Shown piece after piece: positions 1 to 64,000 of a stretch of DNA of 64,000 bases. Position 1 is the stretch's first letter, and every line of letters starts with the position of its first letter. The DNA lies in contig NZ_KV440945.1 of the NCBI RefSeq assembly GCF_001636345.1, positions 367,340-431,339 of the forward strand. Direction: 5' to 3'. Under the pieces are notes generated by a model. It did no database searches. It was not told the DNA's origin and saw only the letters and a list, made by a program, of their open reading frames with translations. Source of the stretch: Cytobacillus gottheilii. GTDB lineage: Bacteria > Bacillota > Bacilli > Bacillales > Cytobacillaceae. The translations under genes and the position numbers were made by a program.

Positions 1-1
1 C

Positions 2-514
2 AAGAAGTTTCAGGAGAAGCCAGTAGATCAAGAGGAAATCATTGACTTACTGGAGATAGCAAAATGGGCGCCAAATCACAAAATGACGGAGCCATGGCGT
101 TTTCTTTTATATAGCGGGGAAGGAAAAGAAAAATTTATAGAAGCTTTTAAAGCAACTCAAGGCACTGGAGAGGAAGCGGCAGAAAAGGCAGCAAAAAAAG
201 CGGCGTATTTCCGTTCAATTCCCATACATCTAGTTGTTATTATGCCGGAAGATCCTCGTCAAAAAACATGGGACGAAGATTATGGGGCTGTATCGGCATT
301 TATTCAAAACTTCCAGCTTGCGGCTTGGGCAAGAGGAATCGGCATGATCTGGCGCACAAATGACTGGATTTACAATCCGGTTTTCCGTGAAAAAGTGGGT
401 GTGCAGCCAGGCGAAAAGATCGTTGGCACATTAATGATCGGATATGCTGAACATGTGCCGGAAGCTAAGCCAAGAACTTCTATTAGAGAGAAGTTAGAAA
501 TTATTTCAGAATAA
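2..514 (+). CDS. Nitroreductase family protein (5' end missing)
   Basis: The reading frame is open from base 2, so the gene begins outside the window and only about 170 C-terminal residues are present. The visible part has the nitroreductase fold signatures: a WAPNHKMTEPWRF segment (FMN-binding region of the family), a DYGAVSAFIQNFQLAAWARGIG helix region shortened here to its core, and a C-terminal GTLMIGYAE strand. Family members are FMN-dependent NAD(P)H oxidoreductases of the cytoplasm, reducing nitro compounds or quinones; the natural substrate cannot be told. It most resembles the short YdjA/TdsD-like group. A second, unlike nitroreductase lies at 5778-6398. The stop is followed by a weak CTGTCA/TGACAG inverted repeat (525-550). 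Confidence 0.85.
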   Translation, partial: KKFQEKPVDQEEIIDLLEIAKWAPNHKMTEPWRFLLYSGEGKEKFIEAFKATQGTGEEAAEKAAKKAAYFRSIPIHLVVIMPEDPRQKTWDEDYGAVSAFIQNFQLAAWARGIGMIWRTNDWIYNPVFREKVGVQPGEKIVGTLMIGYAEHVPEAKPRTSIREKLEIISE

Positions 515-606
515 TGATCCAAAAGCTGTCAGTTTTTACTAGGTTGACAGAACTACATGCTTTATTGTAGCCTATGAATATATGAAAACTGAATAAACCT
601 CACTTT

Positions 607-790
607 TCGGTGAGGTAGAGGTGCGGTATTTAATAGTTTTTAGTTGAGCGTGAGCAGCGATGATGCTAAAAAGAAGGAAATCCCGCCGAAGTGTGCAATA
701 TGCTCAAGTATTGGATGCTGGGTCTGCAGTTAAGAGCTGCAGGACTGTCTCGGTAAACTTCCCGGTTTACTCGAGGTGTGCTATCTCTTT
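607..790 (+). promoter_or_regulatory. Lysine riboswitch (L box)
   Basis: The segment carries the conserved L-box blocks in order: GGTGAGGTAGAGGTGCG at about 609-625, CCCGCCGAAG near 689-698, GCTGGGTCTGCAG near 718-730, GACTGTC near 744-750, and a closing GCTATCTC near 780-787 that pairs with the first block to form helix P1. These match the B. subtilis lysC leader by recall. Lysine binding stabilises P1 and is expected to favour the terminator that follows at 831-857. The controlled genes are the amino-acid ABC importer starting at 2787, which argues that the importer carries lysine. A group II intron now separates the riboswitch from those genes. Confidence 0.93.
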
Positions 791-830
791 AAGGGAAAAG
801 TGGAGGATTTAGGCTAACTATGTATACAAA

Positions 831-857
831 GACCTGAGTTCATCTCAGGTCTTTTTT
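831..857 (+). terminator. Expression-platform terminator of the lysine riboswitch
   Basis: GACCTGAG, a five-base loop and CTCAGGTC form a perfect 8-bp stem followed by six T. It lies about 40 bases after riboswitch helix P1, the usual position of the terminator in an OFF switch. The intron boundary falls only about three bases after the T tract. Confidence 0.92.
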
Positions 858-860
858 GTT

Positions 861-2745
861 GTGTGCCCGGCATGGGTGCAGGCTCTAGGGTGCGAGTCCC
901 GAACGGCGAAGGCAGTAGTAGCCGTAGCTTAAGACAAGGATATGCGGGGTGACCCTCCTATCTGAAGGAAGTCGGCGGCAAACTTCCGCTCTGAGGAACA
1001 CGAATCTCATATGAGGCTAGATGACATTGGGTGAGTCTGCAATACAAGACAAAGTCCATACTGCCAAAGGTGTCACATAGTAAATGAGGCGGAGACATGG
1101 AAGGAAAGTCTGTACTCTTACCCGGGGAGAACCTGTCGATATGCCGTACTCATGCGGTAAGCCTATCCGTGAGGATAAGTTGAACGACAGGCGTCAGCAG
1201 AAGCCATAGTACTTATTCGCTTAAGAGGATAAGGAAGGGCTGAACCGGTTATGGAAAATAGGAACTAGGCGTATCTTTCCATTCGATGAAACAGAAAACA
1301 TAGTACCTGTTTAATGAAAGAAACGGTGAATCCGCGGGGGTCATTAAACAGGGTGGAGAATGAAAAGGACACAAACAGAACACCTATTTACGCGGGAGGT
1401 TATATCAATGTTAATGGAACGAATCATGTCACGGGAAAACCTACTTAATGCGATTAAAAGAGTAGAAAAGAATAAGGGAAAACATGGAGTGGACGAAATG
1501 CCCGTCACTGCTCTTCGTGGACATATTATGCTCAACTGGAGCGAACTGCGAAAATCCCTCTTCGAGGGAACCTATATCCCATCCCCCGTCCGTCGAGTCG
1601 AAATCCCGAAACCAGACGGCAAAGGGAAGAGGAAACTGGGAATCCCAACCGTGACAGACCGTTTCATTCAACAAGCAATCACCCAAGTGCTTACCAGAAT
1701 GTATGACCCTAGTTTCTCTGAATGTAGCTTCGGCTTTCGCCCTAACAGGCGAGCGCACCAGGCTGTTAAATTAGCCCAAAGCTATATAGAAGAGGGTTAT
1801 CGATGGGTAGTCGACATTGACCTTGAAAAGTTCTTTGACAAGGTTAACCACGATAGATTAATGAGTAAATTAGCCATGAGGATAAAGGATAGTACTCTCC
1901 TCAAACTAATAAGACGGTTCTTAACCTCTGGTGTTATGGAAGGCGGACTTGTCAGTCCTAACCTTGAGGGGACACCGCAAGGTGGACCTTTAAGCCCTTT
2001 ACTTTCGAATATTGTGTTGGATGAACTGGATAAAGAACTGGAGCGCAGAGGACATCGCTTTGTCCGCTACGCCGATGATTGTAATATCTATGTGAAATCT
2101 AAAAGAGCTGGAGAAAGAGTTATGAAGGCAATGACCCATTTTATCGAGAGGAATCTTAAACTGAAGGTTAACAAGGATAAAAGTGCTGTAGACCGCCCTT
2201 GGAAAAGGAAATTTCTTGGGTTCAGTTTTACAAGTAATCTAAAACCGAAGGTGAGAATATCTCCCCAATCAGTTAAACGGTTTAAAGATAAAATAAGAAA
2301 GCTTACAAGCAGACGAAGGTCAATTGCCATGGAAGATAGGATTCATAACCTTAACCAATATCTAGTGGGATGGGTTAATTATTATCATTTAGCAGATACC
2401 CGTTCAGTAATCGCAAAACTCGAAGGATGGCTTAATCGAAGGTTAAGAATGATTCGATGGAAGGAATGGAAACTTCCCCAAACGAAGGTCAAGAAACTTA
2501 TTAAACTAGGTGTTTCGAAAGGGAAAGCATATGAATGGGGAAATACAAGAAAGGCTTATTGGAGGATATCCAAAAGTCCAATTCTTCATAAAACATTAGG
2601 GAAAGCCTACTGGCTTTCCCTTGGGTTAAAAAGTATTTCTGCTAGATATGACTTACAGCGTTCGACTTAATCGGAACCGCCGTATACGGAACCGTACGTA
2701 CGGTGGTGTGAGAGGGATAAATGGAGGTTAATCGCCTCCCCCTAT
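861..2745 (+). mobile_element. Group II intron (IIC-like), full length with maturase
   Basis: The 5' end GTGTGCCCGGCATGGG at 861 is the typical start of bacterial group II introns (GUGYG). An approximately 540-base structured region (domains I-III) precedes the reverse transcriptase gene. Behind that gene, bases about 2672-2714 form domain V (CCGTATACGG ... CCGTACGTACGG, then GTGAGAGG) and 2721-2739 form the short domain VI hairpin GGAGG/CCTCC, with the 3' end placed at CCTAT, about 2745. It sits directly after a rho-independent terminator, the preferred target of group IIC introns. No sign of truncation is seen, so it may still splice and move. The 3' boundary is accurate only to a few bases. 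Confidence 0.88.
1408..2670 (+). CDS. ltrA: Group II intron reverse transcriptase/maturase
   Basis: A 420-residue intron-encoded protein that reverse-transcribes the intron RNA and helps it fold. The start at 1408 is preferred over an in-frame ATG at 1360 because GGGAGGT at 1394-1400 lies a proper distance ahead and because the resulting length matches IIC proteins such as that of the Geobacillus GsI-IIC intron. Visible motifs: GFRPNRRAH (fingers), VDIDLEKFFD with the first catalytic Asp near residue 136, GTPQGGPLSPLL, and the catalytic YADD box near 221-224, followed by the thumb/maturase part with GWVNYY. There is no HNH endonuclease domain, as usual for class C. All catalytic residues are present, so it looks functional. 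Confidence 0.95.
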   Translation: MLMERIMSRENLLNAIKRVEKNKGKHGVDEMPVTALRGHIMLNWSELRKSLFEGTYIPSPVRRVEIPKPDGKGKRKLGIPTVTDRFIQQAITQVLTRMYDPSFSECSFGFRPNRRAHQAVKLAQSYIEEGYRWVVDIDLEKFFDKVNHDRLMSKLAMRIKDSTLLKLIRRFLTSGVMEGGLVSPNLEGTPQGGPLSPLLSNIVLDELDKELERRGHRFVRYADDCNIYVKSKRAGERVMKAMTHFIERNLKLKVNKDKSAVDRPWKRKFLGFSFTSNLKPKVRISPQSVKRFKDKIRKLTSRRRSIAMEDRIHNLNQYLVGWVNYYHLADTRSVIAKLEGWLNRRLRMIRWKEWKLPQTKVKKLIKLGVSKGKAYEWGNTRKAYWRISKSPILHKTLGKAYWLSLGLKSISARYDLQRST

Positions 2746-2786
2746 CTCAATTTTTATTAAAAGAAAAAAATGGGGGTCAGAAAAAT

Positions 2787-3641
2787 ATGAGAAAAAAATT
2801 ATCGTTTTTAAGTGTATTGGCACTTGCGGCAGTATTGCTTTTAGCAGGGTGTGGAACTAGCTCAGATGAGGGTTCTGCGGGATCAGGATCAGAGTCTGAT
2901 ACGGAGAAGGATGTATTCCGTGTTGGTCTTGAAGCAGGTTATGCACCATTTAACTGGACACAAATGGATGATGCAAATGGCGGTGTGAAAATTGATGGAA
3001 ACGCTGAATTTGCAGGCGGCTATGATGTAGAAATTGCGAAAAAAATCGCTGAAGGCTTAGGGAAAGAGCTAGTGATCGTTAAAACGGAGTGGGATGGTCT
3101 TGTACCTGCCTTAACTTCTGATAAAATTGATGCAATTATCGCAGGGATGTCACCAACTGAAGAAAGAAAGCAAACAATCGATTTCTCAGACAACTATTAT
3201 AAATCCGACCTTGTTATGGTAGTGAAAAAAGGCGGAGACTATGAAAATGCCACTTCTATTCAAGATTTCAGCGGTGCAAAAGTAACGGCTCAATTGAATA
3301 CGTTCCATTACTCAGTTATTGAACAAATTGATGGCGTTGAACAGCAGCCGGCAATGGATAACTTCCCTGCTATGCGTGTTGCGCTAGAATCTGGCGTAAT
3401 TGACGGCTATGTTTCCGAGCGTCCTGAAGGTGTGAGTGCTTCTTCTGCAAATGAAAACTTTGCAATGGTTGAATTTACAGAAGGCTTTGAAACATCTGAG
3501 GACGATACAGCTATTGCTGTAGGTGTTGCAAAAGACAGCGAGCTAACTGAAAAGATCAATGAAATTTTAGCAGGAATCTCTGAAGAAGAGCGTGTAGAAA
3601 TTATGGATGAGGCGATTAAAAATCAGCCAGCAGCTAACTAA
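2787..3641 (+). CDS. Amino-acid ABC transporter substrate-binding lipoprotein, probably lysine
   Basis: Family 3 solute-binding protein of 284 residues that captures an amino acid outside the membrane and hands it to the permease. An in-frame start at 2721 lies inside intron domain VI, so the ATG at 2787, with GGGGG at 2772-2776 ahead, is chosen; it gives a lipoprotein signal with lipobox LLAGC (Cys22). Mature-domain hallmarks include FRVGLEAGYAPFNW and GGYDVEIAKKIAEGLG. The upstream lysine riboswitch is the main reason to propose lysine. It is the first gene of an importer whose other subunits start at 3722 and 4519. Confidence 0.9.
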   Translation: MRKKLSFLSVLALAAVLLLAGCGTSSDEGSAGSGSESDTEKDVFRVGLEAGYAPFNWTQMDDANGGVKIDGNAEFAGGYDVEIAKKIAEGLGKELVIVKTEWDGLVPALTSDKIDAIIAGMSPTEERKQTIDFSDNYYKSDLVMVVKKGGDYENATSIQDFSGAKVTAQLNTFHYSVIEQIDGVEQQPAMDNFPAMRVALESGVIDGYVSERPEGVSASSANENFAMVEFTEGFETSEDDTAIAVGVAKDSELTEKINEILAGISEEERVEIMDEAIKNQPAAN

Positions 3642-3653
3642 TAACGCTGCACG

Positions 3654-3692
3654 GCCGGCTGCATGACATGACATGTAGCCGGCTTCTTTTTT
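3654..3692 (+). terminator. Intra-operon terminator or attenuator
   Basis: GCCGGCTGCAT and ATGTAGCCGGC form a strong hairpin followed by a T-rich run just after the binding-protein gene and before the permease gene. Such a partial terminator would give more binding protein than membrane subunits, the usual stoichiometry of importers; this effect is inferred. Confidence 0.8.
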
Positions 3693-3721
3693 GACATATT
3701 CATTAAAAAAGGAGGATCACC

Positions 3722-4492
3722 ATGAGTCTCGATTGGATGATACAAATCATACAGTCAAACTGGCCGATGTTTTTGCGCGGAGCTGGTTGGACGTTAGTCA
3801 TCGCTTTAACAGGAACGATTATTGGATCGCTCATTGGTTTGCTGGCAGGAGTAGTTCGAACAATACCTGCTCCTGAAAAAGGAATAAAAAAGAATCTGCT
3901 TAAACTGATCAATGCCATTTTAACCATTTATATTGAATTTTTCCGCGGCACACCAATGATTGTACAGGCAATGGTCATTTTTTATGGCTCTGCACTTGCC
4001 TTTAATTTTCATATGAACCCGATTATTGCGGGTATTGTGGTAGTAGGAATTAATACAGGTGCATATATGGCTGAAATTGTACGCGGAGGCATTATTTCGG
4101 TCGATAAAGGCCAATATGAAGCGGCGCAGGCAATCGGCATGAATCATGTGCAGACCATGATTCATGTAGTTATGCCGCAAGTAATCCGCAATATTTTGCC
4201 GGCAACAGGGAACCAGTTCATTATTAATATTAAAGACACGGCTGTATTAAGTGTTATTTCTGTAACAGAATTATTTTTCCAGACGAAAACGGTGGCGGGC
4301 AATAATTTCCGCTATTTCGAATCATTCTTTGTCGCGTGTATCATTTACTTTATTATGACGTTTGCGATTACTCTCATCCTGCGCTACTTTGAACGCAAAC
4401 TCGAGGGACCGGATAACTACACTGTGATCGGCAATAACTTGCATGTTGAAACAGCAGAAGATATGAAAAAGAAAGCCAATAAAGGGATGTAA
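3722..4492 (+). CDS. Amino-acid ABC transporter permease
   Basis: A 256-residue His/Glu/Gln/Arg/opine-type permease. It shows an N-terminal membrane segment at about 21-45, the FFRGTP motif at 73-78 typical of polar amino-acid permeases, and the EAA loop (EAAQAIGMN, about 133-141) that docks on the ATPase. A second subunit is not encoded, so it likely works as a homodimer with the adjacent ATPase. AAGGAGG at about 3710-3716 precedes the ATG. Transport of lysine is inferred from the riboswitch ahead of the operon. Confidence 0.93.
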   Translation: MSLDWMIQIIQSNWPMFLRGAGWTLVIALTGTIIGSLIGLLAGVVRTIPAPEKGIKKNLLKLINAILTIYIEFFRGTPMIVQAMVIFYGSALAFNFHMNPIIAGIVVVGINTGAYMAEIVRGGIISVDKGQYEAAQAIGMNHVQTMIHVVMPQVIRNILPATGNQFIINIKDTAVLSVISVTELFFQTKTVAGNNFRYFESFFVACIIYFIMTFAITLILRYFERKLEGPDNYTVIGNNLHVETAEDMKKKANKGM

Positions 4493-4518
4493 TTTCTTGA
4501 CTGAGAGGAGGAACATAT

Positions 4519-5259
4519 ATGGAAACAATCATTGAAATCCAGCGCTTAAGCAAATCATTTGGTTCGCATGAGGTTTTAAAGGATATTCATTTTTCTGTGG
4601 AAAAAGGTGAAGTTGTTACAATTATCGGCTCTTCAGGCTCGGGAAAATCAACACTGTTGCGCTGTGTAAACTTACTTGAAAAACCAAGCGGCGGCCAGAT
4701 TATTTATAATGGAGAAAATATCTTGGATGACCGTCATGATATCCACCAATACCGCCGAAAGCTGGGGATGGTTTTTCAGCAATTTAACTTGTTCAATAAT
4801 CATGATGTATTAAATAACTGTATGGTCGGACAAATAAAGGTATTAAAGCGTTCAAAGGAAGAAGCGGAACAAATTGCACGCAAATACTTGCGTGTTGTAG
4901 GGATGGAAAATTACATTAATGCCAAGCCGCGCCACTTATCAGGCGGACAAAAGCAGCGTGTTGCTATCGCACGTGCCCTTTCAATGGAACCAGATGTAAT
5001 GCTTTTCGATGAACCGACATCTGCGTTAGATCCTGAAATGGTTGGCGAAGTATTAAAAATTATGAAAGAGCTCGCTGGAACAGGCTTAACCATGTTAATC
5101 GTTACACATGAAATGGAATTCGCAAGAGAAGTCTCTGACCGTGTTGTATTTATGGACAAAGGCGTCATCGCGGAAGAAGGACCTCCAGAAAAAATCTTTA
5201 ACAATCCTGACCAGGAGCGTACAAGAGAGTTCTTAAAACGGACATTGAAGACTGTATAA
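4519..5259 (+). CDS. Amino-acid ABC transporter ATP-binding protein
   Basis: A 246-residue ATPase of the GlnQ/HisP type that powers the importer of the two genes before it. Walker [10 protein letters not shown] is at 37-45, the Q-loop VFQQFNLF at about 85-92, signature LSGGQ at 140-144, and Walker B MLFDEP at 161-166 with the D-loop SALD. The start codon lies 26 bases after the permease stop with GAGAGGAGG ahead. The gene ends the operon, followed by a terminator at 5309-5351. Confidence 0.94.
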
Positions 5260-5308
5260 GATGTTGGAGAAAAGACTTGGACATAAGTATTAAGCCTTTG
5301 TTATACAT

Positions 5309-5351
5309 CCGGATGATTAGAAAACAACATTTTCTAATCATCCGGTTTTTT
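5309..5351 (+). terminator. Terminator of the amino-acid importer operon
   Basis: CCGGATGATTAGAAAA pairs with TTTTCTAATCATCCGG across a short loop and is followed by a T run. The 17 bases after it (CGGTTTTTTATTTGTTA) recur after the terminator at 45006-45043, and in both places a dispersed repeat element follows. Confidence 0.92.
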
Positions 5352-5380
5352 ATTTGTTAATTGATCATATATCATTCAAA

Positions 5381-5529
5381 CATGAGTGAAATGGAGCGGA
5401 GGCCCCTCGACTCCTGCGGGCTGAAGAGCAAAGGGTGAGACCCCGCAGGAACGCGGAGTGACGAGGAGGCTCAGCTTGCTCCCCGCGGAAAGCGAGGGTC
5501 CGAAGCGCAATGAAACGGGCTTGTATAAA
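5381..5529. repeat. Dispersed structured repeat, copy 1
   Basis: A GC-rich element of about 149 bases that recurs in the same orientation at 45078-45224. Outer arms CCCTCG...CGAGGGTCC and inner arms CTCCTGCGGG...CCCCGCAGGA indicate a branched fold. No plausible reading frame is present. Elements of this look are frequent between genes in Bacillaceae genomes, to my recollection, without an assigned function. It sits between the importer terminator and a phased 21-bp array. Confidence 0.85.
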
Positions 5530-5548
5530 TATGCAATTAATTCAATAG

Positions 5549-5630
5549 TTTCCTATCAAACATAAATATTTTCCTATTAAACTTATTGAATTTCCTATCA
5601 AAACCAGTGGATTTCCTATTACTTTTCCCA
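5549..5630. repeat. Phased 21-bp array with TTTCCTATCAAA core
   Basis: Four copies of a TTTCCTATYAAA core begin at about 5549, 5570, 5591 and 5612, that is, exactly 21 bp or two helical turns apart. The sequence between cores is not conserved. The same core and spacing recur in the larger array at 34971-35245. No coding potential is seen. The array lies upstream of the nitroreductase gene at 5778. Confidence 0.75.
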
Positions 5631-5777
5631 TTGAGCACTTTTTTTGACCACTATAGGGAAAGAATATATATTGGAATTATTAAACATTGACCTATCAAGG
5701 ATCAAAATAACACACTGCTTGGAGAGTTATCAAACAACGTTTGCAGCCTGGAAATTAAACATAAGGAGAGAATTGTT

Positions 5778-6398
5778 ATGACCCATTTTATGGATGTTTT
5801 AAAAGGCAGAAGATCAATTCGAAAATATGATCCTGAGGTAAAAATCAGCCGGGAAGAGATGGAGGAAATTTTAACGGAAGCAAGCTTAGCTCCTTCATCC
5901 CTTAATTTGCAGCCTTGGCGCTTTCTTGTAATTGAAAGCCCTGAAGCAAAGGCAAAACTTGCGCCGCTTGCTAAATTTAATCAATCACAAGTGCAAACAT
6001 CATCTGCGGTGATTGAGGTATTTGCTGATCTGCAGAGTCATACGTATGCAGAAGAAATTTTCACAAAATCAGTTGAACTTGGCATTATGCCTGAGGAAGT
6101 AAAAGAGCGCCAAATTCAATCAATCTCAAAAATTTATTCCACATTGCCAGAGCAAATCAATAAAGAGCTTACGCTTGTTGATAGCGGTCTGGTATCGATG
6201 CAGCTTATGCTTGCAGCAAAGGCGCATGGGTATGACACGAACCCAATCGGCGGCTTTGAAAAGGATCAAATTGCTGAAGCGTTTGATATGGATAAAGACA
6301 GATATGTACCAATTATGCTCATTTCAATTGGTAAAGCAGATGAAGAGGGATACCAATCTTACCGTCTGCCTGTCAATACAATTGCACAATGGAAATAA
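5778..6398 (+). CDS. Nitroreductase family protein (NAD(P)H-dependent)
   Basis: A 206-residue FMN-dependent oxidoreductase. The N-terminal RRSIRKYDPE motif and ASLAPSSLNLQPWRF are FMN-binding signatures of the family, and NPIGGFEKDQIAEAF with VPIMLISIGKA near the end are typical of the YodC/YdgI/YfhC-like group. Length is normal for the family. ATAAGGAGAG precedes the ATG. The gene stands alone, ended by a bidirectional terminator shared with the convergent M20 peptidase. The physiological substrate cannot be deduced. Confidence 0.92.
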   Translation: MTHFMDVLKGRRSIRKYDPEVKISREEMEEILTEASLAPSSLNLQPWRFLVIESPEAKAKLAPLAKFNQSQVQTSSAVIEVFADLQSHTYAEEIFTKSVELGIMPEEVKERQIQSISKIYSTLPEQINKELTLVDSGLVSMQLMLAAKAHGYDTNPIGGFEKDQIAEAFDMDKDRYVPIMLISIGKADEEGYQSYRLPVNTIAQWK

Positions 6399-6403
6399 GA
6401 AAA

Positions 6404-6438
6404 TGCCCAAGAATGATCAGACATTCTTGGGCACTTTT
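6404..6438. terminator. Bidirectional terminator
   Basis: TGCCCAAGAAT and ATTCTTGGGCA form an 11-bp stem, with A-rich sequence before and T-rich sequence after it. It serves the nitroreductase gene on the plus strand and the peptidase gene on the minus strand, whose stop codon overlaps its edge. Confidence 0.9.
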
Positions 6439-7901
6439 TATTTTCGATCACTCTCCTTCATAACCTCCATATAAAAAGCAATTGCATTCAAATAATTATC
6501 AATGCTGACATGTTCATTTGTGCCATGCATCCTTGTTAAATCTTCTGAGGTGATGAGAACGGGCAGAAAACGATACGTATTATCAGCGATACGGTCATAA
6601 TGCTTTGCGTCTGATCCGGCAAACATTAAGTATGGAACCATAACAGCATCGCTGTAGACATTGCGGGCAGCCTGCTGAATGGTTTGGAACTGCCAGCTGT
6701 CTGTCGAGGATACACTTGTTGCCTCGCTCCCAGTTACAGACACAGAGATTTCATCGTCATCAATGGTTTCTTCAATAAACTTTTTCACATTCTCAAGCGA
6801 TTCGCCTGGCATGACACGAAGATTAATAATGGCCGTCGCCTGTTCAGGCAGCGCATTATATTGCTCACCAGCCTGGAAGGCGGTTGGTGCAATGGTTGTT
6901 CGAATTAAGGCGGCAGTAGCTGGCTGTTTTAGTAAAATCGATTCAATAATCGGTTCAAAAATAAACTTATTTGCAAACACATATCGCATGCCGAAACTCA
7001 TTTCTGGTGCGGCAAATTCAAATAAGGTTTCACCTGGACCGCGCAGATCTGCTTTAAATTGAGTATTCTCAAGCTTTGCAATTGCACTGGCGACTCGGCC
7101 GATATTGGTATGATCCTTTGGCTGAGAAGAGTGCCCTCCGCTTCCGGAAATGGTCAGTTCAGCAGTAGCCGAACCTTTTTCTGACACACCTACCACACCA
7201 ACAGGCTGTTCAACGCCAGGAACCATATTTCCCACGATCGCTCCGCCTTCATCAAGAACAAAATCAAATGTCACTCCCCGTTCTTCAAGCAGATCGACAA
7301 TCGCAGCCGCTCCTTCATCTCCACCTATTTCTTCATCAAAACCAAACATAAAATACACATCTCTTTTCGGTGCATAGCCCTCCTCTAAAAGATGTTCTGC
7401 AGCTTCAAGAATTCCAATTACCCCAATTTTATCGTCCAAGGTGCCGCGTCCCCAAATTTCTCCGTCGGTAACAGTACCGCTAAATGGACCTTGCTCCCAG
7501 TTTGCTTCGGTTCCTTCAAGAACAGGGGCCACATCATAATGACTGGTTAAACCAATTGGTTTTTTGCCGGATTCGCTTCCAGACCATTTGTAAATTAGCG
7601 CATAATCGTTTACTTTCTCTACCTCAAGCTGCTGATGAACAGCCGGATATGTGTCTTCTAAAAATTCAATAAAGCGCTCAAACTCTGGATAATCAAAGGC
7701 AGTTCGATCCTGATAGGAAATGGTTTTGAAGGTAAGCGCTTCCGAAAAATGACGTATAGCTTTGTCTTCATCAAGCGCTACTTCAGCTTTATTTGGTTCA
7801 GGCTGCCTTGACTCTGTCATAAAGGTACGTGTTACTGTAACAATGGCGAATATAAGCAAAAAGACACCAACTATTAATAAATTCATTTTCCATCTCCCCA
7901 T
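6438..7901 (-). CDS. M20 family metallopeptidase, membrane-anchored (PM20D1-like)
   Basis: A 487-residue zinc aminoacylase/carboxypeptidase of the M20 clan. Residues about 6-24 form one hydrophobic segment, so the catalytic part is probably outside the membrane. Metal and catalytic motifs are present: TSHYDVAPV (His ligand and Asp), GRGTLDDKIG (bridging Asp), FGFDEEIGG (general base Glu and ligand), a dimerisation region with SGGHSSQP, and a late SDAKHY histidine. Length and layout match the PM20D1/carboxypeptidase S group rather than cytosolic PepT or DapE. An ATG at 7886 is an alternative start with its own ribosome site. Substrate unknown. Confidence 0.9.
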   Translation of the reverse strand: MGRWKMNLLIVGVFLLIFAIVTVTRTFMTESRQPEPNKAEVALDEDKAIRHFSEALTFKTISYQDRTAFDYPEFERFIEFLEDTYPAVHQQLEVEKVNDYALIYKWSGSESGKKPIGLTSHYDVAPVLEGTEANWEQGPFSGTVTDGEIWGRGTLDDKIGVIGILEAAEHLLEEGYAPKRDVYFMFGFDEEIGGDEGAAAIVDLLEERGVTFDFVLDEGGAIVGNMVPGVEQPVGVVGVSEKGSATAELTISGSGGHSSQPKDHTNIGRVASAIAKLENTQFKADLRGPGETLFEFAAPEMSFGMRYVFANKFIFEPIIESILLKQPATAALIRTTIAPTAFQAGEQYNALPEQATAIINLRVMPGESLENVKKFIEETIDDDEISVSVTGSEATSVSSTDSWQFQTIQQAARNVYSDAVMVPYLMFAGSDAKHYDRIADNTYRFLPVLITSEDLTRMHGTNEHVSIDNYLNAIAFYMEVMKESDRK

Positions 7902-7993
7902 ACAAAACCCCCGAAACTCTTTTTATATTATTTTATACTATTTTTATAATATTTAGAATTTTATTCTATATTTTTGACATAACTTCTTTCTAG

Positions 7994-8007
7994 GTTGTTC
8001 GAACAAC
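7994..8007. promoter_or_regulatory. 14-bp palindrome in the divergent promoter region
   Basis: GTTGTTCGAACAAC is a perfect palindrome between the divergent M20 peptidase and asparaginase genes. A TTGACA at 8015-8020 lies close by and suggests a promoter towards the asparaginase gene. A dimeric repressor site is a reasonable reading, but the protein is unknown. Confidence 0.45.
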
Positions 8008-8124
8008 TTATAGTTTGACAACAGTTCGTTTACACTAAGTAATAAATGCTTGAAAAAGCTATTTAGAAAATATATCGGGCAATATAGTATGATAGGTAAT
8101 AAACAGCAGAAATGGGGAATCTTC

Positions 8125-9129
8125 ATGCATCATGCCATCATTGAAGAAAGAAGAAATGGAAGTGTTGAAAATGTCCATTTTGGGATTATTGCAGGTGTGA
8201 ACGACAAGAAAGAAACAGTCCGGCAATTTGGAGATATCAAGCAGGATGTTTTCTTTCGATCAGCGGCTAAACCGATTCAAGCACTGCCTTTATTGCTAAC
8301 AGATATCATTGAAAAATATGGAGTAACGGATGAAGAGGCCGCGCTGTTTGGCGCTTCTCAGCGCGGAGAGCATTACCATATTGCAGCACTGGAGTCATTG
8401 CTGAATAAATTGCCTGTTCGTGAAGAAGAACTGCTCTGTCCCCCGTCCTATCCATTAAATAAGGGACCTTATGAGGAAATGCTTCGAGAAGGCAAAGAAA
8501 AACGGCGTCTCTATCATAATTGTGCAGGCAAGCATATCGGCTTTGCCGCTGTCTGCAGGGAATTAGGATATGAGGTAAGCGGCTATTGGAGACAGGAGCA
8601 CCCGCTGCAGAAGCAAATCAATGACATTTTTTCTGAGCTGTCAGAAATTCCTCTTGACCTAATCAAGGCAGGGACGGATGGCTGTGGTGTTCCTGTATTG
8701 GCAATCCCTCTGGAAAATATGGCTTTAACTTACTTAAAACTGGCATGTCCAGATATGATTAAAGATTCCGCATTAAGATCAGCTGTTCAAAAGCTTGGAG
8801 CAATCATGAACAAGGAGCCAAATATCATTGCTTCACATCATTTTATTTGCTCTATTCTGCTTCGGGACGATAATATCTTTGCTAAAGGGGGAGCACAGGG
8901 TGTATACTGCTTTGGGTTAAGAAAAGAGCGCCTTGGCTTTGCTTTAAAGGTGATCAATGGATCCGAAGAAGTGTGGCCAAATATTGTTGCTTCTATCTTA
9001 GAGCAGATTGACTATAGCAATAAAGAAACCATTCGGAATTTAAGGGCACTTAAGCCCAATTCAGTGAAAAATGATTCAGGCCATGAAGTAGGCACGATCC
9101 ATGAAGTTTTTCAATTAAAGGAGTTATAA
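8125..9129 (+). CDS. Asparaginase (L-asparaginase II family, PF06089 type)
   Basis: A 334-residue protein of the thermolabile L-asparaginase family found in rhizobia and firmicutes, expected to hydrolyse asparagine or a related amide in the cytoplasm. Family motifs are seen: FFRSAAKPIQALPLL near the N terminus, ASQRGEHYH, HNCAGKHIGFAAVC and GTDGCGVP. The frame is open from an ATG at 8050, but 8125 is preferred because GGGGA at 8114-8118 is correctly placed and because the extra 25 residues are not family-like. It is followed five bases later by cutC, so the two are probably cotranscribed. Confidence 0.87.
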   Translation: MHHAIIEERRNGSVENVHFGIIAGVNDKKETVRQFGDIKQDVFFRSAAKPIQALPLLLTDIIEKYGVTDEEAALFGASQRGEHYHIAALESLLNKLPVREEELLCPPSYPLNKGPYEEMLREGKEKRRLYHNCAGKHIGFAAVCRELGYEVSGYWRQEHPLQKQINDIFSELSEIPLDLIKAGTDGCGVPVLAIPLENMALTYLKLACPDMIKDSALRSAVQKLGAIMNKEPNIIASHHFICSILLRDDNIFAKGGAQGVYCFGLRKERLGFALKVINGSEEVWPNIVASILEQIDYSNKETIRNLRALKPNSVKNDSGHEVGTIHEVFQLKEL

Positions 9130-9134
9130 AACAT

Positions 9135-9830
9135 ATGTTGATAGAAGTCATTGCGGATACGCTAAACGATGCAATACTAGCAGAAAAAGCAAGAGCAGAT
9201 CGAATTGAGTTAATTACAGCTGTTGGAGAAGGCGGGCTTACCCCGAGCTATGGCTTGATTGAGGCGGTTTGCCATGCTGTTTCGATTCCTGTCAGTGTGA
9301 TGATCCGTCCGCATAGCAGGAGTTTTACATACACACAGCAGGATGTAGCAATCATGAAATCAGACATTAAAGCATGCAGAGATATTGGGGCAGCGGGAAT
9401 TGTGATCGGAGCAATAACTGCAGAGAATAAAGTCGATGAAGAGGCTCTTTCTGTTCTGCTGGAAGATACAGAAGGCCTGGATGTTACGTATCATCGTGCT
9501 TTTGATCAAGTAGAGAATCAATTGGAAGCATTAGAAGTGTTAAAGTCTTACAAACAGATATCCCGTATTTTAACATCTGGAGGAGCAGAAAAAGCTCCAC
9601 AGGCAAAAGAACAGCTGCAAGAGCTGATAAATTCCTGTGAAGGCAGCCATTTGACGATTATGCCGGGATCAGGCATAACACCAGAGAATATCGAGGCCTT
9701 TTTACAAGATGTTTCACCTTATGAAATTCATGTTGGCTCAGGTGTACGGAAAAATAGAAGCCTATTGCATGAAATCGATGTGGAACTGCTTCAAACATTT
9801 AAGGAGCTCTGTAAAAGAGCAGGTGCCTAA
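9135..9830 (+). CDS. cutC: Copper homeostasis protein CutC family
   Basis: A 231-residue TIM-barrel protein of the CutC family, historically linked to copper tolerance; the biochemical role remains unclear and in bacteria may not concern copper. It shows the family pattern MLIEVIADTLNDAI at the start, ADRIELITAVGEGGLTPSYG, PVSVMIRPHS, VTYHRAFD and HVGSGVR at the end. It begins five bases after the asparaginase stop, with AAAGGAG within the end of that gene. A terminator follows at 9835-9868. Confidence 0.92.
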   Translation: MLIEVIADTLNDAILAEKARADRIELITAVGEGGLTPSYGLIEAVCHAVSIPVSVMIRPHSRSFTYTQQDVAIMKSDIKACRDIGAAGIVIGAITAENKVDEEALSVLLEDTEGLDVTYHRAFDQVENQLEALEVLKSYKQISRILTSGGAEKAPQAKEQLQELINSCEGSHLTIMPGSGITPENIEAFLQDVSPYEIHVGSGVRKNRSLLHEIDVELLQTFKELCKRAGA

Positions 9831-9834
9831 AAAT

Positions 9835-9868
9835 AAAGGCATAGCGGTATGTTCCGCTATGCCTTTTG
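9835..9868. terminator. Bidirectional terminator
   Basis: AAAGGCATAGCGG and CCGCTATGCCTTT form a strong stem with a short loop and flanking A and T runs, between cutC and the convergent MFS gene. Confidence 0.9.
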
Positions 9869-9899
9869 TTATATTCCTTTAAATCTATTTAGCGCTGTG

Positions 9900-11090
9900 T
9901 TATTTCGCTAAACTCTCAGAGAACTGCTTTTCCTTCCAGATGACGGTAATGAGAAGTCCAACTACGATTACCACACCTGAGAAGAGATAAGGGTAATGAA
10001 TATTCACATCGAATAGAATACCGCCAATAGCTGGACCCACAATATTGCCGAGACTCGTATATGTTGAGTTCATGCCGGCCACAAAGCCCTGCTCCTCTCC
10101 AGCTGCTTTAGACAGGAATGTCGTTAACGCTGGACGCAAGAGATCGAAAGCAAGAAAAACGAAGCATGTGACAGCTAAAACAGCAAAATAGCCTGAGATA
10201 ACGGTTGATAAAAATGCAGAAACAGCACCAACGATCAAGCAAAGCTGAATGAGCTTCTTTTCCCCAAACAGATCAATCAATTTCCCAAACAAAAATAACT
10301 GAAAGATAACACCAAAGATGGAACTGATCGTAATAATACCCGCAATATCTTTTGGTGTGAATCCAAATTTATGATCTGAGAATAAGCTGAAAACTGTTTC
10401 ATAGGCAGATAATCCAAATGCAAGTACAAATACAATTAAAAAGGCAATAAAGTATAATGGCCGAATTGATTTTTTAAGATCATAGAAGAAATTAGATTGT
10501 GCCTGATTGTTTGCTAATTCAGCAAGCTTCTCCTTAGAAAGCGGCTCTTTTAATATAAAGGCCGATAGAATACAAGCTGCAAAAGCAATGCCAGCTGCAA
10601 AAAAGAATGGAAGCCGAACACCATATTCGCCTATAAACCCGCCGATTCCAGGGCCAATAATAAATCCAGTGCTAATAGCCGCAGAGACATATCCCATAGC
10701 CTTAGGACGGTCTTTCAGGGACGTGATGTCTGCTACATATGCAGTAACACCTGGCATTATAAAGGCTGCACTAAACCCTCCTAATATTCTGGATAGATAA
10801 AGGACAGGCACACTTTTGCCTAAACCGAAGATAAGCTCAGATACCCCAAATAAGAAGAGTCCAAGAATAATGATTTTTTTCCGCCCAAACCGGTCGACCC
10901 AGCGCCCGGCGAACGGTGACATCACAAGCTGGGCAACGGCAAACATGGCGACCAGATAGCCCATCGTCGCGCCTGACAAATGCATAATATTCATAAATGA
11001 CGGCATGACAGGAATAATGAGTCCAATCCCTAAAAAAGCAATGAAAACATTACTAAGAAGGATGACTAATACTGCTTTTTGATTTTTCAT
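9900..11090 (-). CDS. MFS multidrug-type efflux transporter
   Basis: A 396-residue, 12-helix drug:proton antiporter of the NorA/Bmr/TetA group. The first loop motif GRWVDRFGRKK and antiporter motif around helix 5 (GFIIGPGIGG) are clear. The ATG at 11090 with AAGAGGTG ahead is chosen; a longer frame from 11129 would overlap the regulator gene. It lies 17 bases after the TetR-type gene and is probably cotranscribed with and controlled by it. The substrates cannot be read from sequence. A relative of the same subfamily lies at 19095-20294. Confidence 0.9.
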   Translation of the reverse strand: MKNQKAVLVILLSNVFIAFLGIGLIIPVMPSFMNIMHLSGATMGYLVAMFAVAQLVMSPFAGRWVDRFGRKKIIILGLFLFGVSELIFGLGKSVPVLYLSRILGGFSAAFIMPGVTAYVADITSLKDRPKAMGYVSAAISTGFIIGPGIGGFIGEYGVRLPFFFAAGIAFAACILSAFILKEPLSKEKLAELANNQAQSNFFYDLKKSIRPLYFIAFLIVFVLAFGLSAYETVFSLFSDHKFGFTPKDIAGIITISSIFGVIFQLFLFGKLIDLFGEKKLIQLCLIVGAVSAFLSTVISGYFAVLAVTCFVFLAFDLLRPALTTFLSKAAGEEQGFVAGMNSTYTSLGNIVGPAIGGILFDVNIHYPYLFSGVVIVVGLLITVIWKEKQFSESLAK

Positions 11091-11107
11091 AATGAACACC
11101 TCTTTTT

Positions 11108-11686
11108 CTACGATGAAATTCCTCTCCAAAAGATGGACCAGGATGCTTCCAGCTTTTTACATAATCTTTTTTCATCATTTACATATACAAGTTCTAGAAG
11201 AATTGAATCGACGACCCCAATAAAGGCGAGAGCAGGTATGGAAGGATCACTATTGTGAATCAGCCCTTTTTCAATCCATTCACTAAATCGTTTTTCAATG
11301 ACCACTTGCATTTGATCTTCCAAGTCCACAACTTCTTCTGTGATGGCTTCAGCCAAGTGTGCGGGCGGAAAAAAGGACATACGCAGCCAAAACTTCAGAT
11401 GCTCATTCTTCTGAAACAGATCAATGACAAGCTGAAGATAACCATATAAAGATTGTTCTGGAGCTTCATCCAATGTTGATTGAAAATAAGTTAACTTTGA
11501 AGAAAGTTCCGTATCCTTTGCATCGCGCAGCACTTGAAGAAACAAATCATCTTTCCCTTTAAAATGTCCATAAATGGATTGCTTCTTAATGCCAACCTCA
11601 TCTGCTATTTGTGAAAGAGAAGCCCCTTCATATCCATGAATGGTAAAAAACTTTAAAGCAGCTTCCTTAATTTCCGTACTTTTCAA
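11108..11686 (-). CDS. TetR/AcrR family transcriptional regulator
   Basis: A one-domain repressor of about 192 residues. The N-terminal helix-turn-helix is plain (AALKFFTIHGYEGASLSQIADEVGIKK followed by QSIYGHFKGKDDLF, here split), and the C-terminal ligand domain is of usual size. A TTG at 11686 preceded by GAGGTGG is the likeliest start; a GTG at 11695 is possible. The gene precedes the MFS exporter, which it probably represses together with itself through the palindrome at 11706-11717. The inducer is unknown. Confidence 0.88.
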   Translation of the reverse strand: MKSTEIKEAALKFFTIHGYEGASLSQIADEVGIKKQSIYGHFKGKDDLFLQVLRDAKDTELSSKLTYFQSTLDEAPEQSLYGYLQLVIDLFQKNEHLKFWLRMSFFPPAHLAEAITEEVVDLEDQMQVVIEKRFSEWIEKGLIHNSDPSIPALAFIGVVDSILLELVYVNDEKRLCKKLEASWSIFWRGISS

Positions 11687-11705
11687 CTCAACCACCTCGA
11701 ATCTA

Positions 11706-11717
11706 ACGAACGTTCGT
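11706..11717. promoter_or_regulatory. Probable TetR-type operator
   Basis: ACGAACGTTCGT is a perfect 12-bp palindrome, extended to CTAACGAACGTTCGTCAG with one mismatch, located about 20-30 bases before the regulator start. This is the form and place of an autoregulatory TetR-family operator. Binding is inferred. Confidence 0.7.
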
Positions 11718-11851
11718 CAGTTATCTTACCAAATACTCTGCAAAGAAGCAAGGTGGTTGGATGTTTTTTTCTGTTCCAGCACATTACCTATAAAGAAGAT
11801 TCTGCTGCTGGAACTCAAAAAGGCAGCAAACCATTAGGAAAATGTAATACA

Positions 11852-11900
11852 AAAAACCAAGCAGTCTATTTCAACTAGTGAAATAGACTGCTTGGTTTTT
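11852..11900. terminator. Strong terminator of the bceAB genes
   Basis: AAAAACCAAGCAGTCTATTTC pairs almost perfectly with GAAATAGACTGCTTGGTTTTT. It ends the minus-strand permease gene, whose stop is at 11904; the stem is symmetric enough to act in both directions. Confidence 0.9.
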
Positions 11901-11903
11901 AAA

Positions 11904-13850
11904 TTAAAGTGCTTCCCGAATGACACGCTTATAATACATTAGAGAAAGCACCCCAAAGATTGAATACAATCCAGTATAAACGACCATAACAATCAGCATT
12001 GGTGTCCACAGATCGTTCCCGAAAAAGAACCAGCCCGATTGCACGGCAAAATAACTATGAGAGAGACCCAGCACAAGCGGAATTCCAAAGCTGAATAATT
12101 GCTTTGCTTGTATACCGCGCAGCAGATCCCATTGCGTAAACCCGAGCTTGCGCAGAATGACATAACTTGGCTTCTCATCTTCACTTTCGTCCATCTGTTT
12201 AAAATAAAGGATACACCCGGAAGTAATCAGGAAGGTTAGTCCTAAGAAGCCGACAATAAACATCGCAAGACCCATCACAAGCTTTTGCGAAGCACTGCTG
12301 TTCATCCTGGACATATTCATGCCCTCAGCATCAGCGAATAGGTCATTAAAAACTTCATTTGCAAGTTCATATTGTGCTTCTTCCTTAATATTCATCCCAA
12401 TATAAGTAGATGTTTCAAGCTGTATTTCAGGATCCAGATCATTCTGAAGCTGTGTAAAAACAGCTTCATCTACAATCGCGGCAGGGAATCCTCCGCCTGA
12501 AAAAAAGTAGGGAACAACCGATTGTTTCTCAAGCCCAATATAGCGCAGATCCATGGAAGAAGATTTTGAAAAAAGAGTAATATTGCCTTCGTCCTCGAAA
12601 TTATAAAATCTGCCTAAAGCATCATTATATCCAGCAAATAATACTTCGTCAGCTTCAGCATCAATTTCTTCCAATGCTTCATCACTGACAATTCCCATTG
12701 AGACATTAGCAGGGTCAAAGTTCATTTCTTCCAAGGCGGAGTCCATAATATCTCCAATATTTAAATTCGCCTGCAAAACTTCAATCTCTTTTTGGCTATA
12801 ATCAATATTTTCTGCATCAAGTTTTGCTGTAAATGCTGCAGCATCTTCTGAATCAGCTAATGTAAACATATCTGGCTGACTGCTGGCTGCACCGTTATCC
12901 ACCGAATAATACGAAATATAACTTAAGCTCAAGAGTCCAATTGCCAGGGCTGATACCGTTGTAATGATCGATAACAGCATCGCATTCGACCTCATGCGAA
13001 ACATGATGGAGGATAGTGAAAGAACTTCATTAATATTTAAGTAACCATTTTTACTTTTCCGTATTAAATTAAAGATAAAGCTGACCGAGCCTTTAAAAAA
13101 CAAATACGTGCCAATAATCACGGATGCCAGTATAAAGATCATCGCCATGAATAAACGATTCATATTGGTAAAATCACCGCTAAATAACTTAGAAGAAACA
13201 TAATAGCCAGTTAAAATTAGGGTGATTCCGACAATTCCAATTAGAATTTCAAATATGGATAGCTTCCGGGCACGAGTCTCTGTAGACGATGTCACCTTAA
13301 ATAGAGATAAGATGCTTTGCCTTTTAATAAACAAATAGTTCATGAGCATGATCAGCAGATAAATAACTGCAAATACAATAGCTGTTTGAAGAAGCGCCTC
13401 TGGTGAAAACCGCAGCTCTGCAAGCATATCAATATCAATAATTTTGAAAAGAATCATCAGTATCAGTTTTGAAAAAGCAAAGCCTGCTCCAATACCGATT
13501 ATGACGGATGCAGAATACAGCAGGAAATTTTCCAAAGTCAAAATCCGAAATATTCTCCCTTTGGTCATCCCGATCAGTTGAAATAATCCAATTTCCTTGC
13601 TTCGTCTTTTGATGAAAAGATTATTTGCATAAATTAAGAAGATGGAAACAATAGCGACAAGCAGAACTGATGCAGCCCGCAGTGCCGCGCCGCCTTTTAT
13701 GGATCCTGTCATTTCATCCATGGAAGGATCGTATTGCAGCGTCACAAAGGAAAAATAGAGAGCCGAGCTAAAAATAAGCGCAAACACATATAAATAATAA
13801 TTTTTTAGGTTTTTCTTTAAGTTGCGAAAAATTAGCTGGTTAAGACTCAT
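11904..13850 (-). CDS. BceB-type ABC transporter permease
   Basis: A 648-residue FtsX-domain permease of the peptide-sensing and peptide-detoxifying class. It has ten predicted membrane segments, with segments 1-4 near the N terminus ([14 protein letters not shown] first) and a large extracellular domain of roughly 200 residues (about 310-520) between segments 7 and 8, the hallmark of BceB, PsdB and YxdM. It overlaps the ATPase gene by 11 bases. With the kinase and regulator upstream it forms a complete antimicrobial-peptide sensing module, where the transporter activates the kinase. The particular peptide (bacitracin, nisin, LL-37 or other) cannot be told. Confidence 0.92.
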
Positions 13851-14601
13851 GCTGGACGCCTCCTAAAACGGCCTGTGTTTTCATAATATCCTTGAAAAAT
13901 GCCTGCCTGTCCTGCTCACCCTTCGTCAGCTGTGTATAAATCTGCCCATCTTTTATGAAAATAACACGCGAGCTGTAGCTTGCGGCGACAGGATCATGTG
14001 TCACCATCGCAATGGTAGAACCGCGCTTCATATTTAATTCGCTTAATTTATTCAGCAGGTCTGATGCTGATTTCGAATCAAGTGCACCAGTAGGCTCATC
14101 AGCAAAAATAATGCTCGGTTCATGAATAAACGCACGTGCTGCAGAAGTACGCTGCTTTTGCCCGCCTGAGATTTCATTCGGATACTTATGCTCAATCTCA
14201 CGAATGCCAAGCTCCGATGCAAGGGAATGGAAAAGGGAATCAGCCGCTTTTCTTGATACCTTCGCAATCGAGAGCGGAAGCAGGATATTTTCCTTCACCG
14301 TTAAAGTATCGAGCAGGTTATAATCCTGAAAAATAAATCCCAAACTCTTTTTGCGAAATTCAGCAAGCTGTTTTTCCTTTAGAGATGTGATTTCTTTGCC
14401 CTCAATTTTGATGCTTCCAGTACTTACGTGATCAATAGAGGAAAGGACATTCAGCAATGTCGTTTTACCGGATCCGGATGCACCCATAATACTAAGGAAT
14501 TCTCCTTTTCCAATGCTGACATCAATCCCTTTTAAAACCTCTTGTTTGTTAAATTTATTTCCATAGCTTTTATATATTTTTTGAGCCTCTAAAATGACCA
14601 T
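13840..14601 (-). CDS. BceA-type ABC transporter ATP-binding protein
   Basis: A 253-residue ATPase of the LolD/MacB/BceA class that drives the adjacent permease. Walker [10 protein letters not shown] is at 40-48, the signature is SGGQKQR, Walker B is [12 protein letters not shown], and the H-loop is MVTHD. The start has AAGGAAGGAA ahead. A TATAAT (reverse complement of 14638-14643) and a perfect inverted repeat at 14690-14717 upstream indicate its own response-regulator-controlled promoter, apart from the regulator-kinase genes. Confidence 0.93.
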
Positions 14602-14689
14602 ATTCGTTCCTTCCTTTCATTCTGTAAATTTGTCTTTATTATAAAATGGGGGAACATTCTTTACCTTCGATCGGACGAACAAATGATAA

Positions 14690-14717
14690 AAGCATGTGAC
14701 ATTCTTGTCACATGCTT
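14690..14717 (-). promoter_or_regulatory. Probable BceR-type operator before bceAB
   Basis: AAGCATGTGACA, four bases, TGTCACATGCTT: a perfect 12-bp inverted repeat. The core TGACA-N4-TGTCA fits the TNACA-N4-TGTNA pattern described for BceR-like regulators. Its centre is about 63 bp upstream of a TATAAT box that lacks a good -35, as expected for an activated promoter. It could in part also end the kinase transcript, but no T run follows on the minus strand. Confidence 0.75.
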
Positions 14718-14735
14718 GAAACGTATATATATAGA

Positions 14736-15746
14736 TTAATGCAATGCTTTCATATCTACAAAATCATTCTTTTTAGGAAAGGTTAAAGTAAGGGTAGTAC
14801 CGCTGCCCATAGCTGATGTTACATCAATATGAATGAGCAGGGAGTCTGCTGCTTTCTTCGCTAAATAGAGGCCCATTCCAGTTGCAGCGCTATTCTGATG
14901 CTGTTCAGTTGATGTGAAGCCTTTATCAAATATACGGGGGAGATCTTTTGCACTTATGCCTTTGCCAAAATCCTGCACTTGAAGGATATGCTGATCACCT
15001 TTTCTTTCGCTTCTTACAATAATATCCCCTTGTTCACTATACTTAATTGCATTAGACAGGATTTGTCTAAGGATAAAGCCAAGCCATTTCGCATCCGTAT
15101 ATACCTCTTCTTCATGCAGATCAATGTGAAAGCCAAGCCCTTTTTGCATGCACCATGCCCGCAATGTTTGGATCTCTTCAAAAACAATCGGTTCTAACTC
15201 TGTTTTCTCGATATATAAATCATTCTGCATAAAAGGCAGCCGTTTCTTATGGAGCTGCTGATCAAGCAGCAAATGAACCCGCAGCCATTCATATGTCATT
15301 TGCTTCTTCATCGTTTCATCATCCAGACGATCAATCATAAGCTTCAAGGCAGTTAACGGCGTTTTCACCTCGTGAATCCATGCTAATAAATCGTCCTTCT
15401 CTTGTTCAAGCAGGATAAAATTTTGAGCTGCCTCTCGCTTTAGCAGAGCCGTCTGCTCTGTGATGGTTTCCTCAACTAGCTTCTCAAATGGACTTTCAGC
15501 TTGAATAATGCCTGTAATATCGAGATTATACTCTCTATCTGCAAGACTTCGGTAAAATTTTGTTTCTTTATGGTAACGAACAGTCAAAAAAATGGCGAAC
15601 AGAAGGAATGACAGCAAATGTATGTACAGCACAGAGCCAACAGGAATACTTGAATCAATAAAGACTATAAAAAGAATCAAAAACTGTGTTGCGAAAAAAA
15701 GAAGGATCCAGCTCAATCTTTCACGTAAATAAGTGCCAATCATCAT
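14736..15746 (-). CDS. BceS-type intramembrane-sensing histidine kinase
   Basis: A 336-residue sensor kinase with two membrane segments (about 11-30 and 37-56) and almost no extracellular loop, so it cannot bind peptide alone and relies on the Bce transporter. The phosphorylated His is in WIHEVKTPLTALK (His125). The ATP-binding domain has N-box NAIKYSEQG, G1 VQDFGKGI and G2 GMGLYLAKK. The start overlaps the regulator stop by four bases. Confidence 0.93.
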   Translation of the reverse strand: MMIGTYLRERLSWILLFFATQFLILFIVFIDSSIPVGSVLYIHLLSFLLFAIFLTVRYHKETKFYRSLADREYNLDITGIIQAESPFEKLVEETITEQTALLKREAAQNFILLEQEKDDLLAWIHEVKTPLTALKLMIDRLDDETMKKQMTYEWLRVHLLLDQQLHKKRLPFMQNDLYIEKTELEPIVFEEIQTLRAWCMQKGLGFHIDLHEEEVYTDAKWLGFILRQILSNAIKYSEQGDIIVRSERKGDQHILQVQDFGKGISAKDLPRIFDKGFTSTEQHQNSAATGMGLYLAKKAADSLLIHIDVTSAMGSGTTLTLTFPKKNDFVDMKALH

Positions 15747-16432
15747 GAAACTTCCTCTTCCAGCGCCACATAGCCTTGTCCGACCTTTGTCTCAATCTGC
15801 TTGCCTAAATCAATTTCATCAAGCTTTTTCCGCAAGCGATTTACATTGACAGTAAGTGTATTGTCGCTGATAAATCGTTTATCGTCCCACAAGCTATTCA
15901 TTAATGAATCTCGTGTAACAATGGAATTTTTCTTCTCAATCAGCAGTTTTAAAATAAAGATCTCATTCTTGGTCAGTTCAATCGTTCCATGTTCATTAGA
16001 AACTGTGTTTTTTTCAAAGTCAACAGCAGCTCCGCACCAGGTTCTAAATTCTGACTGACTTGAACTGTAATTGTAGACGCGTCTTAAAATAGCCTGAATT
16101 TTAGCAATGAGAACCTCAAAGTGAAATGGCTTCTGGACAAAATCATCTGCGCCAAGCTGCATGGACATCACCATATCAGTTGGGTGATCACGGGATGACA
16201 GAAAAATAATCGGTACGTTTGAAACAGCACGAATCACTCTGCACCAGTGAAAACCATCAAATTTAGGGAGCTGTATATCAATGATGACAAGATCAGGCTT
16301 TAATTGTGAAAATTCGGCTAAAACATTGCTGAAATCTTGTACACCATGAACAGTATAAGACCATTGACCAAGCCGTTCTTTTATCTCTGTGTACAAGGAA
16401 GTATCATCCTCAATCAGCAAAATAGAAAACAT
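15743..16432 (-). CDS. BceR-type response regulator (OmpR family)
   Basis: A 229-residue regulator: receiver domain with acidic pocket LIEDD (8-10), phospho-Asp at 52 in IIDIQLP, Lys in the FVQKPFH motif, and a C-terminal winged helix of OmpR type (TLTVNVNRLRKKL). The ATG at 16432 with AAGGAG ahead is preferred over a GTG at 16441 that almost touches the ribosome site. It is the first gene of the regulator-kinase pair and should bind the repeat at 14690-14717. Confidence 0.93.
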   Translation of the reverse strand: MFSILLIEDDTSLYTEIKERLGQWSYTVHGVQDFSNVLAEFSQLKPDLVIIDIQLPKFDGFHWCRVIRAVSNVPIIFLSSRDHPTDMVMSMQLGADDFVQKPFHFEVLIAKIQAILRRVYNYSSSQSEFRTWCGAAVDFEKNTVSNEHGTIELTKNEIFILKLLIEKKNSIVTRDSLMNSLWDDKRFISDNTLTVNVNRLRKKLDEIDLGKQIETKVGQGYVALEEEVS

Positions 16433-16639
16433 GTTACGCACTCTCCTTTATGATGTTTATTCTAAAGGAAAAAGTTTCTAAATGACAAGCAGCAGCTAGG
16501 CAAGCGGGGGAATGATTCGCAATGGAAAAAGCCAGCTGAAATTGAGGCTAAATACTTTCTCTTAGAGAGAATGATTTCTGCGGTCCATGTGAAAAATAAC
16601 TTGGAATGATGAATTGTAAACTTTCATGGAGGGAAAAGG

Positions 16640-17620
16640 ATGTCAAAGCGAACTGCAATCACTTCTTCTGAAATAGGCATACTCTGGATGACATATAAGC
16701 AGAAAACCATGATTACCCGCATTCTGGACTATTTTATTGAGCAAGCTGATGATGAGGAAGCAAAGGAAATAATGACAAGCCTGCAGAGTGAAATTAAGCC
16801 GTATATACAACGGATCGCTGATATTTTCAAAGAAGAAGGAATGGCGGTTCCTCTTGGTTTTACAGAAGCAGATGTGAATAAAGAGGTGCCAAAGTTATAC
16901 GATAATGGCTTTGATATTATGCTTCTTCGCCTCTTAAAACAAATAAGCATGGGCATGCACACCTTAAACTTAACGATGGCGTATCGGGAAGATATTATAA
17001 ACTTATTTAGAGAATTAACGGTCATCACACAGCGGTATTATGAGATTTGTACAGCATATTTATTGCAGCGAGGGCTATTAACGAGGTCTCCTAGTGTACC
17101 AATGCCAGTTAAAGTAGACTTTGTTAAAGACAACAGCTATTTAGGCGGAATCAACCCTCTTGCCACTAAAAGATCTTTAAATACAGTGGAAGTTTCGCAT
17201 ATGTACCATGCAATTGAAGCAAATCTCTTTGGCATGACGCTCATTAAAGGATTTGCACAATGTGCTCATGAGCAAGCGGTGAAGGACTATTTTACAGAAG
17301 GCGGTAAAATAGCCCAGGAAATTATAAAGGACTTAACCCAGCTGCTGACTGCAAGTGATTTAAAGATTCCTGTGCCCCCAGGGGGGAATATTACCAAATC
17401 TATACTGGCTCCTTTTTCAGATAAGCTGATGATGTATTGTGTCAGTCTGTTCTGCAGCTTTTCATTAGGAGGCAATTCACTCGGCACAGCTTTTAGCTTA
17501 AGAAATGATATTGCAGCTACGCTGGCTGGAATCATGAAAGATGTTTTTGAATATGCCCATAAAGGGGCAAAATTGATGATTAAGCATAGCTGGATGGAAG
17601 AACCGCCTCCAACAAATTAA
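16640..17620 (+). CDS. DUF3231 family protein
   Basis: A 326-residue protein that I recognise as DUF3231, common in spore-forming Bacillaceae. It is built of two similar all-helical halves of about 160 residues, each ferritin- or CotF-like in look (first half TSSEIGILWMTYKQKTM, second half TVEVSHMYHAIEANLFGMTL). No catalytic motif or signal peptide is seen. Function is unknown; a sporulation or germination link is only suggested by its distribution. AGGGAAAAGG-type ribosome site precedes the ATG. It stands alone with a terminator after it. Confidence 0.85.
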   Translation: MSKRTAITSSEIGILWMTYKQKTMITRILDYFIEQADDEEAKEIMTSLQSEIKPYIQRIADIFKEEGMAVPLGFTEADVNKEVPKLYDNGFDIMLLRLLKQISMGMHTLNLTMAYREDIINLFRELTVITQRYYEICTAYLLQRGLLTRSPSVPMPVKVDFVKDNSYLGGINPLATKRSLNTVEVSHMYHAIEANLFGMTLIKGFAQCAHEQAVKDYFTEGGKIAQEIIKDLTQLLTASDLKIPVPPGGNITKSILAPFSDKLMMYCVSLFCSFSLGGNSLGTAFSLRNDIAATLAGIMKDVFEYAHKGAKLMIKHSWMEEPPPTN

Positions 17621-17622
17621 CT

Positions 17623-17672
17623 AGCAAAAGGGTTTTCTCAAAGTATTGTGTATGGAGAGCCCTTTTGCTTTT
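17623..17672. terminator. Terminator after the DUF3231 gene
   Basis: AGCAAAAGGG(T)TTTCTC and GAGAGCCCTTTTGCT form a long imperfect stem followed by T-rich sequence, between two convergent genes. Confidence 0.82.
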
Positions 17673-17705
17673 ATCGAGATGCTGTATGGCAGCAGGAAAA
17701 AATTC

Positions 17706-18911
17706 TTAATTTCGATTTAACTGAACGATTTCAGCGTCCGGATTAGGCTGGCCAGTTATTAAATCGCGCAGGATATGGGCTCCGAGCATACTGTATACTG
17801 TACCGTTTCCTCCATAGCCTAACAGGCAATAGGTCTGTTCTTTCTTTGGAATACGCCCGATAAAAGGAAGACCATCTGCAGACTCTCCAAAAACAGCTCC
17901 CCAGGAATAAGCAATCTCAATCGTTAACATAGGAAACAGAGACTGCACTTTTTCTTGCAGTTCTTTAGCATGATCTTCAATGGTGCGATCTTTTTTAGGC
18001 GCATTTGGTTTCTCTTCATCAAGCCCGCCAGCTATAATGCGTCCGTCTGCTGTTGTCCGCAAATACAGATACGGCCGTTTGGTTTCCCAAATCATTTCTC
18101 TGTCCTTCCAAGGTGATAAATCAGCAATTGGTTCAGTTGCTATGGCATAAGAACGATTGATTTCAGGTTCTGTACCAGGAAATGCAAGTGATTTATTATA
18201 ACCGGTTGCAAATATTAGGTGATTTGCTTTTAAAACCCCTAAAGACGTCACGAGTTCGATTTCATTATCCTTTTCTCTTGTTTCTGTTACCTCAATATTC
18301 TCAAATAAATCAACATTTTCCTTTTTACTCAGCTCTGCTAAAATGTCTCGGTTAAATTTAAAAGGATTCACTTCAGCATCGCCGTGCGTTCTAAGTGCGG
18401 CAGGTTTTGTGAAAGGGTATTGCTCCCTGATATCCTCTTCTGATAAGTATTCGACCTCAAAACCATTTTCGGAAAGAGCCTGATATTCTTTCTTCAGCAG
18501 CTCAATGTGAGATTCTTCGCTTGCATAATAAAAGCTGCTTCTATCCAGAAAATCAGCTTCTGATCCGATTTCCTCAGCGACCTTTCTCAGCTGATCCATT
18601 GCTTCCCGGCAAAGCTGATAGAATCTGACGGCCTTGTCTTTGCCAATCTGCTGTATTAATTCAGAAAGCATGATGTCATTCGAATACTGCAGCAAACCAG
18701 TATTAGCCATTGTGCTTCCTGTGCCCATTTTCTGCTTATCAACAATAGCAATTCTTAAATCTTCTTTTGCCAGTATGTAACCACTTAATGCTCCTGACAT
18801 GCCTCCGCCTATAATAATGACATCATAATGACTTTTTGGCTGTTTTCCTGTTTTTACTTCTATATCTTCAGTGATTTCTTCCCAAAATAATTTACCGTTA
18901 TGAAGCTCCAT
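17706..18911 (-). CDS. FAD-dependent amine/amino-acid oxidoreductase (DAO family)
   Basis: A 401-residue flavoprotein of the DadA/glycine oxidase/OrdL fold. An N-terminal extension of about 27 residues precedes the Rossmann motif VIIIGGGMSGALSGY; a MGTGSTMANTGLLQY segment follows where the family contacts the flavin, and the C-terminal GYGGNGTVYSMLGA closes the FAD site. The group often oxidises N-methylated amino acids or gamma-glutamylputrescine; the actual substrate is not evident. AGGAGGATTTTAT precedes the ATG. It is monocistronic. Confidence 0.88.
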   Translation of the reverse strand: MELHNGKLFWEEITEDIEVKTGKQPKSHYDVIIIGGGMSGALSGYILAKEDLRIAIVDKQKMGTGSTMANTGLLQYSNDIMLSELIQQIGKDKAVRFYQLCREAMDQLRKVAEEIGSEADFLDRSSFYYASEESHIELLKKEYQALSENGFEVEYLSEEDIREQYPFTKPAALRTHGDAEVNPFKFNRDILAELSKKENVDLFENIEVTETREKDNEIELVTSLGVLKANHLIFATGYNKSLAFPGTEPEINRSYAIATEPIADLSPWKDREMIWETKRPYLYLRTTADGRIIAGGLDEEKPNAPKKDRTIEDHAKELQEKVQSLFPMLTIEIAYSWGAVFGESADGLPFIGRIPKKEQTYCLLGYGGNGTVYSMLGAHILRDLITGQPNPDAEIVQLNRN

Positions 18912-19041
18912 ATAAAATCCTCCTAATCTTTAACTCTAGGTAAAGATGACAGTATTTTTCCCCGCATCATTGTTTTATTAAACCATGAGTGTTAAGATCC
19001 TAATCTTCAATACCAGTGCAATCATAAAAGAGCAGGAAAAA

Positions 19042-19080
19042 GGCTGACAAACGCTACTTATGCAGAAGCGTTTGTCAGCC
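19042..19080 (-). terminator. Terminator of the second MFS gene
   Basis: GGCTGACAAACGCT and AGCGTTTGTCAGCC pair perfectly. On the minus strand a T run follows. Confidence 0.88.
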
Positions 19081-19094
19081 GAGTTTCAATGTAT

Positions 19095-20294
19095 CTATTT
19101 TATAGGGGAGCTGTGATTAATAGCTGTTCTTGACTTTCTTTTATAGACCTGGAATAGAATCAGCGCCAGCAGGGATAGTAGTATTCCTGAAATATAAGGA
19201 AGCCCAATCGCAAAAGCAAAAAGCCAGCCGCCGAGGGGAGGGCCAATAATACGTCCGAACGAATCAAAGGATGATAATAGCCCGGTCATACTTCCGTGAC
19301 CAGAAACTGATTGCTTGGTCAGCAAAGAAGAGACGCTTGGCCGAATAAAGCCATTTCCAATTCCAAACACGCTTAAAAATAAAGCAGCACTCCAAAAGCT
19401 GTCAGTCAGAAGAATAAGTCCAAAACCGATGGCTGAGACAACAATTCCAATTTGAATCGCTGCACCTTCACCCCATTTTTTCGTCAGCCTGCCAACGATT
19501 CCACCCTGGACGATGGCTCCTGCCAGTCCCATGATCATAAAGATATAGCCGAGCTGAACAGTGCCTAAGCCTGCCTTTTCAGCAGCAAAATAGGCAAAAG
19601 TCGCTTCAAGTCCTGATAGAGATAAAGAAACAAAGAGCTGCAGTAAAAACAGCATGGAGGTGGGTCCATTAAATGCCTGCCGAAGCGGAGCTCTTTTATT
19701 TGCAGAGCTTCTTTGATCAGGTGTGAGTGATTCTTTTAAAACCATCCATACGAAAAAGAATGTGATAAAGGAAGAAGCTCCGGCAATAAAGAATGGTATA
19801 TGCAGGCTTTCGCTGGAAAACACACCGCCAATAGCAGGTCCAAACACAAACCCCATGCCAACGGCAGCTCCAACAATACCCATCCCTTTGCCGCGATCTT
19901 CTTCACTTGTAATATCTGCTACATATGCCATAACAGTTGGCATATTGGCACTGGAAAGAAAGCCGCCTAGCACACGCGCTGCAAAGAGCATCCATAGCTC
20001 CGTCGAGAGTGCCATCAAAAGAAAGGAAATACCTAAACCAAAAATCCCAATCATAATGACAGGTTTTCGGCCGATTTTATCTGAAATTCTTCCCCACATC
20101 GGTGCAAAAAGCAGCTGCATAAGGGAGTAAACAGCCATTAACAGTCCGAGTTGTGTTGGAGAAGCTCCAATCTCTTCTGCGTAAAAGGGCATAACCGGAA
20201 TAATAATTCCAAAACCAACCATGACCAGAAACATCACGGCAAAAAGTACAGGCAAAGCTTTTTTGGTTTCCACTGATCCGTCACTCCAATTCAC
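19095..20294 (-). CDS. MFS drug-efflux-type transporter
   Basis: A 399-residue, 12-helix exporter of the TetA/Bmr group. It has GRISDKIGRKP in the first cytoplasmic loop and the antiporter motif GMGFVFGPAIGG in helix 5, with AYVADITSEEDRGK between, a pattern shared with the transporter at 9900-11090 and indicating a common subfamily. The start is a GTG preceded by GGAG at proper spacing. No regulator gene is adjacent. Substrate unknown. Confidence 0.9.
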   Translation of the reverse strand: MNWSDGSVETKKALPVLFAVMFLVMVGFGIIIPVMPFYAEEIGASPTQLGLLMAVYSLMQLLFAPMWGRISDKIGRKPVIMIGIFGLGISFLLMALSTELWMLFAARVLGGFLSSANMPTVMAYVADITSEEDRGKGMGIVGAAVGMGFVFGPAIGGVFSSESLHIPFFIAGASSFITFFFVWMVLKESLTPDQRSSANKRAPLRQAFNGPTSMLFLLQLFVSLSLSGLEATFAYFAAEKAGLGTVQLGYIFMIMGLAGAIVQGGIVGRLTKKWGEGAAIQIGIVVSAIGFGLILLTDSFWSAALFLSVFGIGNGFIRPSVSSLLTKQSVSGHGSMTGLLSSFDSFGRIIGPPLGGWLFAFAIGLPYISGILLSLLALILFQVYKRKSRTAINHSSPIK

Positions 20295-20402
20295 TGGCTG
20301 TATCTCCAGTGAGATCTAATATGTATACGATTACTCTCTTTCATGATAAGGAATAAAAGAGAAAAAAGAAAGGTCAATAAACAAACTTCTGTTAGACAAA
20401 AA

Positions 20403-20435
20403 ATAAGCAAGCAGAGATCATTCTCTACTTGCATT
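20403..20435 (-). terminator. Terminator of the DUF4230 gene
   Basis: GCAAGCAGAGATCATTCTCTACTTGC folds into a stem-loop just beyond the stop codon, with a T-rich run on the minus strand. Confidence 0.75.
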
Positions 20436-20443
20436 CGCTTCAA

Positions 20444-21160
20444 TTATTCAAATTCAATAGACGCTGTGTAGCCAAGACCGCTAAAAAGGCTAGTGAGCGC
20501 ATTAACTGCACTTTGCTCTGCTTTTGTTAACAGACCTAAATTAACAGCCTGTTCTTTTATATCATCAGAAGCGACAGCTGCTAAATCGAAGCCTTCCTCC
20601 CAATCTACATCACTTCGGAAGATTCCTTGGTCGGAGAATGTCTGAACCTTGTCCATTTGAATCGATGGCTCCTGCAGCAGCTCTGCATGCGGAAGTGTCA
20701 TCGTAATATGCTTCTTTTCTTCGTCTACCGTATAGCTCTCATTGCTGATTGATTGTAAATCCACACCTGCAAGAACGGTTGCTGGAACAACAAGCAGGAT
20801 CGTTCTTTTCGTACCAGGGAAGTTTACATTTATCTCTTTATTAAAAATCTTATTGTTTTCTTCTTTGATGACAGTAGTAATCACGGCTTCAGCAGTTGCG
20901 AGAGAAGAAAGTTCCCGAACTTCCTCAACAATGCTCACGGTTTCACTGGCATAAGTACTGCCTGTAAAAAGCTTTTGGTACATAAAAATCCCTGTACCAA
21001 TAAGCAGTACGGTGAAAAGCACAGTAAAAAACAACTTCAATTTTAGAGGCTTGAAAAATGGGAATGAAAATCCTGTTTTTCGGCTGCTTCGCATAACTGC
21101 AGTTGCAGCTACCTCCTCCTGTGCAGAAGTGAACTCCGTTTTGCGCTGATTTTTTTTCAT
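20444..21160 (-). CDS. DUF4230 domain-containing membrane-anchored protein
   Basis: A 238-residue protein with a basic N-terminal tail of about 40 residues, one membrane segment (LKLFFTVLFTVLLIGTGIFMY region, about 42-62) and an extracellular DUF4230 domain starting near VEEVRELSSLATAEA. The domain occurs widely in bacteria without assigned function. The ATG at 21160, with AAGGAGG ahead, is preferred over a frame opening at 21193. Its promoter region holds the inverted repeat ATATTGTC...GACAATAT near 21213-21235. Confidence 0.85.
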   Translation of the reverse strand: MKKNQRKTEFTSAQEEVAATAVMRSSRKTGFSFPFFKPLKLKLFFTVLFTVLLIGTGIFMYQKLFTGSTYASETVSIVEEVRELSSLATAEAVITTVIKEENNKIFNKEINVNFPGTKRTILLVVPATVLAGVDLQSISNESYTVDEEKKHITMTLPHAELLQEPSIQMDKVQTFSDQGIFRSDVDWEEGFDLAAVASDDIKEQAVNLGLLTKAEQSAVNALTSLFSGLGYTASIEFE

Positions 21161-21485
21161 TAAAAGACCTCCTTTTTTCAGGGGTACATGCAAAAATTAC
21201 GCATTATGTCCAATATTGTCGAAAAAAGACAATATATTCATAGTATAATAGACTGCTATCACGATAGCAATGGATATGCAAATGTACCTAAAACTGGAAA
21301 AGGTTGAGAAAGATTTAAAACATCTGCAGGGGAGCTTATCAGAATGAGTAATGAATGTGAAATCGTTAAGGATGTGTTCAAAAAAATCTCAGAAGTATAA
21401 ACATATAGACCAGCATATTATAGCTGGAGACAAGTAAAAGGAATCGGAAATCCAATAATGGGTATATAGGTTAGTAGAAATGAAA
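21161..21485. other. Intergenic region with inverted repeat and tiny frames
   Basis: It contains an inverted repeat ATATTGTC-N7-GACAATAT (about 21213-21235), a TATAAT near 21245 and a short GCTATC/GATAGC hairpin. Two overlapping tiny plus-strand frames exist (25 codons from 21271, 18 codons from 21344) with coding-like composition, but neither has a convincing ribosome site. I see no established gene here. Confidence 0.4.
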
Positions 21486-21930
21486 AAAACGAGACAGGGG
21501 ATCATGATATATGGTAAGTAGAGAGACTGAAAGAGCTGAAACAGCTGAAACAGGACATATAATCCTATTAAATGGTAAATAAAGAGGCGAAAAGAGCAGA
21601 AACAGGACACTAAACCCCAGTAAGTGGAAAATAGAGAGACGGAAAGAGCGGAAACAGGACAGTGAATCCCAGTAAGTGGAAAATAGAGAGACGGAAAGAG
21701 CGGAAACAGGACAGTGAACCCCAGTAAATGGGAAATAGAGAGACGAAAAGAGCGGAAACAGGACACTAAACCCCAGTAAGTGGAAAATAGAGAGACGGAA
21801 AGAGCGGAAACAGGACACTAAACTCCAGTAAATGGGAAATAGAGAGGCGAAAAGAGCAGCAATAGGACAAGGACACCCAATAAGTGGTATATAAATACAA
21901 AAAGAGCAGAAACACAGGTCTGAAATCCGT
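21486..21930. repeat. 52-bp tandem repeat array, about eight units
   Basis: The anchor GAAACAGGAC begins at 21546, 21599, 21651, 21703, 21755 and 21807, with degenerate copies at 21859 and 21910; the period is 52 bp almost throughout. The unit continues as ACTAAACCCCAGTAAGTGG and AAAATAGAGAGACGGAAAG. The central units are nearly identical and the edges decay. Because 52 is not a multiple of three, the open minus-strand frames across it shift frame at each unit and are artefacts. There is no spacer variation as in CRISPR. Confidence 0.92.
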
Positions 21931-22097
21931 GACTTGTAAGCAGAGATTAACGAAAAGCTGAATTATAAACACTATAAAAGGGTAATCAACTACATAAATA
22001 AAGTTTTAACAGTGCTAATCCCATAAATTAGGAAGAGGTATTAAGTTAGAATCAAACGAAGCCCCGTCTCGCCTCATTACAGAAAAGGAAAAGGTAT

Positions 22098-22133
22098 AAA
22101 AAAAGCCGACTGGAAAAGACCCCAGTCAGCTTT
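22098..22133 (-). terminator. Terminator of nagP
   Basis: AAAGCCGACTGG and CCAGTCAGCTTT form a stem with one mismatch; on the minus strand a run of seven T follows, directly beyond the nagP stop. Confidence 0.88.
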
Positions 22134-22138
22134 CATTT

Positions 22139-23515
22139 TTACTTATTCTGTTTCTTCATAGCATCTGCAACAAATTCAACGTCTGTACCTACAATGATTT
22201 GCAGATTTGTTTTGTTGAGCTTCATAACACCTTTGGCGCCGTGCGCTTTTAATGCAGACTCATTTACTTTATTCATATCATGAACATTTAAACGTAAGCG
22301 TGTCGCACAGTTATCAATGACATCGATGTTCTCTGTGCCGCCAATATCTTTGATAAATTGACTAGCCATTTTATCATATTTAGTACCGCCAGTTGTTTCC
22401 GTGTCTTCATCTTCAGTAAGAGATTCATCTTCATCCTCGCGGCCAGGTGTTTTTAAGTTAAAGGCCCGAATGAGGAAGTAAAATAGGACAAAGTAGATTG
22501 CCGCATAGATGAGACCGATTAGTAAAAGAAGAAGCGGCTTTTCGGCAATATTAAAGTTGAGCAAATAATCAATTGCACCAGCTGAGAAGGTAAAACCATC
22601 TCTAATGCCTAACATGGAAGTTAACCACATGGATACCCCAGTTAATAAAGCGTGCACTCCGTAAAGAAGTGGAGCAATAAACATAAATGAGAATTCAATT
22701 GGCTCTGTAATTCCCGTTAAGAAGGAAGTTAACGCTAGACCAATAAACATACCAGAGACTGCTTTACGGTTTTCCGGCTTTGCTGTCGCGATAATTGCAA
22801 ACGCTGCTGCAGGCAAACCAAACATCATAATTGGGAAGAAGCCTGTCATATATCCGCCGGCAGTTGGATCTCCAGCGAAGAAACGGGCAATATCCCCAGC
22901 TGCTCCATTAAATTCACCAAACTGGAACCAAAATAAGCTGTTCAGAACATGGTGAAGTCCTAATGGAATCAATAAACGGTTTAAAAATCCAAAGATACCT
23001 GAACCAACTGCACCCAGTTCAATAATCCAATTTCCAATTCCATCTATTCCTGCCTGAACAGGCGGCCATGCATAACCTGCAATAAATGCGAGCAAAATCA
23101 TGGTAACAGATGTTACGATTGGTACGAACCGGCGTCCGCTGAAAAACCCTAACCAATCCGGTAATTTAATATCATGAAATTTATTATATAATAGCCCTGC
23201 AATGATCCCGGCAATGATACCGCCAAGAACACCCATATTAATATCCGGATCAATTGCTACTGCACCTTCTGTTAAAACTAAATAGCCGATCGCTCCTGAT
23301 AAAGCGGCCGCACCGTTGCTATCTTTTGCAAATCCCATGGCAACACCAATAGCAAAAATTAAAGCTAAATTTCCAAAAATAGCGTCCCCTGCATTAGCGA
23401 TGAAGGGAATATCCAGTAAGTCAGGCTGTCCGAAGCGAAGCAGCAAACCTGCTGCCGGCAGCACTGCGATCGGAAGCATTAGAGCTTTACCAATGCGCTG
23501 TAAAAAACCTAACAT
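22139..23515 (-). CDS. nagP: PTS N-acetylglucosamine transporter, EIICB
   Basis: A 458-residue phosphotransferase permease that imports GlcNAc and phosphorylates it to GlcNAc-6-phosphate. The EIIC membrane domain fills about residues 1-360 (start LQRIGKALMLPIAVLPAAG; FLTGITEPIEF near 285 is the family sugar-site motif). After an acidic linker an EIIB domain follows with the phosphorylated Cys in DNCATRLRL. There is no EIIA domain, so it must borrow one. The ATG at 23515 with AAGGAG is preferred to a TTG at 23524. It is divergent from nagAB across shared NagR-type sites. Confidence 0.94.
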   Translation of the reverse strand: MLGFLQRIGKALMLPIAVLPAAGLLLRFGQPDLLDIPFIANAGDAIFGNLALIFAIGVAMGFAKDSNGAAALSGAIGYLVLTEGAVAIDPDINMGVLGGIIAGIIAGLLYNKFHDIKLPDWLGFFSGRRFVPIVTSVTMILLAFIAGYAWPPVQAGIDGIGNWIIELGAVGSGIFGFLNRLLIPLGLHHVLNSLFWFQFGEFNGAAGDIARFFAGDPTAGGYMTGFFPIMMFGLPAAAFAIIATAKPENRKAVSGMFIGLALTSFLTGITEPIEFSFMFIAPLLYGVHALLTGVSMWLTSMLGIRDGFTFSAGAIDYLLNFNIAEKPLLLLLIGLIYAAIYFVLFYFLIRAFNLKTPGREDEDESLTEDEDTETTGGTKYDKMASQFIKDIGGTENIDVIDNCATRLRLNVHDMNKVNESALKAHGAKGVMKLNKTNLQIIVGTDVEFVADAMKKQNK

Positions 23516-23558
23516 AAATCTCAACTCCTTAATTATATTTTGGTTGTGCTTGTTAAGC

Positions 23559-23574
23559 TGAAAGCGCTTTTCAT
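23559..23574. promoter_or_regulatory. Imperfect cre-like site before nagP
   Basis: TGAAAGCGCTTTTCA resembles the CcpA-binding cre consensus (TGWAANCGNTNWCA) with one extra base in the right half. Its position just upstream of a PTS permease gene fits carbon catabolite repression, which is inferred. Confidence 0.5.
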
Positions 23575-23600
23575 GAAAATAATCATAACAGCTAGTTTAT

Positions 23601-23643
23601 TAGTTGTCTATATGAATTTACGATTAATTGGTATAGACAACTA
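23601..23643. promoter_or_regulatory. Paired NagR (YvoA)-type operators between nagP and nagAB
   Basis: TAGTTGTCTATATGAAT at 23601-23617 and its approximate inverse AATTGGTATAGACAACTA at 23626-23643 form two head-to-head sites with a GGTATAGACAACT half. By recall this matches the dre sites bound by the GntR/HutC regulator NagR in B. subtilis. A nagR gene lies downstream at 25862, which supports the assignment. Confidence 0.72.
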
Positions 23644-23688
23644 TATGAGTATAATGCTAAAATGACCTTGAAAATGAAAGGATGAAAA

Positions 23689-24876
23689 ATGATGGATAAG
23701 CCTATTTTGTTAAAGGGTATGCAAATCTATTCAGAAAAGAATCAATTTTATACAGGATATATTAAAATTACGAACCAAAAAATAAGTGAGATCGGACGAT
23801 TAGAAGATCTGCAAGATATAACAGATGCTGTCGTCTTTGATTTGCAGGAAAATCTGACAGCAGTACCAGGTTTTATAGATGTGCATATACATGGTGCTGC
23901 CGGAGCTGATGTAATGGATGGAACGGAATCTGCTCTTATGACTATGGCGAATACCTTGCCTGCAGAAGGCACGACCAGCTTTTTAGCGACTACCATGACA
24001 CAAGAGCAGGAAGAAATTGAAAAAGCATTAAAATCCGCAGCAGGCTATATGAGTAAACCGCAGCCTGAGGGAAGAGCTGAAATTTTAGGGGTGCACCTTG
24101 AAGGACCATTTGTGAATAAAGAGATGGCTGGAGCACAGCCTTCACAATATATTATTGATCCTGATGTTGAACTTTTTAAAAAATGGGAAAACCTATCTCA
24201 AGGGAATATTAAATTAGTAACCCTCGCACCTGAACGGCCGGGCGGCAAGGAATTGGCATCATACTTAAGCAGTAAAAGCATTGTTGCTTCCATTGGTCAT
24301 TCAAATGCCACGTACGAAGAAGTGAAAGATTCAATCGAGGCGGGATGCACGCATGTTACCCATTTGTTTAACCAAATGCGCGGCCTGCATCATCGTGAGC
24401 CAGGTGTTGCAGGAGCAGCTCTTCTGCATGATGAGTTGATGGTTGAAGTTATCGCAGATGGTGTTCATGTCAAACCTGAGATGGTCAAGCTTGCATTTAA
24501 GCAAAAGGGTGAAGAAGGATTAATTTTAATCACAGATTCCATGAGAGCCAAATGCCTGAAAAATGGACAATATGATTTAGGCGGGCAGGATGTAACTGTT
24601 GCTGATGGGAAAGCAGTACTTCAAGACGGAACATTAGCAGGAAGCATATTGCGCCTTGGACACGCAGTTAAAAATATGATTGAATTTACCGGCTGTTCAT
24701 TAGAGGATGCGATCCAGATGGCTTCCGTTAATCCAGCAAAACAGCTTGGTGTATTTGACCGCAAGGGAAGCCTCGCAGCAGGAAAGGATGCAGACATCGT
24801 TATTTTGAATGAAGAGCATGATGTTGTTATGACCTTATGCCGCGGTGAAGTTGCCTATCGAAAGGAGAATGAATAA
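23689..24876 (+). CDS. nagA: N-acetylglucosamine-6-phosphate deacetylase
   Basis: A 395-residue amidohydrolase converting GlcNAc-6-phosphate to glucosamine-6-phosphate and acetate. Metal-site motifs: FIDVHIHGAAG near residue 62, HLEGPFVNKEMAGA with the ligand Glu, SIGHSNATYEE and THLFNQMRGLHHREPG, and the catalytic Asp in LITDSMRAKCL. The ATG is preceded by AAAGGATG. It stands directly before nagB, and both should be derepressed by GlcN-6-P or GlcNAc-6-P through NagR. Confidence 0.96.
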   Translation: MMDKPILLKGMQIYSEKNQFYTGYIKITNQKISEIGRLEDLQDITDAVVFDLQENLTAVPGFIDVHIHGAAGADVMDGTESALMTMANTLPAEGTTSFLATTMTQEQEEIEKALKSAAGYMSKPQPEGRAEILGVHLEGPFVNKEMAGAQPSQYIIDPDVELFKKWENLSQGNIKLVTLAPERPGGKELASYLSSKSIVASIGHSNATYEEVKDSIEAGCTHVTHLFNQMRGLHHREPGVAGAALLHDELMVEVIADGVHVKPEMVKLAFKQKGEEGLILITDSMRAKCLKNGQYDLGGQDVTVADGKAVLQDGTLAGSILRLGHAVKNMIEFTGCSLEDAIQMASVNPAKQLGVFDRKGSLAAGKDADIVILNEEHDVVMTLCRGEVAYRKENE

Positions 24877-24877
24877 A

Positions 24878-25600
24878 GTGAACATTATTAAAGTAAATGA
24901 TTATCAGGAAATGAGCGAGAAAGCGTCTCAGTATATTATAGATAAAGTAAAAGCAAATCCAAAAATGGTATTGGGTCTTGCTACTGGAGGAACTCCAGAA
25001 GGAACCTATAAACGATTGATTGAGGACCATAATCAAAATGGAACTTCTTACGACGGAATTGCAACCTTTAACCTGGATGAATATGTGGGATTATCAGGAG
25101 ATCATCCGCAAAGCTATCGTCATTACATGAATGAGCGCTTTTTCAATCATATTGATATTAACAAGGAAAATACCTATGTGCCACGCGGCAACACAGTTGA
25201 TGCAGAAGCAGAGTGCGAAGCATACGAAGCTCTAATGGCAAGCGTGGGCGGCATTGATCTGCAAATCCTTGGAATCGGCGGAAATGGCCATATCGGATTT
25301 AATGAACCGGGAACAAGCTTTCAAAGCCCTACACATATTGTCGATCTTGCGCAATCAACTAAAGAGGCGAACGCGAGATATTTTGCCAATATTGATGAGG
25401 TGCCAAACCAAGCGATCACCATGGGCATTGCTTCTATCATGAAAAGCAGAGAAATCCTCCTGCTGATATCCGGGGAAAGCAAGCATGAAGCTTACAAGCA
25501 GTTAATAGAAGGAGAAATACAAGAAAACTTCCCAGCATCTATATTAAGAAATCACCCATATGTTACAATAATTGCAGATAAAGCGGCAATTGGTGAATAA
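24878..25600 (+). CDS. nagB: Glucosamine-6-phosphate deaminase
   Basis: A 240-residue isomerase/deaminase that turns glucosamine-6-phosphate into fructose-6-phosphate and ammonia, feeding glycolysis. Motifs: GLATGGTPEGTYKRL (phosphate site), FNLDEYVGL with the catalytic Asp, GIGGNGHIGFNEPG and the active-site lid that follows. The GTG at 24878 is preferred since AAAGGAG (24861-24867) is ten bases ahead; an ATG at 24869 is too near. It follows nagA at once and ends in a terminator. Confidence 0.95.
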   Translation: MNIIKVNDYQEMSEKASQYIIDKVKANPKMVLGLATGGTPEGTYKRLIEDHNQNGTSYDGIATFNLDEYVGLSGDHPQSYRHYMNERFFNHIDINKENTYVPRGNTVDAEAECEAYEALMASVGGIDLQILGIGGNGHIGFNEPGTSFQSPTHIVDLAQSTKEANARYFANIDEVPNQAITMGIASIMKSREILLLISGESKHEAYKQLIEGEIQENFPASILRNHPYVTIIADKAAIGE

Positions 25601-25630
25601 GCCAGAGGAACGGTTCTTCTGGCTTTTTTC
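25601..25630 (+). terminator. Terminator of nagAB
   Basis: GCCAGAGGAAC and GTTCTTCTGGC form a hairpin followed by six T just after the nagB stop. Confidence 0.9.
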
Positions 25631-25861
25631 TTTAAGGTGATAGCTAACTTTAGGCCCGTTTCAGAAATTAAACTGAAAGAATAAACCCAAACCTAGAACT
25701 GTAGGCTGCGTACTTCAAACATAAATCCCGATTTTATTATCCTGATAACGAAACTTTATACTAGATCTTAACGTATTTCCTATACAAACGTGAACAGAAG
25801 CTTAAAATAGATATATATATCCAGGAAATCTTTATATAGAAAGGAAGCAGTTGAGAGGAGC

Positions 25862-26584
25862 ATGATTAATAAAAATTCCCCAGTCCCGATCTATTATCAG
25901 CTAGAGGAAATTATAAAAGAGTTAATTGAAAAGGGTGAGCTTTTGCCAGGTGATGCACTGCCAGCAGAGCGAGAGTACGCTGAACGTTTTCAAATCAGCA
26001 GAATGACTGTAAGACAAGCTTTTACTAAACTTGTGAACGATGGCTTTTTATATCGCGTCCAAGGAAAAGGCACATTTGTGGCAGAGCGTAAGCTTGAACA
26101 GCCATTACAGGGACTTACTAGTTTTACCGAAGATATGAAAAAAAGAGGAATGATACCCGGAATTCAGCTTGTTCACTTTCAGCTAATCCCGGCTACGAAA
26201 AAAATTGCACAGCAGCTTTCCATTCCTGAACATGGTCCAGTATATGAAATAAAAAGAATTCGATTAGCAGATGATGTCCCAATGGCATTAGAAACGAACT
26301 ATATCTCAGCCAATTTAATGAAGGGGCTTACAGAAGAAATTGTTAATCAATCGTTATATGCATATATGGAAGGGAAGCTTGGCCTGCAGATAGATTATGC
26401 CACTCAAACGATAGAATCAGCTATTTCCAGTCAGAATGAAGCCGACTATCTTAGAATTAAATCTGGTGGTCCTGTGCTTCTAATTGAACGAAATACATTT
26501 TTACATGACGGCACACCAGTTGAATACGTTAAATCCATTTATCGCGCTGATCGGTATAAATTCATGATTGAAATGAAGCGATAG
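25862..26584 (+). CDS. nagR: GntR/HutC family regulator of GlcNAc use
   Basis: A 240-residue repressor with an N-terminal winged helix (PIYYQLEEIIKELIEKGELLPG shortened, then FQISRMTVRQAF) and a C-terminal UTRA ligand domain (from about residue 85, ending YRADRYKFMIEMKR). Its closest recalled relative is B. subtilis NagR/YvoA, which senses amino-sugar phosphates. It is separated from nagB by a terminator and about 240 bases, so it has its own promoter; paired sites at 23601-23643 are the likely targets. Confidence 0.92.
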   Translation: MINKNSPVPIYYQLEEIIKELIEKGELLPGDALPAEREYAERFQISRMTVRQAFTKLVNDGFLYRVQGKGTFVAERKLEQPLQGLTSFTEDMKKRGMIPGIQLVHFQLIPATKKIAQQLSIPEHGPVYEIKRIRLADDVPMALETNYISANLMKGLTEEIVNQSLYAYMEGKLGLQIDYATQTIESAISSQNEADYLRIKSGGPVLLIERNTFLHDGTPVEYVKSIYRADRYKFMIEMKR

Positions 26585-26611
26585 GGGAGAAGAGAGTTTA
26601 ATGAGCAAAAT

Positions 26612-26656
26612 AAAAAGACAGGACGTGTGCCGGATGGCGCATGACCTGTCTTTTTT
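26612..26656. terminator. Bidirectional terminator between nagR and the peptide transporter gene
   Basis: AAAAAGACAGG and CCTGTCTTTTTT close a stem with an internal GTGTGC/GCGCAT part. It serves two convergent genes. Confidence 0.9.
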
Positions 26657-26666
26657 ACATATTAGA

Positions 26667-28160
26667 TTATCTGACACCCTTCATAAATGACTGAATCTTA
26701 GGGGATAGAGCAAATAAGATAATGGAAAGAAGAATCGATGCTCCTCCGATGACCCCAAAATACAGCATTTCTGTTTCCGGTGTATAAAATTTAACGATCT
26801 GCGCATTGATTGCTTGTGCAGCTGCGTTTGATAAAAACCATAAACTCATAGTTTGCGCAGAAAATGCAGCAGGTGCTAATTTTGTTGTTGCAGAAAGACC
26901 AACAGGTGATAAGCAAAGTTCACCTAATACGACGATAAAGTAGCTTAAAACGAGCCATAAAGGATTTACAAGTGAATCTGTGCCGCCAAAATATGCTGGC
27001 AATAAGATCACTAAGAATGAAATACCTGCAAATAGAAGACCTAAAGAGAATTTCTTAGGAACAGATGGCTGGCGATCTCCAAGCTTTACCCATAGCCAAG
27101 CAAATACCGGCGCAAAAATGATAATAAATAATGGGTTTAATGATTGGAACCAAGCTGGTGAAATATCAAAGCCTGCAATCTCAAGCTGTGTTCGCTTATC
27201 TGCATAGTTTGCCAAGATCGTAGACCCTTGTTCTTGGATAGCCCAAAACATGACTGACGCAATAAATAAAGGAATATATGCAATGATTCTTGAACGCTCG
27301 ACTGCAGTTGTTTTTGGACTGCGGTACATGACAATAAAGTAAGCAGTAGGAATCCCAATGCCCAGGATACCAATCAGTGTGATAAAGCTATCAAAAGTTA
27401 AAATACCCAGCGGAATTGTAATGGCAACTAGAATGGCTATGACAACTAGACCAATTCCGATAATTGTATATACTTTCTTCTTTTCAGCAGGAGAGAGCGG
27501 ATTCGCTACATATGTGCCTGCTAAACCTAAGTTTTTCTTTTTTGTAAATAAGAAGACCAATAATCCGATAAACATTCCAACTGCTGCGATGGCAAAACCA
27601 AGGTGGAAATCATGCTTCATTCCAACTTCACCAACAATCAGCGGTGCAAGGAAACCACCAAGGTTAATCCCCATATAGAAGATACTAAAGCCGGCATCAC
27701 GGCGATGATCTTCTTCACTGTAGATATCACCAACAACACTTGAAACATTAGGTTTTAATAAACCTGTACCTAGAACAATTAATACCATAGAAGTAAAGAA
27801 CATTGCGAGGCTTCCAGGGATCGCTAAAACGATATGTCCCAGCATAATTAAGATTCCGCCATAAAATACGGCTTTTGAGGTGCCAAAGATGCGGTCAGCC
27901 AGCCATCCTCCAATAATACCTGACATATAAACGAGGGAGCCATAAATGGACATAATAGCTAAAGCTGTCGGTTCATCTATGCCAAGGCCGCCTTTTGATA
28001 CTTCATAATACATATAATAGACGAGAATAGCACGCATTCCATAGTAAGAGAATCGTTCCCAGAACTCTGTAAAGAATAGGGTGAATAGCCCCTTAGGATG
28101 ACCAAAAAAGCCACGTTGAGGGACACTGGCCACAATTTTCTGTTTATTAAAGTCTGACAT
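26667..28160 (-). CDS. dtpT: POT family di/tripeptide:proton symporter
   Basis: A 497-residue proton-coupled oligopeptide transporter with about 14 membrane segments. Signatures: FFTEFWERFSYYGMRAILVYYM with the proton-coupling ExxERF motif in helix 1, GGWLADRIFGTSK in the first loop, and GINLGGFLAPLI plus the later FSLGLLFAG helix. AAGGAGGTTGTAAG precedes the ATG. It is monocistronic, with TATAAT-like sequence in the AT-rich region beyond 28180. It should import di- and tripeptides. Confidence 0.93.
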   Translation of the reverse strand: MSDFNKQKIVASVPQRGFFGHPKGLFTLFFTEFWERFSYYGMRAILVYYMYYEVSKGGLGIDEPTALAIMSIYGSLVYMSGIIGGWLADRIFGTSKAVFYGGILIMLGHIVLAIPGSLAMFFTSMVLIVLGTGLLKPNVSSVVGDIYSEEDHRRDAGFSIFYMGINLGGFLAPLIVGEVGMKHDFHLGFAIAAVGMFIGLLVFLFTKKKNLGLAGTYVANPLSPAEKKKVYTIIGIGLVVIAILVAITIPLGILTFDSFITLIGILGIGIPTAYFIVMYRSPKTTAVERSRIIAYIPLFIASVMFWAIQEQGSTILANYADKRTQLEIAGFDISPAWFQSLNPLFIIIFAPVFAWLWVKLGDRQPSVPKKFSLGLLFAGISFLVILLPAYFGGTDSLVNPLWLVLSYFIVVLGELCLSPVGLSATTKLAPAAFSAQTMSLWFLSNAAAQAINAQIVKFYTPETEMLYFGVIGGASILLSIILFALSPKIQSFMKGVR

Positions 28161-28475
28161 CTTACAACCTCCTTGTATAATATATTAATATAATACTTTT
28201 TTGGTTTTTGTGTCAAAACTTTATTCTGGAAATACTCTGAAATATTTTTAAATATGGAATGTATTTACTATGCTTAATTATTCTCATATTTTTCTAAAAT
28301 AATAGTTTATTTAGTTTTGCTGAATTTCATTTATTTGCGGTTCATTGCAGATTATATTGCAGCTTAATACTCTTCAAGTTACGTAAGTCGTGCCCTGCTG
28401 TCAGCATTAAATGGCGTTATAGAGGATGAAGCAGACCTCAGGGTGATGAAATCTATGAATAAAAGCTAGAAAGGG
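28161..28475. other. Gene-free AT-rich divergent region
   Basis: The region between the peptide transporter gene (minus) and the ParM-like gene (plus). The part next to the transporter contains ATTAATATAATAC, a likely -10 region for it. I see no gene or riboswitch in the rest; the motif cluster of the second half is listed separately. Confidence 0.5.
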
Positions 28476-28643
28476 TTTGTATGCAAATTTGAAAACTTGT
28501 ATACAATATTGAATACAAATGTAAACAAAAATGTATACATGTATACAAACTCGCACACATATTGATATAACGGTATGTATGCAAATATGTATACGTGTAA
28601 ACGGAAAGTGCAGACAAATCACAGTTGTTTACACTTTGTTTAC
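28476..28643. repeat. GTATAC/GTAAAC motif cluster, possible centromere-like site
   Basis: Within 168 bases there are four exact GTATAC hexamers (28499, 28533, 28541, 28589), two GTATGC variants (28479, 28577), two GTAAAC (28521, 28597) and two GTTTAC (28627, 28638). Most are embedded in a wider TGTATACA or TGTAAACA context. It lies directly before a ParM-like actin gene and a ParR-like gene, the place of parC in type II partition systems. It could equally be a set of operator sites for autoregulation by the RHH protein. Confidence 0.65.
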
Positions 28644-28758
28644 GTTTTTACGCTTATATTACGTTTTTACAAGAATAATTGATTAATCTACGAATCTCAT
28701 TTACTCTTGATGTATTACCTCTTTTTCTATTAAAAGAGTTGAAAGGATTGGATGAAGG

Positions 28759-29940
28759 ATGGTTAATTCAAGGATTGCTGCTGTTGATGTTGGAAATGAT
28801 TCGGTGAAAGCCATTTTTGGTAAGCTGGAAACAGAGATGAGCATCCCTAATGTAATTGCGCGAGATATTGAGGACAGACCAGTTATTGGTATTGAGGAGC
28901 TGGACAGCAAAAACCCTCTAGACGGATTACATATTAGAGTCCACTCCCCTGCTTTAAAAGAAAATAATGCGATATACAGAGTTGGCAGTTTAGCCACTAA
29001 AAGTGATAATGCATCAGAATTAGATCCAGGCAGCAGCAAGTCGGAGGAAGATCAGACGCTTATTATGCTTTTTGCTGCACTTGCACTGGATGCAGTAGAA
29101 GCTGAAAAAACGGAAAAGTTCAAAAAGTCAGGAAATACCATTGATGCAAGCTATATGCTTGGAACAGGTCTTCCTCTTCGTGAAGTAAAAGAAGGCAAGG
29201 ATGCCGGCTATCGTTCAAAGCTATTAGGCTCTGTTCATCAGGTGGAATTTTTAATCACACCAAAATATCAAGGGCTTAAAGTGAATATAAAATTTGAAGA
29301 AGTAAAGGTTTATCCGGAAGGCTTTGCTGCGTTTATTAATTTGGTCATGGACAATGACTTAAACATTATCAATAAGGATTTAATTGATAAGCGAATTTTA
29401 ATTCAGGATATTGGCGGGCTTTCCACTGATATTGCTGTCATTAAAGACCGCAATGTAGATGATGATAAGGCGCAGGGCTTTAATCTAGGTGTGTCAGAAG
29501 CACTGGAAGCCATCCGCGAAGAGATTCGCAGCAAGCATGGCGTTGAATTAGACAGCCGCAGAGATGTGGTAGAAATTATTACAAAAAAGAATGATCGCAA
29601 TCATATTATGGTAAAAGGAAGCAGAACGAGCGTTCATGATATTACAGACAGAATCCTGCTTGACCTAGCCAAGAAGCAGTATCGCCTGCTGCGCAATATA
29701 TGGCAGAAGAATTCACAGACTGAAATTTGCTATTTTGTTGGCGGCGGTTCAACCGTTTTAAAGGATTATCTAAAAGCATTAAATAATAGCTTAGACGGTT
29801 ATAACATTGACTTTTTTGAGGATGAAAAGGAAAGCATTTGGATGATGTCCAATGCCTACTATAAGCTGATTTCAGATTATAAAAGAAGAGTGGACAAGGA
29901 TTCTGCTGCGCAGGATAAAAAGCCAGTAGAGGCAAACTAG
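28759..29940 (+). CDS. ParM/StbA-like bacterial actin
   Basis: A 393-residue actin-fold ATPase. Phosphate-1 motif AAVDVGNDSVKAIFG at about 7-21, phosphate-2 motif QDIGGLSTDIAVI at 216-228 and the adenosine motif YFVGGGSTVLKDY at 325-337 are clear, in the order of the ParM/StbA/Alp family. It polymerises in known relatives to push or pull DNA. The neighbour at 29951 looks like its DNA-binding adaptor, and the motif cluster upstream could be the DNA site. The gene is on what looks like a chromosome, with no rep gene near. Relatives of this type do occur in chromosomes of Bacillaceae; their role there is not known to me. Confidence 0.88.
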   Translation: MVNSRIAAVDVGNDSVKAIFGKLETEMSIPNVIARDIEDRPVIGIEELDSKNPLDGLHIRVHSPALKENNAIYRVGSLATKSDNASELDPGSSKSEEDQTLIMLFAALALDAVEAEKTEKFKKSGNTIDASYMLGTGLPLREVKEGKDAGYRSKLLGSVHQVEFLITPKYQGLKVNIKFEEVKVYPEGFAAFINLVMDNDLNIINKDLIDKRILIQDIGGLSTDIAVIKDRNVDDDKAQGFNLGVSEALEAIREEIRSKHGVELDSRRDVVEIITKKNDRNHIMVKGSRTSVHDITDRILLDLAKKQYRLLRNIWQKNSQTEICYFVGGGSTVLKDYLKALNNSLDGYNIDFFEDEKESIWMMSNAYYKLISDYKRRVDKDSAAQDKKPVEAN

Positions 29941-29950
29941 GTGATGCTGT

Positions 29951-30553
29951 ATGGCTTCTGAAATGAAAAGAGGGCAATCTATTTCCTTTCGTATCCCCTC
30001 TGATACACCTGACCATATTATAAAGAGCTTACAAAAGCTCCGTGAAACGGAAAGAAGAAATTTTTCGAGCAAGATGGCGGAATTCGTTATAAACGGCGTC
30101 GGCACCATGAGCTCAAGCGGACGGGAAACGATTCGTATTCCAATGCCAAGGAACTTAACGAAGTCACAGAAAGACTGGCTGAAGCATGAGCACTCAGAGG
30201 CCTTGTTAGGAAGTATTGTTTATCAGCTCATTAATGACCCGGTCAGAGCAACAACACTGCTAGCGGCCCTTAACAGCAAATCAACTGATATTGAAGAAGC
30301 TTTGTATTTACAGGAAGCGGCTGCTTCCGATAAGACAGCTGAAGAAATGCCTGCTCTGCCTGACACCCCAGAGGAAGAACTGTTTCAAGAACAAAATGAC
30401 ATCATGCAAGATGATTCAGATGATGATTTTGCAGATTTTAATTGGGAAGATGCTAAAAAAGATCTTGAACAGGAGCGTTCGGTTAAAAGTGAAGAACAAA
30501 CAGAGGATTTGGACGAGCTTTTAGGCGGATTTTTAGCTCATATGAATCGCTGA
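29951..30553 (+). CDS. ParR-like DNA-binding protein with acidic tail
   Basis: A 200-residue protein starting 10 bases after the ParM-like gene, with AGGTGATG ahead. Residues about 9-52 read as a ribbon-helix-helix: a short strand (SISFRIPSD), a first helix, then a second helix FSSKMAEFVINGV. Residues 60-115 form a second helical part. From about residue 120 the chain is strongly acidic (TPEEELFQEQND, DDSDDDFADF), ending in a short helix with LDELLGGFLAHM, which could contact the actin filament as ParR C termini do. No close family is recognised; the role is inferred from gene order and fold. Confidence 0.7.
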   Translation: MASEMKRGQSISFRIPSDTPDHIIKSLQKLRETERRNFSSKMAEFVINGVGTMSSSGRETIRIPMPRNLTKSQKDWLKHEHSEALLGSIVYQLINDPVRATTLLAALNSKSTDIEEALYLQEAAASDKTAEEMPALPDTPEEELFQEQNDIMQDDSDDDFADFNWEDAKKDLEQERSVKSEEQTEDLDELLGGFLAHMNR

Positions 30554-30561
30554 TATGTGAA

Positions 30562-30600
30562 GAGGACATCCTATTTTATTAGGGTGTCCTTTTGTTTTTT
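30562..30600 (+). terminator. Terminator of the ParM-ParR-like operon
   Basis: AGGACATCCT and AGGGTGTCCT form a stem followed by a T-rich run, so the two genes are a closed unit apart from the flavoprotein gene that follows. Confidence 0.85.
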
Positions 30601-30627
30601 ATTCTCTATATAGGAAGGGTCTTGAAA

Positions 30628-31527
30628 ATGAACTATGATTGTTTAATTATCGGTGGCGGCATAGCAGGACTGCAGGCAGCTATTCAGTTAGGAAGATATA
30701 AACATCGTGTCCTGGTGATTGATGCTGGGGGAGGACGATCAGAAATATGCAAAAGCTATCATAATATTCTTGGGTATCCTGACGGGGTAAGCGGTCAAAC
30801 TTTAAGAGGTCTTGGCAAAAAACAAGCAGAAAGCCTGGGAATTCAGTTTGTAAAAGGAAAGGCTGTTAAGGCTCGGAAGGAAGCAGACCAGTTTGTTATT
30901 ACGCTTGAATCAGGAGAGACGTTTCAAAGTGCCCGATTATTGCTTGCTACAGGCGTAATGGACAGAATTCCTCCAATTCCCGGTATCATGCCATGTCTTG
31001 GAACATCCATCTATGTATGTCCGGACTGTGATGGCTATGAAGTATTAAATAAAAAAACAATTGTCATTGGTTCTGGTAATGCAGGAGCAAATAAAGCTCT
31101 TACAATTGCTTACTGGACCACTGATATTATTATGATTAATCATGAAGAAGGAATGCCGGATGAACTTTTGCAAAAACAAATGCAAAGAAAAGGAATACAG
31201 CTTATTCAGGCAGATATATTAGAAGCATTGTCGGAGGGTGATGCTTTTCAAGGCGTTCTTTTAAAAAATGGAGAACGTATATATGCTGAAAAGGCCTTTT
31301 TAGGGTTCGGAGGTACGGCTGTCCATTCGAACTTAGCAGAACAGCTTGGGGCTGAAATTATGGAAAATAGGCATATCATTGTCAACCCGCGAACAAAAAT
31401 GACGAATGTTCCCAATGTATGGGCAATAGGTGATGTAATTGCTCACTCGGAGCAGGTTACCATTGCGATGGGCGATGGCTCACAAGCAGCTATTTGGATT
31501 CACAAATCGCTAATGCCAAACCAATAA
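30628..31527 (+). CDS. Thioredoxin-reductase-like FAD/NAD(P)H oxidoreductase
   Basis: A 299-residue two-dinucleotide-domain flavoprotein. FAD motif IIGGGIAGLQAA begins at residue 7; the redox pair CPDC with the following DGYEV lies near residue 132; the NAD(P) motif IVIGSGNAGANKA follows, and the late AIGDV closes the FAD site. The sequence belongs with the TrxB-like proteins rather than classical TrxB, since its NADPH motif and lengths differ; the partner is unknown. The ATG at 30628 with AGGAAGGG ahead is chosen over an upstream in-frame start at 30592 that lies inside the terminator. Confidence 0.88.
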   Translation: MNYDCLIIGGGIAGLQAAIQLGRYKHRVLVIDAGGGRSEICKSYHNILGYPDGVSGQTLRGLGKKQAESLGIQFVKGKAVKARKEADQFVITLESGETFQSARLLLATGVMDRIPPIPGIMPCLGTSIYVCPDCDGYEVLNKKTIVIGSGNAGANKALTIAYWTTDIIMINHEEGMPDELLQKQMQRKGIQLIQADILEALSEGDAFQGVLLKNGERIYAEKAFLGFGGTAVHSNLAEQLGAEIMENRHIIVNPRTKMTNVPNVWAIGDVIAHSEQVTIAMGDGSQAAIWIHKSLMPNQ

Positions 31528-31610
31528 AAGGATAAGGAATAAAATAACATTTATTAACTTCCTGTTTTTGCATATAATGGTGTAAGATTATATATAGAAA
31601 AGGTGAAATT

Positions 31611-32054
31611 TTGGAAACAGGACTAAAAAATAGGCTTTATTCTTTGCTGGAACGGTCCGGAAGTAAAGCAATCGTTCAATTTGAATCATTTTTCCCTGGA
31701 GAGCGTTTTGCTGGAGGCAAATACCATATAGGTACCCATACAATTACTTTGTATTTAGAAGAGATAAAAGGACAATGTTTGCAATTGTTTTCGTCATTAG
31801 ATTTCTTTAATGAATATATAGAAATTGTTTTTGCACATGAAATTGGTCATGCGGAAGACAAAAATTTACTATGGCTTGCCGATCAGCTTGATCTTGCTGA
31901 AACAGAAACAGAAAGGCTTGGCATAGCGCTGCAGATTGAAGAAAATGCCTGGAACTTCGCTGAGAGTGTCATCGGGAGCGACAGCGAACTATTCCAAGTC
32001 ATCAAGACACATTCACTTCAGCCATATCGAGATCAGCTGCTGGTAGGGGCTTAA
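31611..32054 (+). CDS. Small zincin-like protein with HEIGH motif
   Basis: A 147-residue cytoplasmic protein, no signal peptide, starting at a TTG preceded by AAAGGTG. VFAHEIGHAED near residues 76-86 is a textbook HExxH zinc-metallopeptidase motif; a Glu about 30 residues later (QIEENAWNFAE) is a good third ligand, as in gluzincins and ImmA/IrrE-like proteases. I do not recognise the family. It has no HTH domain. Neighbours (TrxR-like and DUF4181 proteins) do not reveal a target. Confidence 0.75.
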   Translation: METGLKNRLYSLLERSGSKAIVQFESFFPGERFAGGKYHIGTHTITLYLEEIKGQCLQLFSSLDFFNEYIEIVFAHEIGHAEDKNLLWLADQLDLAETETERLGIALQIEENAWNFAESVIGSDSELFQVIKTHSLQPYRDQLLVGA

Positions 32055-32100
32055 AACTTTTATAAAATGCACGGCCGATAATGAGAGGGAGGAATTAATA

Positions 32101-32439
32101 GTGGACAATTTTATCATACTGCCATTAATCGTGATTATTCTTTCTCTTTCTCATTTATTATTAAGAAAAATCTTTTTTGGCAATGAGAAAGCAGAGAGGG
32201 AGTACGGGGCAGTAAAAGCGGATTTAATTGGGAAGCCTCTTCTTTTTCTCATGATGATTATAATCTATTCACTATTTATAGAAGAAAATATGATAGAGTG
32301 GTTCTTCATTGCTGTTGTCATAACAATAATGGGGTTTCAAACTTTCATAGACTGGAAATACCTTAAAGGATCCAAACAGTATATCCTTTCGTTGGCAGTG
32401 GGTATTTTAGGTGTGGGGCTTGTTGGTGTTTTTATGTAA
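32101..32439 (+). CDS. DUF4181 family small membrane protein
   Basis: A 112-residue protein with four probable membrane segments (about 5-24, 48-62, 66-84, 93-111), recognised as DUF4181, a Bacillaceae family of unknown role. The short KIFFGNEKAEREYG segment after the first helix is typical. It starts with GTG, preceded by GAGGGAGG. It lies 46 bases after the HEIGH protein gene and may be cotranscribed with it. Confidence 0.78.
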   Translation: MDNFIILPLIVIILSLSHLLLRKIFFGNEKAEREYGAVKADLIGKPLLFLMMIIIYSLFIEENMIEWFFIAVVITIMGFQTFIDWKYLKGSKQYILSLAVGILGVGLVGVFM

Positions 32440-32576
32440 AATCCTCAAAATAGGCACCTTTTTGTGAAAGTTCCTAAGTCTTTTTTATTATCTAAAAACA
32501 GTTGAAAAAATTCTTTGTAAGCGTTACACTGAGCATAGCAATAGTGAATGTTTCACAGCTTTTTTTTGAAGTGAAA

Positions 32577-32592
32577 TGCAAACGTTTGCGCA
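32577..32592 (+). promoter_or_regulatory. cre site before the alpha-glucosidase gene
   Basis: TGCAAACGTTTGCGCA contains the CcpA/LacI-type core TGNAANCGNTTNCG and is nearly palindromic about ACGT. It lies about 50 bases before the glucosidase start, so it could serve CcpA or a LacI-type sugar repressor. Confidence 0.65.
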
Positions 32593-32637
32593 CAAGGGAA
32601 AAATACGGATAGAAACTCTATTTAATGGGGGGTTCAT

Positions 32638-34296
32638 ATGAAAAAAATATGGTGGAAAGAAGCTATAGGGTACCAAATTTATCCCCGCAGTTTTCAAGAT
32701 TCAAATGGTGATGGAATCGGTGATCTTCAAGGGATCATACAACGGCTGGATTATATTAAAGATTTAGGAATAGATGTCATTTGGATTTGTCCAATGTATA
32801 AATCACCGAACGATGATAACGGATATGATATTTCGGATTATCAGGATATTATGGAAGACTTTGGAACAATGGCGGATTTTGATGAGCTTTTAAAAGAAGT
32901 TCATAAACGCGGAATGAAGCTGATTCTTGACCTCGTTTTAAACCATTCAAGTGACGAACACGAATGGTTTATTGAATCAAAGTCTTCAAAGGATAATCCA
33001 AAGCGTGACTGGTATATTTGGAGAGATGCCAAAAAAGGCAAAGAGCCAAACAACTGGGAAAGCATCTTTGGAGGCTCTGCATGGCAATACGATGAAACAA
33101 CAGATCAATATTATCTTCATGTTTTCTCTACAAAACAGCCAGATTTAAACTGGGAAAATGAAGAAGTGCGGGATGCGCTTTATGACGCAGTAAATTGGTG
33201 GCTGGAAAAAGGAATTGATGGCTTTAGAATTGATGCGATCAGTCACATAAAGAAACGTCCAGGATTTCCTGATATGCCTAACCCGAAAAAGAAACAATAT
33301 GTGTCATCTTTTGATATGCATATGAATCAGGAAGGCATTCATCCTTTCTTAGAAGAGTTTAAAGAGCGCACCTATGCCAACTACGATGTCATGACTGTTG
33401 GAGAAGCAAATGGTGTATCAGTTGATGAAGCAGATCTATGGGTTGGTGAAAAAGAAGGAAAAATGGATATGATTTTTCAATTCGAGCATTTAGGGCTATG
33501 GGATGCTGAAACGAATCCTGTTCTTGATATTGTAGAATTGAAAAAAGTCCTCTCAAGATGGCAAAAAGGGCTTGAAAGTGATGGCTGGAATGCCCTTTTT
33601 ATTGAAAATCATGATAAGCCACGTATTGTATCAACATGGGGCAATGATGATAAATATTGGTATGAAAGTGCAACGGCCATGGCAACGATGTATTTTCTTA
33701 TGCAAGGAACACCATTTATTTATCAGGGGCAGGAAATCGGCATGACGAATGTGCACTATCCTTCCATTGATGATTATGATGATGTGGCAACTAAGAATAT
33801 TTATCGATTTAAAAGTGAAGAAGGAGTGCCTCATGAAGAAATTATGAAGATTCTTTGGGCATCTTCACGCGACAATAGCCGAACTCCGATGCAATGGTCC
33901 TCTCAGGATCAAGCTGGATTTACAAATACGCAGCCTTGGATGAAGGTGAACCCAAATTATCTTCAAATTAACGTGGAAGAACAGCTGAAGGATCCACATT
34001 CAGTTCTATCATTTTATAAAAAAATGATTCAGCTGAAAAAAAATCATGAGCTCTTTACGTATGGCATTTATGATTTGCTTCTGGAAGAGGATGAACAAAT
34101 CTATGCGTACACAAGAACTTACGAAAAAGAGCAGGTTGTGGTCATCACTAATTTATCCATGGAGGAAGCCACATTCACCTCTGACTTTACGCTGAACCAA
34201 GAAAAGTTACTATTGCACAATTACCGTGACATTCTTCATGAACCAACGAAGAAAATTGCCTTAAAGCCATACGAAGCACGTGTATATCGAATCTAA
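32638..34296 (+). CDS. malL: Alpha-glucosidase, GH13 (oligo-1,6-glucosidase type)
   Basis: A 552-residue cytoplasmic glucoside hydrolase. GH13 regions in order: DLVLNHSSDEH (region I), GFRIDAISH with the nucleophile Asp near 199, VGEANG with the acid Glu near 255, and FIENHDKPR (region IV). The start WWKEAIGYQIYPRSF and length match B. subtilis MalL and Bacillus oligo-1,6-glucosidases; a trehalose-6-phosphate hydrolase (TreA/TreC) is the main alternative. No transporter gene is adjacent. GGGGGG precedes the ATG, and a cre-like site lies upstream. Confidence 0.88.
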   Translation: MKKIWWKEAIGYQIYPRSFQDSNGDGIGDLQGIIQRLDYIKDLGIDVIWICPMYKSPNDDNGYDISDYQDIMEDFGTMADFDELLKEVHKRGMKLILDLVLNHSSDEHEWFIESKSSKDNPKRDWYIWRDAKKGKEPNNWESIFGGSAWQYDETTDQYYLHVFSTKQPDLNWENEEVRDALYDAVNWWLEKGIDGFRIDAISHIKKRPGFPDMPNPKKKQYVSSFDMHMNQEGIHPFLEEFKERTYANYDVMTVGEANGVSVDEADLWVGEKEGKMDMIFQFEHLGLWDAETNPVLDIVELKKVLSRWQKGLESDGWNALFIENHDKPRIVSTWGNDDKYWYESATAMATMYFLMQGTPFIYQGQEIGMTNVHYPSIDDYDDVATKNIYRFKSEEGVPHEEIMKILWASSRDNSRTPMQWSSQDQAGFTNTQPWMKVNPNYLQINVEEQLKDPHSVLSFYKKMIQLKKNHELFTYGIYDLLLEEDEQIYAYTRTYEKEQVVVITNLSMEEATFTSDFTLNQEKLLLHNYRDILHEPTKKIALKPYEARVYRI

Positions 34297-34370
34297 CTTA
34301 TGATTCCCTCTTTCCTATAAATTGGGGAAAAATGTTATAATGGTTTTAAAATGACATAGGGTGTTTAAAA

Positions 34371-34850
34371 ATGGCCAAAGGAAAAACAAACGCAATGCGC
34401 TTTCTGGATTCGCACAAAGTTCCCTATGAATTTATTTCATATGAAATAAATGACGGGAAAATTGATGGAATCTCAGTTGCTGAGAAAATAAAAAAAGATC
34501 CAGAAATGGTTTATAAAACCTTGGTGCTAAAAGGCTCCAGCAATAGTGTATATGTTTTTATAGTACCTGTAGAAAAAGAACTGGATCTAAAAAAAGCGGC
34601 GAAAGCAGCAGAAGAAAAGAAGATTGAAATGGTGCCAGTCAACGATATCCAAAAGCTGACTGGTTATATACGCGGCGGCTGCTCGCCACTGGGCATGAAA
34701 AAGCTGTACCCAACTTTCCTGGCGCAAGAGGCGGACGATCTGCATAGAATTATCGTCAGCGGCGGCCGTATTGGTGCTCAAATAGAATTAGAAACAGAAA
34801 AACTAATAAAAGCGATCTCTGCTAAGCTGGCAGAAATCACAACAAACTAA
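34371..34850 (+). CDS. ybaK: Cys-tRNA(Pro)/Cys-tRNA(Cys) deacylase YbaK
   Basis: A 159-residue trans-editing factor of the YbaK/EbsC group that removes cysteine from mischarged tRNA(Pro). The family pattern is complete: KTNAMRFLDSHKVPYEF at the start (shortened), YKTLVLKG with the catalytic Lys near 46-50, and GYIRGGCSPLGMKK with the GG-SP motif near residue 100-113, ending with SGGRIGAQIEL. The ribosome site is weak (AGGGTG). It is monocistronic with a terminator right after the stop. Confidence 0.93.
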   Translation: MAKGKTNAMRFLDSHKVPYEFISYEINDGKIDGISVAEKIKKDPEMVYKTLVLKGSSNSVYVFIVPVEKELDLKKAAKAAEEKKIEMVPVNDIQKLTGYIRGGCSPLGMKKLYPTFLAQEADDLHRIIVSGGRIGAQIELETEKLIKAISAKLAEITTN

Positions 34851-34877
34851 GAGACGGGGAGAATCTGTCTCTTTTTG
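34851..34877 (+). terminator. Terminator of ybaK
   Basis: GAGACGGGGAGAATCTGTCTC is a hairpin followed by TTTTT, starting right after the stop codon. Confidence 0.85.
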
Positions 34878-34970
34878 TTGTGCCGCGAAGAAAGGGGAAG
34901 GAGCGGGATTTATAGTGTGTATCTGAAATTGGCTTGGGGATTATTGAGATGGCCGGTTTGCAGGGGATAT

Positions 34971-35245
34971 CGATCATTTCCCAAAGGTTTTCGATCATTT
35001 CCTGGAATTATTCAATCATTTTTTAAAGATTTTCGATCAATTTCTTGGTTTTTTCGATGAATTGACCAATCTAAGAGTATTTGGGATTCAAAAATTGGGC
35101 TTTCCTTTCAAAAAAGCGGGCTTTCCCTCAAACATTCAGGTTTTCCTATCAAAAAAGCGGACATTCCCATCAAACATTCAGGATTTCCTATCAAAATAAT
35201 TAAACTTCCTATCAAATCCCGCCGATTTCCTATCAAATCCAATCA
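34971..35245. repeat. Phased 21-bp intergenic array, about 13 units
   Basis: In the left part CGATCA-like anchors start at 34971, 34992, 35013, 35034 and 35055, each exactly 21 bp apart. In the right part the TTCC of a TTTCCTATCAAA core starts at 35102, 35123, 35143, 35164, 35185, 35206 and 35227, spaced 20-21 bp. A degenerate unit joins the two parts. The core and spacing equal those of the array at 5549-5630. No reading frame with coding character crosses it. It is between the ybaK terminator and the coat-like gene. Confidence 0.85.
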
Positions 35246-35352
35246 TCCCACATAAAATGATTTCCCTAAGCATAAGGACCAAACTACAATACAGAAACAA
35301 GTCATCAGTTTCCAAGAAATCAAAGTGGTCAAACACCCGCCTTAGCCAGATT

Positions 35353-35361
35353 GCATAATAT
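35353..35361 (+). promoter_or_regulatory. CATAATATA, possible sporulation-sigma -10
   Basis: CATAATATA matches the CATANNNTA -10 of sigma-E/sigma-K promoters and lies about 60 bases before the coat-like gene. A matching -35 is not convincing, so this is a weak call. Confidence 0.3.
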
Positions 35362-35419
35362 AGTCTGAACAAAATTCGAATAAACACAAATATAGACTGT
35401 CTTGAGGGGAGATTGAATC

Positions 35420-35884
35420 ATGTATTTTAATCCATATCCATATGGGTACGAAGAAGAGCAAATGAGAATTTTTCCTGGATTCCCATCACAAGGATTTCCG
35501 ACAGGATTCCCATCACAAGGATTCCAACCGGGGTTCCCGTCACAGCCGCCGGGATTTGGACCAGGCCAAGGTGGCTCTCCTGGATTTAGCGGAGGCGGAG
35601 GCCAAGATGGACCTCCATCTTCACCACCACCATCCTTTACACCGCAAATGCAGCAGCAGCAATTCAGCAGCAGCGGTGGTCCATCTGTTTTTGCAGTAGA
35701 CCCTGGAGCAATTAGAGGATGTCGTTTCCGTTTCACATATGTGTGGCTTGATAATGGTAACAGTTTCTGGTTCTATCCAACATTTGTAGGCAGAACTTCA
35801 GTAGCTGGCTGGCGCTGGAGAAGAAACCGCTGGACATATTATGGAACTGATTTAAGAAGAATCAGCAGCTTCCGCTGTTTTTAA
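35420..35884 (+). CDS. Gly/Pro/Gln-rich protein with aromatic-basic C terminus, coat-like
   Basis: A 154-residue protein of two parts. Residues 1-90 are low-complexity, with repeated GFPSQGF blocks, PGFGPGQGG and runs of Gly, Pro and Gln. Residues about 95-154 form a compact, aromatic and Arg-rich region (GCRFRFTYVWLDNGNSFWF, then GWRWRRNRW) with two cysteines, one three residues after GAIR and one at the penultimate position. No signal peptide. The composition recalls spore coat or crust proteins, but I do not recognise a named family. GAGGGGAGA precedes the ATG. Confidence 0.7.
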   Translation: MYFNPYPYGYEEEQMRIFPGFPSQGFPTGFPSQGFQPGFPSQPPGFGPGQGGSPGFSGGGGQDGPPSSPPPSFTPQMQQQQFSSSGGPSVFAVDPGAIRGCRFRFTYVWLDNGNSFWFYPTFVGRTSVAGWRWRRNRWTYYGTDLRRISSFRCF

Positions 35885-35897
35885 TTTCTAAAAAAAT

Positions 35898-35936
35898 AAG
35901 CCAAAAAATGCACTAATCCGCATTTTTTGGCTTTTA
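35898..35936. terminator. Bidirectional terminator
   Basis: AAGCCAAAAAATGC and GCATTTTTTGGCTT form a perfect 14-bp stem between the coat-like gene and the convergent phoU. Confidence 0.92.
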
Positions 35937-35937
35937 A

Positions 35938-36597
35938 TTATGTGTTCAAATCGTAAATCTCACCTTTGATTAGATAGGCAGCACTTTCAGCTATATTTGT
36001 AATATGATCTGCAGCACGTTCTAAGTAACGGTTTACAAATAATAACTGAACTGCTTGATTTGTGTCAGCAGCACTGCTGGACAAGTACATTGTCAATTGT
36101 TTGTAGTTTTCACTATAAAAATCATCAACCTGATCATCTAATGAACCGACTTCTTTAGCAAGGAGGATATTCTCATCAATAAATGAACTAACTGCTTTTT
36201 GCAGCATATCCATAGAGATTATTTTCATTTCCTCTAATTTTGTTCCTTTAATAAGTGAATTGGCTTTTCCGATTTTTATAGTCGATTTTGCGATATTGAC
36301 TGCAAAATCAGCTACCCTCTCAATCTCAGCGGAAATCTTTAAAGCACCGATAATTCTTCTGAGATCACGAGCAACAGGCTGTTCTTTTACCATAAGCCAT
36401 ACGATAAATTGGTTAATCTCTGTTTCCAAAACATCAATTTCATTGTCTTCTTCAATTACTCTTAAAGCCAGCTCTACATCTTGGGTTTTAAATGCAGTAA
36501 ATGCATTCTCAAATGCTTCAAGCGTCAGCGCATTCATTTCAGACATTTTATTTTGAAGTTCCTGCAGATTATTTTCAAAATTTTCACGAACAACCAT
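35938..36597 (-). CDS. phoU: Phosphate-specific transport accessory regulator
   Basis: A 219-residue protein with two three-helix PhoU repeats (about 10-100 and 115-215). Each repeat carries the metal-contacting E/DxxxD pattern, e.g. IEDDNEID-like EEDNEIDVLE in the first and ERAADHITNIAE in the second. It links the Pst transporter to phosphate control and limits phosphate uptake. It is the last gene of pstSCAB-phoU, 16 bases after pstB. Confidence 0.95.
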   Translation of the reverse strand: MVVRENFENNLQELQNKMSEMNALTLEAFENAFTAFKTQDVELALRVIEEDNEIDVLETEINQFIVWLMVKEQPVARDLRRIIGALKISAEIERVADFAVNIAKSTIKIGKANSLIKGTKLEEMKIISMDMLQKAVSSFIDENILLAKEVGSLDDQVDDFYSENYKQLTMYLSSSAADTNQAVQLLFVNRYLERAADHITNIAESAAYLIKGEIYDLNT

Positions 36598-36613
36598 TCA
36601 TATCACTCCTGAA

Positions 36614-37411
36614 TTAACCGAAACGGCCGGTTACATAATCTTCTGTTCTTTGATCTTTTGGCATTGAGAAGATGGTCTCTGTGTTAGCATATTCAATAAT
36701 TTCGCCATTTAAAAAGAAAGCTGTTTTATCAGAAACACGTGCAGCCTGCTGCATATTGTGCGTTACGATAACGATTGTATAATCTTTTTTCATATTGGCG
36801 ATTAGCTCTTCAACCTTTAAGGTTGAAATAGGATCAAGTGCTGAAGTGGGTTCGTCCATTAAAATAACTTCAGGCTTCATTGCGATCGCTCTGGCAATAC
36901 ATACGCGCTGCTGCTGTCCGCCAGACAGACCAAGAGCAGAACTCTTCAGACGGTCTTTTACCTCATCCCATATAGCTGCGCTTTTCAGGCTATCCTCTAC
37001 TAGTTGATTGAGGACCTTCTTGCTTTTAATGCCTTGCATACGCGGTCCATACGCAACATTATCGTAGATGCTCATCGGGAATAGGTTTGGTTTTTGGAAA
37101 ACCATACCAACCTTTGTGCGCAGCTTGATTACGTCATTTGATCGATAAATGTTTTCGTTGTCAATTACAATGTCACCGCTGATTTTTACACCGTCAATTA
37201 AGTCATTCATACGATTTAATGTGCGGAGAAAAGTTGATTTCCCGCAGCCAGAAGGTCCGATAAGAGCCGTTACCCCTTTTTCCCGAATATCTATAGAGAT
37301 ACTAAATAGGGCTTGTTTTTCACCGTAAAACAAGTTTAAATCATTTACGCTTATTTTATTCTGTATTTGCTGCTCATTCCCTTTATTTCTATCCATCTTC
37401 GTTGTATTCAT
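36614..37411 (-). CDS. pstB: Phosphate ABC transporter ATP-binding protein
   Basis: A 265-residue ATPase that energises phosphate import. Walker [10 protein letters not shown] near 53-61, the PstB-typical [14 protein letters not shown]-loop [21 protein letters not shown], signature LSGGQQQR, Walker [14 protein letters not shown]. The first 20 residues are a variable tail. It lies between pstA and phoU, with AGGTGC ahead of the ATG. Confidence 0.96.
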
Positions 37412-37425
37412 GATTTAGCACCTCA

Positions 37426-38250
37426 CTAATAGTCGGCCTTGTTTAACTTTTTGGAAATAAAAGTGGCTGAAAGGTTAAGTATCAAAATAATCACGATAAG
37501 AACAATGCCTACTGCTGCTGCCAGTTCAATATCTCCAGCTTCCTGTGTCACTAGAAATGAATGAACCGTTAACGTTCTTGCAGAAGAGAAAATGTTCTCC
37601 GGCATTGCGGCTACCGTCCCTGCTGTTAGAAAAATAGCGGCAGATTCTCCGACAATCCTTCCGATTGAAAGGATAATTCCTGAAAGAATTCCAGGCATTG
37701 CGCTAGGTAAAATAACTTTATATAAGGTTTGAAGCTTAGTTGTTCCCAGGGCAAGTGAACCTTCCCGATAGGTAAGAGGAACCGTTTTTAATGCTTCCTC
37801 AGTGGTTCTGATAATAACAGGAAGTACAATAATAGTTAATGTCAGTGATGCGGCAATAATGGACATACCCATTTTCAGGACAGTAACAAAAAATACAGCT
37901 CCGAATAATCCGTAGATAATGGATGGAATCCCTGTTAAACTTTCTGTTGCAAACCGGATAATTCTGATCAGCCTGCCTTGTTTTGCATATTCCTGCAAAT
38001 ATACAGCTGCTAATATTCCAATAGGAGTCGCGATTAATAACGAAATCACGATTGTATAAATGGTGGTAACAATCATCGGTAAAATACCGCCTCCGCCAGA
38101 AGGAGAATAGTCACCAAAAATAAAATCCAGATTGATTAAATGAATGCCTTTATAGAAGATAAATCCTACAATGATACAAAGTGTTGCAATAGTTATAATG
38201 GCTGATAGCCAAAGCAGACTCTGGAAAAAATAATCCTTTGCTTTCCTCAA
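37426..38250 (-). CDS. pstA: Phosphate ABC transporter permease PstA
   Basis: A 274-residue six-helix permease. The EAA loop YREGSLALGTTKLQTLYKV lies in the second half, and GRIVGESAAIFLTAG is typical of Pst permeases. The frame is open from 38289, but TTG at 38250 is preferred: AAAGGTGGG lies seven bases ahead and the start then follows the pstC stop directly. It pairs with PstC to form the channel. Start confidence is moderate. Confidence 0.92.
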   Translation of the reverse strand: MRKAKDYFFQSLLWLSAIITIATLCIIVGFIFYKGIHLINLDFIFGDYSPSGGGGILPMIVTTIYTIVISLLIATPIGILAAVYLQEYAKQGRLIRIIRFATESLTGIPSIIYGLFGAVFFVTVLKMGMSIIAASLTLTIIVLPVIIRTTEEALKTVPLTYREGSLALGTTKLQTLYKVILPSAMPGILSGIILSIGRIVGESAAIFLTAGTVAAMPENIFSSARTLTVHSFLVTQEAGDIELAAAVGIVLIVIILILNLSATFISKKLNKADY

Positions 38251-38251
38251 C

Positions 38252-39166
38252 CTATTTCCCACCTTTTGATCCGATTTTAGCCAAAACAAGGTTTAATATT
38301 AAAATAAATGAGAATAGAACAATCCCTGTAGCAAATAGCATTTCCTGATGTGTTCCGAATGCATAGCCCATCTCCAAGGCAATATTCGTTGTTAAAGGGC
38401 GTATGCTATCTGTAAGGCTAGTCGGGAGTACGAGGCTATTTCCTGCGACGAGAATAACAGCCATTGTCTCACCGATTGCTCTTCCTAAGCCTAAGACAAT
38501 AGCCGCCATAATTCCGGATTTTGCTGCGGGTACGACTACTTTGAAGATCGTGCCGATCGGTGAAGCTCCCAATGCAAGAGAGCCTTCTCTATAGGTTTTT
38601 GGAACTGCGCGAATAGATGTTTCTGCAACAGTAACAATGGTTGGCAGCATCATGATTGCCAGTACAAGAATCACGGCAATTAAGCTTTGCCCTTTAGCCA
38701 GGCCTAAATGATTTTGTAAGAAAGGTACAATAATCGCTAGTCCAAATACACCGTATAAGACTGAAGGGATCCCTGCCAGCAGCTGGACAGCTGGTGATAT
38801 GATTCTGGCAATACTCTTAGGGGCAATCTCAGCTAGAAATATGGCTGTAAATAGCCCGATAGGCACCCCAATAATTAAAGCGCCGATTGTAGCGAAGATG
38901 GAAGCTACAATCATTGGCAATATGCCAAACTTGTCCTCGCTTGGCACCCAGTCTAATCCAAAGATAAATTCAATAAAGCTATATCCTTCAGCGAAGAAGG
39001 GGTGGGTGCCTTTATAAAAGACGAAACCAATAATCAGTAATAAGCTGATAACAGAGAGAAGTGAGCAAAATAGGAAGACCTTTTCAGACAACTTCTCTAA
39101 GAAATATTTTCGTTTATTTGAACTCTCGATCTGAGAAACTAACTCCTCATTAGAATGATTTGGCAT
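38252..39166 (-). CDS. pstC: Phosphate ABC transporter permease PstC
   Basis: A 304-residue permease with an N-terminal cytoplasmic tail of about 25 residues and six membrane helices. The GTHPFFAEGYSFIEFIFGLDW segment (shortened: FFAEGYSFIEF) between helices 1 and 2, the EAA loop YREGSLALGASPIGT and GRAIGETMAVILVAGN are typical of PstC. GGAGGAAAATGGA precedes the ATG. It starts 48 bases after pstS. Confidence 0.95.
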   Translation of the reverse strand: MPNHSNEELVSQIESSNKRKYFLEKLSEKVFLFCSLLSVISLLLIIGFVFYKGTHPFFAEGYSFIEFIFGLDWVPSEDKFGILPMIVASIFATIGALIIGVPIGLFTAIFLAEIAPKSIARIISPAVQLLAGIPSVLYGVFGLAIIVPFLQNHLGLAKGQSLIAVILVLAIMMLPTIVTVAETSIRAVPKTYREGSLALGASPIGTIFKVVVPAAKSGIMAAIVLGLGRAIGETMAVILVAGNSLVLPTSLTDSIRPLTTNIALEMGYAFGTHQEMLFATGIVLFSFILILNLVLAKIGSKGGK

Positions 39167-39214
39167 TCCATTTTCCTCCCAGGTCTTTCGTGTTGAAATA
39201 ATGTTGAAAAGATA

Positions 39215-40057
39215 TTATTTTACTCTGATAGCTCCCGCCTCAGACACAATTTCCTGTCCCTCAGGACTTAAAATGTAATCAATAAATTTTTGACCTGACT
39301 CAGTTAAATTCTCTGGCTTGTTAACAAATAAAAATGGTCTTGATAGCAGGTATTTTTGCTGCAGAACATTTTCTGCTGTTGCTTGAACTCCATTAATTTT
39401 AACCGTAGATATCGTATCATCTATGTACTCAAATGAGATAAATCCTACAGCATGCTTATTCATAGCAACGGTTGTTTTAATATTTCCGTTTCCGCTGGCT
39501 ACAATGGAGCTTCTAATAAGTTCACCTGATGAGTATCCAACAATTTCTTGGAAGGCATCGCGAGAACCTGAACCATCCTCACGAGAGACAACGACAATCT
39601 CCATGTCATCCCCGCCTAGTTCCTTCCAATTTGTGACTTCTCCAGTGAATATTTGTTTGACTTGATCAAGTGTTAGATCTTGAACCTTATTGGTAGGATG
39701 CGTGACAACGACAATACCATCATAAGCAATGATGGTTTCTGCCAATCCCTCCTGCTTTTCTTCCTCCTTTAAATCGCGAGAGGACATGCCAATTTCAGAA
39801 ACACCGCTCAGAGAGTTTGTTATACCTGCAGAAGAGCCAATCTGATTGACTTCGATATTGACTTCAGCATTTTTACCTTCGAACTTCTCAGCGAGCTTTT
39901 CCGCTAGTGGCCCAACAGATGTAGATCCAGAAATCGCAAGCGTATATTGATTGCCTGATGAAGGCTCAGCTTCCGTGTTATCTTGACTGCAGCCGGAAAT
40001 GACAAGTATGAGACTAAGCGAAGCAATTCCTGTCATGAGTTTTTTCTTAAAGTTCAT
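39215..40057 (-). CDS. pstS: Phosphate-binding lipoprotein
   Basis: A 280-residue phosphate-binding protein with a lipoprotein signal (lipobox VISGC, Cys23). Phosphate-contacting motifs: SGSTSVGPL (about 45-53), SREDGSGSRDAF (about 160-171) and GSSAGITNSL. Family length is normal. It is the first gene of the operon, and its promoter region carries two PhoP-type box clusters, so it should be induced by phosphate starvation. Confidence 0.95.
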   Translation of the reverse strand: MNFKKKLMTGIASLSLILVISGCSQDNTEAEPSSGNQYTLAISGSTSVGPLAEKLAEKFEGKNAEVNIEVNQIGSSAGITNSLSGVSEIGMSSRDLKEEEKQEGLAETIIAYDGIVVVTHPTNKVQDLTLDQVKQIFTGEVTNWKELGGDDMEIVVVSREDGSGSRDAFQEIVGYSSGELIRSSIVASGNGNIKTTVAMNKHAVGFISFEYIDDTISTVKINGVQATAENVLQQKYLLSRPFLFVNKPENLTESGQKFIDYILSPEGQEIVSEAGAIRVK

Positions 40058-40281
40058 GAAATACCTCCAGAGTTATACATTTCGTGGTACCTACCTGTTT
40101 TACATAAAAATACAAATTTTGCTGGCGCTGTATATCCTGTGATATGGACAAGATTAGTAAAGATGATGAGAAGCCAGCTCTATTAAAAAGGTGAAACAGT
40201 TTTCTGACTTTTTTGTTTTCGAATACCCATTTAAATTGCTTTTTTCTTTTTAATCTACGCTTAATGACTATAAACATTCAG

Positions 40282-40320
40282 TGTAAATTTATTATTAATA
40301 TAATGTAAATTTAACGTAAA
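40282..40320 (-). promoter_or_regulatory. Pho box, four phased repeats, proximal
   Basis: On the minus strand TTTACG, TTTACA, TTAATA and TTTACA begin at exact 11-bp steps (plus-strand positions 40315, 40304, 40293, 40282), the arrangement required by PhoP dimers. The cluster is about 225 bases before pstS. Confidence 0.85.
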
Positions 40321-40398
40321 AATATTTACAAAACCTTTTCTGTTTCCGATTAGAAGCTTGAAATAATGAATGATTGGAAAAATCGAACTTACCGTGAT

Positions 40399-40426
40399 TA
40401 TTAATTTTTTGTAAATATATTGTAAA
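40399..40426 (-). promoter_or_regulatory. Pho box, three phased repeats, distal
   Basis: TTTACA, TTTACA and TTAATA on the minus strand (plus-strand 40421, 40410, 40399) are again 11 bp apart. It is about 80 bases upstream of the proximal cluster and not in register with it. Confidence 0.72.
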
Positions 40427-40457
40427 TTTGGAAGGGTGGGAATCTGGAGGAAATAGA

Positions 40458-40484
40458 AATACCCGCCATAACGGCGGGTATGTA
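40458..40484 (-). terminator. Terminator of the yjiH gene
   Basis: TACCCGCC and GGCGGGTA pair in a perfect stem just beyond the yjiH stop; T-rich sequence follows on the minus strand. Confidence 0.85.
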
Positions 40485-40490
40485 GTGGTA

Positions 40491-41858
40491 TTAAAAAATA
40501 ATGTGAGCCGCAATCACAATGATCGGCAATGTAATAAGGGTTCGTTGAATAAAAATAATGACTAGTTCAAGGAATGTAACAGGAATCTTACTGCCAAGCA
40601 GCAAGCCGCCCACTTCTGACATGTATATCAATTGTGTAACAGATACACTCGCTACAACAAATCGTGTCATTTCACTTTCAATACCAGAACCGATTACAGA
40701 TGGCAAGAACATGTCAGCAAAACCGACAACCAAGGTTTCTGAAGCGGCTTTTGCTTCTGGGATCTGCATCAATTCCAATAGAGGAATAAACGGCATTCCA
40801 AGAATTTGAAAAACAGGTGTGTATTCCGCAACAATTAAGGCGAGTGTTCCAAGTGCCATGACAATAGGGGCTACACCCATCCACATATCGAGAATATTCT
40901 TTGCTCCATCCTTAAAAAATGCTGCCACTCCAGTATGAGTTCTTGCTTTAGCCACAGCTTTTGTAACTCCCCAGCTAAAAGGGGTATACCCTTCTGGAAT
41001 ACTTTCATCAGTCTTACTAGCTTCACCATTATAATACGTATCAGGTTTACGTGATAAAGGCGGGATTCTCGGGCTAATTAAAGCAGCGGCCAGTCCTGCA
41101 ATTAAGATGGTGATATAAAAGGGGACAAACATGCTGCCAAGACCAACCTGTGAGATGACAACTAAAGAGAATGTAATAGATACGACAGAAAAAGTTGTAC
41201 CGATGATCGCAGCTTCTCTTTTTGTGTAGAAGCCTTCTTCATATTGCTTGCTTGTTAATAAAACACCAATGGTCCCATCGCCAAGCCATGAAGCAACACA
41301 ATCGATGGAAGAACGTCCAGGAAGTTTAAAGACAGGACGCATAAACTTCGCTAATAGTGTACCGAAGAATTCCAGCAGACCGAAATTCAGCAGCAGTGGT
41401 AAAAATAAACCTGCAAATAAAAAGACCGCAAATAAAACCGGGAGCAGGTCATACAGCAGCAATCCGCCCGTATTTTCAGACCAAACTGCTTCCGGACCTA
41501 ATTTAAACAATGCTGCAATGGCAAATAAGCTGCCGATTACCCGGGCAATTACCCATATATAGCTAACATCAAATAAGTTTGTAAAAAATGAACTGTTTTG
41601 TATAAAAGCCGGCTTTACCCACTTAGCCGCAAGTGTGCCGATTAATGTAATGATGATCAAAACCGTCATGATCGCAGGGATATATCCTGCGAGTATATCC
41701 TGTACGAAATTAGATAGAATGGCGATTGGGATCGTAATTTCCCCGTCATAAGAAATAGGCACCATAAAAAAACCAATCCCAATGAGGGAAGGGATGATGA
41801 ATTTTATTAGATCAGCGGATGCATATTTCTTCTCTGTTGTTTGCTGCAATTCATTCAC
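40491..41858 (-). CDS. yjiH: YjiH family membrane protein (nucleoside-recognition/Gate domain)
   Basis: A 455-residue integral membrane protein with ten or more helices, belonging to the YjiH group with a Gate (nucleoside recognition) domain. Recognisable parts are LIKFIIPSLIGIGFFMVPI near the N terminus and the Gate region ADMFLPSVIGSGIESEMTRFVVASVSVTQLIYMSE, here split. The transported substance is unknown. AAAGGTG lies unusually close to the ATG. It is monocistronic. Confidence 0.85.
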   Translation of the reverse strand: MNELQQTTEKKYASADLIKFIIPSLIGIGFFMVPISYDGEITIPIAILSNFVQDILAGYIPAIMTVLIIITLIGTLAAKWVKPAFIQNSSFFTNLFDVSYIWVIARVIGSLFAIAALFKLGPEAVWSENTGGLLLYDLLPVLFAVFLFAGLFLPLLLNFGLLEFFGTLLAKFMRPVFKLPGRSSIDCVASWLGDGTIGVLLTSKQYEEGFYTKREAAIIGTTFSVVSITFSLVVISQVGLGSMFVPFYITILIAGLAAALISPRIPPLSRKPDTYYNGEASKTDESIPEGYTPFSWGVTKAVAKARTHTGVAAFFKDGAKNILDMWMGVAPIVMALGTLALIVAEYTPVFQILGMPFIPLLELMQIPEAKAASETLVVGFADMFLPSVIGSGIESEMTRFVVASVSVTQLIYMSEVGGLLLGSKIPVTFLELVIIFIQRTLITLPIIVIAAHIIF

Positions 41859-42030
41859 CTTTTCTATTAATATTTATAAGCAAAAACTAATTTTAATACA
41901 TTTTAATAAGATTGCCAACTCTTTTATGTATTTGCTTTACTATTTGCTTACCCTCTACCTAAATTCCACCATTGCTGTCTTTTTTAAACCTTTTTTAAAG
42001 TAGAAATTGGAACTTCATTAATAAGGCATT

Positions 42031-42066
42031 AAAAAAACAGGCCCCCTTTTTGGGAGTCTGTTTTAG
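42031..42066 (-). terminator. Terminator of the bmrA-like gene
   Basis: AAAACAG-GCCCCC and GGGAGTCTGTTTT form a GC-rich hairpin with a T run on the minus strand, just beyond the stop. Confidence 0.88.
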
Positions 42067-42073
42067 TTTCATG

Positions 42074-43834
42074 CTATGCTTCTGTTTTTAACTGCTGCTT
42101 TGCAAGCTTTTTATACAACTCATGAGTTTCAAACAGTTCCATATGTGTACCGATTCCTGTAATGCTGCCTTTTTCTAGCACGACAATTTGATCAGCATCA
42201 AAAACGGTCGAGAGTCTGTGGGCTATTACTAGTGTTGTTCGATTTTTCATCAGCTGCTGAAGAGCTTCCTGTACAAGCTGTTCAGATGCGCTGTCCAGGT
42301 TAGAAGTAGCTTCATCTAATAATAAAATTTTTGGATCGCGAATGACTGCTCTTGCAATCGCGATTCTTTGACGCTGTCCGCCAGATAATTTTATTCCTCG
42401 TTCACCTACCTCTGTTTCATATTGATCTGGCAGGTTTTCAATGAACTCAGCTGCATTGGCTACCTTTGCAGCCTGAAGCAATTCATCATCTGAAACAGGA
42501 CGATCCAAACCGTAGCAGATATTATCACGAATTGAACCGGACATAAGCGGGCTTTCCTGAGATACATAGGCAATTTGACTGCGCCAATTGTGAAGATCAA
42601 ATTCATCTATATTCTGATCCCCCAGGAAGATGGCTCCGTCTGATGGGGAGTAGAAGCGTTCAAGCAAGGCAAAAAGGGTAGTCTTCCCGCTGCCGCTTGG
42701 TCCAACAAAGGCGGTTGTTTTACCAGATGGAACCTGGAGATTTATATTTTGTATAACTGGTTTGTCTCCATAGGAAAAAACAAGCTGATGAAAGGAAATA
42801 TTTTGAGTGCTGCTATTTTCAGGCACTGCCAAACCAGAAGCTTCACTGTTAAGTTCGAGCATTTCCTGTATTCTTTCAGTCGCTCCAAGTGCTTTCTGAT
42901 AGGCTGTAAAAAAAGAAGCCATTTGTGTGAATGGAACGATAATCTGAAACAGATAAATAATGATGGCAACTAGTGCGCCTGCTGAGAGAGTGCCTGCTGC
43001 GACTTTTACGCCTCCATATCCAATGAGAATAACAAGAACGAGCATCATAATCAGTGTCATAAAAGGAGAAACAATGGCTTGAATTTTAGCTTCTTTTAAC
43101 CCGAACTGAAAGAGATGAGTAATTCCCTTTTCACCGCGTTCAATTTCAGTTTTTTCAGCATGATAGGCTTTAACAAGGCGAATATCTGCTAAAACCCTGC
43201 CTAAATTTCCCGAGAAATGAGCCATTTCATCTTGTGTAGAAAGAGAGATTTTATAAATTTTTTGTCCTAATGGCAGAATGATCAGGACGGAAATAGGAAC
43301 AGATATCAGCATAATTAACGTCATTTTCCAATCGATTACAAGCAAAATAATAATGGCTCCAATGATGGAAATTAACCCTGTAATAAAGGTGACTAAATGC
43401 TGAGTAATCAATGCTTTCACAATATTCGTATCTTGTGTAATCCTGCTCATGGTTTCTCCGGATTCATGCTGGTCAAAATAAGGGATCGGCAAGGTTAACA
43501 CATGCCGCCAAAGCCGCTGTCTTAGGGAAGCGACAATCTTTTCTCCCATATATGTCATAAAATAATAAGAAAATCCTGAGGAAATGGTCTGTAGAATAAA
43601 CGCTGCTGCAAAAAAGACAATAAGTGAAGCTTCAAGTGCAGAAGCTGCCATCTGGTCAACAAGTGATTTAGTTAAAAGGGGTACAACCAAACCAGCAGCC
43701 GTCTCAACAAGACTTAACAAAATGGCTATGATGAAGAGCCATTTCGGCGGATTGGACATTTTAATTAACTGCCAGAAGGATTTCCAGCCTCCAACAGAGG
43801 CGGAAACTTCGGCCTTATTCGCTGTCATACTCAT
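42074..43834 (-). CDS. bmrA: BmrA-like multidrug ABC exporter (half transporter)
   Basis: A 586-residue homodimeric exporter: six membrane helices (about 35-310) and a C-terminal ATPase. Walker A GPSGSGKTT near 375, Q-loop YVSQESPLMSGSIRDNICYGL (shortened to its core), signature LSGGQRQR and Walker B ILLLDEATSNLD are all intact. From memory it matches B. subtilis BmrA closely over the full length, including GERGIKLSGG and YFDQHESGET. It overlaps the MerR gene by 20 bases, so the two are translationally linked and cotranscribed. Drug range is unknown. Confidence 0.92.
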   Translation of the reverse strand: MSMTANKAEVSASVGGWKSFWQLIKMSNPPKWLFIIAILLSLVETAAGLVVPLLTKSLVDQMAASALEASLIVFFAAAFILQTISSGFSYYFMTYMGEKIVASLRQRLWRHVLTLPIPYFDQHESGETMSRITQDTNIVKALITQHLVTFITGLISIIGAIIILLVIDWKMTLIMLISVPISVLIILPLGQKIYKISLSTQDEMAHFSGNLGRVLADIRLVKAYHAEKTEIERGEKGITHLFQFGLKEAKIQAIVSPFMTLIMMLVLVILIGYGGVKVAAGTLSAGALVAIIIYLFQIIVPFTQMASFFTAYQKALGATERIQEMLELNSEASGLAVPENSSTQNISFHQLVFSYGDKPVIQNINLQVPSGKTTAFVGPSGSGKTTLFALLERFYSPSDGAIFLGDQNIDEFDLHNWRSQIAYVSQESPLMSGSIRDNICYGLDRPVSDDELLQAAKVANAAEFIENLPDQYETEVGERGIKLSGGQRQRIAIARAVIRDPKILLLDEATSNLDSASEQLVQEALQQLMKNRTTLVIAHRLSTVFDADQIVVLEKGSITGIGTHMELFETHELYKKLAKQQLKTEA

Positions 43835-44594
43835 CAGCCCCTCTATTCAGTAAATAGATTTCCATCGCTTTAGCCAGCCATTCCTCTTCCTCCTTTGAGA
43901 ATGGTGAAGCAAGGGAAAGCGGATCATTATCAAGGTCTTCTTCTGATATCTGCTCATTCTCAATAATCTCTTGAAATAGAACATCTTCTCCGCCTAATAA
44001 TTCTGCTGTCATCATGAATAACTGACCGACAAGCTCTTGAACAGCTGGGTCCTCTGGTTTACTTCCAGCGGCTTCTTTAAGCTGTATACAAGTTGTAGTC
44101 ATAGTTCTATTCAGCTCGCGCTGTTTTTCATCAGAAATATTGTAAATTTCTTCTACACGATCACTTGGCAATAAGCTTTTTAGCCAATCTTTAAATTCTT
44201 CTTCCATTTGAATATTTTGAATGATCATAAGAAAAATGGAGGAATCTACTTGTCCTTGTGACTCTGTAATATCAATGGCTTGATCTAATGCGCGGATAAC
44301 CCTTTCAATATGAGCCTTCTTCTTCAGCATTTCGTCCTTTTGAAAAAGAAGGGAGTCCATTAAATTCCAGTCGTTTAAATGCAAAAATTCTTTTATATCT
44401 TCTAAAGAATATCCTAGAAATTTTAACGATATTATTTTCTGAAGCTGAACGATATTTTCATCTGCATAATATCGGCGTCCCGATTCTGTAATGATGGATG
44501 GCTTAAGCAGTTCAAGTTCATCATAATAATGCAATGTACGAATGGTCGTTCCTGTCTTTTTTGAAAATTGGCCAATTGAGTATGTTTCGCTCAT
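43815..44594 (-). CDS. MerR family regulator of the bmrA-like exporter
   Basis: A 259-residue activator: MerR winged helix (YSIGQFSKKTGTTIRTLHYYDE), then a dimerisation helix (about 80-110), and a C-terminal helical ligand domain of about 140 residues rich in Glu, similar in plan to TipA-type regulators. It stands first in an operon with the exporter and probably controls its own 19-bp-spaced promoter at 44626-44656. The inducing compound is not known. GGAGGG precedes the ATG. Confidence 0.9.
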   Translation of the reverse strand: MSETYSIGQFSKKTGTTIRTLHYYDELELLKPSIITESGRRYYADENIVQLQKIISLKFLGYSLEDIKEFLHLNDWNLMDSLLFQKDEMLKKKAHIERVIRALDQAIDITESQGQVDSSIFLMIIQNIQMEEEFKDWLKSLLPSDRVEEIYNISDEKQRELNRTMTTTCIQLKEAAGSKPEDPAVQELVGQLFMMTAELLGGEDVLFQEIIENEQISEEDLDNDPLSLASPFSKEEEEWLAKAMEIYLLNRGADEYDSE

Positions 44595-44625
44595 TTATAT
44601 CCCTCCTGAAATTCTTTCTGTCTTT

Positions 44626-44656
44626 ATCATAAAACCTCACGTAACGTACGAATCAA
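44626..44656 (-). promoter_or_regulatory. MerR-type promoter with 19-bp spacer
   Basis: On the minus strand TTGATT is followed by exactly 19 bases and TATGAT. The spacer contains the dyad CGTACGTTACGTGAGG, and an over-long spacer with a central dyad is the mark of promoters that MerR proteins untwist. It lies about 35 bases before the MerR gene. Confidence 0.82.
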
Positions 44657-44770
44657 GCGTTATATAAAAATATTTGCTGTTCTTTTCGTATATGATTAGT
44701 GTATAGCAAAAAAAAGAATAAAAATGGCAGCAATGGTAAAAATCTGGTATGATAAAGAGGGGTGATATAA

Positions 44771-44962
44771 ATGTGGATATTAATCCTATGTGCAGCATTA
44801 CTTGGAATCGGTTTTTTAGTAGACTGGGCAGCTAAGAGAAAGGGTCTTACCAACTATGATCCTGAAGAAAATGCAAAACATGTGTCACCATCAGAACGAG
44901 CTTATGCAGAATCATATATGGACCAAATAAAAGATAATAATAATGGCGGAGGCGGATTTTAA
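44771..44962 (+). CDS. Small membrane-anchored protein
   Basis: A 63-residue protein: one N-terminal membrane helix (about 1-18), a short basic stretch AAKRKG that should stay in the cytoplasm, and a polar tail ending in NNNGGGGF. GAGGGGTGATATAA precedes the ATG, giving a good start, and a terminator follows. I do not recognise the family. It is divergent from the MerR gene; no function can be assigned. Confidence 0.7.
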   Translation: MWILILCAALLGIGFLVDWAAKRKGLTNYDPEENAKHVSPSERAYAESYMDQIKDNNNGGGGF

Positions 44963-45005
44963 GTCTCCATCAGTAAATGAGTTGGAACACACTACAATAG
45001 AACTG

Positions 45006-45043
45006 AATGCTTAGGAAGTTTTTCTTTCTAAACATTCGGTTTT
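45006..45043 (+). terminator. Terminator of the small membrane protein gene
   Basis: GAATGCTTAGGAAG and TTTCTAAACATTC form a stem with T run. The following CGGTTTTTTATTTGTTA is identical to the sequence behind the terminator at 5309-5351. Confidence 0.82.
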
Positions 45044-45077
45044 TTATTTGTTATTTTAAAAATTTATCTTTTTTTAA

Positions 45078-45224
45078 CATGAGTGAAATGGAGCGGAGGA
45101 CCCTCGACTCCTGTGGGCAATAGAGGAAAGGGTGAGACCCCGCAGGAGCGCCAGCGACGAGGAGGCTCAGCTTCCTCCCCACGGAAAGCGAGGGTCCGCA
45201 GCGCAAAGAACGGGCTTGTGTAAA
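45078..45224. repeat. Dispersed structured repeat, copy 2
   Basis: About 147 bases, same orientation as and highly similar to 5381-5529, with a few substitutions and one small indel in the middle. The pairing arms CCCTCG/CGAGGGTCC and CTCCTGTGGG/CCCCGCAGGA are kept, the T-for-C change still allowing a G-T pair. No gene is seen between it and the HAD gene. Confidence 0.85.
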
Positions 45225-45417
45225 CTCGCAAACCATAACTATGAATATTCTTGTTATTGGTAAGCTATTTTTGCTAATGGAAGCCTTATGTTTTTTAGAA
45301 ATATAGTTAAAACTATACAGATAGAATATGATTCATGCTTTGTGTATTATTTTGGTTCATGTCAGGAACATGATAAAATGACAAGATAACAGGTTACTAA
45401 ATTATGAGGTGAATTGG

Positions 45418-46272
45418 ATGATTAAGTGTATTGCAAGTGATATGGATGGTACATTATTAACCGCAACTCAAACGATCACTGATGAAAATATTGCAGCGAT
45501 AAAAAAAGCGCAGGAAAAGGGAATAGAAGTGGTTGTAGCTACAGGCAGATCCTATCAGGAAGCGATCTTTGTCTTAGAGGAGGCAGGATTAGAGTGTCCG
45601 ATCATTTGTGCAAATGGAGCAGAAGTCCGTTCAGCACAAGGGGAAATTGTGTCTAACAGCCCGCTTGATAAAGAATTGGCTACGCGCACAGCAAAGGCTT
45701 TAACAGAACTGGAAGTTTATTATGAGGTATACACCAATCAAGGTACATATACAGTAGATGAAAAAAGAGGCATTACCATTATGGCCGACATTTTTCTTAG
45801 CGGCAATGAGGAAGCAGATGTTAAAAAGGTTTTGAAAGCGGCTGAAGAAAGGTTTGAAAAAGGCCTCGTACATAAAGTGGACAGCTATGATGTCCTTTTT
45901 GAAAGTGAAGATCATCAAATATATAAGCTTTTAGCCTTTACGTTTGATCCAGAGCGTATGGAAGAAGCGAAGGAAGCATTGCAGGACTTCGAAGGTTTAA
46001 TCATCAGTTCATCCGGGCATGGGAACTTGGAGCTTACGAGCAAAAGTGCACAAAAGGGTGTTGCGCTAGAAGCGTTTGTCAGAGAAAAAGGGATTTCTTT
46101 AGAAGAAACGATGGCACTTGGCGATAATTATAATGACCTTTCGATGTTTAACGTTGTAGGAAGAGCGGTTGCTATGGGCAATGCAGATGATTACATTAAG
46201 TCGCAATGCCACATGGTGACCCTCACAAATGAAGAGAGCGGTGTAGGAAAGGCGATTCTAGAAGTATTATAA
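45418..46272 (+). CDS. Cof-type HAD-IIB phosphatase
   Basis: A 284-residue phosphatase of the Cof/YxeH type that hydrolyses sugar phosphates or FMN-like substrates. Motif I DMDGTLL (about 7-13) holds the nucleophile Asp, motif II is VVATGRSYQEA, the C2-type cap covers about 80-190, and motif IV is MALGDNYNDLSMF. The ATG at 45418 with AGGTG ahead is preferred to the GTG at 45409. The lipoprotein gene begins 15 bases after its stop, suggesting cotranscription. Confidence 0.92.
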   Translation: MIKCIASDMDGTLLTATQTITDENIAAIKKAQEKGIEVVVATGRSYQEAIFVLEEAGLECPIICANGAEVRSAQGEIVSNSPLDKELATRTAKALTELEVYYEVYTNQGTYTVDEKRGITIMADIFLSGNEEADVKKVLKAAEERFEKGLVHKVDSYDVLFESEDHQIYKLLAFTFDPERMEEAKEALQDFEGLIISSSGHGNLELTSKSAQKGVALEAFVREKGISLEETMALGDNYNDLSMFNVVGRAVAMGNADDYIKSQCHMVTLTNEESGVGKAILEVL

Positions 46273-46287
46273 ACAAGAGGTGATGGG

Positions 46288-47346
46288 ATGAAAAAAGCAG
46301 CTGCACTTGTTTCTATACTATTGATTCTGGCTGGATGTACTGATGAAAATAACAGGCAGCAGGAAGATCAGGAAGTCACAACTGCAACAGTAGAGAATGA
46401 GGAATCTTTAGCAGCAAAGCTGAACACACCTTGGCAAATTAACCATCTAGATGGTGATTTTTACTTGTCTGAACGAACAGGCACAATTACAAAAGTGGAA
46501 AATGGAGAAAGCATTCGGCAATCTGTTGAACTGCAAAGACCGCTTTCTTCTGCTGCAGAAGCAGGTCTGCTCGGTTTTGTGCTTGTACCTGATTTTAATG
46601 AAACAAATGAGGCGTATGCGTATTACACATATGAAGAAGATGGGCAGCCATTTAACGCGATCGCCGTTCTGGAGCTCCAAAATGACCAATGGAGTGAAAC
46701 GAAGGTACTTATAGATGGAATACCAAGCGGCAGTTTTCATCATGGCGGGAGGCTTGCGTTTGGTCCGGATGAAAAGCTATACGCTACTACAGGAGATGCT
46801 TCCAATCCAGAACTGGCACAAGATCTAAATTCACTGGCAGGGAAAATTTTAAGGGTAAATTTAGATGGTTCAATCCCGGATGATAATCCTTTTAAAGACT
46901 CGTATGTATACAGTTATGGCCATCGGAATCCGCAAGGGCTCACATGGGCAGAGGACGGTACGATGTATGCAAGTGAACACGGTCCATCTGCGAATGATGA
47001 GATCAATAGGATCACAGCTGGCTCAAATTACGGCTGGCCGGAAATAACAGGGAATGAAAGCAAGGATGGAATGGAATCTCCAATTTTCACTTCTGGTGAT
47101 AACCAGACATGGGCACCGTCAGGGATGGCATACTATGAAAATCAGCTATTCGTTGCTGGATTAAGGGGAGAAGCCGTATTGCGTTTTGATCTGGAAACGG
47201 GCGAAAATGATGAACAGATTTCCAACCTTGGCAGAATTCGCGATGTGTATATTATTAACGGACAGCTCTACTTTATCAGCAATAATACAGACGGCCGCGG
47301 CACACCAGGTGAAAACGATGACCAGCTATACAGTGTCCCTCTATAA
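46288..47346 (+). CDS. PQQ-type sugar dehydrogenase-like lipoprotein
   Basis: A 352-residue beta-propeller lipoprotein (lipobox ILAGC, Cys16) of the glucose/sorbosone dehydrogenase family, exposed outside the membrane. Typical parts: FHHGGRLAFGPDEKLYATTGDA, GKILRVNLDGSIPDDNPF and GHRNPQGLTW, followed by EHGPSANDEIN. Whether it holds PQQ is uncertain, since PQQ synthesis is absent from most Bacillus. It follows the HAD gene closely. Confidence 0.9.
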   Translation: MKKAAALVSILLILAGCTDENNRQQEDQEVTTATVENEESLAAKLNTPWQINHLDGDFYLSERTGTITKVENGESIRQSVELQRPLSSAAEAGLLGFVLVPDFNETNEAYAYYTYEEDGQPFNAIAVLELQNDQWSETKVLIDGIPSGSFHHGGRLAFGPDEKLYATTGDASNPELAQDLNSLAGKILRVNLDGSIPDDNPFKDSYVYSYGHRNPQGLTWAEDGTMYASEHGPSANDEINRITAGSNYGWPEITGNESKDGMESPIFTSGDNQTWAPSGMAYYENQLFVAGLRGEAVLRFDLETGENDEQISNLGRIRDVYIINGQLYFISNNTDGRGTPGENDDQLYSVPL

Positions 47347-47418
47347 CGTTTTATGAAAAGATCAGTATTTTGTTATATACTAAGCATATAATACTGAGAC
47401 TAATTGAGGTGCAGATAG

Positions 47419-47877
47419 ATGGCAGATTTTCGTTCTAGCGTAGTTATTCATAAGCCGGTAGAAGAAGTATTTCATTATGTCGTGAGCATGGAAAATGTGC
47501 ACGAGCTCATGCCAAATGTAGTGAAAATGGAGAAACAGACGGAGGGGCCGCTTAAAGCTGGCACCATATTTTTAGAAACAAGGCTAATTAGCGGAAGAAA
47601 TATTCAGGCAGAGGTCGAAATGACGGAGTATACAGAGAACCGGTCTTTCGCTACAAAAACCAATTCAAACGGCCTGATTACGGAATATCAATACCATTTT
47701 CATCCCGTCGAAGAAGGTACTCAAGTTGACCTTGAGGCTACAATTACGACAACAGGATTAAAAATGAGATTAACAAAGCCTATCTTAGTAAAAATGATCA
47801 AACGGGAAGACGGCAATCAGCTTGTCTACTTAAAAGAAATGTTTGAGCAGGACAAGAGTGAAAAAGAAGAAGAGTAA
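47419..47877 (+). CDS. SRPBCC (START/Bet v1-like) family protein
   Basis: A 152-residue single-domain protein with the helix-grip fold of polyketide cyclase/dehydrase-like proteins: DFRSSVVIHKPVEEVFHYV at the start (shortened), a central beta-sheet and a long C-terminal helix. Such proteins bind hydrophobic ligands; no specific ligand can be named. GAGGTGC precedes the ATG. Terminated at 47889-47928. Confidence 0.85.
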   Translation: MADFRSSVVIHKPVEEVFHYVVSMENVHELMPNVVKMEKQTEGPLKAGTIFLETRLISGRNIQAEVEMTEYTENRSFATKTNSNGLITEYQYHFHPVEEGTQVDLEATITTTGLKMRLTKPILVKMIKREDGNQLVYLKEMFEQDKSEKEEE

Positions 47878-47888
47878 ATTTGATTAAT

Positions 47889-47928
47889 AAGAAACCCGAA
47901 CCATCAGCACTAGTGGTTCGGGTTTCTT
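47889..47928. terminator. Bidirectional terminator
   Basis: AAGAAACCCGAACCA and TGGTTCGGGTTTCTT form a perfect 15-bp stem between two convergent genes. Confidence 0.93.
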
Positions 47929-47979
47929 GTTGTTATAAGATGGTCATTCTTATGGTCTTCACCATCTTTAGTTGTTCCG

Positions 47980-48645
47980 TTAAAGCGGATAAGTCCAGAA
48001 TCTTTCATTATGAACTCTTGCCATCACTTGCGGATCTTGCTTTTTCAGCTGTTCTTCCATTTCCTTTGCCATTAGCTGTGTTTGAGAAAGATGTGCTTTG
48101 ATTGCAGCAATTTTAATATGTGCGACAGCACTAACCTCATTAACGATATCAGCCTGCCCAATTTCCTCTTCACAATTACGCGAAAAGGCAACACATTGCA
48201 GCTTTGGTCTATCGTTTGCCGGCATATTTCTCACAGCTCTGACAACTGCAGCCCCTGTTGCATCATGATCTGGGTGAACAGAATAGCCAGGATAAAAGGT
48301 AATGATTAAGGACGGTTGAACTTCATCGATAATTGCAGCAAGTTCATTTGTAAGCTTATCATCATCTTCGAACTCGATGGTCTTGTCGCGGTATCCAAGC
48401 ATGCGTAAGTCCTGAATGCCCATTACTTCCGCAGCATCCTGGAGCTCTTTTTTGCGGATTTTTGATAATGTTTCTCGGTTAGCAAATGGAGGATTCCCCA
48501 TATTGCGTCCCATTTCTCCTAATGTCAGACAGGCATATGTAACAGGAGTGCCGTTTTGTACATGAGTCGCAATCGTTCCGGAAACACCAAATGCCTCATC
48601 GTCAGGATGAGGAAAAATAACTAAAACATGTCTTTCTTTTTCCAC
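47980..48645 (-). CDS. bshB2: Bacillithiol biosynthesis deacetylase BshB2
   Basis: A 221-residue zinc deacetylase of the LmbE/PIG-L fold that removes acetate from GlcNAc-malate on the way to bacillithiol. Zinc motif PHPDDEAFGVSG near 12-23, and the second His region HPDHDATG. Start GTG with AGGAGG at good spacing. The yojF gene just upstream reproduces the B. subtilis yojF-yojG(bshB2) order, which supports the assignment over the related BshB1. Confidence 0.93.
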   Translation of the reverse strand: MEKERHVLVIFPHPDDEAFGVSGTIATHVQNGTPVTYACLTLGEMGRNMGNPPFANRETLSKIRKKELQDAAEVMGIQDLRMLGYRDKTIEFEDDDKLTNELAAIIDEVQPSLIITFYPGYSVHPDHDATGAAVVRAVRNMPANDRPKLQCVAFSRNCEEEIGQADIVNEVSAVAHIKIAAIKAHLSQTQLMAKEMEEQLKKQDPQVMARVHNERFWTYPL

Positions 48646-48686
48646 GATAAGCTCCTCCTTTCGTTTCCAATATAATTTATTTTCAT

Positions 48687-49037
48687 CTATTCAAAAGGTG
48701 TCTCGCTTATTTGCAGGGCAACAGCAAGTTTTCCGCTGAAGTCATGGCCGGCAAGCAAAAGTCTCCCAGTTCCATCTTTTTCAAAATGAGTGATTCCTTC
48801 CGCATATACCCACCCAATCGCTGTCTTCAGCCCTACTCGAAAAGGCCCGTTGCCTGTTATCTTTCCATGCTCATATTCAAGCTGTGCATTTCGTATATAT
48901 GCTCCTGATGAAAAGAACGTTTCATCAAAATGGGAAGCATACGCTCCATTGGTTGTTTCAAGATGAATATAAACCGGCTTTTTCGCATGTCGGTCCAGCT
49001 CTGTTTGCACATCTTGGGTTATCACTGGTTCCATCAT
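48687..49037 (-). CDS. yojF: YojF family protein (DUF1806)
   Basis: A 116-residue conserved protein of unknown function found beside bshB2 in Bacillaceae. The core YIHLETTNGAYASHF and GPFRVGLKTAIGWVYAEGITHFE (split here) are recognised. No membrane segment or catalytic motif is evident. It begins the two-gene operon with bshB2. A link to thiol metabolism is only by association. Confidence 0.9.
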   Translation of the reverse strand: MMEPVITQDVQTELDRHAKKPVYIHLETTNGAYASHFDETFFSSGAYIRNAQLEYEHGKITGNGPFRVGLKTAIGWVYAEGITHFEKDGTGRLLLAGHDFSGKLAVALQISETPFE

Positions 49038-49325
49038 CTGCTACACCCCCTTATCATAAAGATTCATATCTATATAAAGTGTTGTTACCTTGAGTAAATC
49101 AAACCCTATTTTACTAAAAAATCCGAGGAAAAGCTAAAAATGAGATTAAGGAATAAAGAAAACTTGCCGATTGGCAAGTCCTATTAGGACCCAGACAGAG
49201 GCTGAGTAGCTTTTATGCTGCAATCTTAAAATGAGCCACTGTGTTGAGTCTTCTTCTGAGCTGTTCATATATACCTTCTGATAGTCTGGGACTAAATCGC
49301 CTTCCAAAAACGCAAAATGAGAACT
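49038..49325. other. Gene-free stretch before the repeat array
   Basis: Contains the presumable promoter of yojF-bshB2 and a small hairpin CTTGCCGATTGGCAAG near 49163. No gene seen. Confidence 0.4.
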
Positions 49326-49530
49326 CTCATAAATAAGGGGAGAAATTCCGCTTAAATCGTAAAATCACCAAAAATAGGCTTAAATAAACGGAGAAATTCC
49401 CTCTAACAGACCGAAAAACATGTAAATGGGCGATTTTATTCAAGATAACCGGAAAATCTCCGCTTATTTTGCCCCAAAATAGCTCAATTTTAGAAATAAG
49501 GGTAAAATCTCCGCTTATTTCACTGGTTCC
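49326..49530. repeat. Degenerate intergenic array with ATAA-SGGAGAAATTCC units
   Basis: Four related segments starting ATAAGGGGAGAAATTCCGCTTA, ATAAACGGAGAAATTCC, ATAACCGGAAAATCTCCGCTTA and ATAAGGGTAAAATCTCCGCTTA lie at about 49333, 49384, 49445 and 49495, spaced 50-61 bases (each quoted shortened or within 22 bases of core). The rest of the units is variable. No reading frame looks coding. It lies upstream of yojF-bshB2 and downstream of pdxK. Confidence 0.6.
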
Positions 49531-49591
49531 TTCATCAAAAAATCAGCTCTTACAGTGATTACAAAGGACAATAATCGCTCAGAAAAAAGCT

Positions 49592-49625
49592 TAAAAAAAC
49601 AGAACCGTCTCCGGCTCTGTTTCAA
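49592..49625 (-). terminator. Terminator of pdxK
   Basis: AAACAGAACCG and CGGCTCTGTTT pair nearly perfectly, with a T run on the minus strand. Confidence 0.88.
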
Positions 49626-49630
49626 TTAGC

Positions 49631-50449
49631 TTATTTTTCTTCTGCTTTTAAATGTCGGCTAGCACCTTGTCTAGTCGGTCCTACATATTCATTCAGTTTA
49701 AAACCATGATTAATGGCATCTGAAATAAATTCTTTAGCAGCAGTAACAGCTTCAATAACTGATTTTCCTTTTGCAAGCTGAGCTGTAATGGCAGATGAAT
49801 AAGTGCATCCTGCTCCATGTGTATAGGTTGTCTGAATTCTTTCACCTTCAAGTACTGTGAAATCAGAGCCATCATACAAAACATCAACTGCTTTTTCATG
49901 CTGAAGCTTGCTGCCGCCTTTGATTAAAACGTATTTCGGTCCAAGCTCATGGATTTTAACAGCTGCTTCTTTCATATCTTCAATCGTTTTAAGCGGAGCT
50001 GTTTTAGCAAGCTGAGATGCCTCGAAAAGGTTAGGTGTAACTACTGTTGCAAGCGGCGTTAATATCTCTCTCAATGCATCTGCTGTTTCAGGGTGAAGGA
50101 CTTCATCTTCTCCCTTGCAGACCATAACAGGATCAATTACAACATGCTTAATATCATTTTCAGTAATTGTTTTAGCAGCAAGCTTGATGATATCTACCGA
50201 ACCAAGCATTCCCGTTTTCATCGCGTCTACGCCAACAGAAAGAATGGTTTCTAATTGTGTTTGAAGTGTTTCTATATCGATAGGGAAGACGTTATGGTGC
50301 CAGTCGTTTTTAGGATCCATTGTAACGATTGTTGTCAGAGCAGTCATCCCATATACGCCATGCTCTTGGAAGGTTTTAATATCAGCTTGGATTCCTGCAC
50401 CGCCGCTCGTATCAGAACCTGCTATTGTTAATACTTTTTTCATTGTCAT
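49631..50449 (-). CDS. pdxK: Pyridoxine/pyridoxal/pyridoxamine kinase
   Basis: A 272-residue ribokinase-fold kinase. It has [21 protein letters not shown] near the N terminus, [27 protein letters not shown] and the catalytic [12 protein letters not shown] anion-hole region with Cys, a pattern characteristic of the Bacillus PdxK (a ThiD-like protein that phosphorylates pyridoxal). Full-length resemblance to B. subtilis PdxK as I recall it, including the end [10 protein letters not shown], makes HMP kinase ThiD less likely. Monocistronic. Confidence 0.92.
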
Positions 50450-50779
50450 CTGTCTTTCCTCCCTGAATATATCATTTCATTCTTTTCAGTATATCAATTT
50501 CGATTAACGTAATAAAGTGTAAGTTCTCGGAAAAACGACAAACCATAATAAGCAAATATATAGCTTTGTTTTAGATCATATATATCTTCAAGTTATAACA
50601 TTTACATATTTCGTAAAAAATTGTCGATTTAAAGAAGAAATTATGAATTTTTTGTGACCTATGGCGATAATCTTCATTTTCTCCTTTCGAAAGTGATAAA
50701 AGTTACATTTGCTTCTGGAGATGATGTGTAGGATAGAACTATATACAACTTGTGTGTGCTTTTAAAAGGGGGAAAAGCC
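50450..50779. other. Divergent promoter region of pdxK and fdhD
   Basis: A 330-base AT-rich region. A TTTGTGACCTATGGCGATAA segment near 50650 has one FNR/CRP-like half (TGTGA) but no proper second half. I see no clear operator, riboswitch or gene. Confidence 0.4.
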
Positions 50780-51547
50780 ATGAATTACAAAGGCAGTCCT
50801 GAAGAATTCCCTATTACATTGCTTATTAATGGGTTTGAGATTGCGGTGTTTCAGCTGACGAACGAGGACTTAGAGGATTGGGCTTATGGATATTTGTATT
50901 CTGAAGGCTTAATTGAAAAGGCAGAAGACATTCGCACCTTTCGATTTGTGGAGGATTCCAACACAATTTATGTAGAGCTGGATAATGACTTTCAGCCTGA
51001 ATGGATGTTCACAAAGAAAAAGCATTACACCGCTGGCTGTGGAAGAGGGGTCACATTCTTCTCAATGACAGATGTGAAAGCGTTTCCCAAGATTAACAGT
51101 ATGAGAACGTTCACAATGAGTTTTCTTTTGAAAAAAAGAAGTGAGTTTGCAAAGAATTCCCCATTGTATCTAAAGACAGGCGGTATGCACGGGGCATGCA
51201 TTGTTCATGTGTCGGGAGAAATTACAGTGCGAGAAGATATTGGCAGGCATAATGCTGTTGATAAAGTGATTGGTTTTGCGTTGCGCAATAGATTAGAGCC
51301 TTCAAATTTGCTGCTCCTGACAACAGGAAGAGTATCTTATGAAATGCTTTCTAAAGCAGCAAAATTCGGGTTTCCTGTGATCGGGTCAAGAACGGCAGCA
51401 ACAAAGCAGGCAGTTCAGCTTGCCAAATTTCTAAACATAGAAGTAATTGGTTATTTGCGAGGGAAAATGGCCATTCCATACACTTCTGCTGGCAGAGTTA
51501 TCAATGATCTAGAAAATCGGCCGTTTGAAAGTGTTAGAGAAAAATAG
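50780..51547 (+). CDS. fdhD: Formate dehydrogenase sulfurtransferase
   Basis: A 255-residue accessory protein that passes sulfur to the molybdenum cofactor before insertion into formate dehydrogenase. Typical parts are EFPITLLINGFEIAVFQLT at the start (shortened), the catalytic Cys loop TAGCGRGVTF near residue 86-95 (single Cys), TGGMHGACIV, REDIGRHNAVDKVIG and the late SRTAATKQAVQLA. The ATG at 50780 with AAAAGGGGG is preferred over a start at 50750. It heads the formate dehydrogenase island. Confidence 0.94.
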   Translation: MNYKGSPEEFPITLLINGFEIAVFQLTNEDLEDWAYGYLYSEGLIEKAEDIRTFRFVEDSNTIYVELDNDFQPEWMFTKKKHYTAGCGRGVTFFSMTDVKAFPKINSMRTFTMSFLLKKRSEFAKNSPLYLKTGGMHGACIVHVSGEITVREDIGRHNAVDKVIGFALRNRLEPSNLLLLTTGRVSYEMLSKAAKFGFPVIGSRTAATKQAVQLAKFLNIEVIGYLRGKMAIPYTSAGRVINDLENRPFESVREK

Positions 51548-51700
51548 AAAAGTGGATGGTGCTTGGAGCTTCAACAATCATAAGACGAATTGGACGAGGG
51601 CTGTTCACTAGGCTCATGGTTGATTCGCTTATAACCTCGAGGAGCTAACCGTCGGAACTAGACAATGAACTTCACTGGAAATGAACAAGCTAAAGTTCAA
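51548..51700 (+). other. Short spacer between fdhD and fdhA with a stem-loop
   Basis: A hairpin AGGCTC..GGTT-N11-AACC..GAGCT (about 51610-51648) is visible, with an internal loop. It lacks a T run, so it is not a simple terminator, and no known riboswitch core was recognised. It could be a processing or regulatory element. Confidence 0.4.
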
Positions 51701-51723
51701 TCTTGGAATTGGGGGGAGAAAAA

Positions 51724-54711
51724 GTGGAACTAAATGTAACACGAAGGAAGTTTCTGAAGATATCAGGTGCTGTAGCTGCTACTTTAGCAGTGGTGGAGCT
51801 TGGTTTTGATGATAAAACAGCCAGAGCAAAAGCAAAGGAATTAAAAATTTCAGAGTTAAAACCAACACCAACCATCTGCCCTTATTGCTCTGTGGGCTGT
51901 GGGATTTTAGTGTATTCAAACGGAAAAGATGTTGTATACACAGAAGGTGATCCGGATCATCCGATCAATGAAGGATCGCTCTGCAGTAAAGGTACAACCG
52001 TAAGGCAAGTATACACAACAGAAAAGCGTATCACAAACCCATTATACCGAGCACCAGGAAGCGGAAAATGGGAAGAAGTCGATTGGGATTTTGCTCTCGA
52101 TAAAGTAGCGAAAAATATTAAAGATACCCGCGATCGCACATTTGTCCAAAAGGAAAATGGCTATACGGTCAACAAGACAGAGGCGATTGCTTATATGGGT
52201 GGAGCGGCACTCGATAATGAAGAAACGTATTTGCTTTCTAAGCTTTTCCGTGCAGGACTGGGCTTAACGTATATCGAGCATCAGGCCCGAATATGACATA
52301 GTTCTACGGTTGCCGGTCTGGCACCTACGTATGGAAGAGGAGCAATGACAAATCATTGGAATGATTTGCAATATGCGGATGCCCTAATGGTCATAGGAGC
52401 AAATCCTGCTGAAAATCATCCAATCAGCTTTAGATGGATCTCAAAAGCAAAGCAAAAGGGAGCAAAGCTCATTTCAGTGGATCCAAGATATACAAGAACG
52501 TCGCAGATGGCTAATATCTACGGTCAGCTTCGTTCAGGAACAGATATTGCTTTTATTGGCGGCATGATTCATTATGCGCTTGAAAATGACATGTATCATA
52601 AAGAATATGTAGCAGCCTACACAAATGCGTCATTTATCGTAGATGAACAATACTCCTTTGAAGATGGCATTTTTAACGACTACGATGAAACAACAAGGAA
52701 TTATGATAAAACAAAATGGGCCTTTAAAAAGGATGAAAATGGCGAGATTGTTAAGGATCCAGCCTTAAAGGATCCCCGCTGCGTTTTTCAGCTAATGAAA
52801 AAACATTATGCACGCTATGATGTTGACACAGTAACAGGTGTTACAGGCACAGATAAAGATACGTATCTCGAAATCTGCCAAACATTCACAGGTACTAGTG
52901 AAACAGGCAAAGCAGGTACTATCCTATATGCTATGGGCGGTACACAGCATACGGTAGGTACCCAAAATATTCGCGCATATGCGATCTTACAGCTTTTACT
53001 CGGAAATATTGGCATTGCCGGCGGTGGTGTCAATGCCCTGCGCGGAGAGTCAAATGTACAAGGATCAACCGATTTCGGACTTCTTTATCATAATGTCAAT
53101 GGTTATATGGAAGTACCTACAGGATCGGATCAAGACTCAAAGTATAAAGGATTTCTGGAGCGGATTACACCTGAATCCGGGTATTTCTCTAACAAGCCGA
53201 AGTTTTACACAAGCATGTTGAAAGCTTACTACGGCAATTCTGCAACTAAGCAAAATGAATTTGGCTATCATCTGATGCCAAAACTGACGCCAGGCAAGGA
53301 TTATTCACATATGCGCTTATTTGATGCGATGTACCGCGGAGAGCTTGAAGGGCTAATTATGTTTGGAACAAATCCTGTTGTAGGGGGTCCAAATGCAGGG
53401 AAAGAAAAAGAGGCATTGAGCAACCTAAAGTGGATGGTTGCAGTTGACCTATTTGAAACAGAGACATCAGCTTTTTGGCAAAAGGAAGCTGGTGCAGACC
53501 CGGCTGCGATCCAAACAGAGGTGATTTTCCTGCCTGCCTGCGGATCTTTTGAAAAAGAAGGCTCTGTTACAAACTCAGGACGCTGGATGCAATACCGCTG
53601 GCAAGCGATTAAACCAAAGGGTGAATCAAGAGCTGACCTGGAAATCGTTCATATGCTTGCTAGAAAGCTGAAAGGATTATATGAAAATAGTCCAAAGCAG
53701 CAGGATATGCCGATGAAGGCTTTAACATGGGATTATGGAGAATCGGATCACCCTGATATCGATATGGTCTGCCGTGAAATTAACGGCTATGATATGAAAA
53801 CAAAACAGCAGATTAAAGGTTTTGGAGATTTGAAGGATGATGGTTCTACATGCAGCGGCAACTGGATATATAGCGGATTTTACCCAGAATCTGAGAACCT
53901 ATCAAAACGAAGAGATAATACAAATGAAGGTATGAGTAACTTCTTAAACTGGTCTTTTGCATGGCCGGCAAATAGGAGAATTCTTTATAACCGTGCAAGT
54001 GCTGATTTGAATGGAAAGGCATGGAGCAAGGATCGTATCGGAATACAGTGGAATGCAGCAGAGAAAAAATGGAGCGGTTTTGATGTTCCAGACTTTGTTG
54101 CCGCGAAAGGTCCGGATGATCCTACATTTAATGACCCATTCATTATGATGGCGGGCGGAAAAGGAGCTTTGTTTTCTGGCGGCGTTAATGAAGGGCCATT
54201 CCCAGAGCATTACGAGCCTTATGAAAACCCCATTTCAAATGCATTTTCCAGTATTCAGCTGAATCCGGCTGTGAAGTTTGGCGAGAAGGAAATGAATGCA
54301 CAAGGAGATGTGTCAGAATATCCGATTGTTGCGACAACCTATCGCGTGTCAGAGCACTGGCAGTCTGGTGCGATGACACGGAATATCCCTTGGCTGGCTG
54401 AGCTGATGCCGCATATGTACATTGAAATAAGTGAAGAGCTGGCACAGGAAAAGGGAATATCAAGCAAGGATCGGGTGATCGTAAAAACGGCCCGTGGGGA
54501 AATAGAGGCTTTTGCCATGATTACCAAACGCTTTAAACCGTACAAATTAAAGGATAAAACCATTCACCAAATTGGCATGCCATGGCATTTTGGCTATAAG
54601 GGGATCGCAACAGGTGCAACAGCTAACCGCTTGACCCCTCATATTGGAGATGCAAATACGACAATTCCTGAGTATAAAGCGTTCCTATGTGATGTTAGGA
54701 GGGCGAAATAA
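51724..54711 (+). CDS. fdhA: Formate dehydrogenase catalytic subunit, selenocysteine-containing
   Basis: A 995-residue molybdopterin enzyme oxidising formate to CO2. GTG start at 51724 after GGGGGGAG. Tat signal TRRKFLK (6-12) directs export of the folded protein. A [4Fe-4S] site is formed by CPYCSVGC (52, 55, 59) and C87. The TGA at 52294-52296 is read as selenocysteine, residue 191: the flanks HQARI-U-HSSTVAGLAPTYGRGAMTNHW (quoted in part) align with the selenocysteine site of E. coli FdnG. The frame continues open to 54711 with normal domains, so this is one gene, not two. It forms a complex with FdhB and FdhC. Confidence 0.95.
52297..52334 (+). promoter_or_regulatory. SECIS element of fdhA
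   Basis: Eleven bases after the TGA a hairpin starts: GGT, a bulged T, GCC, loop GGTCT, then GGCACC. This is the SelB-binding form known from E. coli fdhF/fdnG (GGUUGC-AGGUCU-GCACC), at the identical 11-nt distance. A lower TAC/GTA part may extend it. It lies inside the coding sequence. Confidence 0.92.
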
Positions 54712-55523
54712 TGGCAGATTATATTAAATTTGTGGATGTAACGAAATGTGATGGCTGCCGGGCATGTATGGTTGCCTGTAAAAATTGGAACGACCTGCCG
54801 GCAGAGCCGGAGGACTTTAATGGAAGTATACAGTCACACAGAGATTTAACGGCAAATACATGGAATGTCATTACGTTTAATGAACATGAAACATCAGATG
54901 GAAACTTTGAATGGCTTTTCCGTCATATGTCCTGTCTGCACTGTAATCAGGCTGCCTGTGAAAAGGCTTGTCCAGAGAGTGCGATCAGCTATACAAAATT
55001 CAATTCCGTCGTCATTGATGCGGAAAAATGTGTAGGCTGCGGCTATTGTGTTCAGAACTGTTCCTTTGGTGTTGTGCAGCTTGCCACCTATAAAGATAAA
55101 AATGGCAGTGAATATCGAAAGGCACAAAAATGTACTCTTTGCACAGACCGGCTTGAGCAAGGCCTGCAGCCGGCCTGTGTGGTTGCCTGCCATACAGACT
55201 GCTTAATCTATGAAGAAAAGGATCTTGTCTTAGCTGAGGCAAACAAGCGCCTAGGGGAAGTAAAGGAACGTTTTCCGAATGCAAATATTTATAACCCGCA
55301 AGGAATTGAAGGCACCAATACCATTTATCTCCTCGCTGACAAACCATCTGTTTATGGATTGCCTGAGAATCCAAAAGTGGCTTTATCCCAAGTGGTTTGG
55401 AAGGACTATGCTCAGCCGCTTGGCAAAATGATGCTTGGAGCTACAACCATGGCTGTTATTGGTGCTGCTATATCAAATGCTGTCAGAAAAGACCGACCGG
55501 AAGGGGATCATGACCATGAATAA
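54711..55523 (+). CDS. fdhB: Formate dehydrogenase iron-sulfur subunit
   Basis: A 270-residue electron-transfer subunit with four [4Fe-4S] motifs: CDGCRACMVAC (start, about 14-24), CLHCNQAACEKAC, CVGCGYCVQNC and CTLCTDRLEQG with a last CVVACHTDC. A hydrophobic C-terminal segment (MLGATTMAVIGAAIS) anchors it, as in FdnH. Its ATG overlaps the fdhA stop (TAATG), so it is translationally coupled. It passes electrons from FdhA to the cytochrome subunit. Confidence 0.95.
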   Translation: MADYIKFVDVTKCDGCRACMVACKNWNDLPAEPEDFNGSIQSHRDLTANTWNVITFNEHETSDGNFEWLFRHMSCLHCNQAACEKACPESAISYTKFNSVVIDAEKCVGCGYCVQNCSFGVVQLATYKDKNGSEYRKAQKCTLCTDRLEQGLQPACVVACHTDCLIYEEKDLVLAEANKRLGEVKERFPNANIYNPQGIEGTNTIYLLADKPSVYGLPENPKVALSQVVWKDYAQPLGKMMLGATTMAVIGAAISNAVRKDRPEGDHDHE

Positions 55524-56202
55524 AAAAGAACCAAAGATGGTTAAGCGATTCTCAAAGCATGTCATATTTGCACACTGGTTAAATGCTTTGGCATTCTTTG
55601 TTCTGTACTTGACCGGTCTGCCGCTTTATACAGAATTTTTTGACTGGCTTTATGTTGTATTTGGAAGCCCGGCAGGTGCACGTCTTGTTCATAGAGTGGC
55701 AGCTGTGTTTTTCATCCTGCCTGTTGTCTATATTTTGTTTGCGGATCCAAAGAGCTTTATTCACTGGATGAAGCAGATTTTTTCCTGGAAAAAACATGAC
55801 TTCCAATTCTTTTTACATTTTCCAAAAGAGTTTTTCGGCGGTCACGCGAAGATTCCAAAGCAGGATTTTTACAATGCAGGTGAAAAGTTAAATTCTCTGC
55901 TGACGATCCTGACAGCTGTTATGCTCATTGGTTCCGGTCTTGTTATGTGGTTTCCGCAGTACTTTCCGCAAGGGCTTGTGATGTGGGCCTATCCGCTCCA
56001 TAATATCGGACTTGGGTTATCCACGGCCGTTGTAGTCGGTCATATTTATTTATCGGTTGGCCATCCCGGCTCCCGTGCTTCTTTTAGAGGAATGACAAAA
56101 GGAGATATTCCAGAAGAGTATGCCCGTAACCATCACGGCCGCTGGTATGACAAGCTTAAGGAACAGGAAAAAGAACAGGAACAAGAGCAGAAGCGGGCTT
56201 AA
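55516..56202 (+). CDS. fdhC: Formate dehydrogenase cytochrome b subunit
   Basis: A 228-residue membrane subunit with four helices of the FdnI type. Heme-ligand histidines fit FAHWLNALAFF (helix 1), ARLVHRVAAVF (helix 2) and LHNIGLGLSTAVVVGHIYLS (helix 4, shortened). It delivers electrons to menaquinone. Start ATG at 55516 overlaps the fdhB end by eight bases, AAGGGG ahead; the ATG at 55510 is an alternative. The C terminus is a charged EQEKEQEQE tail. Confidence 0.92.
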   Translation: MNKKEPKMVKRFSKHVIFAHWLNALAFFVLYLTGLPLYTEFFDWLYVVFGSPAGARLVHRVAAVFFILPVVYILFADPKSFIHWMKQIFSWKKHDFQFFLHFPKEFFGGHAKIPKQDFYNAGEKLNSLLTILTAVMLIGSGLVMWFPQYFPQGLVMWAYPLHNIGLGLSTAVVVGHIYLSVGHPGSRASFRGMTKGDIPEEYARNHHGRWYDKLKEQEKEQEQEQKRA

Positions 56203-56227
56203 TGGCAAACAAACCTAATTAGATGAA

Positions 56228-56265
56228 GAAGCTACCCATTATTGGGTAGCTCTTCCCGTTTTTTT
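56228..56265 (+). terminator. Terminator or attenuator after fdhC
   Basis: AGCTACCCA and TGGGTAGCT form a perfect 9-bp stem; a CTTCCCG stretch lies before the T run. It may end the structural operon in part. Confidence 0.78.
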
Positions 56266-56294
56266 AAAAAAGCACATTGGAAGAAGGGATCCTT

Positions 56295-57098
56295 ATGTCG
56301 AACACGAATGTAGTAGAAGAAAGCTATGAGAAGCTGCAGGCGGAAATAGAAGAATTAATAAAAGGGTGGCGCAAGTCTATAAATGAAACAGCTGTAGTGA
56401 AAGAATCTTCGTTTGAACTTATCTCCTCACCACTTATTCCACAGCTTGACCTTGAAGCGGATATGAATCAATATCATCTTTTTATAATTGAACTGTTTGA
56501 TTTTTTAGCTGAAAGGCAGCCGGAAAATCATGAGTATTGTGATATCTTAAAAGAGAATTTAACCATTGACATAGTGAGTAAGTGGTTTAAAGAAGTGATT
56601 ACTGTAAATCGATACTACTTTCATGCAGTTGCAGAACAATATCAGGTTCCGGAATGGCTCCCGCTGTTTGCAGCAGAACAGGCTGCCCGCCCTTTCTTAC
56701 AAAAGGCTGCAGCAGAGCTGGAGACCGTCCTGACTAAATTTCAGCATGACCCATGCTGCCCGGCATGCGGTGAGCCTGCGCGTTTTGCTGTTGTAGGGAA
56801 AAAGGGGAAAAAGGAGCTCACATGCCCGCGCTGTCTGCATAGCAGGGAAGAAAAAAAGCTGTGCTGTGCACATTGCGGCACAGAAGATCATACCCAAATG
56901 ATTGTTATGAAGGTGGATGGTGAAGAAGGAGCGGAAATTCACGGCTGTCAAACATGCAAAGGGTATACAAAGGTGATTGATATGAGAAAGCTGCTGAAGA
57001 AGGAAACACCTGCGCTCATGGATATAAAAACAATTCACCTGGACTATATTGCGCAAGAAAACGGTTTTGGCACGGCTGAGGATGGCAAATACCATTAA
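56295..57098 (+). CDS. fdhE: Formate dehydrogenase accessory protein FdhE
   Basis: A 267-residue cytoplasmic protein required for maturation of membrane formate dehydrogenases. The C-terminal half has rubredoxin-like zinc/iron sites: CCPACGEPA, CPRCLHSREEKKLCCAHCG (split) and CQTCKGYTKV, four CxxC motifs in all. The ATG at 56295 with AAGGGAT is preferred over a TTG at 56277. A terminator-like hairpin precedes it, so it may have its own promoter. Confidence 0.9.
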   Translation: MSNTNVVEESYEKLQAEIEELIKGWRKSINETAVVKESSFELISSPLIPQLDLEADMNQYHLFIIELFDFLAERQPENHEYCDILKENLTIDIVSKWFKEVITVNRYYFHAVAEQYQVPEWLPLFAAEQAARPFLQKAAAELETVLTKFQHDPCCPACGEPARFAVVGKKGKKELTCPRCLHSREEKKLCCAHCGTEDHTQMIVMKVDGEEGAEIHGCQTCKGYTKVIDMRKLLKKETPALMDIKTIHLDYIAQENGFGTAEDGKYH

Positions 57099-57107
57099 GA
57101 TTGGCTG

Positions 57108-57716
57108 GTGATAGAAGTGGAGACAACAGGCATTATTTTAGCAGGCGGGAAATCAAGCCGGATGGGTACCAACAAGGCACTGCTGCAAATAGACGGAAAA
57201 ACGGTCATTGAACGGATTGCAGAAGAGCTTGCAACCATTGTCGACCATGTCATTGTCGTAACGAATACGCCTGATGATTATGCATTTCTGCAATTGCCGA
57301 TGATTGCAGACCGTTATATAGGAAAAGGGCCGCTTGCTGGAATTGAAGCAGGGCTGTCTTTATCAGCAACGGAAAAAAATTTAATTGTTGCCTGCGATAT
57401 GCCCTTTATATCTGCATCGCTCGGAAGTTATTTACTAAGCAAGCTGGATGATTACCAAGCTGCCGTTCCAGAGCGGGACGGCCAAAAACACCCTCTATTT
57501 GCTGCCTATAGAAGGGAAGCAAGAAATTGTGCGGAAATGTTCTTAAAGGAAGAAAAGCTGGCTATTCGCAATATGCTAAACTATATTCAGACAGTGTATA
57601 TAAGAGTTGAATCTTTAAAAATACCTATCAATGAGTCAACCCTTTTTAATATGAATCACCCGGAAGAGTATAAAAAAGCAGCACAGATCTCTTCGGAAGG
57701 CAAAGAGCAGCTATGA
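57108..57716 (+). CDS. mobA: Molybdenum cofactor guanylyltransferase
   Basis: A 202-residue nucleotidyltransferase that attaches GMP to molybdopterin to give the MGD cofactor used by formate dehydrogenase. LAGGKSSRMGTNKALL near the start holds the GTP and catalytic motif; VACDMPFIS binds the metal. It begins at GTG (57108; 57117 possible) close behind fdhE and overlaps moeA by four bases. Confidence 0.93.
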   Translation: MIEVETTGIILAGGKSSRMGTNKALLQIDGKTVIERIAEELATIVDHVIVVTNTPDDYAFLQLPMIADRYIGKGPLAGIEAGLSLSATEKNLIVACDMPFISASLGSYLLSKLDDYQAAVPERDGQKHPLFAAYRREARNCAEMFLKEEKLAIRNMLNYIQTVYIRVESLKIPINESTLFNMNHPEEYKKAAQISSEGKEQL

Positions 57717-58942
57717 AATTTTTTAATGTAAAAACAGTAGAGGAAACATTCCAGCTAATAAAAGAATATTATTCTCCCATTCAGGAATGGAAGATGGTGC
57801 CGCTTGAAGAGGCTGTACAGCACATCCTTGCAAAGGATATACATGCAGCAGAAAATGTGCCTGGCTTCCGCCGGTCGGCTGTTGATGGCTATGCTGTCCT
57901 AGCGGCGGATACATTCGGGGCCTCTGAAAACCTTCCTGCTTATTTAAATGTCACAGGTGAAGTGAAAATGGGGGAGCAGCCCTCAAAGCCTCTTTTTAGC
58001 GGGGAGGCCATGTATGTCCCTACTGGCGGAATGATTCCAGAGCATAGTAATGCGGTAGTTATGATTGAGCATTGTGAAGATTTAGATGGTCTTCTAAATT
58101 TATATAAACATGTCATGCCTGGAGAAAATGTGATTGAAGCAGATGAAGATCTTCGGCAGGGAAGCCTCTTGCTGAAAAAAGGAACCTTGCTTCGGGCCCA
58201 GGAACTCGGTGCACTTGCCTCACAAGGAATAGCAGAAGTCCCAGTTGTACGCAAACCCATTATTGCTTACTTATCAACGGGAAATGAAGTGAAAGCACTC
58301 GAAACGAAAGAGCTATTGCCCGGCCAGGTTCGTGATATGAACGGTATGACAATTGGAGCCCTTGTAAAGGAATGGGGATATGAATTTAAATACGGCGGTA
58401 TTGTAAATGATGATTTTGATGATTTAAAAAGAAAAATGCAGCAAATGCTTGCTGAAGCAGACTGTTTGTTTATCTCAGGGGGAAGTTCTGTTGGTATTAT
58501 GGACTATTCATCTGATGTAATGAACTCACTGGGAAAACCAGGTGTGTTTGTACATGGCATTTCGATTAAACCTGGAAAACCAACAATTATGGCAAGTGCA
58601 GAAGGAAAACCTGTGATTGCACTTCCCGGCCATCCAGCTTCAGCTATGGTTATTTTCCATGTTTTCGCCAAAAAAATCTTGAATCAACTGCAAGGATATG
58701 AAGGCTTAGACTCTCCGTTTACATTTGCAAAAACCACTAGAAATATCCCTTCTGCTGCGGGACGAACAGATTATGTGAGAACTCGTCTCTTTCAGGAGGG
58801 GGAACAATGGCTTGCTGAACCTATTTTCGGAAAATCGGGACTTATTTCAACCCTGGTCAATAGTGATGGGCTGATTGAAATTCCGGCCCGCAGTGAAGGG
58901 GTGCAAAAAGGAGAACTTGTCACTGTTAAATTATTTCTTTAA
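57713..58942 (+). CDS. moeA: Molybdopterin molybdenumtransferase MoeA
   Basis: A 409-residue protein that inserts molybdate into adenylated molybdopterin. Typical landmarks: RRSAVDGYAVLAADT, PTGGMIPEHSNAVVMIE (shortened here), GNEVKALE, the MoCF-fold SGGSSVGIMDY, and PGKPTIMA with LPGHPASAM. ATG overlaps the mobA stop. It is the first of two MoeA-like genes in the island. Confidence 0.95.
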   Translation: MKFFNVKTVEETFQLIKEYYSPIQEWKMVPLEEAVQHILAKDIHAAENVPGFRRSAVDGYAVLAADTFGASENLPAYLNVTGEVKMGEQPSKPLFSGEAMYVPTGGMIPEHSNAVVMIEHCEDLDGLLNLYKHVMPGENVIEADEDLRQGSLLLKKGTLLRAQELGALASQGIAEVPVVRKPIIAYLSTGNEVKALETKELLPGQVRDMNGMTIGALVKEWGYEFKYGGIVNDDFDDLKRKMQQMLAEADCLFISGGSSVGIMDYSSDVMNSLGKPGVFVHGISIKPGKPTIMASAEGKPVIALPGHPASAMVIFHVFAKKILNQLQGYEGLDSPFTFAKTTRNIPSAAGRTDYVRTRLFQEGEQWLAEPIFGKSGLISTLVNSDGLIEIPARSEGVQKGELVTVKLFL

Positions 58943-59018
58943 GAAGCATTAACAGCTCCAGCGCTTATCGTCCCTATCTATAGATCGATAAAGCGCCCTG
59001 GTATTAAGGAGTGTTAAC

Positions 59019-60932
59019 ATGTCACCATACAAACGAAAAATATATTTAGAGAATAAACCCCGCCAAGAGGCACGGCATGAAATGCTCGCAAACTTTCAGC
59101 CGAAGAGGAAAGTGGAGTGGATACCAAGTGTGTCTGCTCTTGGGCGAATTACAGCAGAACCTATTTTTGCACAGAGCTCGATGCCTCATTTTCATGCTTC
59201 AGCGATGGATGGCATAGCGATTGTGGCAGAAGAGACCTTTTCTGCTCATGAACAAAACCCGCTGCTGCTAAGGAGAAATGAAGATTTTATTCATGTGGAT
59301 ACTGGAAATGAAGTGCCTCCTCCATTTAATGCGGTAATCATGATTGAAAACGTAGAAGAGCGGGATGAAGATAGCGTGGAAATCATTGAACCAGCAGCTC
59401 CTTGGCAGCATATCCGTCCGATTGGGGAGGATATTGTACAAGAGGAAATGCTATTCCCGCAAGGCCATGAAATCAGACCAGTTGATATTGGGGCATTAGT
59501 TGCCGCTCGAACTCTAACCATTCCAGTCATTAAAAAACCAGCTGTAACGGTCATTCCCACTGGCAATGAGCTAGTTTCCGCAGAAGATGCTGCTTCAGTT
59601 GGACAGCTTATTGAGTTTAATGGAAGTGCCTTTGTCAATTATATAAGAGAGTGGGGAGGAGATCCGCTTCTCACACCAGTCGTTAAGGATGATCCGGAGA
59701 AAATAAAAGCCGCATTGCTGGAAGCAGCAAATACCTCAGATATTGTAGTTATCAATGCTGGATCATCGGCAGGATCAAAGGATTACACTGTTCATATTTT
59801 ACAGGAGATAGGCACCGTGTATACGCATGGAATTGCAACAAGACCTGGTAAACCTGTCATTATCGGCAAGGTGAATAGCACAATCGTTGTTGGCATTCCA
59901 GGATACCCTGTGTCAGCCTATTTAAGCTTAGAATGGTTTGTGCGTCTGCTTATTTGTGAGTACTTAGGTGTAAATGAGCCCGAACGGCAAAAGCTGAAAG
60001 TGAAAATTGGCCGGCGAATGGTCGGGTCAATGGGTGCTGAAGATTTTATTCGAGTGAGTATAGGGTATATTAATGGGGAGTATGTGGCAAACCCCTTATC
60101 AAGAGCTGCTGGAGTGACCATGTCGCTTGTACGTGCAGACGGCCTGCTTGTCATTCCTCCTGATATTTTAGGGTATGAGCAAGGAGAATACGCGGAAGCA
60201 GAACTTTATAAACCAAAGCATGAAATTGAAAATGCCATTGTGTTCAGCGGCAGTCACGATCTGACAATCGACCTTTTATCATCAAAACTAAAAGCAGAAA
60301 ATCGATCATTCAGTATACAGGCTTCACATACAGGCAGCATGGCCGGTATGATGGCCATTAAAAAAGGGGAAGCACATTTAGCTGCAGTGCATCTGCTTGA
60401 CCCTGAAACAAAAGAATATAACACTTCCTATATAAAAAGATTCTTGCAGGGAACGGAAGTTGTTTTATATCCTTTCTTAAGAAGAAAACAAGGCTGGCTA
60501 TTGCCACAAGGCAACCCACTTAACATACAATCGCTGCTTGATATCGTTGAAAAACAGGCACAGTATGCCAATCGGCAAAAAGGTGCAGGCACAAGAGTTC
60601 TTTTTGATATGTTGATGAGAGAAGAAGGGGTTAGTCTTCAGCAGATCACTGGATATGAACGTGAAATGTTTTCACACTTAAGTGTTGCTGCAGAGGTGAA
60701 AGGAAACCCTGATGGAGTTGGTCTTGGCATTTACTCTGCTGCTAAGGTGATGAAACTCGATTTTATCCCAGTGGCAGATGAACATTACGATCTGCTTATG
60801 ACAAAAAGCTTTTTCGAAAGTGAACAGGGACAGACACTTATTAAAGTCATTCAATCTCATGACTTTAAGCAGGCTGTTGAACAAATTGGCGGCTATTCTC
60901 TCGTGCAAGAACTTGAACCTTTATTCTTTTAA
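59019..60932 (+). CDS. MoeA-like protein fused to a periplasmic-binding-like domain
   Basis: A 637-residue fusion. Residues 1-400 repeat the MoeA layout (SSMPHFHASAMDGIAI, TGNEVPPPFNAVIMIE, GSSAGSKDYTV, TRPGKPVIIG, IPGYPVSAY). Residues about 410-637 form a PBP-like substrate-binding domain (HDLTIDLLSS, AHLAAVHLLDPE, GAGTRVLFDML), cytoplasmic because no signal peptide exists. Proteins of this type are known in archaea and some firmicutes; a role in molybdate or tungstate handling is presumed. It has GGAGTG ahead of the ATG. Confidence 0.88.
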   Translation: MSPYKRKIYLENKPRQEARHEMLANFQPKRKVEWIPSVSALGRITAEPIFAQSSMPHFHASAMDGIAIVAEETFSAHEQNPLLLRRNEDFIHVDTGNEVPPPFNAVIMIENVEERDEDSVEIIEPAAPWQHIRPIGEDIVQEEMLFPQGHEIRPVDIGALVAARTLTIPVIKKPAVTVIPTGNELVSAEDAASVGQLIEFNGSAFVNYIREWGGDPLLTPVVKDDPEKIKAALLEAANTSDIVVINAGSSAGSKDYTVHILQEIGTVYTHGIATRPGKPVIIGKVNSTIVVGIPGYPVSAYLSLEWFVRLLICEYLGVNEPERQKLKVKIGRRMVGSMGAEDFIRVSIGYINGEYVANPLSRAAGVTMSLVRADGLLVIPPDILGYEQGEYAEAELYKPKHEIENAIVFSGSHDLTIDLLSSKLKAENRSFSIQASHTGSMAGMMAIKKGEAHLAAVHLLDPETKEYNTSYIKRFLQGTEVVLYPFLRRKQGWLLPQGNPLNIQSLLDIVEKQAQYANRQKGAGTRVLFDMLMREEGVSLQQITGYEREMFSHLSVAAEVKGNPDGVGLGIYSAAKVMKLDFIPVADEHYDLLMTKSFFESEQGQTLIKVIQSHDFKQAVEQIGGYSLVQELEPLFF

Positions 60933-60964
60933 AAGGTCTAAAGACTAATAAGAGGTGACCAGCA

Positions 60965-61429
60965 ATGAACTTTGAAATTTCAAAAGAACCAATTAACACA
61001 CAAGCTGTGATCGATAAAGTTGTTCAGCGTGAGGCTGGTGCCATCACAACCTTTATTGGCACCGTCAGAGAGCTGACGCATGGGAAGAAAACATTATTTT
61101 TAGTTTATGAAGCGTATGAACCAATGGCTGTGAAGAAACTCGAGCAGATTGGGAATGAAATAAAAGACAAATGGGCTGGTGCTGAAGTTGCCATTACTCA
61201 TCGTGTCGGAAAACTTGATATTACGGATATCGCTGTTGTCATTGCTGTTTCCACTCCTCACCGCAACGATGCTTATGAAGCGAATCGCTATGCCATTGAG
61301 CGCATAAAGGAGATCGTTCCTATTTGGAAGAAAGAACATTGGGAGGATGGAGAAGAGTGGATTGGCAATCAGCTTGAGACGGTAGCCTATCCTTCAGGTA
61401 AACCAGAGGAGAGTGATCTAAATGAATAA
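60965..61429 (+). CDS. moaE: Molybdopterin synthase large subunit
   Basis: A 154-residue catalytic subunit that uses thiocarboxylated MoaD to convert cPMP into molybdopterin. GAITTFIGTVRELTHGK near 27-43, YEAYEPMAVKKLEQIG, VGKLDITDIAVVIAVSTPHR and WKKEHWEDGEEWIG with the catalytic Lys pair are typical. GAGGTGACC precedes the ATG. It overlaps moaD by eight bases. Confidence 0.96.
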   Translation: MNFEISKEPINTQAVIDKVVQREAGAITTFIGTVRELTHGKKTLFLVYEAYEPMAVKKLEQIGNEIKDKWAGAEVAITHRVGKLDITDIAVVIAVSTPHRNDAYEANRYAIERIKEIVPIWKKEHWEDGEEWIGNQLETVAYPSGKPEESDLNE

Positions 61430-61655
61430 AATTATGCTTTTTGCTCACTTGCGTGATGAAGCAGGTGCTGAATATATTGAATTACAGGCAGAGGGAAAAA
61501 CCGTTGCAGATGTTAAAGAGCTAATAGCAGAAAAATATAACCTGACAAAGCTGGATAGTACAATGTCAGCCATTAATGAAGAATTTGCAGAAGACGATGA
61601 AGTGATCCAAAAGGGAGATATCATTGCCTTTATTCCGCCTGTCAGTGGAGGGTAA
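61422..61655 (+). CDS. moaD: Molybdopterin synthase sulfur carrier subunit
   Basis: A 77-residue ubiquitin-fold protein ending in PPVSGG; the terminal Gly-Gly is adenylated by MoeB and thiocarboxylated. AHLRDEAGAEYIEL at the start and FIPPVSGG at the end are typical. Translationally coupled with moaE and followed within six bases by moeB. Confidence 0.95.
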   Translation: MNKIMLFAHLRDEAGAEYIELQAEGKTVADVKELIAEKYNLTKLDSTMSAINEEFAEDDEVIQKGDIIAFIPPVSGG

Positions 61656-61661
61656 GCTGCT

Positions 61662-62681
61662 ATGAGTGATCGCTATTCACGACAAACACTATTTGCACCA
61701 ATTGGGTTTGAAGGCCAGAGGATGATCAGCCAAAAGCACGTTTTGCTAATTGGTGCTGGAGCGCTTGGATCTGGGAATGCCGAAGTGCTTGCAAGAGCAG
61801 GTGTTGGCAAACTCACCATCATTGACCGTGATTATGTCGAAGAAAGCAATCTCCAGCGGCAGCAGCTTTATACGGAACAGGATGTCATTGAAAAGCTTCC
61901 AAAAGCAGCAGCAGCCAAAAAGAGATTACTAGAAATCAACCATGAACTAAACATAAAGGCTGTTATTGGCGATGCAACACCTGAAGTGATTGAGGATTTG
62001 TGCAGGGAAGTGGATTTAATCCTTGATTGCACCGATAACTTTGAAACACGGATGCTCATAAATGATGCTTCTCAAAAGCATGGGGTTCCTTGGATTTATG
62101 GAGCATGTGTCAGCAGTTATGGCATGAGCCTTACGATCATTCCTGGAAAAACACCTTGCTTAAATTGTCTACTAAAGAAGATTCCGCTTCAGGGAATGAC
62201 TTGTGATACCGGTGGAATCATTGGTCCGGCTGTACAAATGGTCATTGCCCATCAATCTGCTGAAGCTCTGAAAATTTTAGTGGAAGATTGGGAGCATATA
62301 AGGCAAACTTTTGTCAGCTTCGACCTTTGGAACAATCAGTACACAAATATTAAAATTTCAAAAGCAAAGGATGAGGGCTGCCTCTCTTGTGGCACCACCC
62401 GAACATACCCGTATCTTCAAAGTGAAAATCGAACCAAAACCGCTGTTCTATGCGGCAGAGATACAGTCCAAATTAGACCGCCGCACGACACGGTCATTAG
62501 CCTTGCAACTCTTTCGAAGCAACTAAAATCATTAGGTTATGAGATTAAAGGAAATCCCTATCTGCTCTCTATTGAAATGGCGGAGCAGCGTATGGTTCTT
62601 TTTCAGGATGGCAGAGCACTGATCCATGGCACAAAGGATATTACTCATGCTAAATCGGTATATCAGCGTATCCTTGGATAA
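61662..62681 (+). CDS. moeB: Molybdopterin-synthase adenylyltransferase (MoeB/ThiF family)
   Basis: A 339-residue E1-like enzyme that adenylates the MoaD C terminus. ATP site LLIGAGALGSGNAEVLARAG (quoted as LLIGAGALGSG), arginine finger SNLQRQQLY, DCTDNFETR, and zinc cysteines CLNCLL and CLSCGTT. The C-terminal 90 residues have no rhodanese cysteine motif. GGAGGG precedes the ATG. It closes the moa-moe genes; a terminator follows. Confidence 0.94.
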   Translation: MSDRYSRQTLFAPIGFEGQRMISQKHVLLIGAGALGSGNAEVLARAGVGKLTIIDRDYVEESNLQRQQLYTEQDVIEKLPKAAAAKKRLLEINHELNIKAVIGDATPEVIEDLCREVDLILDCTDNFETRMLINDASQKHGVPWIYGACVSSYGMSLTIIPGKTPCLNCLLKKIPLQGMTCDTGGIIGPAVQMVIAHQSAEALKILVEDWEHIRQTFVSFDLWNNQYTNIKISKAKDEGCLSCGTTRTYPYLQSENRTKTAVLCGRDTVQIRPPHDTVISLATLSKQLKSLGYEIKGNPYLLSIEMAEQRMVLFQDGRALIHGTKDITHAKSVYQRILG

Positions 62682-62703
62682 GCGATTAGTATAGCTAGAA
62701 ATA

Positions 62704-62748
62704 AATAGTTCTAAGCAGCCCCTTAGCCTTAGCTTAGAGCTATTTTTT
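62704..62748 (+). terminator. Terminator of the FDH/molybdenum-cofactor island
   Basis: ATAGTTCTAAGC and GCTTAGAGCTAT form a stem with the loop AGCCCCTTAGCCTTA, followed by six T. Confidence 0.85.
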
Positions 62749-63376
62749 ATGCCGCTTTTTTTGCTTCCTCTTAGCAGCTGTTATGATCTGATCTTCTTCC
62801 CCTCTTCACGCTGTCATTCTTAGCTATAAAATATGTCCATTCTCCCAATCACTCCCTATTATTCTGCATTCTTTTCTCTTTTCCCCCTTTTTTCGCATCT
62901 TCTGTTTCCTTTTTATAACAAATATTTATGGTTGATTAAATTAACAAATGATCGAAAAATTACTATTTAACTTTCTTTTTGTCTGTTCGTTGTCTGCTGT
63001 GAATTTATGAAAAATTTTTACTTAGGGTTAAACTAGTGATCTTATAGGGAGGAAAGTAGAGAGGGGCGAGGGGTTATATTATTAAAGCGGGTCAAGAAAT
63101 TTGAAGCTTTTAATGGAAAAAGGAGTTGACTTTATGTAGCGATTGGAAAAAAGCTTTGTTTTTTCAGAATTGCTCTGCAAGAAAGAGTCATCCCATTTAA
63201 AATAAGTCTTTCGGTTTTCTATTTTAAAATCAGAAAAAAACATAGATTTCTGAATATTTATGTTTTATAATCATATTATGTTTAGTGATCATTTGGTAAT
63301 TAAAAATAAAAAAATGGTTAACAAGTGTTCGTTTTGTTTTTAAAAAATCAATATACTTTGCCGAGGAGGAATACAT
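62749..63376. other. Gene-free AT-rich region before the gamma-glutamyltransferase gene
   Basis: About 630 bases with long T-rich runs (62800-62940) and scattered short ATGs. No frame of credible size or composition, no hairpin with T run except the terminator before it, and no recognised repeat. TATAAT-like sequence near 63270 may serve the next gene. Confidence 0.45.
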
Positions 63377-64000
63377 ATGGATTACTTACATCACCCATTT
63401 CCATCAAAAAGGAATACGGTTTTTGCTAAAAAAGGGATGGTTGCTACATCACAGCCGCTTGCGGCTCAGGCAGGACTTGAAATTCTGCAAAAAGGCGGGA
63501 ATGCCATTGATGCAGCGATTGCCACAGCTGCCGCTTTAACAGTTGTTGAGCCAACATCGAACGGAATTGGCGGTGACGCATTTGCTCTTGTTTGGGTAAA
63601 AGATGAGCTTCATGGATTAAATGCTTCAGGTCCCGCTCCACAATCCATATCAGCAGAAAAAGTGAAAGAGCTTGGCCATGAAAAAATGCCTGTATTCGGG
63701 ACTGTTCCTGTGACAGTACCTGGTGTACCTGCTGCTTGGGCAGCTTTATCAGAGCGATTCGGAAAGCTTTCTCTTGCAGAAGCATTAAAGCCTGCCATTC
63801 GATATGCGGAAGAAGGATATCCGCTCACACCAATCTTAGGGAAGTATTGGAAAATGGCTTATAACCGTTTTAAAAAGGATTTTACCGCTGAAGAATATGC
63901 CTCATGGTTTGAAACGTTTGCGCCGAATGGCAGAGCACCGGAAATTGGCGAAATGTGGAGCTCTAAGGGGCATGCATCAACTTTAAAATCGATCGGAGAA
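63377..64000 (+). CDS. Gamma-glutamyltransferase family protein (3' end missing)
   Basis: The first 208 codons of an N-terminal nucleophile hydrolase of the Ggt family; the frame runs off the window edge. Typical beginning KKGMVATSQPLAAQAGLEIL (shortened KGMVATSQPLAAQ), GGNAIDAAIATAAALTVVEP, GIGGDAFALVWV, followed by GTVPVTVPGVPAAW. The catalytic Thr would lie beyond the end. AGGAGGA at 63364-63370 supports the ATG at 63377. No N-terminal signal peptide is seen, as in the YwrD-like intracellular group. Confidence 0.92.
   Translation, partial: MDYLHHPFPSKRNTVFAKKGMVATSQPLAAQAGLEILQKGGNAIDAAIATAAALTVVEPTSNGIGGDAFALVWVKDELHGLNASGPAPQSISAEKVKELGHEKMPVFGTVPVTVPGVPAAWAALSERFGKLSLAEALKPAIRYAEEGYPLTPILGKYWKMAYNRFKKDFTAEEYASWFETFAPNGRAPEIGEMWSSKGHASTLKSIGE

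Follow-up and report, generated by a model that had tools for sequence, protein, structure and literature searches.

Formate dehydrogenase locus of Cytobacillus gottheilii

The window, the whole 64,000-nucleotide stretch analysed here (C1:367340–431339; genome 4.59 Mb, 3 contigs), carries a formate dehydrogenase (FDH) gene, fdhA, with fdhD upstream and fdhB, fdhC, an FdhE-like gene and molybdenum cofactor (Moco) genes downstream. The features are as follows.

50750..51547, +, fdhD, formate dehydrogenase accessory sulfurtransferase (PF02634, 217.9 bits; TIGR00129, 172.1 bits over a cut-off of 140.9)
51724..54711, +, fdhA, FdnG-type formate dehydrogenase alpha subunit (open frame, TIGR01553, FdnG alignment)
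52294..52296, +, in-frame TGA, putative Sec191 codon (aligned to FdnG Sec196; conserved among orthologues)
52308..52325, +, SECIS upper stem-loop GGU-U-GCC-GGUCU-GGC-ACC (likeness to E. coli elements, frozen codons, pairing)
54711..55523, +, fdhB, 4Fe-4S electron-transfer subunit (Fer4 domains; TIGR01582, 213 bits, below 334.7)
55510..56202, +, fdhC, membrane cytochrome b subunit (PF01292, 71.7 bits; TIGR01583, 98 bits, below 115.85)
56277..57098, +, FdhE-like accessory protein (FdhE_C, 25 bits, cut-off 27; TIGR01562, 29.9 bits, far below 187.65; cluster position)
57108..57716, +, mobA-like, Mo-cofactor nucleotidylation (PF12804, 133.7 bits)
57713..58942, +, moeA-like, molybdopterin molybdotransferase (three MoeA domains over cut-off; below NCBIfam equivalog cut-offs)
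59019..60932, +, MoeA fused to a periplasmic-binding-protein-like domain (NF011068, 694.9 bits over 534; PF12727, 215.6 bits)
60965..61429, +, moaE, molybdopterin synthase large subunit (PF02391, 129.4 bits)
61662..62681, +, MoeB/ThiF family adenylyltransferase (NF009123, 535 bits over 510)

By profile score FdhB, FdhC and FdhE are distant members of their families, below the NCBIfam cut-offs, and were therefore named from domains and position; the start of fdhC was picked by eye inside ORF 55435–56202. Genes for an Fe–S beta and a cytochrome b gamma subunit, recognised by their Pfam domains, adjoin fdhA, the arrangement looked for in an FDH-N. The MoeA/binding-protein-like fusion at 59019–60932 adjoins the second moeA-like gene. 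At the other end of the window, a lysine riboswitch (608–791) is followed by a hairpin that resembles a terminator and includes a run of T (approximately 829–857, by eye). Directly after that comes a group II intron (943–2751 by Rfam hits; reverse-transcriptase-like ORF 1360–2670), which lies between the riboswitch and an apparent amino-acid ABC transporter operon (by eye; ORFs 2721–5259). Class C introns are known to insert after terminators.

Turning to fdhA itself, the ORF tool placed its start at TTG 51703; we prefer GTG 51724, which stands behind the ribosome-binding-like run GGGGGGAG. Translated with the TGA as selenocysteine (Sec), the frame yields 995 residues and no further stop. Against NCBIfam TIGR01553 (formate dehydrogenase-N alpha, cut-off 814.2) the product reached 1270.9 bits, and it is 43.6% identical to E. 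coli FdnG across 99% of its length. In that alignment residue 191 sits opposite Sec196 of FdnG, with closely similar flanks (QARI-U-HSSTVAGLAP here, QARV-U-HGPTVASLAP in E. coli). A twin-arginine motif, RRKFLK, can be read directly at the N-terminus, and the Pfam TAT_signal profile scored 21.8 bits, slightly below its cut-off of 22.7. These results bear out the preliminary description of the locus, which held that the TGA splits fdhA (it is the sole interruption of the frame), that its flanks fit an FdnG-type Sec site, and that FdhABC, FdhD, FdhE and Moco genes are gathered nearby.

The resemblance to E. coli FDH-N extends to the aligned Sec, the twin-arginine start and the three-subunit gene set; unlike in E. 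coli, the beta and gamma subunits fall below the equivalog cut-offs. The best PDB matches to FdhA, nearly full length at 1016–1024 bits, are 8cm4 and 6sdr, annotated as "selenocysteine-containing" FDH alpha subunits, ahead of FdnG itself (1kqf_A, E 2.1e-278). We take both to be from Desulfovibrio vulgaris, and so from another phylum than this genome; in contrast to those enzymes, a cytochrome b subunit gene is also present at the fdhA locus. PDB 8rqz ("Probable oxidoreductase YjgC") belongs to the same superfamily and matched residues 39–297 at 209 bits. This Cys-type FDH differs from FdhA and aligns with only part of it.

Conservation of the TGA and the downstream hairpin

The sequence GGTTGCCGGTCTGGCACC lies at 52308–52325, 11 nt past the fdhA TGA, and is of the SECIS type found in E. 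coli fdhF and fdnG. It shares GGTTGC-N-GGTCT identically with the fdhF element, including the spacing from bulged U to loop, and differs from it in a 3' arm that is one base longer (GGCACC versus GCACC); E. coli FdhF belongs to a different FDH subfamily from the FdhA studied here. The fdnG element (K-12 record) stands in the same register after its UGA but reads GGTAGCAAGTCTTGCTCC rather than the sequence given above, with pairs changed on both sides. A TGA followed after 11 nt by GGTTGCCGGTCTGG occurred once in the window and in 0/100 shuffles. When two mismatches are tolerated, the looser motif GGTTGCNGGTCTG is not rare: it occurred twice against 2.45 expected, and its exact match was found only at fdhA. 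The folding energy of the segment was not better than that of shuffles (z 0.26 and 0.50), so what supports the hairpin is its conservation and its resemblance to the E. coli elements rather than thermodynamics; Rfam at gathering scores gave 4 hits over the window, none at fdhA.

Orthologues of fdhA were collected in two overlapping sets, together 72 loci and 52 distinct sequences, and all 72 orthologous loci keep both the TGA and the hairpin. The second set, which includes the window's own locus, has the TGA in 30/30 loci, and the first in 42/43. The 43rd of that set (L060, Dehalococcoidia) is a 28% partial match with GCC at the aligned place and was left out when codons and hairpins were counted. 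Among the sources are Cytobacillus, Robertmurraya, Niallia, Neobacillus, Schinkia and Ammoniphilus; the TGA is also present in two Syntrophomonadaceae bins, whose FdhA is 55–56% identical.

The synonymous sites of the fdhA hairpin are frozen. In 216 codon columns, at least 95% of the 52 distinct sequences have the same residue, one with four- or six-fold degeneracy, and the fraction taken by the commonest codon is 0.51 at the median; at residues 195–200, inside the hairpin, the mean fraction is 0.984, a value reached in 0/100,000 random draws. Among 16 distinct rows, the six pairs of the hairpin are standard in 96/96 cells, and a single pair varies, on one side (U-A to U-G).

This pattern bears directly on the possibility that fdhA is a pseudogene with a nonsense mutation at codon 191. 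The TGA does interrupt the frame, as such a mutation would; against this stand its presence in every orthologous locus, down to 55% protein identity, the conservation of the protein on both sides of it, and the freezing of the hairpin codons, and we regard decay of the gene as barely conceivable.

Compensatory change was confined to sister elements. No such change was found inside the fdhA hairpin among the 16 distinct rows, because it is nearly invariant. In relatives, 19 loci of a second, FdhF-type FDH that has a TGA (17 distinct rows) keep GCCGGTCTGGC in the same register, and in 4/17 distinct rows U-A is swapped for C-G at one pair. In selD, whose own in-frame TGA is described below, the stem GCGCAA-GUU-UUGCGU lies 27 nt past the TGA and covaries: its outer pair appears as G-C, G-U, A-U and U-A among 23 distinct rows, and a second type of selD has G-C in place of A-U next to the loop.

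Cysteine-codon relatives provide a further comparison. Two genomes, G184 (TGT) and G006 (TGC), possess a second FdnG-type gene with a Cys codon beside the TGA copy, at 68% identity, and in both paralogues (L170 and L171) the hairpin is broken; in the cases seen, therefore, the hairpin goes with the TGA. These are the only near-full-length FdhA matches without an internal TGA among those listed for the family, and a distant FdhA copy in G028 (45% identity) has the TGA. In 28/28 large Cys-type FDHs fetched from relatives, which we take to be of the YjgC kind, the Sec position is occupied by a Cys codon.

Selenocysteine machinery

The components for selenocysteine decoding are encoded outside the window.

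C1:2455571–2456662, −, selA (TIGR00474, 564 bits over 267.9)
C1:2461189–2462238 (L002:15190–16242), selD (TIGR00476, 412.3 bits over 125; own in-frame TGA)
2531958–2533817, −, selB (374 bits over 242.25)
2675847–2675939, −, tRNA-Sec, selC (Rfam, 58.3 bits over 47; ARAGORN tRNA-SeC, anticodon tca)

selD lies approximately 4.5 kb from selA; fdhA, selA/selD, selB and selC occupy four separate places in the genome. The search for tRNA-Sec covered this genome and 14 control genomes; the Rfam cut-off was also passed in 5/14 controls and is not fully specific, and ARAGORN independently agrees on the tRNA-Sec reported here. The SelB cut-off was passed in 2/14 controls.

fdhA thus combines a TGA aligned to the Sec of homologues, a 3' SECIS hairpin, and selA, selB, selC and selD in the same genome. 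The E. coli-type SECIS 11 nt after the TGA, as first described, is upheld by its likeness to the fdhF and fdnG elements and by its conservation, and the four sel genes proposed for searching were all found. Since selB and tRNA-Sec are present, the genome is not one that lacks both, the first situation named as contrary to the Sec reading; nor do the 72 orthologous loci show the second, a Cys or other sense codon without a conserved hairpin. The suggested covariation of the hairpin in close relatives did not appear within fdhA.

Some leakiness of UGA is general in bacteria, and on that ground the codon could be read by a near-cognate tRNA (e.g., Trp or Cys) without selenium, leaving the hairpin as a relic. 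The complete sel set and the two Cys-codon paralogues that lack the hairpin count against this, and we judge such read-through highly improbable. Rather, fdhA very probably specifies the catalytic subunit of an FdnG-type FDH that is bound to the membrane and exported by the Tat pathway, with selenocysteine as its active-site residue 191, an assignment made from sequence comparison.

We propose that SelD would supply selenophosphate, with which SelA would convert Ser-tRNA(Sec) to Sec-tRNA(Sec). SelB-GTP would carry the Sec-tRNA(Sec) and bind the 52308–52325 hairpin, such that the UGA at 52294–52296 would be read as Sec and the enzyme would contain selenium. FdhD and the Moco genes may build the metal site of FdhA, and the exported protein would form a complex with its partner subunits in which electrons pass from formate through FdhA and FdhB to FdhC, the cytochrome b subunit, and on to the quinone pool, its presumed physiological role.

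Distribution and probable inheritance of the selenocysteine trait

The family was sampled with 193 genomes, scoring at most 4 FdhA candidates per genome at E ≤ 1e-50, counting SelB over its cut-off and SelD at E ≤ 1e-40. FdhA was found in 121, SelA in 182 (some of them weak matches), SelB in 170 and SelD in 181. SelB accompanies FdhA in 119/121 genomes, the exceptions being G006 (88% complete) and G078 (66% complete), and is present in 51/72 genomes without FdhA (Fisher p 1.6e-8 for the association, kinship not corrected). An even draw across the order gave SelB in 179/397 genomes and 66/135 genera. A SelB tree built from 40 genomes and E. coli places the 13 family rows in a single clade (support 99/96), and 5/6 other families sampled twice pair together (exception f20).

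The preliminary description regarded the trait as rare, stating that B. subtilis and most relatives lack it. The statement on B. subtilis agrees with the available part of an earlier report, in which this species lacks SelB and tRNA-Sec (PMC1780047); the rarity among relatives is overstated in view of the family and order counts for SelB. Of its two options, a trait kept or acquired by the lineage, the first fits better: the prevalence of SelB in the family and its single clade suggest that the trait was probably kept by inheritance within the family, with repeated loss.

A recent horizontal acquisition of the Sec trait, or of fdhA alone, would account for the patchiness of fdhA, which had a match in 6/35 other genomes of the genus searched, and for the finding that Robertmurraya FdhA (81%) is about as close as that of most other Cytobacillus (81–82%). 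The SelB count and the grouping of SelB by family, in the other families as well as this one, argue for inheritance. Moreover, transferred Sec traits, in the portion of the Genome Biology 2006 study that was available, take the form of selABC–fdhA clusters (PMC1794560), whereas here the genes are dispersed. On the evidence of SelB and of the gene arrangement we consider acquisition by transfer unlikely and retain vertical inheritance as the probable history.

The accessible text of that 2006 study lists three selenoproteins, from three families, for Firmicutes/Bacillales (PMC1794560), so that Sec in Bacillales was already published by then, and a 2016 survey in ISME J, on the part available, maps >5200 genomes (PMC5029168). 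Among the titles and abstract openings of the 8 to 20 top-ranked papers per search, which took in few subscription papers, no published description of a Sec FDH in Cytobacillus was found; terms for Sec in Bacillales were absent from the accessible portions of PMC5330540 and PMC12013277, and that of PMC1273633 had no yield. The Sec fdhA of this genome looks like the usual inherited state of the family, and no surprise.

selD as an apparent selenoprotein gene

The selD gene of this genome has a TGA at codon 18 in the context KAG-U-GCKIGP. Among the 51 family genomes with SelB and no FdnG-type FdhA, 16 encode an FDH of the FdhF type interrupted by a single clean TGA, which in 16/16 falls at the Sec position. 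The other 35 showed no intact Sec FDH of the FdhF type at E ≤ 1e-100. In these 35 genomes, where neither type of Sec FDH was found intact (e.g., G035, G053 and G025), SelA and SelB are present and selD has an in-frame TGA in 35/35, at codon 18 in all 30 loci fetched from them. selD was the only selenoprotein gene detected there in searches that also covered FdnG-type and FdhF-type FDHs. PF07355 (GRDB) had no match in G000 or in the 35 genomes, but none in any of the 14 controls either, and so carries no information on them. In G049 and G162 selD is split in two, and the FdhF-type FDH of G162 has three stops (TGA, TAG and TAA); these two genomes look like cases of a Sec trait in decay, or of assembly error.

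Possibly, the Sec machinery of the 35 genomes is maintained with SelD, one of its own parts, as the sole selenoprotein detected, either in a loop that serves only itself or together with a selenoprotein family yet to be described; we put this forward tentatively, as the less probable side of the question. SelD as the only selenoprotein is given for Helicobacter mustelae in the available text of PMC4607533.

Implications

If the tentative reading of the 35 genomes is true, they would form a multi-genus set for studying Sec decoding without Sec formate dehydrogenase. G184 and G006, with TGA and Cys fdhA side by side, constitute a natural control, and gene callers that halt at TGA would split genes of this kind. 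For the family as a whole, these findings correct the picture, drawn from B. subtilis, of bacilli doing without selenocysteine: SelB is the rule, and its Sec clients are fdhA, FdhF-type FDH and selD, in varying combinations.
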